Shown: positions 1 through 37,271 of the stretch, in pieces
How the letters are laid out: each line of letters begins with the position of its first letter
Position numbering within the stretch: the stretch's first letter is position 1
Assembly (NCBI GenBank): GCA_029559155.1
Contig: JAKQCM010000216.1
Span: 1 to 37,271, forward strand
DNA from: Chloroflexota bacterium
GTDB taxonomy: Bacteria; Chloroflexota; Anaerolineae; Promineifilales; Promineifilaceae
DNA length: 37,271 bases
Reading direction: 5' to 3'
Program-made: the position numbers and the translations under genes
Notes under the pieces: model-generated
Told to the model about the DNA's origin: nothing
Seen by the model: the letters and a program-made list of their open reading frames with translations, nothing else
Database searches by the model: none

Positions 1-181
1 CTGAGAGCCTGTGCTGAGGCCGCCGAAGCATCCTCCGAAGCATCCCATTTGCTTGAAATGACCGAGTGATAGGGATTCTTCGCTCCGAAGACTCCGCTCA
101 GAATGACCAGTTCATTACCTGATTGTTTTCTTAAAGACCAAAGAAACCCTTCGGGTCTTAGCGGGTTAGCAGGAATCCTGA
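1..181. repeat. Non-coding leader with short repeats upstream of moaB
   Basis: No gene is seen in this stretch. It holds a direct repeat of CCGAAGCATCC (23-33 and 35-45), a small hairpin CTTCG-CTC-CGAAG (78-90) nested inside an ATTCT/AGAAT pair (75-79 and 100-104), and a terminator-like AAGACC...GGTCTT dyad around 134-160. The second segment resembles short interspersed intergenic elements seen repeatedly in environmental bacterial genomes; that resemblance is from memory and was not searched. The last dyad probably ends transcription of a gene lying before the window. Confidence 0.4.
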
Positions 182-187
182 TAAAAT
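182..187 (+). promoter_or_regulatory. Candidate -10 element for moaB (possibly leaderless)
   Basis: TAAAAT lies exactly 6 nt before the ATG at 194, and no Shine-Dalgarno sequence is visible. The same spacing (TANAAT, 6 nt, ATG) recurs at the PAP2 gene. This would place the transcription start at or next to the start codon. No convincing -35 hexamer is visible 17 nt upstream, so the call is tentative. Confidence 0.35.
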
Positions 188-193
188 GTGGAC

Positions 194-742
194 ATGAGTG
201 AGCGTGACGCAGTCGAAAGTGGAAAATCGGCCAGCGTGGCTGAACATAAGGCGAAGGCGGCCGCGACCGGTCCGGTTCCAGTGGCGATTGTGACGGTGAG
301 TGACAGCCGCACGCCCGAGACGGATGTGAATGGGCAGTATTTGCGGGCAGCGATTACGGCCGTTGGACATGTGGTAGTCGATTATCGGTTGATAAAAGAT
401 GAGCCGGCAGAAGTAACGGCCGTACTCAACCAGCTCTCTTCCGGCCCGGCCCGCGTGATCCTCTTTAACGGCGGTACCGGCATTGCCCCCCGCGACACCA
501 CCTTCGATGTACTCGACCAAAAATTGGAAAAACGTATGCCCGGCTTTGGTGAATTGTTTCGCATGTTAAGCTGGGATGTTGTGGGCGCGGCGGCGATGTT
601 GTCCAGAGCGACCGCCGGCGTCTACCAAAACACCCTCATTTTCTCGACGCCAGGCTCGCCCAACGCGGTGAAACTGGCCTGGGAAAAATTAATCGCCCCC
701 GAATTGCAGCACATGGCCTGGGAAATGATCCGAAAATCGTGA
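194..742 (+). CDS. moaB: Molybdenum cofactor biosynthesis protein MoaB/Mog family
   Basis: Cytoplasmic enzyme of molybdenum cofactor synthesis; family members bind molybdopterin and adenylylate it before metal insertion, although MoaB proper is sometimes inactive. The MoCF_BD fold is shown by the start [10 protein letters not shown], the glycine-rich [12 protein letters not shown] loop, the GFGELFR segment, the [10 protein letters not shown] stretch and the [10 protein letters not shown] motif near the end. Length (182 aa) fits single-domain MoaB/Mog rather than MoeA. ATG 194 is preferred over an in-frame GTG at 188, because homologous sequence begins well downstream and a -10-like TAAAAT ends at 187. 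The first ~25 residues are a charged, Ala-rich extension. It is followed 43 nt later by sufE on the same strand, so the two are probably co-transcribed. MoaB and Mog cannot be separated from the sequence alone. Confidence 0.9.
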
Positions 743-785
743 TGCGGCTGGTTGATTGCCAAAAATCACCTGTTTATCGAACCCT

Positions 786-1205
786 ATGATGACCCCTGAA
801 GAAATTGTCGAAGATTTTGGCTGGTTGGAAACGTGGGATGACCGGTATGGTTATCTGGTTGATTTAGGTCGGCGGCTGTCGCCAATGCCTGCTCAGGATA
901 AGACCGACGAAACGCGCATCGAAGGCTGCCAGAGCGGCGTGTGGATTAAGATGCGCTATGCTGGCGCGCCGCCGACGCTGACGTTTGAGGGGGACAGCGA
1001 TTCGGCCATTGTTAAGGGGTTGGTGGCAATTGTGATCAGTCTGGTGAACGGCCGTTCTCCCCAAGCCATCCTGGACATGGACGTGCCCGCCTTTTTCAGC
1101 CAACTCAACCTGGAAAACCACCTCAGCCCCACCCGCAAAACCGGCCTCAACGAAATGATCAAGACGATTAAACAGCAAGCCGCCCTGCTCGTAGAACTGG
1201 AATAG
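786..1205 (+). CDS. sufE: Cysteine desulfuration protein SufE
   Basis: Sulfur-transfer protein that accepts persulfide sulfur from a SufS-type cysteine desulfurase and passes it to Fe-S assembly (or, in related systems, to other sulfur carriers). The acceptor cysteine is C48 within IEGCQSGVW, the family signature. The N-terminal helix (TPEEIVEDFGWLETWDDRYGYLVDLGRRL) and the domain length of ~139 aa match stand-alone SufE. An in-frame TTG at 756 would add ten residues, but SufE proteins normally begin close to the MTPEE segment, so ATG 786 (or 789) is chosen; no clear ribosome-binding site decides this. Neither sufS nor sufBCD is in the window. Its position after moaB may reflect supply of sulfur to cofactor synthesis, but that is inference. 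Confidence 0.9.
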   Translation: MMTPEEIVEDFGWLETWDDRYGYLVDLGRRLSPMPAQDKTDETRIEGCQSGVWIKMRYAGAPPTLTFEGDSDSAIVKGLVAIVISLVNGRSPQAILDMDVPAFFSQLNLENHLSPTRKTGLNEMIKTIKQQAALLVELE

Positions 1206-1213
1206 GCACCCTT

Positions 1214-1666
1214 ATGACCCCGGAATTAACCGCCATTTACAACTATTATCGTCTGAACGGTCACATCGCCTGCGCCGGGCAGCCCATTGCCGAAGAATTT
1301 GCCGCCATTAAAAAAGCCGGCTTCGAGGTGGTGATAAACCTGGCGACCACCGATTCGACCCAGGCGCTGCTCCATGAAGCAGCCATCACGGCGCAAAATG
1401 GCCTCGACTATGTGCACATCCCGGTCGTCTGGAACAGCCCCAAGCGCCCTGAATTTGACCGATTTTGCCAGACGATGCAAGCTCACGCCGGCCGCAAAAT
1501 TTTTGTCCACTGCATGGCCAATATGCGTGTTTCGGCATTCCTTTATCTTTACCAGCGCACCTTGGGTATTCTGGAAGAAGATGCCCGCCAGGTGCTGGAT
1601 GCTATCTGGCAGCCCAACCCCGTTTGGCAAGAGTTCATTGACGATGTGTTAGCCACGCTCGAATAG
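1214..1666 (+). CDS. Protein tyrosine phosphatase-like protein (DUF442-like)
   Basis: Small (150 aa) protein with the fold signature of dual-specificity/DUF442 phosphatases. The early AGQP segment (in HIACAGQPIAEEF), the KKAGFEVVINL strand, the acidic/aromatic middle and the P-loop candidate KIFVHCMANMRVSAF are visible. The presumed catalytic Cys and Arg are spaced C-x4-R, as in the DUF442/TIGR01244 group (HCxxGxR), rather than the classical C-x5-R, and the usual glycine of the loop is absent. Activity is therefore uncertain. It starts 8 nt after the sufE stop and ends before a terminator at 1840-1869, so it is the last gene of the moaB-sufE unit. The substrate is unknown. Confidence 0.65.
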   Translation: MTPELTAIYNYYRLNGHIACAGQPIAEEFAAIKKAGFEVVINLATTDSTQALLHEAAITAQNGLDYVHIPVVWNSPKRPEFDRFCQTMQAHAGRKIFVHCMANMRVSAFLYLYQRTLGILEEDARQVLDAIWQPNPVWQEFIDDVLATLE

Positions 1667-1839
1667 AACCACAGAGAAGACCTGACGTAACCGCTTAAAA
1701 ATTAAGTGTCGCAGATTTTTATTCGGGGAATTGATAGGCGCGGTGTCCTTACTGCGCTCTGGAAAATACGCGGCAAGGATACCGCGGCTACGAGGCAAAA
1801 ATTTCAAATAGGTTTTGTCAGACCGTTACCGATAATACA

Positions 1840-1869
1840 AAGAGCGCCAGGGAAACCTCTGGCGCTCTT
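1840..1869. terminator. Bidirectional terminator between convergent genes
   Basis: A perfect 11-bp stem (1840-1850 with 1859-1869), AAGAGCGCCAG / CTGGCGCTCTT, encloses an 8-nt loop. It is followed by GTTGTTT on the + strand, and by TTTGTATT when read on the - strand. It lies between the convergent phosphatase-like gene and rnj, as expected for a shared terminator. The rest of 1667-1923 shows no gene. Confidence 0.75.
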
Positions 1870-1923
1870 GTTGTTTCGTTTAGATTGATCGGCCGTCAGG
1901 CGATTGATTGTGGCTGTGTCTGG

Positions 1924-3555
1924 TTAGACGCGGACGATATTCGACAAAATGACCGGGCGAGATTGCGTTTTGTAGTAGAAAAAGTTTTGCAGTGTTTCGC
2001 GTACGGTGTCGTCGTGATTACGGCCGTTCCGCTTCAGCTGTATCTTCAACTCTTTCCGCGCCGCTTCCATCAACTCACCCGATGTATCCATGCGTAAGAA
2101 CCCACGGCTGATAATACTCGGTTCGCCGGCCAGCTTGTGTTTCTTGTCGACGGGCACGTAAACCACGACAAACCCATCCTGCGCCAGCCGTTCGCGGTCA
2201 CGCATCACCAGTTCGCCAATTTCACCAACCAACGAGCCATCCACATACACCGATTCGGCGGGAATGGAGCTTTCTTGCCACGCTTTTTCGCCATCTGTTA
2301 CCCAGGTGGAGCCATTGCGTAAGATAAACACATCCTCAGCGGCCATGCCATTGTCTTGCGCCAGGCGGGCGTGCAGGTGTTGATGGCGCGCTTCGCCATG
2401 CACCGGAATCAGGAAGCGCGGCTTCACCGTTTCCAGCATGATGCGCATATCTTCGCGGCTGCCGTGCCCGGAGACATGGACAGTCGCCAGCGGTCCGTAA
2501 ATCACGTTGGCGCCACGGGTGAACAGATTGTTCAACATGCGCCCTACGTCTTCCTCGTTGCCGGGGATGGTGCCGCCGGAGACGATGATCGTGTCCCCCT
2601 CGTGAACCTGAATCTGGCGGTGTTCGCCTTTGGCCATGCGGTTCAGCGCCGAGCGTGGCTCGCCTTGCGATCCGGTGGATAGGATGACCAGTTTGTTATC
2701 CGGCACATTGTCGGTGATGTCGACCAGGAGCTTTTTGGGCACTTTCAGATAGCCTAAATCGCGGGCCAGTTCGACGTTTTGTTGTAAGCTGCGGCCGGTG
2801 AGGGCTACTTTACGGCCGTATTTATCCGCCAGCCGCATGATTTCTTGCAAACGGGCCAGCACGGACGAGAACGTGGCAATGATGATCCGCGAATTGGTCG
2901 CTTCAGCGAACAGGCGGTCAAGCGTGTCGGCCACCAGTTGTTCGGTGGGTGTGCGGCCAGGGCGGTCGGCATTGGTGCTGTCGCCCATCATCGCCAGCAC
3001 ACCGTTGGGCGTAAGCTGGCGCAGGCGCTTGAAATCGGTTGTGCGACCGCCGGTGGGCGTTTCGTCCAATTTGTAGTCGCCGGTATGCACCACTGCTCCG
3101 ACGGGCGTGTCGATGACCAGCCCCACCGCCGCCGGAATGGAATGAGCGACAGCAAAAGGGCTGATGCGAAACGGCCCCAGGTGCAGGGTTTGTTTGTCGT
3201 CGATAACTTCTAACGTGGCGCGTTCGCGCACGTGGGCTTCTTCTAATTGGCGTTCCACCATGCCAATGGTGAGGGCAGTGCCGTAAATTGGGGCGTTAAC
3301 ACGCTCCAGCAAATAGGGCAAACCGCCGATGTGGTCCATGTGTCCATGCGTGAGGACAATACCGCGTAGAATATCCTGGTTTTCGACAACGTAGTCGAAT
3401 TGTGGCAGCACCAGGTCGATGCCATACATGTCGCTTTCGGGGAACATAACCCCGCAGTCGATGATAATTTGGTTACGGCCGTACTCCAGTAATGTCATGT
3501 TCTTACCAATTTCCCCCAGGCCGCCCAAGGGAATAATTTTCAAATTTTTCGTCAT
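1924..3555 (-). CDS. rnj: Ribonuclease J
   Basis: Metallo-beta-lactamase/beta-CASP nuclease with endo- and 5'-3' exonuclease activity in RNA maturation and decay. The zinc-binding HGHMDH motif is at residues 70-75. It is followed by the typical IDTPVGAVVHTGDYK and MGDSTN segments, the beta-CASP region (IIATFSSVLARLQEI, VILSTGSQGE), the PVHGEARHQHLHARLA stretch and the C-terminal dimerisation domain. At 543 aa it has full RNase J length (J1/J2 about 550). ATG 3555 gives the standard start MTKNLKIIPLGGLGEIGKNM. A purine-rich AAGGAAAG lies about 20 nt upstream, too far for a strong ribosome-binding site. It stands alone, convergent with the moaB unit and divergent from panB. Confidence 0.95.
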   Translation of the reverse strand: MTKNLKIIPLGGLGEIGKNMTLLEYGRNQIIIDCGVMFPESDMYGIDLVLPQFDYVVENQDILRGIVLTHGHMDHIGGLPYLLERVNAPIYGTALTIGMVERQLEEAHVRERATLEVIDDKQTLHLGPFRISPFAVAHSIPAAVGLVIDTPVGAVVHTGDYKLDETPTGGRTTDFKRLRQLTPNGVLAMMGDSTNADRPGRTPTEQLVADTLDRLFAEATNSRIIIATFSSVLARLQEIMRLADKYGRKVALTGRSLQQNVELARDLGYLKVPKKLLVDITDNVPDNKLVILSTGSQGEPRSALNRMAKGEHRQIQVHEGDTIIVSGGTIPGNEEDVGRMLNNLFTRGANVIYGPLATVHVSGHGSREDMRIMLETVKPRFLIPVHGEARHQHLHARLAQDNGMAAEDVFILRNGSTWVTDGEKAWQESSIPAESVYVDGSLVGEIGELVMRDRERLAQDGFVVVYVPVDKKHKLAGEPSIISRGFLRMDTSGELMEAARKELKIQLKRNGRNHDDTVRETLQNFFYYKTQSRPVILSNIVRV

Positions 3556-3970
3556 AATTTTGTAACTTCTGTTCTTTCCTTATCTTTGTTTATCGTTTTG
3601 CGGCGCGTCGATAGTGTGACGGCCGTTTGCCAATTTTTACCAGTATCAGGCGTCCAAAATGGGCCTGATCTGGCTGTGTTCATATCTAAATACCTTTGCG
3701 GAACATCTGTTGGGTGGAATCAACTCACGTTTGCGGAAGGCACATCTTTATACTGCATCGAGAGGGATAGTACCACAAATAGATTAAAATGGTATGAGCA
3801 GTTTTTGCCGGCCGTAAACAGATAACAGATCGCTGAAAGTCAGGTGAAGACAGACGACAATCTGATAGAATGTAAGGATTATTGATTGGTGTTGGCATGA
3901 CACCATTGCAAGTTTGCGAATGGTTGGGCCTGGATGCCTGACCGTTCGCCGGTGGATGATTGAGGCAAGC
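3556..3970. other. Divergent intergenic region between rnj and panB
   Basis: About 415 nt without a supportable gene. It must hold the promoters for rnj (-) and the pan operon (+). Visible items are one ACGGCCGT copy (about 3619), a 7-bp dyad ATCAGGC/GCCTGAT (3645-3651 and 3663-3669), and a possible -10 TAGAAT (3866-3871) about 100 nt before panB without a good -35. In-frame codons upstream of panB exist (TTG 3914), but the extra peptide does not resemble PanB. I recognise no riboswitch. Confidence 0.4.
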
Positions 3971-4849
3971 ATGAGCGCGCAAACAGAACAAGTGCGGCAA
4001 AAAGTAACGATTCCCGCTTTAGTAACGAAGAAACAACAGGGCAGCCCCATCACCATGTTGACGGCGTACGATTATTCGTCCGCGCTGCTGGTGGACAAGG
4101 CCGGCATCGACATCATCCTGGTGGGCGATTCGCTGGCGATGGTGATGATGGGGCTGGACAGCACCAACCCGGTGACGATGGAGGTGATGCTGCACCACGG
4201 CCGTATGGTGGCCCGTGGCGCAAAACAGGCTTTTCTGGTGGGTGATATGCCCTTCATGTCTTTTCAGGTCAGCGTGGAAGAGGCTGTGCGCAATGCTGGT
4301 CGCTTTTTACAAGAAGGCGGCATGGAGGCGGTGAAGCTGGAAGGCGGCCGGGCAATGGCCGACCGCGTGCAAGCCATCACCCAGGCTGGGATTCCGGTGA
4401 TGGGGCATATTGGCCTGACGCCGCAGTCGGTGAGCAGCCTGGGTGGGTATAAGGTGCAGGGGAAAACGGCCGTGGCCGCCTACACCCTGCTGCAAGACGC
4501 CCTCGCTCTGCAAGAAGCCGGTTGTTTTAGCCTGGTATTGGAAGCGGTGCCGGCGCCGGTCGCCGCCGAAATTTCACGGCGCTTGGATATTCCCACCCTC
4601 GGTATTGGCGCAGGCGCGGGCTGCGACGGGCAAGTGTTGGTTTACCATGATTTGCTTGGTCTGTTCGATAAATTTCAGCCCAAGTTTGTGAAGCAGTATG
4701 CCCATATCGGCGAACAGATTTTGCAGGCGCTGGGCCAGTATCGCCAGGAAGTGACCGAGAAAACGTTTCCCGCCGAAAGCCACACCTTTGCCATGCCGGA
4801 CGAAGAATTGGCCCAGTTTTTAATTCTGGTTGAGCAGGAAATCAATTGA
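3971..4849 (+). CDS. panB: 3-methyl-2-oxobutanoate hydroxymethyltransferase
   Basis: First enzyme of pantothenate synthesis: transfers a hydroxymethyl group from 5,10-methylene-THF to 2-oxoisovalerate, giving ketopantoate, in the cytoplasm. The family signature MLTAYDYSSALLVDKAG, the metal/substrate loop LVGDSLAMVMMG, the GDMPFMSF segment, GGYKVQGKT and the late GIGAGAGCDGQVLV are present in order. Length is 292 aa from ATG 3971, close to the usual 260-290. The upstream in-frame TTG at 3914 is rejected because its extra residues do not fit the family. It is the first of four pan genes; a hairpin at 4858-4886 separates it from panE. Confidence 0.95.
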   Translation: MSAQTEQVRQKVTIPALVTKKQQGSPITMLTAYDYSSALLVDKAGIDIILVGDSLAMVMMGLDSTNPVTMEVMLHHGRMVARGAKQAFLVGDMPFMSFQVSVEEAVRNAGRFLQEGGMEAVKLEGGRAMADRVQAITQAGIPVMGHIGLTPQSVSSLGGYKVQGKTAVAAYTLLQDALALQEAGCFSLVLEAVPAPVAAEISRRLDIPTLGIGAGAGCDGQVLVYHDLLGLFDKFQPKFVKQYAHIGEQILQALGQYRQEVTEKTFPAESHTFAMPDEELAQFLILVEQEIN

Positions 4850-4857
4850 ATGATGCG

Positions 4858-4886
4858 TGATGCGTGACCGGGGTCTTCACGCATCA
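4858..4886 (+). repeat. Hairpin between panB and panE
   Basis: TGATGCGTGA (4858-4867) pairs perfectly with TCACGCATCA (4877-4886) across a 9-nt loop. The left arm partly duplicates itself (4851-4860). No T-run follows, and the panE ribosome-binding site begins about 10 nt later, so it may set transcript stability or partial termination inside the operon rather than end it. Its role is not known. Confidence 0.6.
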
Positions 4887-4906
4887 CGTATCAATTTAGG
4901 AGAAAT

Positions 4907-5884
4907 ATGCTGCGTATAGGCATTATCGGCACAGGGGCGCTGGCCTCGTTGATGGCGCTGCGGCTGGCGGAGCAGGCCGACGTGGCCATGGTGGGTTCCT
5001 GGCCGGAGCAGTTGGACGCGATTGAAGCGGCTGGGCTGACGCTGGTAGAGGCGGACGGCCGTTCCCACACCCACTCGCTTACCGCCACCGACGAACCACT
5101 TTTGCTGCCGCCGGTAGACGTGGCGCTGGTGCTGGTAAAGAGTTATCAGACGGCAACGGCCGTGCGCCGCCTGCGCACCCTGGTAAATACCGACACCCTC
5201 ATCGTGACACTGCAAAATGGGCTGGGCAACTGGGAGATTTTGGCCCAGGCCTACGGCGCGTGGCGCGTGGTGCAGGGCGTCACCTCGCTGGGGGCGACAA
5301 TGGTGCGCCCCGGCGTGGTGCGCGCCGCCGGCGATGGTCCCATCAGCCTGGCGTTGGCCGCGTCTAATTTGTTTTATGATCCGTTGGTGACTTGCCTGCG
5401 GGCGGCCGGGTTTACGGTGGAACTTGCCCGTGATGTGCAGGGGTTGGTGTGGGGCAAGCTGGCAGTGAATGCGGCGATCAATCCGCTGACGGCCGTGCTC
5501 CAGGTGCGTAATGGCGTTTTGGCCGAAGAAGAAGCGCTTAAACAGGTGATGATGGCCGCAGCGCGGGAAACGGCCGTGGTTGCTGCCGCGCAAGGCATTC
5601 AGCTGCCCTATCCCGACGCTGCCCAACGCGCCCTGGCCGTGGCCCAGGCCACAGCGCAAAACCATTCCTCCATGCTGCAAGACATATGGCGCGGCGGACA
5701 GACGGAAATTGAGGCTATCTGCGGCGCGATTATCAAGGCCGGGCAGCGCGTTGGCGTGCCAACGGCCGTTAACGCCCACCTTTACCACTGGGTCAAAACA
5801 GTGGAAGCCGGTCAGCCGATTACCGATTGGCGGATTGGAGTGGGGGGAACGGCCGTGGACCTGGAAGGTTTTAGGGAAGAGTAG
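4907..5884 (+). CDS. panE: 2-dehydropantoate 2-reductase (ketopantoate reductase)
   Basis: NADPH-dependent reduction of ketopantoate to pantoate, second step of pantothenate synthesis. The N-terminal Rossmann start RIGIIGTGALASLMAL has the dinucleotide-binding glycines. The central VTLQNGLGN and VTSLGA segments and the catalytic-lysine region GKLAVNAAINPLTAVL follow, then the C-terminal SSMLQDIWRGGQTEIEAI motif typical of PanE/ApbA. At 325 aa it is of normal length. The start is fixed by a strong TTAGGAGAAAT site just before ATG 4907. It lies between panB and panC; including the reductase in the same operon is less common than the panB-panC-panD grouping. Confidence 0.94.
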   Translation: MLRIGIIGTGALASLMALRLAEQADVAMVGSWPEQLDAIEAAGLTLVEADGRSHTHSLTATDEPLLLPPVDVALVLVKSYQTATAVRRLRTLVNTDTLIVTLQNGLGNWEILAQAYGAWRVVQGVTSLGATMVRPGVVRAAGDGPISLALAASNLFYDPLVTCLRAAGFTVELARDVQGLVWGKLAVNAAINPLTAVLQVRNGVLAEEEALKQVMMAAARETAVVAAAQGIQLPYPDAAQRALAVAQATAQNHSSMLQDIWRGGQTEIEAICGAIIKAGQRVGVPTAVNAHLYHWVKTVEAGQPITDWRIGVGGTAVDLEGFREE

Positions 5885-5890
5885 AGTTAG

Positions 5891-5981
5891 TGATTGGAGA
5901 CTGGAGATTGGAGATTGGAGATTGGAGGTTGGAGGTTGGTGCGCTGCCAATCTCTAATCTCCCATCTCCCATCTCCACTCC
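5891..5981 (+). repeat. Heptamer array and its inverse complement between panE and panC
   Basis: Seven tandem heptamers close to AGATTGG run from 5891 to 5939, with variants TGATTGG, AGACTGG and AGGTTGG. After a short GC spacer, at least four heptamers of the opposite sense (CCAATCT, CTAATCT, CCCATCT, CCCATCT; 5947-5974) follow, trailing into a degenerate copy up to 5981. The two halves can pair as one long imperfect hairpin that ends about 10 nt before the panC ribosome-binding site. It resembles the short tandem heptanucleotide repeats known from cyanobacteria. Confidence 0.8.
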
Positions 5982-5992
5982 CATAGAAGGAA

Positions 5993-6844
5993 ATGATGAA
6001 AGTAACCAACAACATTCAAGACATACGCCATATGCGCTGGCAGCAGCCGGCGGCGACGTGGGGACTGGTTCCCACAATGGGCTTTTTGCACGAAGGGCAT
6101 ATTTCCCTGGTACGGCGGGCGAGGGCGGAAAACGATTTTGTCGCGGCCACGATTTACGTGAACCCGACGCAGTTTGCGCCCACCGAAGACCTGAGTACGT
6201 ACCCGCGTGATCTGCCCCATGACCTGGCTTTGCTGGAAGCGGCCGGGGCGGACCTGGTTTTTACACCCGACGACAGTATCATGTATCCGGCCGGTTTTCA
6301 GACGTATGTGACGGTTGAGGAAGTGACGCGGGTGTTGGAAGGGGCGTCGCGCCCGACCCATTTTCGCGGCGTGACGACGATTGTGGCCAAGCTGTTTAAC
6401 CTCATCCAGCCGACACGGGCTTATTTTGGGCAAAAGGATTACCAGCAAACGGCCGTTCTGCGCCAAATGGTGACCGATCTCAACTTCAACCTGGACATGA
6501 TCATCTGCCCGACGGTGCGTGAGGCGGATGGGCTGGCCATGAGTTCGCGCAATAAATATCTGGACCCGGCGCAGCGGGCGGGGGCCACTGTGCTCTCGCG
6601 CACGTTGGCGGCGGGCGTGGCGGCGCTGCAAGCCGGCGAGCGCGATGCGAACCGCCTGCGGGCCATGATGCAGGCGATGATCGCCGCCGAACCGCTGGCC
6701 CGCCTGGATTACATCAGCGTGGCGCATCCACGCACGCTGGCGGAGTTGGTTGAGGTGGCGGATGAAGCTGTGTTGTCGACGGCCGTTTTCTTCCACCGCA
6801 CCCGCCTGATTGATAATATGCTCTGGCAAGAAAGCCAGAGCTAG
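5993..6844 (+). CDS. panC: Pantothenate synthetase (pantoate--beta-alanine ligase)
   Basis: ATP-dependent ligase that joins pantoate and beta-alanine through a pantoyl-adenylate. Nucleotidyltransferase motifs are clear: PTMGFLHEGH with the HxGH-type motif at residues 33-36, the IYVNPTQF and YPRDL segments, FGQKDYQQ, and the KMSKS-like MSSRNKYL. Length of 283 aa is typical. The start is ATG 5993 or the adjacent ATG 5996, behind GAAGGAAATG. It is third in the operon, after the inverted heptamer array and 27 nt before panD. Confidence 0.96.
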   Translation: MMKVTNNIQDIRHMRWQQPAATWGLVPTMGFLHEGHISLVRRARAENDFVAATIYVNPTQFAPTEDLSTYPRDLPHDLALLEAAGADLVFTPDDSIMYPAGFQTYVTVEEVTRVLEGASRPTHFRGVTTIVAKLFNLIQPTRAYFGQKDYQQTAVLRQMVTDLNFNLDMIICPTVREADGLAMSSRNKYLDPAQRAGATVLSRTLAAGVAALQAGERDANRLRAMMQAMIAAEPLARLDYISVAHPRTLAELVEVADEAVLSTAVFFHRTRLIDNMLWQESQS

Positions 6845-6871
6845 CTCTTGCTCAAGGAGAATGACACACCC

Positions 6872-7216
6872 ATGCGTTGGGTATTACACGCTAAAATTCA
6901 TAAAGCCACCGTTACCGAGGCCAATCTCGATTACGTCGGCAGTATTACAATCGACGAAGCCCTGCTGGAGAAAACTGGTCTGTGGGTGGGTGAGCGTGTG
7001 CAGGTGGTAGACAATACCAACGGCGCGCGCCTGGAAACCTACATTATCAAGGGCGAGCGCGACTCCGGCGTGATTTGCATGAATGGCGCGGCGGCGCATC
7101 TCATTCACGCCGGGGACGAAATTATCATCATGGGCTACGAGCTGTCTGACGCCCCTGTCCTCAACCCCAAAGCCATTTTGGTCGATAAACAAAATAAGTT
7201 CGTGCGTTATTTGTGA
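6872..7216 (+). CDS. panD: Aspartate 1-decarboxylase proenzyme
   Basis: Pyruvoyl-dependent enzyme that converts aspartate to beta-alanine, supplying PanC. The proenzyme cleaves itself before Ser24 (YVG|SITID), giving a small beta chain and a pyruvoyl-bearing alpha chain. KIHKATVTEANLDY, NGARLETYI and GAAAHLIHAGDEIIIM are family motifs. The start is taken at ATG 6872 (114 aa, normal size), because the in-frame TTG at 6848 would add residues not found in the family; AAGGAG (6854-6859) lies 12 nt upstream, somewhat distant. It is the last gene of panBECD, followed at once by a hairpin. Confidence 0.95.
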   Translation: MRWVLHAKIHKATVTEANLDYVGSITIDEALLEKTGLWVGERVQVVDNTNGARLETYIIKGERDSGVICMNGAAAHLIHAGDEIIIMGYELSDAPVLNPKAILVDKQNKFVRYL

Positions 7217-7223
7217 AAGCGTG

Positions 7224-7253
7224 TCAGTCGCCCTGGATAAACAGGGCGACTGA
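7224..7253. terminator. Hairpin ending the pan operon
   Basis: A perfect 12-bp stem TCAGTCGCCCTG/CAGGGCGACTGA (7224-7235 and 7242-7253) with a 6-nt loop lies 7 nt after the panD stop. No strong T-run follows, so termination may be incomplete or may mainly protect the 3' end. It sits between convergent units; the rest of 7254-7447 shows nothing recognisable. Confidence 0.65.
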
Positions 7254-7447
7254 TAGCCCACCAAATGAAATGAAAGGGCGTAAAACAGCATTTCCACCGG
7301 CATCATCCATTGGCTGAATCGCTCTGGCGGCGTGACGCCATCCCATAGATCGATCCATTTTTAGAAGATGCACGCTTGTTTCTGGGCAGGCCTTGGCGCG
7401 CTGTGAGTGTTGGGCACTGGCCAATAAGAGTGCGGAGCGATGGCTAC

Positions 7448-8623
7448 CTAACCAACAATGCTGTACTCGTACTGTCCGCGTACCGGGTCGTTGGCGGCGT
7501 AACGGCCGTAACGAAACATCTGCGTATCAAACAACGGCTCAGCCACGCCCAGCACCCGGTCCGCCATCATGCGGCCCACGGCCGGCCCCAGCTTAAAGCC
7601 ATGCCCGCTGAAGCCGCTGCACACAAAAAAGCCGCTGCCCGCCGGAACCTCATCGACAATCGGATGCCAATCAGGGGTGATGGCGTACAGCGAGGCATAT
7701 CCGCCCGTGCTCTGGCTTTGCTCCATCGCCGGATAACGCACCACCAGCCGTTCGCCCGCTTCCAGAATGAAACCGTCATCCACCCCTTCGTGGAAACGGT
7801 CGGGGTCCACGATGGCCTCGGCTTCGCCGGGATCGATCAGGCCGACCAGGGTGAGATTGCCCGTTTCTGAGCGGAAGTAGGTGGCGTTGATGAAGTCGGC
7901 GATGACCGGGTGGGCTTTTTCGTGGCCGGGTGGGCGGCGGAAGAAGGCCACCTGTACACGGCAGGCGTTGATGGGCAAATCCAGCCCGGCCAGGCGCCCA
8001 ACCTGCGCCGCCCAGGCGCCGGTGCTGTTGATGACGATGGGGGCGGAGAGACGGCCGTCTTTTGTTTCTACGCCGGTGATTTTGTCGCCGGAAAAGTGGA
8101 GCCGGGTAACGGCCGTTTCCTGCTTCACGGCCACTCCTGCCCGGCGGGCGGCTTGGGCATAGGCCGTTACCGTCTGGTATGGGTCGGCGTAACCGCTTTC
8201 CGGTTCGTAGGCGGCGGCCACAAAATCGGCCGTTGTCAGGCCGGGAACCAGTTCTTGCAGCGCCGCCAGCGAAAGCATTTCTGTTTGGATGCCTACCCGG
8301 CGCTGCAAAGCCAGATTGGCTTCCAAACCCGCCTGATCAGCGGCGGCCACAATGGCTACGAAGCCAGTCTGCGTAAAGCCACAGTGCCCACCAACCTGCT
8401 CCTCGAAATTCTGAAACACGCGCAAACTGTAGAGGGCCATGCGCGCTGTCAGTTCGTTGGAGTAATGCTGCCGGATGATGGCCGATGATTTGCCGGTCGG
8501 CCCGGCCCCGATGAGATTTTTCTCTAACAGGGCAACTTTAACGCCGCGCTGTGCCAGGGAAACGGCCGTGCTGCACCCCATAATCCCGCCGCCGATCACA
8601 ATTACATCATACGTTTCTGCCAT
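7448..8623 (-). CDS. FAD-dependent amine/amino-acid oxidoreductase (DadA / sarcosine oxidase beta-like)
   Basis: Flavoprotein of the DAO family, which oxidises secondary amines or D-amino acids (glycine, sarcosine, D-amino acids, proline). The N-terminal FAD-binding DVIVIGGGIMGCSTAVSLAQ is followed by the acidic LLEK end of strand 2, the SSAIIRQHYS loop, the VINSTGAWAAQVGRLAG motif, and the C-terminal GFFVCSGFSGHGFKLGP FAD/substrate motif. Length is 391 aa. The start is placed at ATG 8623, behind GGAGG (8631-8635), rather than the ATG at 8638, which overlaps that site. It is transcribed alone and divergently from the PAP2 gene. The substrate cannot be fixed from sequence; partner subunits of heterotetrameric sarcosine oxidase are absent. 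Confidence 0.85.
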   Translation of the reverse strand: MAETYDVIVIGGGIMGCSTAVSLAQRGVKVALLEKNLIGAGPTGKSSAIIRQHYSNELTARMALYSLRVFQNFEEQVGGHCGFTQTGFVAIVAAADQAGLEANLALQRRVGIQTEMLSLAALQELVPGLTTADFVAAAYEPESGYADPYQTVTAYAQAARRAGVAVKQETAVTRLHFSGDKITGVETKDGRLSAPIVINSTGAWAAQVGRLAGLDLPINACRVQVAFFRRPPGHEKAHPVIADFINATYFRSETGNLTLVGLIDPGEAEAIVDPDRFHEGVDDGFILEAGERLVVRYPAMEQSQSTGGYASLYAITPDWHPIVDEVPAGSGFFVCSGFSGHGFKLGPAVGRMMADRVLGVAEPLFDTQMFRYGRYAANDPVRGQYEYSIVG

Positions 8624-8754
8624 TTCTTGACCTCCCATTTGATTTTTGCTGCTTGTGTGTTCATCGTACCAATGTCGAGGGTATTCGTCGAGGCGGAAGG
8701 CGATTGAATTTAGCCGATGAGCCGAAGGTCGTAGGTTTTCCCGCAGGAGGAGGT

Positions 8755-8760
8755 TACAAT
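8755..8760 (+). promoter_or_regulatory. Candidate -10 element for the PAP2 gene
   Basis: TACAAT is placed 6 nt before ATG 8767, the same arrangement as TAAAAT before moaB. A strong GGAGGAGG (8746-8753) lies just upstream, so the site can also be read as a ribosome-binding site for an overlapping small ORF at 8759. The two readings exclude each other. Confidence 0.3.
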
Positions 8761-8766
8761 GGCGCT

Positions 8767-9459
8767 ATGGACGACAGTTATGGAAGAGCGGATAGATTGA
8801 AGCAAATCTTTGCGCCGCAATCACGGCGGCAGTTGGTGGTTTGGGTGGTTGCGTTAGGGCTGTTGTTGACGGCCGTTATCCTGCTATTGGAACTGGCCGA
8901 AGACGTGTGGCTGAACGAAGGATTCGCCTGGGATGCTACGTTGATGCTAGCCATCCACAGCCTGAGCCGGCCCTGGTTGGATAAAGTGTTCTGGTTTGTT
9001 ACGCAAACGGCCGGGCCGCTGATTGTGCTGCCGGTGTTGGTTACGGCCGTTTGGTTCTGGCGGCGCGGTGACCGGATAACGGCCGTGTTATTCGTTGTGT
9101 CTTTTGTGGGAACCGCTCTGTTAGCCAGTTTCCTGAAAACTGTGTTTGCGCGCCCCCGCCCGGATTTGTTCCCACCACTGGTAGTCGAACACAGCTACAG
9201 TTTCCCCAGCGGCCATACCATGTCGGCCATTTCGTTCTACGGGCTGCTGGCCCTCGTGCTTTGGGAACGTCGGCGGCAGGGATGGGCGATTTTATTTGCT
9301 TTATGGGTTCCATTGGTTGCCCTAAGCCGCGTCTACCTGGGCGCGCATTACCCCAGCGACGTCCTGGCATCCCTGGCTATTGGCACGATTTGGTTGGTCA
9401 TTGTCTGGTTTACCTATTTGGGTTCGCCGGCGCAGCACATCTATCAGACAACTGGTTGA
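8767..9459 (+). CDS. PAP2-family membrane phosphatase
   Basis: Integral membrane phosphatase of the phosphatidic acid phosphatase type 2 superfamily; members dephosphorylate lipid phosphates such as phosphatidate, phosphatidylglycerophosphate or undecaprenyl diphosphate. The three-part active site is complete: KTVFARPRP, SFPSGH, and SRVYLGAHYPSD. Several hydrophobic segments surround these motifs, as in the family. ATG 8767 (231 aa) is chosen as the first methionine directly before the hydrophobic start; in-frame upstream codons lack family similarity. The GGAGGAGG site is 13 nt away, longer than ideal. It is followed 91 nt later by an MFS transporter gene. The exact lipid substrate is unknown. 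Confidence 0.88.
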   Translation: MDDSYGRADRLKQIFAPQSRRQLVVWVVALGLLLTAVILLLELAEDVWLNEGFAWDATLMLAIHSLSRPWLDKVFWFVTQTAGPLIVLPVLVTAVWFWRRGDRITAVLFVVSFVGTALLASFLKTVFARPRPDLFPPLVVEHSYSFPSGHTMSAISFYGLLALVLWERRRQGWAILFALWVPLVALSRVYLGAHYPSDVLASLAIGTIWLVIVWFTYLGSPAQHIYQTTG

Positions 9460-9550
9460 AGATTTATAGTAGAAGACTAGGTGGTAAGGCATGATGAATT
9501 TTGGACCACGCCTCATGCTAACTCCCAATTTCTAAAAGGCAGCTATTTGG

Positions 9551-10906
9551 ATGAACACAGAAAATTCATTGAACAGACCAACTGGTATGAAGGGTTTCCT
9601 GGTTGTGTGGATTGGTCAGTTTGTCTCTTTGCTGGGCAGTGCAATGACCGGATTTGCGCTGCCCATCTACATATTTGGGGAGACGGAGCGGGTGCAGGAG
9701 CTGGCGTTGTTGGGGCTGGCTTTTACGCTGCCGCTCATCTTGTTCAGCCCGTTCGCCGGGACGATTGTGGACCGCAACAGCCGCAAAAAGATGATGATTG
9801 TGAGCGATCTGGCGGCCGGCGCGACAACGATTGTGGTTTTGTTGTTGGTCTGGACCGGAAATCTGGAAGTGTGGGACCTGTATATCACCAACGCCATTAA
9901 CGGCGCGTTTCAGACGCTGCAGTGGCCGGCTTATTCTGCGGCTATCAGCATGATGGTGCCCAAAGCGCAGTACGGCCGTGCCAGCGGTCTGGTCATGCTG
10001 GCCGAATCGGGGTCAAACATTTTTGCGCCGATTATGGCCGGGGCGATGTTGGGGTTTGTGGGGCTGCAAGGCATTTTGCTCATAGACGTGGTGACGTTTC
10101 TATTTGCCGTGGGAACCTTGTTGTTTATTTTTGTGCCAGACCCGCCGCGCACGGTGGAGGGCCAGCAGGGCCAGGGCAATTTCTGGCGAGAATCGGCTTA
10201 TGGCTTTGTGTATATCTGGCGACGGCCGTCGCTTTTGGGTTTGCAGATCGTCTTTTTCATCGGCAACTTCTTTGCCACGCTGGCCTTTACCGCGCTGGCG
10301 GCCATGATTTTGTACCGCACCAACCAAAACGCGCAGCTTTTTGCCTGGATCATGTCGGCCGGGGCGATTGGCGGCGTGTTGGGTGGTGTGTTGATGAGCA
10401 CCTGGGGCGGACCAAAGCCGCGCGTTCATGGCGTGTTGGCCGGTTGGATTGGCAGCGGCGTGTTGGGCTTGATGCTCATGGGCATTGGCCAAAGCTGGCC
10501 CATCTGGGCGTTGGCTTCTTTTTTGGGCAACTTGCTAGTGCCCATTATCAACGGCTCCAACCAGGCTATTTGGCAGGCGAAAGTAGCCCCGGATGTTCAG
10601 GGGCGCGTGTTTTCCGTGCGCCGGGTGATTGCCTGGGCGGTGGTTCCGCTGGCAAATTTGCTGGTAATTCCCCTGACGGATGGCTGGTTAGAACCGGCCA
10701 TGCGCACGGGCGGCAGCCTGGTGGATCGTTTTTCCTGGCTGGTGGGCAGCGGTGCGGGGGCGGGGATTTCGCTCTTGTTTGTGTTTGCCGGGCTGACTTC
10801 GGCGCTGGTGGGATTGGGCGGCTACCTGTTCCCGGTGATTCGTAAGGCAGAGATTATTTTGCCGGATCATGACGAGATGGCGCGGGTGGAAACGGCCGTT
10901 TCCTGA
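9551..10906 (+). CDS. Major facilitator superfamily transporter
   Basis: A 451-aa membrane transporter with about 12 hydrophobic segments. Typical MFS features are the first helix GFLVVWIGQFVSLLGSAMTGFALPI, the loop 2-3 signature AGTIVDRNSRKKMMI (G-x3-DRxxRK), and a central cytoplasmic loop (VPDPPRTVEGQQGQGNFW). The pattern resembles the MFS_3 / enterobactin-exporter-like group of efflux proteins, so export of a small molecule is likely but the substrate is unknown. Start ATG 9551 has only a weak AAAAGGCAG upstream. It is on the same strand as the PAP2 gene and ends before a strong shared terminator. Confidence 0.88.
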   Translation: MNTENSLNRPTGMKGFLVVWIGQFVSLLGSAMTGFALPIYIFGETERVQELALLGLAFTLPLILFSPFAGTIVDRNSRKKMMIVSDLAAGATTIVVLLLVWTGNLEVWDLYITNAINGAFQTLQWPAYSAAISMMVPKAQYGRASGLVMLAESGSNIFAPIMAGAMLGFVGLQGILLIDVVTFLFAVGTLLFIFVPDPPRTVEGQQGQGNFWRESAYGFVYIWRRPSLLGLQIVFFIGNFFATLAFTALAAMILYRTNQNAQLFAWIMSAGAIGGVLGGVLMSTWGGPKPRVHGVLAGWIGSGVLGLMLMGIGQSWPIWALASFLGNLLVPIINGSNQAIWQAKVAPDVQGRVFSVRRVIAWAVVPLANLLVIPLTDGWLEPAMRTGGSLVDRFSWLVGSGAGAGISLLFVFAGLTSALVGLGGYLFPVIRKAEIILPDHDEMARVETAVS

Positions 10907-10925
10907 TCATCGCGCCATAGTTCAC

Positions 10926-10963
10926 AAGACCCTAAGGGTTCAAGAGCAAACCCTTAGGGTCTT
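10926..10963. terminator. Bidirectional terminator, AGACCC/AAGGGTTT family
   Basis: A perfect 15-bp stem (10926-10940 with 10949-10963, AAGACCCTAAGGGTT and its complement) has an 8-nt loop. It separates the convergent MFS and GNAT genes. The same consensus recurs at 18941-19000, so this is probably a repeated element used as a terminator. Confidence 0.8.
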
Positions 10964-10991
10964 CCTGGAGAAGGACAATGCGCGGCTTTGT

Positions 10992-11459
10992 TTATTCGTT
11001 GCCGCCGGTTTGTTTGGCGTACCAGACGCCGCCGTGCCCTTCGGCTCCGGTCAGGCGGTAGCCCATTTTTTCGTAGAAGTGGCGGTTGCGCGTGTTCCAG
11101 GCGGGCGTATCCAGCGTCCAGCGGTCGGTTTCCGGGTATGTTTCTTCCAGAAAGCGAAAAGCCTGGGCACCGATGCCCTGATTCTGGCAGTCGGGGTGCA
11201 CAAATATGCGCCCGAGTTCCATTTGCCGGTAGCCCTTGGGGTAGACGATGATGCCGCCGAGCAAACGGCCGTCTTCATCTTCTATTTTGTAATAATCACA
11301 GGTCAAAATCATACGCAGCTGCCAGTTGACCGTGTCGTAGCCGGGCGGGCCGCCAACCTGTGGCGCGCCGTAGTGGATATCGTGGTTGAAGGCTTGCCGG
11401 GAAACGGCCGTTAACGGCCGTGCATCCTCCTCTACCGCTTTGCGAATACAAATGTTCAT
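10992..11459 (-). CDS. GNAT-family N-acetyltransferase
   Basis: 155-aa acyl-CoA-dependent N-acyltransferase. The family fold is visible: an N-terminal NICIRKAVEEDARPL strand-helix, a strand pair DGRLLGGIIVYP, the motif A segment ELGRIFVHPDCQNQGIGAQAF (Q-x-x-G-x-G for acetyl-CoA), and the motif B end NTRNRHFYEKMGY. The start ATG 11459 follows GGAAGGGAG. It lies 84 nt downstream of uvrB on the same strand and may be co-transcribed, although a dyad (11489-11536) separates them. The substrate is unknown. Confidence 0.85.
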   Translation of the reverse strand: MNICIRKAVEEDARPLTAVSRQAFNHDIHYGAPQVGGPPGYDTVNWQLRMILTCDYYKIEDEDGRLLGGIIVYPKGYRQMELGRIFVHPDCQNQGIGAQAFRFLEETYPETDRWTLDTPAWNTRNRHFYEKMGYRLTGAEGHGGVWYAKQTGGNE

Positions 11460-11488
11460 GACTCCCTTCCATTTTGCAAGGAGATTGG

Positions 11489-11536
11489 TACACGGATGAC
11501 GCGGATTTTCGCGGATAAAACAATGGTATCCGTGTA
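11489..11536. repeat. ATCCGTGTA dyad between uvrB and the GNAT gene
   Basis: TACACGGAT (11489-11497) and ATCCGTGTA (11528-11536) form a 9-bp inverted repeat that encloses further CGCGGAT-like copies. The same words make a longer 20-bp dyad at 35955-36008, so both belong to one repeat family. Confidence 0.6.
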
Positions 11537-11543
11537 ATTGTCT

Positions 11544-13520
11544 TTAAACCGGTTCGAGTTGGCCGCGCAGTTCGATGATCTGGTCGCGCAGGGCGGCGGC
11601 GCGTTCAAACTCCAGCATGAGAGCGGCCGTTTTCATGTCGGTTTCCAATTGCGCCAGTTGATGAAGCAGGTCGGCGGGGGAATAGGCGGCGGGTTCGGCG
11701 ACGGCCGTTTCCCCCTCATCAACCTTCCCCTTCCGCCAATCCAGCTCGCCAATTTGCTTGGCGATGGTTTGCGGCGTGATGCCGTGGGCCGTGTTGTAGG
11801 CGATTTGCTTCTCGCGGCGGCGGTTCGTCTCGTCGATAGCCCGCTGCATGGACGCCGTCACCCGGTCGGCGTACATGATGACTGCGCCTTCGATGTGGCG
11901 GGCGGCGCGGCCAATTGTCTGGATAAGCGCCGTGTCGGAGCGTAAAAAGCCTTCTTTGTCGGCGTCCAGAATGGCCACCAACGACACTTCCGGCAAGTCT
12001 AACCCTTCACGCAGCAAGTTGATGCCCACGACAGCATCATAGACGCCCCGGCGCAAATCCCGCAAGATTTCGATGCGCTCCAGGGTTTCCACTTCGCTGT
12101 GCAGATAATGGACGTTCAGGTTCATCTCGGCCAGATAAGCGGCCAGGTCTTCGGCCATGCGCTTGGTGAGCGTGGTGATGAGGGCGCGCTGGCCGTTATC
12201 GACGCGGCGGCGCACTTCGAAGAGCAGATCATCTACCTGCCCTTTCACCGGCCGGACGCTGATTTGCGGATCGACGAGGCCGGTGGGGCGGATCATTTGA
12301 TCGACGGTGTTTTGACTGTGTTCGCGTTCATACGGGCCAGGGGTGGCGGTGGTGTAGATGACCTGATAAAGCCGCGCTTCCCATTCGTCGAAGGTGAGCG
12401 GGCGGTTGTCCAGGGCGCTGGGCAGGCGGAAGCCAAAATCAACCAGCGTTTGTTTGCGCTGGCGGTCGCCGTGGTACATGGCGCGGATTTGCGGCAGGGT
12501 CATGTGGCTTTCGTCGACGACCAGGAGGAAATCGTCGGGGAAGTAGTCCAAGAGGGTCCAGGGCGGCGCGCCGGCCGGTTTGCCATAGAAGTGACGGCCG
12601 TAATTTTCGCTGCCGTTGCAATAGCCCATTTCGCGCAGCATTTCCAGGTCGAAGCGCGTGCGTTGTTCCAGGCGGTATGCTTCCAGCAGTTTGTTTTGCC
12701 GGTTGAGATGGGCTAATTGTTCTTCTAGCTCGGCTTCGATGCGGGTAACGGCCGTGGCCACATCATCCGTTTCGGTGACAAAATGACGGGCGGGGTGAAA
12801 CATAATTTCCGGCAGCTCGCGGCGCAGTTCGCCGGTCAGGCCGTCGATTTCGCTGATACGTTCGACCTCTTCACCCCAAAACTCGATGCGGTAAATGGTT
12901 TCGCCGTGCGGCGGCTGGATTTCTAACACGTCGCCGCGGACACGGAAACGGCCGTGACTCAGTTCATAATCATTTCGTTCATAATAAATATCCACCAGGC
13001 GGCGCAGCGTTTTGTCGCGGTGGGCGATGTGGCCGGTTTGCAAGTGCAGGTGCGCCTGATGATATTTCACCGGATCGCCCAGCGAGTAAATGGCGCTGAC
13101 GCTGGCGATGACAATTACGTCGCGCCGCGTCGCCAGAGCCTGAGTGGCCGCCAGCCTCATGCGCTCGATTTCGGCGTTGATTTCGGTGGTTTTTTCGATG
13201 TAGGTGTCGGTGCGCGGGATGTAGGCTTCCGGCTGGTAATAATCGTAGTAGCTCACAAAGTAGCTGACGGCGTTGTGGGGGAAAAAGCTTTTGAATTCGC
13301 TGTAGAGCTGCGCGGCCAGGGTTTTGTTGTGGGCCATGATGAGGGTGGGGCGCTGTGTTTGTTGGATGACGTTGGCAATGGTGAAAGTTTTGCCGGTTCC
13401 GGTAGCGCCCAGCAGCACCTGATGGCGCAGTCCGTTGGCTAACCCATGGACGAGGCCGGAAACGGCCGTGGGCTGGTCGCCGGTTGGTTCGTATGGCGCG
13501 GTTAATTGAAATTGTGTCAT
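11544..13520 (-). CDS. uvrB: UvrABC system protein B
   Basis: DNA-damage recognition and loading subunit of nucleotide excision repair. The Walker A motif GATGTGKT is at residues 38-45. The damage-binding beta-hairpin [12 protein letters not shown], the DESH box ([11 protein letters not shown]), helicase motifs in [20 protein letters not shown] and the QTIGRAARH motif are all present. A C-terminal UVR domain ([31 protein letters not shown]) for UvrC contact closes the 658-aa protein, the normal full length. The start ATG 13520 follows an AGAGGTG ribosome-binding site. A TGACA-N5-TGTCA dyad about 60 nt upstream may be a regulatory site; no classical LexA box is evident. Confidence 0.97.
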
Positions 13521-13578
13521 GGTGTCACCTCTTCCGAGACTTAAACGTTACAATTATGATCAGTTTACCTGCGAATCC

Positions 13579-13593
13579 TGACACCTACTGTCA
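13579..13593. promoter_or_regulatory. TGACA-N5-TGTCA dyad in the uvrB/kinase intergenic region
   Basis: A perfect inverted repeat (TGACA, five bases, TGTCA) lies between divergent uvrB and the histidine kinase gene; read on the - strand it overlaps a TTGACA hexamer. It could be an operator for either gene. A similar TGACA/TGTCA palindrome lies at 34815-34828. No binding protein can be named. Confidence 0.3.
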
Positions 13594-13780
13594 ATTTTGT
13601 CGGCGGTGAGGATAAATATTTGATGAACGGCCGTGAGATATTTACTGTAAAATGAAACTCAGCAGTAAGTGTAAGTGGCATGTTAAGATAAAATTGTCAT
13701 TGTGGTCTTGTTTGCATTCTGATTTTTATGAGGTTGGCCTGAGTGTCGCGACGGCGAAAAAGAGCTGGGTGTAAAAATTT

Positions 13781-16700
13781 ATGAACCGAATGGCTGTGGA
13801 ATCGGATTCTGGGAAAAACGTCCGGGATAAATTGTTCACTGGCGAGTATTCGCAGCTGCTGCACAACTTGTCGCCTAAACGGCTGTTGTTGTTTACGCTG
13901 GTAGCCATCTATGTAACCGAGCTGCTGGTGATGCTGTTAATTGAGGTGCTGCTCAATGAGCCGCTGGCTCTGCCGTTCCATGTGATGGAAACCGTGCTGG
14001 ATGCGACGATTTTGGCCGTTCTGGTGTTTCCGATGATTTACTCCTTTTCTTTTCGGCCGCTGCGAAGTTCGCTTAAGGCTTTGCAGCAGACACAGGAATC
14101 GCTGACCGCGTCGCTTTCCTTGTTGGAGAAGACATTTTCTAGTCTGGGCGAAATTGTATTCGTCCTGAATGATCGGACGCAGAAGATTTTGTTAGCCAAT
14201 CAATCGGTGTCGGAGGTGTTGGGCTATTCGTCTGAGGAGATGGTGGGCAAGGGAATTGACGTGTGTTTTGCCGACCCGGAGACGTATCAAATCTGGGCGC
14301 AGCAATTGGAGCGTCGGCTGTCACAAAAGGGTCATGTTCGGGTGGAAACAGTTTTTCAGACCCGGGATGGGCAAGCCTGTGTTGTGGAAACGACTGTGTC
14401 GCGGATTCATTCCAACAACGGCGAGCCAACCTATCGGGTGTTGTTGATTCGTGATGTGACGCAGCAGCGGGTGACAGAGGAAAAGATTCGCCTGCAAACG
14501 GCCGCGTTAGAAGCGGCGGCCAATGGCATCGTGATTACGGATCGCAACGGCCGTGTCGAATGGACCAATCCGGCCTTTTGTGCCATGACCGGTTATTCAG
14601 GCGATGAAATAGTGGGTTCCAGTCTGAATCAATTGAAATCTGGCCAGCATAAGGACGGATTTTACCAGACTTTGTGGCAAACCATTCTGGCCGGGCAGGT
14701 GTGGTCGGGTGAAATTGTAAATCGGCATAAGAACGGCCGTTTGTACACTGAAGAACAAACCATCGCCCCAGTGCGAGACGGGAATGGAGCCATCACTCAC
14801 TTTATCGCCATCAAACAAGACATCTCCCAGCGCAAAGAGGTGGAGCAAAAGTTAAAAGACAGCGAAACACGCTACCGCAGTCTGGTGGAAACATCTCCTG
14901 ACGGCATTTTGCTCACCAGTCTGGACGGCAAAATTTTGTTTTGCAATGAACAAATGGCCCAAATGACCGGCGCAGAAAGCCCTCAGACGCTCATCGGCCA
15001 CAGAACCCATGAATTTCTGACGCCCGAAGGTCGTTTTCAGGCGCAAAACAACATTCAACAACTGCTTTCTAACCGGGCGACGCGCAGCTCCGAATACGAA
15101 ATCATCAATATCAACGGGGAGCTTTTGCCCGTGGAAATCAGTTCTTCGGTCATTGAAGATCAGAACGGTCGGGTGACTGGCCTGACCAGCATGGTGCGGA
15201 ACATCAGCGCCCGCAAAAAAGCGGAATTCCAGCTTTCCAAACAAAATCAAGAGCTGCAAACGTTGAGCCAACTGAGCCGTTCGCTGGTTTCCAGTCTGGA
15301 AATGGACGTGGTTCTGAGCCGGATCGTGGAACAAATTATGCCGCTGCTGGCCGCCGAGTGCCTGACCATTTTATTGCGCGAGGGCGAGGAATTGGTTTGT
15401 CAGGCGACCGGCGGGTTGGGGTTTGGTTATTTGAAGGGGCAGCGCATTCCGATTGACGATGAGCTGTTGGCACCGGTGTTGGCTGCGGAACGGCCGTATT
15501 TGTCCACGGCCGTTGACTGTCTTTTCTACCTCAAAAACTGCGCTTATCCTTGTTACGATCCCCAACGCGCTCTCATGCTCGTCCCGCTGCGAGTAGGCCA
15601 GGAAACCATCGGCCTCATGCAAGCCATCCACAGCCAGCAAAACGCCTTCGATGATGAAGACAGCCGCCTGATTCTGGCTGCCGCCAGTTGGGCGGCCGTG
15701 GCCATCAACCACGCCCGCCAACACACCCGCATTCAGCGCCAACTGCGCGAAACAGAAACCCTGGCGACGATCAATCAGGCCCTGAACGAAAGTTTGGAAA
15801 TGGACAAACTCCTGCAGCTTATCGCCGATTCAACTCAGGTGCTCATCCCGCAAATGGATCAGGTGGTCATCCATCTGGCCGACGAGCAGGAGCATATGTT
15901 GACCCCTGTTATCTGGAGCGGCGTCACCGAACCCAGCCTGATGACGCTTTTTGTTGATTTGCGCGAAAGTTTGTTGAGCCAGGCGTTATCCACGCAGTCC
16001 ATTATGGCTTACCCTGATCTGGAGGCTGTAAAAACCGAGGGGATTCAATACTCCTGGTCGACTGGCGCGCTGTTGGTCGCGCCCTTAATTGCCAATGGCG
16101 AGCGCGAATTGGGCACCATTAGCATTCGCAGCCTGAAGCCGTTTGCCTTTTCGTCTAATGACGAGGTTGCTTTGTCGCGGTTGGCGGCGTCGGCGGCAAT
16201 TGCCATCGAATCTTCGCGCCTGTATCAATCCGAACGTTCGCAGCGGCAAATTGCCGAGGCGTTGGTGGGGGCAGCCAAAGTCTTTAGCCAGAGCTTGCAG
16301 CTTAACGATGTGCTAAAAATGGTTTTGCAGCAGTGCCAACAGGTGGTATCTTGTGAGGAAGCGACGATTTTATTGGGTGCGGATGGTTCTGAATGGCGCC
16401 AATCGACTCTGGCAACGGCCGTTGCCCAATCTATCCATCTGTTTGCCACAGACGATGCCGCTCCAGCGCTTCTAACCGACACCCAGTATGAATGGATGGT
16501 TCAGACCAGCAAACCCGTTCTGGTAGAACTCAAAGATTTTTCCGCCCATCAGGAAGAAACCAGCCCAACTTTGCCAGAAACGATGGCGGTTGCATCCCTG
16601 AGTGTGGGGCAGCAGACCATCGGTTTCCTGATTGCCCATCATAGTCAGCTCAAACATTTCGACACAAGCATTTTGCGCCGCCTGGAGGCGCTGGCTTCTC

Positions 16701-17524
16701 AGGCCGCTTTGGCCATCCACAACGCCCAAATGCACCAAAACCTGCAAGCATTGTTGAACCAGGAACAAGCCATGCGCCAGCGCCTGATTCAAACCGAAAA
16801 ATTAACCGCCATGGGACGAATGATTGCCTCTGTAGCCCACGAGATGAACAATCCGCTGCAAACCATTAAGAATTGTTTGTTCATCAGCCAGCGGCGTGTG
16901 ACCGAAGAACATCCCATTTCCACTTATTTGGAGATGGCGTCTTCCGAGACCGGTCGCCTGTCTGATCTGGTGGTACAGCTGCGCGAAGTGTATCGCCCGC
17001 GCAGCAGCCAGGACATTGCGCCTTTTTCGGTGCAAAAGCTTATTGAGGAGACGCAGGCGATTTTGCAGCCCCATTTTCAGCAGAATCATGTGCGTTGGGT
17101 GGTAGACACGTCTTCGATTCCAGCCGATTTTACGACGATGGGAATCGCCAATCAGCTCAAACAGGTGTTATTGAACATTTCGCTTAACGCCGTGGATGCG
17201 ATGCAGCCACATGGCGGCGAACTCACCTTACGCATCTTGTATGATCTGGAAACAGATCGGGTTGGTTTACAATTGCAGGATACCGGGCCAGGACTGGATG
17301 CGAAAGTAATCCCCAATTTGTTTGAGCCGTTTTTTACGACCAAAGAGTCTGGGATTGGCCTCGGTTTGGCAATTTGTTACGATATTGTGCAAAATCATGG
17401 CGGGCAGATTACCGTGGAGAATGCTGAATTGCCACACCATGGGGCGGTTTTTACTATCTGGTTGCCGTGTAACGGCCGTAACGATCCGACAAATCAAACA
17501 TCACAAGGAGCCATTAGTGCCTGA
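13781..17524 (+). CDS. Membrane sensor histidine kinase with 3 PAS and 3 GAF domains
   Basis: 1247-aa two-component sensor. Domains, with approximate residues: two transmembrane segments (35-57, 70-92), PAS (113-232), PAS (240-355), PAS (364-485), GAF (495-645), GAF (656-815), GAF (821-985), a HisKA-type dimerisation helix pair with phospho-acceptor H1020 in VAHEMNNPLQ, and the HATPase domain with N box NISLNAVDAM, G1 DTGPGLD, F box FEPFFTTK and G2 GIGLGLAI. No extracytoplasmic domain lies between the helices, so sensing is probably intracellular or in-membrane. The first GAF carries a Cys cluster (C580, C587, C591) that could bind a cofactor or respond to redox. The stop overlaps the GTG start of the response regulator by 8 nt, so the two are translationally coupled. 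The signal is unknown. The start ATG 13781 has no clear ribosome-binding site; a later in-frame ATG (13790) is possible. Confidence 0.92.
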   Translation: MNRMAVESDSGKNVRDKLFTGEYSQLLHNLSPKRLLLFTLVAIYVTELLVMLLIEVLLNEPLALPFHVMETVLDATILAVLVFPMIYSFSFRPLRSSLKALQQTQESLTASLSLLEKTFSSLGEIVFVLNDRTQKILLANQSVSEVLGYSSEEMVGKGIDVCFADPETYQIWAQQLERRLSQKGHVRVETVFQTRDGQACVVETTVSRIHSNNGEPTYRVLLIRDVTQQRVTEEKIRLQTAALEAAANGIVITDRNGRVEWTNPAFCAMTGYSGDEIVGSSLNQLKSGQHKDGFYQTLWQTILAGQVWSGEIVNRHKNGRLYTEEQTIAPVRDGNGAITHFIAIKQDISQRKEVEQKLKDSETRYRSLVETSPDGILLTSLDGKILFCNEQMAQMTGAESPQTLIGHRTHEFLTPEGRFQAQNNIQQLLSNRATRSSEYEIININGELLPVEISSSVIEDQNGRVTGLTSMVRNISARKKAEFQLSKQNQELQTLSQLSRSLVSSLEMDVVLSRIVEQIMPLLAAECLTILLREGEELVCQATGGLGFGYLKGQRIPIDDELLAPVLAAERPYLSTAVDCLFYLKNCAYPCYDPQRALMLVPLRVGQETIGLMQAIHSQQNAFDDEDSRLILAAASWAAVAINHARQHTRIQRQLRETETLATINQALNESLEMDKLLQLIADSTQVLIPQMDQVVIHLADEQEHMLTPVIWSGVTEPSLMTLFVDLRESLLSQALSTQSIMAYPDLEAVKTEGIQYSWSTGALLVAPLIANGERELGTISIRSLKPFAFSSNDEVALSRLAASAAIAIESSRLYQSERSQRQIAEALVGAAKVFSQSLQLNDVLKMVLQQCQQVVSCEEATILLGADGSEWRQSTLATAVAQSIHLFATDDAAPALLTDTQYEWMVQTSKPVLVELKDFSAHQEETSPTLPETMAVASLSVGQQTIGFLIAHHSQLKHFDTSILRRLEALASQAALAIHNAQMHQNLQALLNQEQAMRQRLIQTEKLTAMGRMIASVAHEMNNPLQTIKNCLFISQRRVTEEHPISTYLEMASSETGRLSDLVVQLREVYRPRSSQDIAPFSVQKLIEETQAILQPHFQQNHVRWVVDTSSIPADFTTMGIANQLKQVLLNISLNAVDAMQPHGGELTLRILYDLETDRVGLQLQDTGPGLDAKVIPNLFEPFFTTKESGIGLGLAICYDIVQNHGGQITVENAELPHHGAVFTIWLPCNGRNDPTNQTSQGAISA

Positions 17525-18308
17525 ATCATCTACCATTTTGATAGTTGATGACGAACAAAACTTGCGCGAAACCCTCGCCGTCATTTTGCGTGATGAAGGG
17601 TACCAGGTTTATTCGGCCGCCGCTCCCAGCGAGGCCCTGACTTACTTACGCCAACGCCCCTTCGATATCATGTTTTTAGACATCCGCATGCCCGAAAAAA
17701 GCGGGCTAGACTTGCTGCCAGAAATTCGCCAGCTTCATCCCCGCATGCCCATCCTTATCCTGACCGCCTACGCATCGTTGGATTCGGCCATCGAAGCCAT
17801 GCGCAAAGGGGCCAACGATTACCTGTTTAAACCCATCAATCCTATCGATATTTTGCATCGGGTGAATATACTCCTCAGCAAACGCCCCAACTCTTCTCAG
17901 GATATTGTACAAGAAATGAAAAGCTTGTTGGCGCAGCTGGAAGGCAGCAATGATTCGTTGGCCGTTTCACCTGGAGAAAAAGAGGCTCAGGCAGCCAATC
18001 AACGCTTCTTACATTGCGGCAAAATTACCATAGACCTCATCGCCCGGCAGATATTTTCCGATGGGCAAATTGTGAATGTGACGCCCACCTCGTTTGATTA
18101 TTTGCTGGCGCTAATGCGGCACGCGCCGGAAACCATTGGTTATGTAGCCCTGGTACAGGAAGCGCAGGGATATGACTTGACGCAAATTGAAGCAAACGAT
18201 CTGGCTCGCGGCCGAATTCACGAACTGCGTAAGGCTCTGGAAGAGGATCCTCGCCGCCCGTCGATCATCATCACCATTCGGGGCATTGGATACCGGCTGG
18301 TTTGTTGA
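17517..18308 (+). CDS. OmpR-type response regulator
   Basis: 263-aa DNA-binding response regulator, the evident partner of the preceding kinase. The receiver spans about residues 5-125: acidic pocket D11-D12 (LIVDDEQN), phospho-acceptor D55 in FLDIRMPEKSG, the LTAYAS threonine and the conserved lysine in YLFKPINP. A ~65-residue linker leads to a C-terminal winged helix of the Trans_reg_C type (VTPTSFDYLLALM ... RIHELRKALEEDPRRPSIIITIRGIGYRL). Start GTG 17517 is chosen because AAGGAG (17505-17510) is 6 nt upstream and the receiver starts immediately; it overlaps the kinase stop. Its targets may include the secreted-protein block downstream, inferred from position only. Confidence 0.93.
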   Translation: MPESSTILIVDDEQNLRETLAVILRDEGYQVYSAAAPSEALTYLRQRPFDIMFLDIRMPEKSGLDLLPEIRQLHPRMPILILTAYASLDSAIEAMRKGANDYLFKPINPIDILHRVNILLSKRPNSSQDIVQEMKSLLAQLEGSNDSLAVSPGEKEAQAANQRFLHCGKITIDLIARQIFSDGQIVNVTPTSFDYLLALMRHAPETIGYVALVQEAQGYDLTQIEANDLARGRIHELRKALEEDPRRPSIIITIRGIGYRLVC

Positions 18309-18400
18309 GAAAATCGCTCCAAATGGGGGTTTGAGCCGCATAATACCTCAACAATTACCCACAACCCCAAACAATTTTTCCCTAAAAAAGAAATATGATT

Positions 18401-18434
18401 CAAGCAACGCACGCTAAGTTTAGCGTGCTGCTTG
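18401..18434 (+). terminator. Hairpin after the response regulator gene
   Basis: GCACGCTAA/TTAGCGTGC (18409-18417 and 18420-18428) extends through a 2-nt bulge to CAAGCA/TGCTTG (18401-18406 and 18429-18434), followed by CTTT. It is a plausible factor-independent terminator, or an attenuator before the next receiver gene. Confidence 0.6.
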
Positions 18435-18530
18435 CTTTGGATCGATTATGGGAAGCGAATTAAACAATTAGTACTCGCAAACCATGGGTCGGCAAGGCAA
18501 AATTGGAATCGGATCAGGGAGAAAATTGAA

Positions 18531-18914
18531 GTGTACACACCACATATCTTGATTGCCGATTCAGATGCCAATGTCCGGATAACGCTGACGCATTTGTTAG
18601 AGTATGGTGGTTATGAAGTTCGGGCCACACGGCCGGGCCGAGAAGTGGTGGATTGTCTGGCAAACGGCCGTTTCAAACTCCTCCTTCTGGAAATAGACAT
18701 CCCGGCGCAAAGTGGGCTTCTGCTGTTAGGAGCCATTCGCCGGTTTTCGCCTACCCTGCCGATTATTGTGCTGACCTCTTGTTCCGATATGCAAACGGCC
18801 GTTAGCGCCCGCCAATTCGGCGTCAGCAGTTACCTCGTTAAACCCATCAACCCAGCCAGCTTGCTTTGCCAAATCGACAAAGCGCTTGCAGGCAGCGCGC
18901 TCTTTCACCCCTGA
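18531..18914 (+). CDS. Stand-alone receiver-domain protein with Glu in place of the phospho-acceptor Asp
   Basis: A 127-aa single receiver domain with no output domain. It aligns without gaps to the receiver of the preceding response regulator. The conserved threonine (VLTSCSD) and lysine (YLVKPINP) are kept. The phospho-acceptor position is Glu54 (LLLEIDIPAQSG against FLDIRMPEKSG), and the second acidic-pocket residue is Ser11 (ADSDAN against VDDEQN). Phosphorylation in the normal way is therefore unlikely; Glu may mimic the active state. Start GTG 18531 has AGGGAG 9 nt upstream; an in-frame extension to 18432 would overlap the hairpin and looks non-homologous. It may modulate the adjacent kinase or regulator. 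Confidence 0.8.
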   Translation: MYTPHILIADSDANVRITLTHLLEYGGYEVRATRPGREVVDCLANGRFKLLLLEIDIPAQSGLLLLGAIRRFSPTLPIIVLTSCSDMQTAVSARQFGVSSYLVKPINPASLLCQIDKALAGSALFHP

Positions 18915-18940
18915 TTTCTCACCTCCCCCAACTCATCGAT

Positions 18941-19000
18941 AGACCCCAAGGGTTTGATACCCCTATCATCCAAATTCTCACAAGTAAACCCTTGGGGTCT
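18941..19000 (+). terminator. Dyad of the AGACCC/AAGGGTTT family, likely terminator
   Basis: AGACCCCAAGGGTTT (18941-18955) is perfectly complementary to 18986-19000 across a 30-nt loop. It closes the signalling block and precedes the secreted-protein operon. It has the same consensus as the stem at 10926-10963, but a much longer loop and no T-run, so termination strength is uncertain. The following 19001-19177 is AT-rich and probably holds the next promoter. Confidence 0.6.
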
Positions 19001-19177
19001 GTATAGCTCCGTCCCCCAACCCCTCCCTCAATTGTGAAGATTGCCCCAACAATTCGGAATGAACCGGAACGTTCAGAACGCCTGTTTTCCTTAATAATTA
19101 CCCTTGTGCACTTTGTATCAAATTTTTTATTGAAGATAAGCGGGCTAATCAGTCACAAATTAACCAAGGAGGATACT

Positions 19178-19912
19178 ATGCCCCATAGAAAGAAGTTTCG
19201 TTTAGCAGTGGCCATACTCGGGTTTGGCGTGCTGCTCCTGGTAGCAGTTCTGGCTGCTCCACCCAATATGCTTGCCGAGACCCTCAGAGAAGGTCTCAGC
19301 CAGACCGTCGCCCTCACAAAAGCGCCAACTGATCAGCGACCGGTCGTCGATTCGGCGCCTGTCCGGCCGGTGAGCATCAAAGGGCAGTTTGAATTTTTGA
19401 AGGAAATCGGCTGGAGTATCTCCGAAGCGTACGTGGCTCATCCCGGGCGAACGGCCGTTATCACCGAAGGCACACTCCAGGATGGGTTTGTCATCAAAGC
19501 CATCGCCACCAACCCCGATTATCCAAACTTCACCAAAGGCATTCTGGAAATACAAATGTCCGCCTTTTCACCGGCCAAAGATATGCCCGGACAAAAAGCA
19601 GGCAAATGGTATATCCACGGCGAATGGAAAATTACCGACGCCAATGCCACGGCTGAAGTCACCCAATACCGCTACGGGCCTCACACATTCAAGGGCGTGA
19701 TCAACCTCGAACTCGATTACAACCCTCTGACCAAAGAAGGCCAGGCGCAATTCCTGAGCCAGCCCGTGCGCTTCGCCGCCCCTGGCGAAACCATCCAAAG
19801 CCAACCGCCACAAGCCGCGATAATCGGCAACACCCGTTTCAACGAGGCCTTCCAGCTTTCCGGCGATTACCTGTTAACCCCCGCCACAGCAGAAACTGAG
19901 GGAGGAAACTAA
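19178..19912 (+). CDS. Secreted or membrane-anchored protein of unknown function
   Basis: 244-aa protein that I do not recognise. A basic N-terminus (MPHRKKFR) and a hydrophobic stretch (LAVAILGFGVLLLVAVLAA) look like a signal peptide or anchor, so the rest (about residues 35-244) should lie outside the membrane. It is rich in beta-strand-like sequence with few cysteines. Start ATG 19178 is set by AAGGAGG 6 nt upstream, discarding an in-frame extension to 19034. Its TAA stop shares a base with the ATG of the multiheme cytochrome (TAATG), so the two are translationally coupled, and a role as partner or accessory of the cytochrome is the best guess. Confidence 0.75.
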   Translation: MPHRKKFRLAVAILGFGVLLLVAVLAAPPNMLAETLREGLSQTVALTKAPTDQRPVVDSAPVRPVSIKGQFEFLKEIGWSISEAYVAHPGRTAVITEGTLQDGFVIKAIATNPDYPNFTKGILEIQMSAFSPAKDMPGQKAGKWYIHGEWKITDANATAEVTQYRYGPHTFKGVINLELDYNPLTKEGQAQFLSQPVRFAAPGETIQSQPPQAAIIGNTRFNEAFQLSGDYLLTPATAETEGGN

Positions 19913-22900
19913 TGTCACACTTAAAAGATCGCATCACATCCAGTTTGCCCATCCGTAACCCCAGGAGCAGGCTCATCCTGCTCGTCTTGGTTGTGATGGT
20001 GGCCATGCTCGCCGTCATTAGCGTCAGCTATGCGGACGTGCCCGGCGGCCGCCCCACACCCGACAACGTGTCCGTGCCCAATCCCGGCACACAAGAACAA
20101 GAATTAACCAACATCACCTTCCCGGCTCCCTACAACACCTTTGAATTTGTGGTAACGTGTGGCGCTTGCCATGGCGGCACCATCGATCAACAAGCCGGGC
20201 ACTTTGCCAACTGGGCCGGTTCCGCCCACGCCAATGCTTTCCGCGACCCCATCTTCCGCGCCAATCAGCAGATTGTAAACCAAACAGTCCTCAACCTGAC
20301 CGGCGAAGATGGCGCAGGTAATGTGTGCGTACGCTGCCACAGCCCCAATGCCTGGTACTCCGGCCGTACAGACCCCAATTTGGCTGGAATGGCCGACACC
20401 AGCAACGCCATCAACAGCATCGTCCTCTCCACCGATGGCGAAGGCATCCTCTGCGAATTCTGCCACCGCACCATCGGCGGCGTTGAAATGCAGCGCGCCG
20501 ATCTGGACCCCAACGATCCCGTCTGGAACATGATGGCCGGCATCAGCGATTGGCCACACACCGGGGCTGCCTATCCTCAAGGTCCCGTTGCCGGTAACCC
20601 GTATGGCGACGCCACTTTCCAGATCAATGATGGCATGACCTACGGTGGGAAATACCCCGGCACGGCCGAAATCTATTTCAGCGACATACCTCTGGCCGGT
20701 ACCAACTACACCGGTCAGGCTTACGGTGTCTACCCACCTGGTTGGCAGTTGCCTGGCGGCATAGACGCCAGCGGGCAGCCCGCTTTTGCGCCGGACGGCT
20801 CTGTGCCTCTGCATTTTGAAGCGCCCATTGGTCCGCCGCAAAACCCGGATGGTTCCTACAATTACCAGGGTCAGGCGTTCTCGCCGGAACATACAACATT
20901 CGAGGGAGATTTCATCAGAACTTCTGAGTTCTGTGGCGGCTGCCATGATCTGACCATTCCGGTACTCAATCATGGGATGCCGGAACAACGTACCTACACA
21001 GAATGGCGTTACAGCTCCTTCGGTGATGGCGTCGGTGGCGACGATCAACGCTGCCAGGACTGCCACATGCCGACCCAGAAGCACGAATATGCTGACGACA
21101 TTCCGGTTTCCTTAAATGCGGATCCCGTGTTGTCCGGTTGGTTCCCCTACGCCAAAGATCGCAACCCGAACGGCGGTACCGCTTTCCACAAATTCCAGGG
21201 ATCTAACCGTGAATTACCCATGATGATGTCCATCCTCTATCCCGAAGTAGACCTGGAAGTAATCGGGGCGGTGACAGGTAATGATGTACGTATCTTCCCC
21301 GGTATGCTTTCTTCGCGCGATACCATGTGGACACGCGCCCAGCGCAATGCAGAAGTTGAAATGTTGGAAGCTGTGAAGTTGGACGTATTGAGCGCACCGG
21401 TTGAAGTATCGCCGGGTATCTATGAAGTTCAGGTTCAGGTTACCAACGAATCCGGGCATCGCATTCCTACCGGTTATCCCGACGGCCGTCGCCTGTTTGT
21501 CAGCCTCACCGTCGCAGACGCCAATGGCGCCCCGGTCTACGTTTCCGGATACTACGACGAAGCCGCAGCGCAACTCTATGACGACCCCACCAGTTTGCAG
21601 TTGGACGACCGCGCCCTGACCAATGTCATCGACGCGACCGTCGACAACCAGGTCATGATCTATGAAAAGCGGACTGGCTCGTTGGATGCCGGCACGGGCA
21701 ATTATGTGATGTCCGTCAACCTGATTAACACCACGGTCTTGTTCGACAACCGCATTCCCCCAGCCGGTTTCACCTACGCTGACTACAGCGCCGCCGGCAC
21801 CAAATTCGTGACCTACGACGATCCCACCACCAAAGCCCCGCGTGAAGACTTCGGTCGTTACCCGGACGGACAAAATTGGGACGTCATTACGTACCGGTTC
21901 GCCGCCCCGTCCGGCTCCGCTCTGACGGCTTCGGCGACTGCTTACTGGCAAACCCATACCCGCGAATTTATGGAGCATCTGCGCACCGAAAGCGCCGCTC
22001 TGGGCCTGAACGTTCGCCCGGAAGGTCCGCCAAACTTACTGGACCCGAATTACCCATTAACCCCCAACTACCTCAGCGACAACATCCCCGACTTCGACAT
22101 CATGACGTCGCTGGATGGTACGGAAGGGCTTCAGGATAACTGGGGTGGCGTAGCTTACGCGACCTGGTTATTGACCGGCAAGGGCAGTCCCTATCCTGTC
22201 GGCAGTGACAGCAGCGATCTCACGGCCGTTCCCGCAGCGCCAAGTTGGTTAACGGCAATCTCTCTTAACCCCTTCGCCGTTCAACTGGATTGGGAGGCTG
22301 TCCCCGCCGCCGATGGTTACGAAGTCTGGATCCGCTACGGCGCCAGCGACCTGACCGCTTCCTGGGACAGACTGGCTGTTGTCTATGACGGCACAACACT
22401 CGTCAACGACGCCATGAACATTGGCAAAACCTACGGCTTCAAGGTTGTGGCCTTCAACGGGCAAGGCGACAGCGCCGATTCTCCGCTGGCGATTATTACC
22501 ACGCCCATTGATCTGCCCTTGAATCCCATGAACACCAAAGTCGTTGGCGTCACGCCAAACTCCGTTGAATTGTCCTGGTTCGATCAGGCCGAATTGGAAA
22601 TTGGCTTTATTATCCAGCGGCAAGATGTGCCGGTGATGGGCGATTTCTACGAAGTGGCCCGCATCCCCAGCCAGACGCCGGGCGGCGCGACAGGCGGCAA
22701 TGCCTGGACAGACACAGGCGTTCTCCCAGGCATGACCTACAACTATCGCGTGGCGGCTTATAACGACATTGGCCAATCCACCTGGGACATTCCGGTAACG
22801 GCCAGCACCGGCGGTCTGCCCACCTGGGTCGGCACGCTGGGAGCCACAGCCATCAGCGGCAACCGCGTAGACCTGAGTTGGAGCGCGGCCAGCGGTCTGG

Positions 22901-23679
22901 TCACCGGGTATCGCATCGAGCGCAATACCACCGGCCCGAACGGCCCATGGACCACAACCTTTGTGGTAGCCAACCCGAATGCGACCAGCTACAGCGACAC
23001 AACGGCCGTGCCCTCCACCACCTACTGGTACCGCGCCTTTGCCTACAACACGGCCGGTTCCTCGGCTGCCTCAAACAGCGCCACGGTCACGACGCCAGCC
23101 ATTGCGCCCATTGCGCCAACCAATCTGGTAGCCACCGTTCAGGCCGGACCGCAAGTCTTGCTTACCTGGACAGATAATGCCAACAACGAGCAAGGCTTCT
23201 ATGTGGAACGAGCCAACGGCACAGGTCCAGACGTTGTCTGGGCGCGAATCGCCACTGTCAATGGCGCAAACATCACCACCTACACAGACACGACTGTTGG
23301 TACGCAAACCACGTACTCTTACCGGGTACAGGCGTTTGCCGGTGGTGGGTCGGCTGTATCGCCATATACGAATGTGGCAACGGCCGTTATCGGCACCGAA
23401 ATCCCGGGCGCGCCATCTCAACTCCTGGCCTCTCGCGTACAGAAAAACAGGGTCACTCTGGACTGGATGGATAACTCGACCAATGAAACCTACTTCGAGA
23501 TTTTCCGCAGCACAGACGGCGCTACGTTCGCCCCTATCGGCACAACCGGCGTCAATATCAGCACCTACAATGACCGTTCCGTGAATGCCAATACCAGATA
23601 TTGGTACTACGTAAGAGCTTGCAACACGGCTGGATGCAGCCAAAACTCTGAGACGATTGACGTTCGGACGCGTCGTTAA
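19912..23679 (+). CDS. Exported five-heme cytochrome c with five fibronectin type III domains
   Basis: 1255-aa secreted protein. A signal/anchor helix (about 20-42, LILLVLVVMVAMLAVISVSYA) is followed by five c-type heme motifs: CGACH (C83), CVRCH (C139), CEFCH (C181), CGGCH (C341) and CQDCH (C381). A beta-rich region (about 400-740) includes ESGHRIPTGYPDGRR, a segment typical of other multiheme cytochromes. Five FN3 repeats fill about 750-1255, each with the W/Y pattern (for example VQLDWEAVPAADGYEVWI, VELSWFDQAELEIGFIIQR, VDLSWSAASGLVTGYRIER). Covalent heme attachment outside the membrane implies electron transfer at or beyond the cell surface; FN3 repeats suggest binding to a surface, polymer or partner. 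Electron donor and acceptor are unknown. It is coupled to the upstream gene by TAATG overlap and ends at a hairpin. Confidence 0.9.
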   Translation: MSHLKDRITSSLPIRNPRSRLILLVLVVMVAMLAVISVSYADVPGGRPTPDNVSVPNPGTQEQELTNITFPAPYNTFEFVVTCGACHGGTIDQQAGHFANWAGSAHANAFRDPIFRANQQIVNQTVLNLTGEDGAGNVCVRCHSPNAWYSGRTDPNLAGMADTSNAINSIVLSTDGEGILCEFCHRTIGGVEMQRADLDPNDPVWNMMAGISDWPHTGAAYPQGPVAGNPYGDATFQINDGMTYGGKYPGTAEIYFSDIPLAGTNYTGQAYGVYPPGWQLPGGIDASGQPAFAPDGSVPLHFEAPIGPPQNPDGSYNYQGQAFSPEHTTFEGDFIRTSEFCGGCHDLTIPVLNHGMPEQRTYTEWRYSSFGDGVGGDDQRCQDCHMPTQKHEYADDIPVSLNADPVLSGWFPYAKDRNPNGGTAFHKFQGSNRELPMMMSILYPEVDLEVIGAVTGNDVRIFPGMLSSRDTMWTRAQRNAEVEMLEAVKLDVLSAPVEVSPGIYEVQVQVTNESGHRIPTGYPDGRRLFVSLTVADANGAPVYVSGYYDEAAAQLYDDPTSLQLDDRALTNVIDATVDNQVMIYEKRTGSLDAGTGNYVMSVNLINTTVLFDNRIPPAGFTYADYSAAGTKFVTYDDPTTKAPREDFGRYPDGQNWDVITYRFAAPSGSALTASATAYWQTHTREFMEHLRTESAALGLNVRPEGPPNLLDPNYPLTPNYLSDNIPDFDIMTSLDGTEGLQDNWGGVAYATWLLTGKGSPYPVGSDSSDLTAVPAAPSWLTAISLNPFAVQLDWEAVPAADGYEVWIRYGASDLTASWDRLAVVYDGTTLVNDAMNIGKTYGFKVVAFNGQGDSADSPLAIITTPIDLPLNPMNTKVVGVTPNSVELSWFDQAELEIGFIIQRQDVPVMGDFYEVARIPSQTPGGATGGNAWTDTGVLPGMTYNYRVAAYNDIGQSTWDIPVTASTGGLPTWVGTLGATAISGNRVDLSWSAASGLVTGYRIERNTTGPNGPWTTTFVVANPNATSYSDTTAVPSTTYWYRAFAYNTAGSSAASNSATVTTPAIAPIAPTNLVATVQAGPQVLLTWTDNANNEQGFYVERANGTGPDVVWARIATVNGANITTYTDTTVGTQTTYSYRVQAFAGGGSAVSPYTNVATAVIGTEIPGAPSQLLASRVQKNRVTLDWMDNSTNETYFEIFRSTDGATFAPIGTTGVNISTYNDRSVNANTRYWYYVRACNTAGCSQNSETIDVRTRR

Positions 23680-23695
23680 ACGATACTGTTAGATT

Positions 23696-23734
23696 CGCTG
23701 TGCCGGAGCCGCAATACTCCGGCACAGCGCTTTT
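23696..23734 (+). terminator. Hairpin after the multiheme cytochrome gene
   Basis: CGCTGTGCCGGAG (23696-23708) pairs with CTCCGGCACAGCG (23717-23729), a 13-bp perfect stem with an 8-nt loop, followed by CTTTT. The ribosome-binding site of the next gene starts within 10 nt, so it may reduce rather than stop read-through into that gene. Confidence 0.75.
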
Positions 23735-23748
23735 AATGAGGATAAATT

Positions 23749-26700
23749 ATGAAAAGCCATCGTACCTATAGGGCATTTGCTGCAATCCTGATCATCATTG
23801 CCCTCCTCTCGCTCGGTGGATTGGCCCTGGTGAGGGCTATCGATGCCAACAATGTAGACTATGTATCCCAAATTGGCGGCGACTCGCGCGCCGTGACTTT
23901 TTATGGTCAGTATGCTTATCTCGGCGTTGGCCCCAAAGTTGTCATTCTCAATCTCACCAATCCGGCCAATCCGGTTGTTGTTCAAGAATCCGATCCCTTG
24001 TCAGTTTTAGGCGGCCCGGATGCCATCGTCGAAGAGATCACGATCCCCGATGCATCCGGCAATATCTTTGTTGCCGCCGGAAACGCGGGGATGTTTATTT
24101 TGAATGTGACCAACCCTGGCAGCCCAACCAAACCCACTTTTGTTTCCAATTACAATACGGCCGATACCACCGATTATGCCTTGGCAGTAGACGTGTATGG
24201 CACGTATGCTGCGGTTGCGTTTGATACCGGCGGTCTCGTGGCGCTGGACGTTAGCGTCCCGGCTACCCCGGCTTTTGTCAATGCCGCACCCACCGGCGAC
24301 AGCGCCCGTGATGTAGGTTTGGTGAGTGGCGGTCTGGGTGAAATATACGCCTTTGTTGCTGCCGGCACGGCCGGCATCGAGTCTTACGAAATCGCGCCGC
24401 TGTTTGGCCTGGAAACCACCCTGCCATTGGCCGATTATGCTGAGGGTATCGCCGTCAATGCGACGCGTGTACACGCCTATGTCGCCGATACCGGCGGCGG
24501 GCTGCACATTATCGACATTTCGAACCCGGCGCTGATGGTTTCCCTCAGCAATCCGGCCACGGCCGGGCAGGCGCTGGATGTCGATTACTTCGGCAATTAT
24601 GTGTTCGTGGCTGACGATACAGCCGGTGTGCGCTTGTTTAATGCTGTGAATCCGGCCAACCCAGTGCCCTTTACACCGCCAAACGTAGATACAGAGGGTT
24701 ACGCGGTGGCCCTGGCCGCCGGAAATAATCGTATTTACGTGGCCGATAGTTGGGCAGGAATGAGCATCATCGATTTTAGTGTGGTGAGCAATCCCAATAT
24801 CATCGGCCGTTTTGCATCGCTGGGCGAAGTGAATGGCGTGGCGGTTTCCCAGACCAGCCCATATGCGTTTAGCGCGGATGGCTTAATGGGTCTGGCCAGC
24901 ACAAACGCGGCCAACCGAACGGCCCCTGTGAAGGCTGATGCTGCTGCGCTGGCAGATTATGCGCTCAACGTACAGCTTGCCGGTGATTATGCGTTTGCCG
25001 CCGATTCGTTTGGCGGATTGCAGGTGGTGGATGTGAGCGCGCCGGGTTCGCTAACGGCCGTTGCCTCTCTCCTCACCAATGACGTTGCCGTCGACGTCGC
25101 TCTCAGCGGCAATTATGCCTACCTCGCCGACAGCCTGGAAGGCCTCTTCATCGCCGACATCTCTGATCCTTTGAATCCGACCTTTGCTGGCAGCCTGGGC
25201 TCGCCAGACTTGCCCTACGCCGTCGGCGTGGACGTTGTCGGGAATTATGCCTACATCGCGGCTGATCTGGACGGCTTCTTTGTGGTCGATGTTAGCAACC
25301 CGGCCAGCCCGGCGGTGGCCGATTCTTTAGCGCTGGCGACCGGAGCCGCCTGGGATGTGGATGTGGTGGGCAGTTATGCTTATCTGGCGGCCGACGACGG
25401 CGGCTTGAAGGTCATCGACATCAGCGACCCCAACAACATCAGCCAGGTAGGTGAATTGACAGGCGTCGATTTGCCGCTGGCTTTAGACGTGGCCGTGGTG
25501 GGGAATCGCGCCGTGGTAGCTGGTGGTTCTGATGGCGTGATTGTCGTCGACATCAGTACCCCGACTGCGCCCACCAAGGCAGGTTACTACAACACCGCCG
25601 GTTTTGCCTCCCGCGTGACCATTGCCGGGGCCATTTATGTGGCCGATGTGGAAGGCGGTATGTACCTGTTGGATTACAACAACTTCAATTTTGGCGAAAC
25701 TGATCTGGCGATTGCCAAGACGGATGGGTTGAGCACGGCCGTTCCCGGCGCATCGCACACCTACACCATCACCGTCAGCAACCTCGGCCCAAGCGATGTG
25801 ACCGGCGCGACTGTTACGGATAGCTTTACCGGCGTTTTGGGCAGTGTGACCTGGACTTGTTCGGCGACGGCCGGATCTGGCTGCGACACGGCCAGCGGCA
25901 CAGGCAGCATCAACGCTACCGTCAACCTGCTTGTAGGCGGCGAAGCCACCTTCACGGCAACCGGCACAATCGCCAGCGACGATTCCGGCGTCTTGAGCAA
26001 CACTGCTTCCGTCGCGCCGCCGGCTGGCATGGTAGACACCAACTCAATCAACGACAGCGCCACAGACACCACCGATCTCGTCGCGCAAACGGACCTGAAA
26101 GTGGTTAAAAGCGGCATGCCGGACCCGGTTATTCCTGGCGCGGCCCTGACCTATGAAATCGTCGTGACCAATCAAGGCCCCAGCGATATGACGGCCGCAG
26201 CAACCCTGACCGACACGCTGCCGATGGATGTGGCCTTTGTATCCTCAACCCCAGGTTCACCGACGTGTACTCACAGCAGCGGCGACATCACTTGCGCAAT
26301 TGCACCTCTGGCGAGTGGAGCCAATGTCACCGTTACGCTTGAAGTACTGGTAGATGCCGCTGCCAATGCGGCGCTGGTCAACAGCGCGGGCGTGGCGGCT
26401 GTGGATACAGACCCGGACTTGACGAACAACACGGCCGTAATCACCACTGCCATCAAAACCGCCGACCTCGCCATCACCAAGAGCGATACGCCCGATCCGG
26501 TAACGGCTGGTGAGCAAGTGACTTATACCATCGGCGTAACCAACCAGGGGCCGGATGGCGCCACCAACGTGACGGTGGTTGATACGCTGCCTGCCGGTGT
26601 GTCGTTTGTCTCTGCCGCGCCAGGTTCGCCGACTTGTGCGGAAGCCAGCGGCGTTGTGACTTGCGACCTGGGCGCTCTGGCGAATGCCGGAACTGCACAG

Positions 26701-27603
26701 GTGACCATTGTCGCGCTGGTAAACAGCAGCACGACCGGGTTTTTGGCGAATACGGCCGTTGTCTCTGCCGATGAGTACGATGACAATACCGAGAACAACA
26801 CAGCCAACGCCACCACCCAGATCAGCCTGGAAGCGGATCTGGCCATTACCAAGAGCGATGGACAGGTCAACATCGTGGCCGGCGAGACCCTGACGTACAC
26901 CATCACTGTGACCAATGCCGGTCCTAGTGACGTGAGTGGCGCGTCAGTTGTGGACAACTTCCCGGCGACGCTGTTGGGTGTAGCCTGGCAATGTGCCTCC
27001 AGCGGCGGCGCAAGCTGCGCCAGCGCCAGCGGCACAGGCGATATCGACCTCAGCGTCGACATCCCGGTCGGCGGCGAGATCACCATTCTCGCTTCGGCGA
27101 CGGTTGCCAACACGGCTACCGGGCTGTTGATCAACACGGCCGAAGTGGCGCCGCCCGCAGGCACGATTGATCCGAATCTGGCAAACAACACCGCCACCGA
27201 TACCAACTCGCTGGGCGCGCTGGCCGATGTCAGCCTCAGCGCTTTGGCCGCGCCGGATCCCGTTCATCCAATGGAATGGGTCACCGTCACGCTCACGGTC
27301 GCCAACAGTGGACCGTCGGCGGCCGGCGGCGTGCAAATCACGAGTTTGCTGCCGGCGTCTGTCAGCTTTGTCTCGTCGGACATCTGCACGATGACCGGCA
27401 GCCAACTGACTTGCACCGTTGGCGTGTTGGAAAACGGGCAGCAAGCGACGGCGACAGTCGTTTTGCAGGTCAAGACGGTTGGTACGTTGCAGCAGCAGTT
27501 CAACGTGTTCGCCGTCAATGATAGCAACGCCAGCAACAACACGGCCGTTGCCACCATCAACGTTTCGCCATTCATGAGTTTCTTGCCTCTGGTCACCAGA
27601 TAA
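23749..27603 (+). CDS. Secreted LVIVD-repeat / DUF11-repeat surface protein
   Basis: 1284-aa exported protein. After a signal peptide (KSHRTYRAFAAILIIIALLSLGGLALVRA) the region to about residue 640 is a run of LVIVD repeats (for example YAYLADSLEGLFIADISDPLNP, GNYAYIAADLDGFFVVDVSNPASP), which form a beta-propeller. Five DUF11 domains follow, beginning near residues 652, 782, 906, 1030 and 1160, with motifs such as ADLAITKSDTPDPVTAGE and VTNQGP. The protein ends FLPLVTR, close to the terminal LPMM of the next protein, perhaps a shared export or anchoring tail. A structural or adhesive surface role is likely; no catalytic motif is visible. A GAGG ribosome-binding site precedes ATG 23749, and a strong terminator follows the gene. 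Confidence 0.9.
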   Translation: MKSHRTYRAFAAILIIIALLSLGGLALVRAIDANNVDYVSQIGGDSRAVTFYGQYAYLGVGPKVVILNLTNPANPVVVQESDPLSVLGGPDAIVEEITIPDASGNIFVAAGNAGMFILNVTNPGSPTKPTFVSNYNTADTTDYALAVDVYGTYAAVAFDTGGLVALDVSVPATPAFVNAAPTGDSARDVGLVSGGLGEIYAFVAAGTAGIESYEIAPLFGLETTLPLADYAEGIAVNATRVHAYVADTGGGLHIIDISNPALMVSLSNPATAGQALDVDYFGNYVFVADDTAGVRLFNAVNPANPVPFTPPNVDTEGYAVALAAGNNRIYVADSWAGMSIIDFSVVSNPNIIGRFASLGEVNGVAVSQTSPYAFSADGLMGLASTNAANRTAPVKADAAALADYALNVQLAGDYAFAADSFGGLQVVDVSAPGSLTAVASLLTNDVAVDVALSGNYAYLADSLEGLFIADISDPLNPTFAGSLGSPDLPYAVGVDVVGNYAYIAADLDGFFVVDVSNPASPAVADSLALATGAAWDVDVVGSYAYLAADDGGLKVIDISDPNNISQVGELTGVDLPLALDVAVVGNRAVVAGGSDGVIVVDISTPTAPTKAGYYNTAGFASRVTIAGAIYVADVEGGMYLLDYNNFNFGETDLAIAKTDGLSTAVPGASHTYTITVSNLGPSDVTGATVTDSFTGVLGSVTWTCSATAGSGCDTASGTGSINATVNLLVGGEATFTATGTIASDDSGVLSNTASVAPPAGMVDTNSINDSATDTTDLVAQTDLKVVKSGMPDPVIPGAALTYEIVVTNQGPSDMTAAATLTDTLPMDVAFVSSTPGSPTCTHSSGDITCAIAPLASGANVTVTLEVLVDAAANAALVNSAGVAAVDTDPDLTNNTAVITTAIKTADLAITKSDTPDPVTAGEQVTYTIGVTNQGPDGATNVTVVDTLPAGVSFVSAAPGSPTCAEASGVVTCDLGALANAGTAQVTIVALVNSSTTGFLANTAVVSADEYDDNTENNTANATTQISLEADLAITKSDGQVNIVAGETLTYTITVTNAGPSDVSGASVVDNFPATLLGVAWQCASSGGASCASASGTGDIDLSVDIPVGGEITILASATVANTATGLLINTAEVAPPAGTIDPNLANNTATDTNSLGALADVSLSALAAPDPVHPMEWVTVTLTVANSGPSAAGGVQITSLLPASVSFVSSDICTMTGSQLTCTVGVLENGQQATATVVLQVKTVGTLQQQFNVFAVNDSNASNNTAVATINVSPFMSFLPLVTR

Positions 27604-27630
27604 TTGGCCTGAGGGCGGAACGGAAAAAGG

Positions 27631-27665
27631 AATGGGGGCATGGGCGACTATGCCCCCATTTTTTT
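27631..27665 (+). terminator. Factor-independent terminator
   Basis: AATGGGGGCAT (27631-27641) pairs with ATGCCCCCATT (27650-27660), followed at once by TTTTT. It is the most canonical terminator in the window and separates the LVIVD/DUF11 gene from the CSLREA gene. Confidence 0.88.
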
Positions 27666-27725
27666 ATCGAAAGCGGCTGCCAGTGCGATTATGCGACCTG
27701 GCAGCGTTTATCAGGAGGTATGACC

Positions 27726-29063
27726 ATGCGACGAATAGCAGCTCTCGTTGTGGCCTTGATGACGGCGTTTGGCTTGATGGGTACGGCCGTTTTCTGGCTC
27801 CATCCCCCGCGCATCCATGCCGCGCCCGAGACCGTCATCAGCGTTACCACTACCGTGGATGAACTGGATGCCAACGGTTTGTGTTCTTTGCGCGAAGCAA
27901 TCCAGGCGGCTAATACGGATACGGCCGTCGACGCCTGCGCCGCCGGTTCCGGTGAAAACGACGTGATTTCCATTCCCGCCGGACATTACCTGCTCACCCT
28001 GGCCGATCCGGTTGGTGTGGTGGAGGAGAACGGCAATGCCACCGGCGACCTGGATATTTTGCAAAGCGTAGCCCTGATTGGGGCCGGCACGGCCCAGACG
28101 ATCATTGATGGCAACGGCATTGACCGCATCTTTCACCAGCCTGGCGCAGCCACCCGGGTTGTCGTCAGCGATGTTACCGTTCAGGGCGGCGATTTGGGTG
28201 TTGGAACCAGCGTCAATTACTCTGGCGGCGGCTTTTCGCTCATCTCCGGCTGCGCCCTGACGCTGACCAATGTGTTGGTGACGCAAAATCAGGCCAGCCC
28301 AGGCCAGCCCATCTTAAGCAGCGGCGGCGGCGGCGGGATTTATAACAACGGCGGCCAATTAACCCTGCAAAACTCAACGGTTTCTGGCAACATTGCCGGG
28401 TTTGGCGGCGGCGTCTATAACGGTGGTCGCCTGACGATCATCAACAGCAGCATCTTGAGCAATCAATCCACCTATTACGGCGCCGGCATCATCCACGCCG
28501 GCACGAGCGACGTCAACATCCAATCCAGCGCCATCAGCTATAACGTGGCTGGCAGCAACGGCGGCGGTCTTTATCTTACCGGCGGTACGACCAACCTGAC
28601 CAACGTTACCATCAGCCATAATCGCGCCAGCCAATACCTGGGCGGCGGCGTTTGGGCGTATTACGAAGGCATTTTGGCCGTCAACATTGATCATTCGACC
28701 ATCTATGCCAATTTTGCCGGAACTGGCGGCGGCATTTACAACACCCATCAGCAGGGCTTGTTGATGATGGGTGCGGCTCCGGCTGCGCCGCAAGCCGGTC
28801 TGATTACGCTGAAAAACAGCATCGTGGCCGCCAATACCGGCGGCAACTGTGGCCGCAGCCCACAAACATCGGCCTTTGTCTCGCTGGGGTATAACATCGA
28901 CAGCGCCAACGATTGCGAGTTTCAGGCCGCCACCGACCAAATCAACACAGATCCAACATTGGGCCGTTGCAAGACAATGGCGGTCCCCAAACGCATGGTT
29001 TACGAGCAGGCAGTCCGGCTATCGACGCGGCGGACTGCGCCGATACACTGGGCAACCCGGTGA
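27726..29063 (+). pseudogene. CSLREA / beta-helix surface protein, 5' part of a frameshifted gene
   Basis: Exported protein with a signal peptide (MRRIAALVVALMTAFGLMGTAVFW), a CSLREA domain (DANGLCSLREAIQAAN) and parallel beta-helix repeats rich in SGGGGGIYNNGG-type turns. The intact reading ends near residue 413 (TDPTLG). After that the frame yields a non-homologous tail to 29063, while the expected continuation (PLQDNGGP..GSPAIDAAD) is in the -1 frame. A deleted C in GGGCC(C)GTTG at about 28962-28966 explains this exactly. Either a recent mutation or an assembly error is possible; the intact gene would span 27726-30307 (about 860 aa). ATG 27726 is preferred to ATG 27720, because AGGAGG (27713-27718) is then 7 nt away. 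Confidence 0.85.
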
Positions 29064-30307
29064 TTGTGGATCAGCGTGGCGTGGCCCGGCCGCAAGGCGC
29101 AGCGTGCGACAGCGGCAGCTTTGAATTTGTGCCGGGCCAGAACAGTGATTTGCGCCTCGTAAAATCTGTCTCGGTGACGGCGGCCGGACCGGCCGAACCG
29201 CTGGTGTATACGCTGACGATTTTTAACGATGGTCCTGATCTGGCGGCCAATGTGACGGTGACGGATACACTGCCGGTTGGTTTAACGGGGGTAACGGCCG
29301 TTGCCCCCAATTGGTCCTGCCAGACGCCCGCCGGTCTGGTAGTCTGCGTATACAGTGCGGATTTGCCCGTGGGCGCAGCCCCGGACGTGCGGGTGGAGGC
29401 TACAACGCCGACCAGCAGCGGCATTTTAACCAATACGGCCGTTGTCGCCGCGCCAAACTTCGATGTAGACTTGTCGCAAAACCAGGATGACGCCGTCACA
29501 CGCGTGACCAGTCCGGCGGCCGATTTGCAGATCATGAAGACGGCCGTTCCCACGGCCGTTCTGCAGGGCGAGCCGCTAACTTACACGCTGGTTGTCACCA
29601 ACGCTGGCCCAGATGCGGCCTCTTCCATCACCCTGACCGATACGCTGCCGGATGGGGTCTCTTATCTGGGCTATACGGCCGTTGGCTGGAACTGCCAGGA
29701 TGCGGTGGCCATAACCTGCACACGCGCAGCTTTGGCGGCTGGCGAATCGTCGACGGTCACGCTGCATACCTTGGCTCCTGGTTTCACCGGAACGATCACC
29801 AACACGGCCGTAATCGCGTCGGCCGTACCCGATCCGCAGGTGGGTAACAACACGGCGTCGATGGCGACGGCCGTGCTGCCGGCCAGCGGCGCGCAAGCCG
29901 ATCTGGCTGTGACGCAGGCCATTACCCCGACCACCATCCACAGCGGGGAGGTGGTCACCGTGACCCTGACGGTGACCAACGCCGGGCCGGACCCGGCTGA
30001 AAGCTTGTCGCTGCAAAACAACCTGCCGGTGAATGCCGCGCTGCTGGCCATTCACAGCGGCGCCTGGCAGTGCGTGGACCAGTCGCCCACTGTTTTGTGC
30101 ACGCTGCCGGTGTTGGAAACGGCCGTGTCCTCTACAGTTCAGTTGGTGTTACAGGTGGGCTTGTCGGGGCGCGAATTGGTGAACGAAACGGCCGTTAGCG
30201 CAGCCACGGCAGATCTCAACAACAGCAACAATCGGAGCGTGTTGACTGTGCCGATTATCCTGCCGCCGCGCGCGTATTTGCCGATGATGGTGAAAAGTGG
30301 GGAATAA
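28964..30307 (+). pseudogene. CSLREA protein, 3' part of the frameshifted gene (choice-of-anchor and DUF11 repeats)
   Basis: This frame continues the protein cut at about 28964. It begins with the end of the beta-helix/choice-of-anchor region (PLQDNGGPQTHG, AGSPAIDAADCADTLG, DQRGVARPQGAACDSGSFE), then carries three DUF11 domains starting near SDLRLVKSVSVTAAG, ADLQIMKTAVPTAV and ADLAVTQAITPTT. It ends AYLPMMVKSGE. It has no credible start codon or ribosome-binding site of its own, so it is not a separate gene unless translated by frameshifting; no canonical slippery heptamer is present. Its DUF11 domains resemble those of the preceding gene, suggesting family expansion. The gene is closed by a hairpin at 30345-30383. 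Confidence 0.85.
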
Positions 30308-30344
30308 CTAACCCGCATAAACTAGGCTGTCGTGGGGTTTTTAG

Positions 30345-30383
30345 GCGCAGATGAACCTGGATAAGAACCAGGTTCATCTGCGC
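30345..30383. terminator. Bidirectional terminator between convergent operons
   Basis: A perfect 16-bp stem GCGCAGATGAACCTGG/CCAGGTTCATCTGCGC (30345-30360 and 30368-30383) with a 7-nt loop is followed by TTTG on the + strand and by TAAAAA on the - strand. It lies between the secreted-protein block and the oxidoreductase operon. Confidence 0.8.
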
Positions 30384-30397
30384 TTTGTGGTTCAAAA

Positions 30398-30946
30398 TCA
30401 GGCCGGAACGGCTGCCGCCGCTTCGTACCCTTTTTGGATGACCAGTTTGTTGGCGGCCAGCAGGTGGGCTTTGCGCGCCGGGAGATGGGCGTCCAGGGTG
30501 AGCATGAGCTGGTCCAGAGTTAGGAACGGCCGTCGAGCCAGCAATGCGCCCAACGTAGCCATATTCATCATCTTAGCCGAACCCAGTTCATCGGCAATAT
30601 CGTTGGCGGGCACATAGGCCACGTCTACGTCGCTGCGGCTTACTTTTTGCATGATGAGCGAGCTGTTAACCACCAGCAGACCGCCCGGCTTTACCAGCGG
30701 TTCGTACTTTTGCAGCGAGGGCAAATTGAGCACCACAGCCACGTCCGGTCTGGCCACGATGGGCGCGCCGACCGGCTCATCGCTGACGATGACTGTGCAG
30801 TTGGCCGTGCCGCCGCGCATTTCTGGCCCATAAGAAGGAATCCAGGTGACGTGTAAATTGTTGTCCATGCCGGCATAAGCCAGAAGCTGCCCGGCAAACA
30901 AAACCCCTTGTCCCCCGAATCCGGCAATTACGATTGATGTTTCCAT
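30398..30946 (-). CDS. 2-oxoacid:ferredoxin oxidoreductase, gamma subunit
   Basis: 182-aa catalytic gamma subunit of the POR/KOR/VOR family. The N-terminal VIAGFGGQGVLFAGQLLA, the PSYGPEMRGGTANCTVIVS segment and the MNMATLGAL region are family signatures. It works with the alpha, beta and ferredoxin-like delta subunits encoded upstream in the same operon to oxidise a 2-oxoacid to an acyl-CoA with reduction of ferredoxin. It begins 24 nt after the aminotransferase gene, with AAAGGAA before ATG 30946. As the last gene it ends at the shared hairpin. Substrate class (2-oxoglutarate or branched-chain 2-oxoacids) is not settled by this subunit. Confidence 0.92.
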   Translation of the reverse strand: METSIVIAGFGGQGVLFAGQLLAYAGMDNNLHVTWIPSYGPEMRGGTANCTVIVSDEPVGAPIVARPDVAVVLNLPSLQKYEPLVKPGGLLVVNSSLIMQKVSRSDVDVAYVPANDIADELGSAKMMNMATLGALLARRPFLTLDQLMLTLDAHLPARKAHLLAANKLVIQKGYEAAAAVPA

Positions 30947-30970
30947 GTTTATTTCCTTTAACTCCTAAAA

Positions 30971-32263
30971 TCAGGCCAGCACAAGTTCTGGCTCGATTTG
31001 TTCTTCGTTGTGTTCGGCGATAGCGCGGGTGAGAACCTGACCCAGCCGCCGAATGCCTTCTTCGATTTGCGCGGGTTGGGCATTGGAGAAGTTGAATCGC
31101 GCTGTGTTGTGGCCCACGCCTTCGCTGGCGTTAGGATGGAAGGCCGCGCCGGGGACAAAGGCGACTTTGTTTTCGATGGCTGTTTTGAGTAGTTCGGCGG
31201 CGTCCATCCATTCCGGTAGGGTGACCCAGAGGAACAGGCCGCCAGACGGCCGTGTCCAATACACACCCAGCGGGAAATGCTCCTCCATCGCCGCCAGCAT
31301 CACATCGCGTCGTTCGTGGTAAACCTGGCGAATCAGCAGTTTGTGCTCGTCCAAAAACCCATCTCTGGCGACTTCATAGGCCACCATTTGCGAGAAGGTG
31401 CTGGTGTGCAGGTCCATGCCCTGTTTGGCCATCACGCAGCGCCTGATGACTTCTTCCGGAGCGACCATCCACCCCAGCCGCAGACCGGGGGCCAGCGTTT
31501 TGGAGAAGGTTCCCAGATAGATCACGTCGCCGCGGGTAAAGGAACGGCCGTTGCCATTAGGCCTGGTCTCTTCCTGAAAATCCGCATCCATGGCAATCAG
31601 GGGCGGCAAATGCTCGCCTTCGTACCGCAAATCGCCATAAGGATCGTCCTCAATGATCGGGATGCCGTAATGGTCGGCAATTTGCACCAGCTTGCGGCGG
31701 CGCTCCAACGACAGCGTGACGCCTGCCGGGTTCTGGAAGTTAGGCAGGATGTACATGAACTTTGGCCCGGCGCGCAGCGCTTCGATAAAACGCTCGTCCA
31801 GGCAAATCCCGTCGTCGTCCACCGGCACAGTCACATAATCGGCCTGGTAGGCGCGCCAGGCTTGCAGCGCGCCCATGTAGGTGGGCTGTTCGGTTAAAAT
31901 CACATCGCCCGGGTCCAGCATCACCTTGCCGATGAGGTCCAGGGCTTGCTGCGCGCCGCTGGTGATTAGCACGTTTTCCGGGCGAGTTTTAATGCCATAA
32001 CGGCTCATTTTTTGCACGATATATTCGCGCAGCGGCCGGTAGCCTTCGGTGGTGGAGTATTGCAGCGCCTGTGCGCCGTGTTCGGCCAGCACGCGCTGGG
32101 TGGCGGCTTCGAACCGGGCGACCGGGAACACTTCCGGGGCGGGCAGGCCGCCAGCAAAGGAGATGATGTCCGGCTGTTCGGTTAACTTTAGCAGTTCACG
32201 GATGATGGAACCGCTCATACCTTGCATTCGTTGGGCATAACGTCGTGTCCATGGACAGGTCAT
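30971..32263 (-). CDS. PLP-dependent class I/II aminotransferase (2-aminoadipate / LysN-like)
   Basis: 430-aa aminotransferase of fold type I. Visible features are the N-terminal ISFAGGLPAPEVFP, the YSTTEGYRPLR segment, LPNFQNPAGVT, the PLP-phenol-binding EDDPYGDLRYEG (D206/D207) and the Schiff-base lysine K255 in GTFSKTLAPGLRLGW. The pattern matches multisubstrate enzymes of the LysN / kynurenine-2-aminoadipate / AroA-like group, without the helix-turn-helix of MocR regulators. It lies inside the 2-oxoacid:ferredoxin oxidoreductase operon, between the beta and gamma genes, so it probably makes the 2-oxoacid that the complex oxidises. Start ATG 32263 follows AAAGGAG. The exact amino acid is not determined. 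Confidence 0.9.
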   Translation of the reverse strand: MTCPWTRRYAQRMQGMSGSIIRELLKLTEQPDIISFAGGLPAPEVFPVARFEAATQRVLAEHGAQALQYSTTEGYRPLREYIVQKMSRYGIKTRPENVLITSGAQQALDLIGKVMLDPGDVILTEQPTYMGALQAWRAYQADYVTVPVDDDGICLDERFIEALRAGPKFMYILPNFQNPAGVTLSLERRRKLVQIADHYGIPIIEDDPYGDLRYEGEHLPPLIAMDADFQEETRPNGNGRSFTRGDVIYLGTFSKTLAPGLRLGWMVAPEEVIRRCVMAKQGMDLHTSTFSQMVAYEVARDGFLDEHKLLIRQVYHERRDVMLAAMEEHFPLGVYWTRPSGGLFLWVTLPEWMDAAELLKTAIENKVAFVPGAAFHPNASEGVGHNTARFNFSNAQPAQIEEGIRRLGQVLTRAIAEHNEEQIEPELVLA

Positions 32264-32278
32264 TTTAGGTCTCCTTTG

Positions 32279-32340
32279 TCCCTGGGGAAGCAGGCAGGTA
32301 CGCCTGCAAGCGCGGACGGAATCGGCCGCGTTCCCAGGTT
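32279..32340. repeat. Nested GC-rich dyad between the beta-subunit and aminotransferase genes
   Basis: An outer pair CTGGGGA/TTCCCAG (about 32282-32288 and 32331-32337) encloses a smaller CAGGCAGGTACGCCTG element and a CGCGGACGG/CGGCCGCG element. The multi-armed structure resembles dispersed intergenic repeats known from several bacterial phyla; membership is inferred from form only. It occupies most of the gap between two co-directional genes. Confidence 0.5.
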
Positions 32341-32344
32341 CATG

Positions 32345-33139
32345 TTAATTGCGGGCGCGTTTGTTTTGCAGCGCCTCGTCTACTTTATAATCGCCCAGCG
32401 GGTAGACCGGAATCATTTCGTCGCGGACCCAGTGGGCGGCGTCGGTGGGGGTCATGCCCCAGTTTGTGGGGCAGCTGGAAAGTAGTTCGACGATGCTGAA
32501 GCCCAACCCCTGGATTTGGGCCTCGAAAGCCGTTTTGATGGCTTGTTTGGCCTGGATGACGTGGCGGGCGTCGTGGAGGCTGCGGCGGACGCTGTAGACG
32601 ACGCCGGGCAGGGCGGCCATCATTTCGGCGATGCGCATGGGCTGGCCGGTGGTGCGTTGATCACGGCCGTTTGGCGATGATGTGGTCACCTGACCGAGCA
32701 GGGACGTGGGAGCCATCTGCCCGCCGGTCATGCCGTAAATGGCGTTGTTGATGAAAATAACTGTGAGCTGTTCGCCGCGAGAGGCGGCATGAATGGCTTC
32801 GGCGATGCCGATGGAGGCCAGGTCGCCATCACCCTGGTAGGTGAAGACGATGTTGTCCGGGTTGACGCGTTTGAGGCCGGTGGCCATGGCCGGGGCACGG
32901 CCGTGCGCCGCTTCCACAGAATCAAAGGCAAAATAGTTGTAGGCAAATACCGCGCAGCCAACCGGAGCCACGAGGATGGAGCGTTCCTGAATGCCCAGTT
33001 CGTCGATTACTTCCGCGATCAGGCGGTGGGCGACGCCGTGGGTGCAGCCGGGGCAGTAATGGGTATAGACTTCTTCCAGGCTGTGCGGCCGTTCGTAAAC
33101 CAGTTTCTCAAGTTGTTTTTCAGGCGCTAACATGACCAT
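32345..33139 (-). CDS. 2-oxoacid:ferredoxin oxidoreductase, beta (TPP-binding) subunit
   Basis: 264-aa thiamine-diphosphate subunit. Two cysteines in CPGC (C29, C32) match the Fe-S-binding motif of the family. The TPP motif runs from GDGDLASIG to [16 protein letters not shown], and the late [10 protein letters not shown] segment is typical. It forms the catalytic core with the alpha subunit and passes electrons to ferredoxin. ATG 33139 (MVMLAPE) is preceded by GGAGA at suitable distance. It lies 33 nt after the alpha subunit gene. The sequence resembles the KorB/VorA group; substrate preference is not decided. Confidence 0.93.
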
Positions 33140-33172
33140 GAGTTTGTTCTCCTATTAACCAACCGCAGGTAA

Positions 33173-34273
33173 TTATTGTTGGTGCGAGGCGAGCACTTCG
33201 CTGCGCCGCCAGATAATCTGAATTTCTTGCTCAATTTCATCGGTGAAGGGAATTAACCCGCCCATGCGTCCCAGGAATTCTACCGGCACTTTGCGGCCAA
33301 CGGCTTCGCGCACGTCGTGGAGCATTTGCCCGGCGTTCATTTCGACAACCAGGAACGCTTTGGCGCGGTCGGCCAGTTGGGACAGCCGTTTTTCCGGGAA
33401 AGGCCAGAGGGTGATGGGGCGGAGCAGGCCAACGGGTACGTTTGCCTGGCGTAGGCTTTTTACGGCCGTTCCCGCCACGCGCCCCGCTGTGCCAAATGCC
33501 ACCACCACAATTTCCGCATCCTCGATGTAACTTTCTTCGTAGCGGATTTCGTTGGCGGTAATCAGGGCCAGTTTGGCTTGTAATTTTTCATTGAAGGTGT
33601 GCAGCTCCTCGCCGCCGAGATGGATGGAGGTGATGACATTTTTGTCGGGGACGTGGCCGTTGAGCCGCCGCTTGTTTTGCCCGGTAACTGCCCAGGACGG
33701 CCGTTTCCCATTCATTTCCCGCATTGGCGGCAGTTCTGCCGGTTCCATCATCTGCCCGATGGCTCCATCCAGCACCACAAAGACCAGTGTGCGGTACTTT
33801 TCCGCCAGATCAAACGAGAGTACCATCATGTCGATGGCTTCCTGGATGGTGGAGGGCGCCAGGACGATGGGGTGAAAATCGCCATGTCCGGCCTGCTTGA
33901 CGACCTGGTTGTAATCGGCCTGGCTTGGTTGGATGTTGCCCAGGCCTGGCCCGCCGCGCATCACGTCTACCACAACGGCCGGCACTTCAGACCCGGCGAT
34001 GTAGCTGAATCCTTCCTGCATCAGGCTGACGCCGGGGCTGCTGGAGGAAGTCATGACGCGCACGCCGGCCGACGCTGCGCCGTAAACCATGTTGACGGCC
34101 GCGACTTCGGATTCGGCCTGCAAAAAGACGCGGCCTAATTCCGGCATTCGTTTGGACATATGCTCTAATAATTCGGTTTGAGGGGTGATGGGGTAGCCGA
34201 AGTATGCTTCACAACCAGCGCGTACCGCTGCTTCGGCAATGGCCACATTTCCTTTTAATAATTCTTTAGCCAT
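33173..34273 (-). CDS. 2-oxoacid:ferredoxin oxidoreductase, alpha subunit (VorB/KorA-type)
   Basis: 366-aa pyrimidine-domain subunit. The sequence begins with [20 protein letters not shown] and [16 protein letters not shown], and continues with the [22 protein letters not shown] substrate/TPP segment and [16 protein letters not shown], features I associate with the VorB subunit of 3-methyl-2-oxobutanoate:ferredoxin oxidoreductase and with KorA. The C-terminal part ([27 protein letters not shown]) is the transketolase-C-like domain. It has TAGGAGGT before ATG 34273, and a 10-nt gap separates it from the ferredoxin subunit gene. Preference for branched-chain 2-oxoacids is suggested, not proven. 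Confidence 0.92.
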
Positions 34274-34283
34274 GTTGCACCTC

Positions 34284-34562
34284 CTAAGCGGCCAGGCTGA
34301 GGGCTTTGCCGTTCAGCGTTTGTTCTTTTTTTTGCGGTTTTTGGGGAATGTCACGGTAGACAGTGATGCAGCCATCTGGACAAACGGTGGCGCACAGGGC
34401 GCAGCCGGTGCAGTCGTGGCTGGGATCTAGCATAATGACGGGGCGATATCCTTTGCTATTTAAGTCTTCGGCCAAAACCAATATATCGGGGGGACAGGCT
34501 TCGCGGCATAGTTCGCAGCCTTTGCACCGTTCCACATCAATGACAACTCGACCTTTAGCCAT
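34284..34562 (-). CDS. 2-oxoacid:ferredoxin oxidoreductase, delta (2[4Fe-4S] ferredoxin) subunit
   Basis: 92-aa two-cluster ferredoxin, the first gene of the operon. The cluster-binding motifs are [12 protein letters not shown] and [15 protein letters not shown]; the latter carries the usual four Cys plus an extra C in PDGC. The start is set at ATG 34562 ([13 protein letters not shown]), because AAGGAGA lies 9 nt upstream and the family begins there; an in-frame extension to 34685 has no family similarity. It conveys electrons from the TPP core to free ferredoxin. Tight spacing to the alpha gene shows a common transcript. Confidence 0.93.
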
Positions 34563-34814
34563 AGTGGGACTCTCCTTTTCTTTAGAGGGGGAGGGGCGCT
34601 GTGGAGCAGCCTCTCCCAGTGACTTGTTACGGTCCTTTAATTGGGATAGCGACGACGCGTGGGAAACACGGCCGTTATCTCGCATCTGGTTGGTAAATTA
34701 CAAATTGGGAATGCAATTGTGATGGGACGACTATCGCGGGTGGAAGCCCCGCATCTGCCTTTGATTATGCGTTTTTTCACAAAGGTTCGACAGTGACAGA
34801 TTGACGGATTCTCG

Positions 34815-34828
34815 ATGACAAATGTCAT
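34815..34828. promoter_or_regulatory. Palindrome ATGACA-AA-TGTCAT
   Basis: A perfect 14-nt palindrome lies about 250 nt before the ferredoxin-subunit start and just downstream (on the - strand) of the candidate promoter. It shares the TGACA/TGTCA halves with the dyad before uvrB but with a shorter spacer. It could be an operator; no regulator can be named. Confidence 0.3.
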
Positions 34829-34842
34829 ATCCGAAAACGCGA

Positions 34843-34898
34843 ATTTGGTTAACAATCAAACTTGATTATGGTCAATAAGTTAAAATTATTAACCAAAT
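34843..34898. promoter_or_regulatory. ATTTGGTTAA/TTAACCAAAT dyad flanking an AATCAA-AC-TTGATT palindrome
   Basis: ATTTGGTTAA (34843-34852) and TTAACCAAAT (34889-34898) are perfect inverted copies 36 bp apart. Between them lies the palindrome AATCAA-AC-TTGATT (34854-34867). The left arm overlaps the candidate -10 of the oxidoreductase operon. This arrangement suits a dimeric or looped repressor. FNR-type sites have TTGAT-N4-ATCAA in the opposite orientation, so FNR is not claimed. Confidence 0.35.
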
Positions 34899-35028
34899 CG
34901 GTGAATTGTGTTGCGATGGGGTGTTTGGGTGGCGTGGAAAATAAAACGGCCGTTCGCCTGACCATGATTCAATTAAAAATGGCGAGGGAACGGCCGTCTG
35001 TGCAGCGAATTTAGACGATTGTCAGCCG

Positions 35029-35445
35029 TCAGGCTTCGATGATTTGGTAGGTGTGTTGAATGGGCACGGCTTGCGACAACATCGCTTGCGCGGGGCAGTA
35101 AGCGTTTTCCGATAGGTCGATGGCGCGTTCCACGGCCTTGGGGTCGATATTGTGGCCGGTGATGATGTATTCGATGGTCACGGCCGTAAACACCTTGGGA
35201 TGATTTTCTGCGCGTTCAGCATGGGTTTTCACCTCAAACGCGGTTACGTCTTGCCGTTTCTTTTTGAGAATGGAGATGACGTCCATGCCCGTGCAGCCGG
35301 CCAGACTCATGAGCATTAATTCCAACGGCCGTGCGCCCAAATCTGTGCCGCCTACAGCCGGGTCGCCATCCAGGGTGATTTTGTGGCCGCTGGTGGCTGC
35401 CGCGGTAAATTGTAATCCGTCTTGCCAGCTAACAATTGCATCCAT
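35029..35445 (-). CDS. OsmC-family protein
   Basis: 138-aa OsmC/Ohr superfamily protein. Members are thiol-dependent peroxidases that reduce organic hydroperoxides, although this YhfA-like branch is less well characterised. The two conserved cysteines are C51 (LMSLAGCTGMDV) and C117 (ENAYCPAQAML). The N-terminal beta-strands (GHKITLDGDPAVGG, GARPLELM) fit the family and the length is normal. It points the same way as the oxidoreductase operon but ends 466 nt before it, so it is a separate unit, perhaps together with the zinc-ribbon gene upstream. The candidate peroxidase function would suit protection of oxygen-sensitive Fe-S proteins nearby; this is inference. Confidence 0.88.
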   Translation of the reverse strand: MDAIVSWQDGLQFTAAATSGHKITLDGDPAVGGTDLGARPLELMLMSLAGCTGMDVISILKKKRQDVTAFEVKTHAERAENHPKVFTAVTIEYIITGHNIDPKAVERAIDLSENAYCPAQAMLSQAVPIQHTYQIIEA

Positions 35446-35534
35446 AAAAAGTGTCTCCTTGTGTGTCTTAACCGAAGTAAAAACTCTGGACTAACCAGAG
35501 CTTGCCGGAGGTCACGCCCCCGGAAGATGAGCTA

Positions 35535-35777
35535 TCAGGTAAATGCGCCGCTTTCCGCCGCCTCGCCACAGGCAGAACATGCTAAAATAAACAGTCCGTC
35601 ATACGCCAGACGGCCGTTGCCACAAGTGGGGCAGACGTCGCCTGGTTTTGGCGGCCTGGCCTGACAGGGCGGCGCATCTGGTTTGCGCCACCAGACCGTG
35701 GCTTTTGGCGATTGATAATCGTTAGGCGATTGATAATCGTTAGGCGATTGGGAAGCAGTGGTTTTTTGCGTGTCCAT
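35535..35777 (-). CDS. Small zinc-ribbon protein with a repeat-derived N-terminus
   Basis: 80-aa protein of unknown function. The C-terminal half has a CPTCGNGRLAYDGLFILACSAC zinc ribbon (two CxxC pairs 15 residues apart) and ends ESGAFT. The N-terminal part contains QSPNDYQSPNDYQSPK, encoded by an 18-bp tandem repeat (35709-35751), which looks like an expanded low-complexity insert. The start at ATG 35777 has no clear ribosome-binding site; a start after the repeat is possible. It lies 90 nt upstream of osmC on the same strand. The pattern fits a conserved small Chloroflexi protein, but I could not check this. Confidence 0.5.
   Translation of the reverse strand: MDTQKTTASQSPNDYQSPNDYQSPKATVWWRKPDAPPCQARPPKPGDVCPTCGNGRLAYDGLFILACSACGEAAESGAFT
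35709..35751. repeat. 18-bp tandem repeat, 2.4 copies
   Basis: CGATTGATAATCGTTAGG occurs at 35709-35726 and 35727-35744, followed by a partial copy CGATTGG. It lies inside the small zinc-ribbon ORF and is a multiple of three, so it changes length without shifting the frame. Each unit contains the short dyad GATTGATAATC. Confidence 0.75.
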
Positions 35778-36123
35778 TTGTGACTAAGCATAAACGTCTC
35801 CGGCGCTGTCGACCAGTGATTTTTGTCATAAGTCAGGTGGCGTTTGGGTCATAACGGCCGTTTCGCCCAAAGTAGTTTTCCAAATTTTCGCCTTCAGACC
35901 GGAATTTTTGGGAAAGAGACAACGTGAGCGTAGGCTTAACACCATAAATGAAAAGGACACGGATGAACACGGATAAGAATCCGTGAAAATCCGTGTTCAT
36001 CCGTGTCCAATTTTCGGAGAAAACTTCCCGACAGTAGCCGACCACCATGAATGAAAATCCGCAGATTTTTTCTCCGCGCCTCTGCGTCTCTGCGTTAAAT
36101 TACTTTATACGAGGAGTTGTATC
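35778..36123. other. Intergenic region with repeat elements before the ATP-cone kinase gene
   Basis: About 346 nt without a gene. It contains one ACGGCCGT copy, the 20-bp dyad at 35955-36008, and a low-complexity element of CTCTGCG-type words at about 36071-36100 just before the ribosome-binding site of the kinase gene. The last two look like dispersed intergenic repeat families. Confidence 0.5.
35955..36008. repeat. 20-bp inverted repeat of the ATCCGTGT family
   Basis: 35955-35974 is perfectly complementary to 35989-36008 across a 14-nt loop that itself contains another partial copy (ATCCGTG). Each arm is two CACGGAT-type words. The same words form the 9-bp dyad at 11489-11536. It may act as a terminator or structured RNA, or be a remnant of a small mobile repeat. 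Confidence 0.8.
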
Positions 36124-37271
36124 ATGAACCAGATCACGCATGTTGTTAAACGAAGTGGGGCGATTGTGCCCTTCAATCAAGATCGCATCACCAATGCTAT
36201 TTATCGGGCGGCGGTAGCGGTGGGCGGCCGCGACCGCGACCGGGCGCAAGAATTGTCCGACCAGGTGATGGCCTTGCTGGCGGCCGCCATGCCGCCGGGT
36301 CACAACCCAACCATCGAAGAAATTCAAGACGTGGTGGAAAAGGTACTCATTGAAAACGGCCATGCAACGGTTGCCAAAGCGTATATTTTGTACCGCGATG
36401 AACAAAACAGGCGGCGGCAAGAAGCGGCCAAACATGCCTCACGGCCGTCCGAAAACATCCCCTGGGCCAAAATCTGGCACGTTCTCGATTGGGCCGTGCA
36501 GCACGATCTGCACACCGTCGCCGGACTAAACCGCCGCATTGCTCAGGGCGAATTCCCCCAAATCGTCCACGAAGCCGAAGCCGCCTACGAAGATGACGTA
36601 GATACGGCCGCCGAAATGCTGGCCGAAAAAGGCGCAGCCCTGAAAATGGTCCTCATCAGCGGCCCGTCTTCCTCCGGCAAAACTACCACCACCATCAAAA
36701 TCGAGCAGCGCCTCAAGCGCACCGGCCTGAAATTTGTCACCCTCAACGTAGACAACTACTTTTTCGACCTGGAAATGCATCCCAAAGACGAATTTGGCGA
36801 TTATGATTTCGAGACCCCGCAGGCGTTGGATTTGCCGCTCATCAACAACCACTTACAGCGGCTCATCGCCGGGGAAGAAGTCCTAATCCCCTATTACGAC
36901 TTTAAAACCGGCACGCGCCACCCCGACCAAACCCCGCTGCGCCTGGCCGCCAACGAGATTTTGCTGATCGACAGCCTGCACGGACTCTACCCACCAATGA
37001 CCGAGGGCATCCCGTTTGAGAAAAAATTCAAGCTTTACCTGGAGCCGCTGCTGCAAATGCGTGGCCCAGATGGCTACATTCGCTGGACCGATTTACGCCT
37101 GATCCGGCGCATGTTACGCGATGCGACGCATCGGGCGTATAATCCACAGATGACGCTGACGCATTGGCATTATGTACGCTCTAGTGAACTGCGTCACATT
37201 ATCCCCCACATGGGCACGGCCGATTTCATTGTCAACAGCGCCATGCCCTACGAGCTGCCTTTGTATGCGAA
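36124..37271 (+). CDS. ATP-cone / uridine kinase-type fusion (partial, 3' end outside window)
   Basis: Open from ATG 36124 to the window end (382 complete codons). Residues 1 to about 95 form an ATP-cone regulatory domain (THVVKRSGAIVPFNQDRITNAI, VEKVLIENGHATVAKAYILYR), as in NrdR and ribonucleotide reductases. A linker leads to a P-loop kinase domain with Walker A GPSSSGKT (180-187) and the DNYFFDLEMHPKDEFGDYDFE segment typical of uridine kinase / phosphoribulokinase-like proteins. The probable reaction is phosphorylation of a nucleoside or a small phosphorylated compound, with activity set by the ATP/dATP state. A 2-phosphoglycerate kinase-like function cannot be excluded, since that group also carries an ATP cone. 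A GAGGAG site 7 nt upstream supports the start. Confidence 0.88.
   Translation, partial: MNQITHVVKRSGAIVPFNQDRITNAIYRAAVAVGGRDRDRAQELSDQVMALLAAAMPPGHNPTIEEIQDVVEKVLIENGHATVAKAYILYRDEQNRRRQEAAKHASRPSENIPWAKIWHVLDWAVQHDLHTVAGLNRRIAQGEFPQIVHEAEAAYEDDVDTAAEMLAEKGAALKMVLISGPSSSGKTTTTIKIEQRLKRTGLKFVTLNVDNYFFDLEMHPKDEFGDYDFETPQALDLPLINNHLQRLIAGEEVLIPYYDFKTGTRHPDQTPLRLAANEILLIDSLHGLYPPMTEGIPFEKKFKLYLEPLLQMRGPDGYIRWTDLRLIRRMLRDATHRAYNPQMTLTHWHYVRSSELRHIIPHMGTADFIVNSAMPYELPLYA

Follow-up and report, generated by a model that had tools for sequence, protein, structure and literature searches.

A pentaheme cytochrome (PHC) family was proposed in 2025 that unites ExtKL, Gsu2801 and proteins of cable bacteria, and that has structural homology to the archaeal nanowire AvECN as well as to cytochrome c552 (PMC11976967). 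ExtKL sits in an extHIJKLMNOPQS cluster together with a porin-like gene (PMC5877670), and in ECN proteins four hemes are present, with three distal His residues supplied by another subunit (PMC12203936). Here we describe an FN3-tailed branch of this already-proposed family and the partner protein that accompanies it, both of which are newly found; the open-licence papers found describe neither this fusion in Chloroflexota nor the partner family. The locus lies in a Chloroflexota genome, within the stretch of 37,271 nucleotides that was analysed as a whole (hereafter the window).

An exported pentaheme cytochrome and its upstream partner

The two genes of the unit, their heme motifs and the flanking signals are listed in Table 1. 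Partner and cytochrome are coupled by one shared base between stop and start codon (TAATG), and the Shine-Dalgarno sequence of the partner gene ends six bases 5' of its ATG. Since a terminator-like hairpin lies 3' of the cytochrome and an inverted repeat 5' of the partner, the pair probably makes up the whole of its transcription unit. The inverted repeat is a possible terminator or operator; it recurs in the same-genus locus L035, whose genome is near-identical, so that this recurrence is weak evidence.

Table 1 Features of the two-gene unit and its flanks, in window coordinates
Feature	Position	Strand	Remarks
Inverted repeat, AGACCCCAAGGGTTT ... AAACCCTTGGGGTCT	18941-19000	not assigned	perfect, 15 bp, 30-nt spacer; between response-regulator gene and pair
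Shine-Dalgarno sequence of partner gene	19166-19172	+	AAGGAGG
Partner gene	19178-19912	+	244-aa exported ORF, no Cys; undescribed family
Shine-Dalgarno sequence of cytochrome gene	19900-19906	+	GGGAGGA, within partner gene
FN3-tailed pentaheme cytochrome gene	19912-23679	+	1255 aa, exported
Heme motif 1, CGACH	20158-20172	+	residues 83-87
Heme motif 2, CVRCH	20326-20340	+	residues 139-143
Heme motif 3, CEFCH	20452-20466	+	residues 181-185
Heme motif 4, CGGCH	20932-20946	+	residues 341-345
Heme motif 5, CQDCH	21052-21066	+	residues 381-385
GHRIPTGYPDGRR motif of beta domain	21454-21492	+	residues 515-527; holds His516 and Tyr522
Five FN3 domains	22258-23676	+	about residues 783-1255; Pfam fn3
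Intrinsic-terminator-like hairpin	23696-23729	+	13 bp; directly 3' of cytochrome, parts the pair from the gene at 23749
LVIVD-repeat protein gene	23749-27603		five DUF11 repeats; downstream of cytochrome hairpin

By shuffling the cytochrome sequence 20,000 times, we obtained a mean of 0.0019 CXXCH motifs and a maximum of 1, as against the five observed; the five motifs are not due to chance. Ten of the 12 Cys residues lie within these motifs, accounting for all ten Cys of the core, and CXXCK is absent from the protein. Pfam fn3 matched the cytochrome above its cut-off in five separate stretches (85.9 bits, E 2.3e-24). Both proteins begin with a strong hydrophobic segment, and AXA-like cleavage sites, judged by eye, recur among the cytochrome orthologues; both proteins are predicted to be exported. 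The sequence-only reading of this DNA had described a secreted protein with five CXXCH motifs at residues 83-385 and with five FN3 domains in its C-terminal ~500 residues, its start overlapping by one base the stop of an unrecognised secreted ORF. Each of these points agrees with our results.

That partner protein had no match in Pfam, NCBIfam or PDB sequences. Its orthologues are 196-244 aa long, with 24-31% identity between classes, and the family keeps W, G and P positions, including the motif AF.P..D[ML].GQ..G.WY..G.W. The window partner contains no Cys and none is conserved among the orthologues; the family would therefore carry neither a c-type heme nor a conventional iron-sulfur cluster, and for the same reason the partner is probably a structural tether. 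Partners of two genomes (G763 and G764) have a lipobox-like LAAC. An AlphaFold model, of low confidence (pLDDT 45, from a shallow alignment of 3 sequences), was all-beta after an N-terminal helix, and Foldseek searches with it returned nothing significant (best E 1.0); weak matches to barrels such as streptavidin were not trusted. The most economical reading of the partner is probably that of a tether or docking subunit.

A pentaheme family core and a strictly paired FN3 branch

The heme core (residues 41-783) was aligned with 40 homologues from Chloroflexota, Pseudomonadota, Myxococcota, Ignavibacteriota and others. No variation occurred in any of the five CXXCH motifs (40 of 40), nor at His426 and His516 (core numbering His386 and His476), and His327 was kept in 36; these three residues are natural candidates for distal heme ligands, and His516, in the GHxxPxG loop, likely is one. 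The cores of the FN3 group have eight further invariant His residues besides the five motifs. Searched against the PDB, the 40-homologue profile matched the penta-heme cytochrome c552 of Thermochromatium tepidum (5ze8) along the heme part as well as the beta domain (E 5e-25), and the multiheme selenoprotein MccSep (9wt8) at E 3e-9, to which the core also has a weak direct match. All five motifs align with 5ze8, and a second aligned stretch, the beta/Ig-like domain with the His of the GHxxPxG loop, is found in both 5ze8 and MccSep. The Sec residue U325 of MccSep aligns with Tyr522 of this loop, a site held in the other aligned rows by Tyr, Phe, Thr, Ser or Gly, with Tyr the usual residue. Against the ExtKL model NF040886, the core scored 37.8 bits (E 8e-10), far below the cut-off of 250, and AvECN (8e5g) was a late and insignificant match of the family profile (E 0.086). 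The AlphaFold model of the core was poor (pLDDT 40, from a shallow alignment of 18 sequences), and the top Foldseek match obtained with it was again 5ze8 (E 1.2e-4, target TM-score 0.30). On these sequence comparisons, we place the core in the pentaheme cytochrome (c552/ExtKL, PHC) family, in which certain proteins may act as catalysts and not simply as conductors.

The FN3-tailed form was found in seven genomes of two Chloroflexota classes, and most relatives are about 620 aa long, with neither FN3 nor a partner gene. The window's class contributes the genome of the window itself (G000), G001 (L035, 98%) and G358 (L036, 64%), and the other class G471, G777, G763 and G764, at 58-60% identity. 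Pfam FN3 was above the cut-off in five orthologues (L036 and the four of the other class), and the sixth, from G001, is near-identical in sequence to the window protein. In a maximum-likelihood tree the seven FN3 cytochromes formed one clade with support of 100/100, indicating a single gain of the architecture. In support of the phylum assignment, MAGs named "Chloroflexi" and "Anaerolineae" are the closest relatives that bear a name.

In all seven genomes the partner gene lies directly upstream of the FN3 cytochrome gene, with gaps of -1 to 33 nt. By a first profile, the partner was found in three of 396 genomes of the window's class, all three of which have the FN3 cytochrome; with both profiles, partner and FN3 cytochrome occurred in the identical four of 158 genomes of the other class and the identical two of 400 genomes phylum-wide. 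In the genome samples searched, the partner did not occur alone. When five partner proteins were compared by tblastn with all retrieved loci, matches appeared only at loci of the FN3 form, and a plasmid search for the partner gave none. Pairing of partner and FN3 cytochrome is strict within the samples searched, and the two genes stay side by side across two classes, at core identities as low as about 60%, where the other neighbours changed. Of the interpretation offered by the sequence-only reading, the genuine five-heme c-type cytochrome fused to FN3 and the gene pair as a real unit stand, and neither of its two proposed refutations came about: the CXXCH motifs are invariant across the 40 homologues, and no sampled genome has the partner without the FN3 form. 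The physical complex that it suggested, the binding to a mineral, polymer or partner cell and the electron transfer beyond the envelope are predictions. What it overlooked is the membership of the core in a known pentaheme family (c552/ExtKL).

Beyond the pair, neighbourhoods differ among genomes, with the exception of a ccm operon in G471 and G777, which belong to one genus. Here ccmB- and ccmC-like genes flank the pair; ccmA lies upstream, and on the downstream side follow ccmE, ccmF and a ResA-like thiol-disulfide gene (CcmB was named by eye, the others by family matches). On other contigs, the genome of the window carries ccmABC-like and ccmEFGH-like sets (families of the smaller genes assigned by eye), and its CXXCH-coding patterns are about three times as frequent as a reversed-pattern control. 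Heme attachment is well supported because of this ccm linkage, the gene sets and the excess of CXXCH-coding patterns. No porin, conduit or other EET gene was found next to the pair.

Two sets of neighbours were considered and rejected. The LVIVD/DUF11 gene, a candidate third member of the unit, is separated from the cytochrome by the hairpin, is found beside it only within the same genus, and was not seen downstream in G358, G471, G763 and G777. A very large PAS/GAF histidine kinase with two response regulators lies upstream of the pair in the window (13781-18911) and in G358 (L036, 1893-6986), and since their types differ (HisKA_3 and LuxR-type versus HisKA and OmpR-type), the two sets are not orthologous. 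As a separate observation, a YLPLVxR or FLPLVTR-like C-terminal tail occurs in 13 of 63 exported-looking ORFs versus 6 of 217 others, counts that are not phylogenetically independent, and several of the latter six also look exported by eye. It was seen in the window ORFs at 23749-27600 and 28895-30304 and in the cytochromes of L059, L061, L066, L071, L009, L011, L012, L015 and L016, and is absent from the FN3 cytochromes; it may act as a signal for sorting or anchoring at the C-terminus. The window's genome has only one pentaheme gene of this kind. This genome also encodes an eight-motif multiheme cytochrome (L095, G000:C47, 3911-5263) between cytochrome b-like and Rieske-like genes; close by are NrfD-like and YeeE-like genes together with one for a molybdopterin oxidoreductase (by eye).

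Possible roles of the pair

We tentatively propose, at somewhat short of an even chance, that the two-gene unit is an exported redox complex of the cell surface, for electron transfer or oxidoreductase activity, held by FN3 in wall or matrix. Partner and pentaheme cytochrome would be translated together and exported, presumably by Sec, and Ccm (System I) would attach the five c-type hemes outside the cell membrane; up to this heme loading, the predicted steps are well supported at the level of sequence. The heme core and the beta (Ig-like) domain would then form the redox unit, the FN3 tail would hold it in the matrix of a floc, in a sheath or in the cell wall, and the partner, which has no cofactor residues, would tether or dock the cytochrome at the outer face of the membrane. 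The core may thereby pass electrons between the respiratory chain in the membrane and an acceptor or donor beyond it. Weighing against the proposal are the varied neighbourhoods outside the pair, the lack of a porin, conduit or other EET gene beside it, the single pentaheme gene of this kind in the genome and the low confidence of both AlphaFold models. A reductase role would fit equally well, since a five-coordinate heme has led to the suggestion that PHC relatives are catalytic (PMC11976967). We regard as rather doubtful the narrower idea of a complex dedicated to extracellular electron transfer in Chloroflexota, in which a new tether family docks the matrix-bound pentaheme cytochrome to the membrane and, in one genus, the pair has its own heme-loading operon; if true, electrons would leave cells of this phylum by a route that differs from the porin-cytochrome conduits of the outer membrane.

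The main rival is a catalytic role, because PHC proteins are classed as potentially catalytic (PMC11976967) and ExtKL has been linked to selenite reduction by its authors (PMC5877670). The cytochrome could be an extracellular enzyme in which one of the five hemes, with an open site beside the GHxxPxGY loop, reduces or oxidises a small molecule, for example a sulfur, nitrogen or selenium oxyanion, with FN3 and partner merely holding it at the surface. The exact fall of the MccSep Sec residue on Tyr522 and the strong conservation of the loop and the following GRR in most Chloroflexota members are consistent with such an enzyme. However, the site has neither Sec nor Cys, Tyr is common there even in plain members, substrate binding is a prediction, and in none of the seven genomes is the pair linked to genes for metabolising such a substrate; on balance we consider an enzyme possible but rather unlikely.

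FN3 tails suit placement in a matrix, and the nearest relative is a MAG from activated sludge; both could fit a wall-bound or extracellular store or shuttle of electrons in a filament sheath or floc, with no dedicated external acceptor. Strict pairing with the partner and linkage to ccm genes point to a specific unit instead of bulk capacity, and we take such a store to be improbable. Chance adjacency of two proteins with separate roles, their pairing inherited by descent, could draw on the commonness of overlapping genes and on the fact that all seven cases fall in one clade, but retention of the adjacency while other neighbours changed, and a partner that never occurs alone, leave it little probability. 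A role as a polymerised nanowire like AvECN, which is proposed to share ancestry with c552-type pentaheme proteins, is unlikely, and we give it only a very slight chance: the family link has been reported (PMC11976967) and AvECN does appear among the late profile matches, but that similarity is insignificant, the core differs from ECN in its five motifs and the further invariant His residues of the FN3 group, and every subunit of any filament would carry an FN3 tail of 470 residues as decoration.

As a surface redox complex or otherwise, the pair combines a known redox core with adhesive domains, one new protein accompanying it in every case, and extends the c552/ExtKL pentaheme family, the function of which is still unsettled. 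Electron exchange with the outside is poorly understood in Chloroflexota, which are among the main filamentous bacteria of activated sludge, and the pair offers a small, conserved and testable two-gene module of single origin.

Comparison with known systems

The closest structure, T. tepidum c552 (5ze8), shares with the window protein five CXXCH motifs in identical order and, after them, a beta domain bearing a (G)HxxPTG loop. It differs in its length of about 435 aa, in having no FN3 tail and no known partner, and the window protein has a long insert between hemes 3 and 4. ExtKL and MccSep (NF040886; 9wt8) likewise have five hemes and the GHxxPxG loop and lack FN3, whereas the window protein has Tyr instead of Sec and does not reach the NF040886 cut-off. 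The cable-bacteria PHC proteins (sPHC, lPHC and lPHCtX) also combine a pentaheme part with an Ig-like domain and extra terminal fusions; their fusion partner is a truncated hemoglobin, unlike the FN3 of the window protein, and the accessible part of that report mentions no homologue of our partner protein linked to them (PMC11976967).

NrfA nitrite reductase has an active-site heme bound by CXXCK, a motif the window cytochrome lacks, and MtrC/OmcA have ten hemes and two beta domains, as against five hemes here and a PF22113 score of 24.7, below the cut-off of 30. OetF, from the partner bacteria of ANME, is also a cytochrome with fibronectin domains, for which binding to matrix or partner has been proposed, but it belongs to the Oet conduit of sulfate-reducing bacteria (PMC10553843). 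Nearest to home are the plain five-heme cytochromes of the same Chloroflexota family (about 620 aa), which share the five hemes, the GHKLPTGY loop and about 31% core identity; unlike the window protein, they have no FN3 tail and no partner gene, and often end in a short YLPLV-type C-terminal tail.
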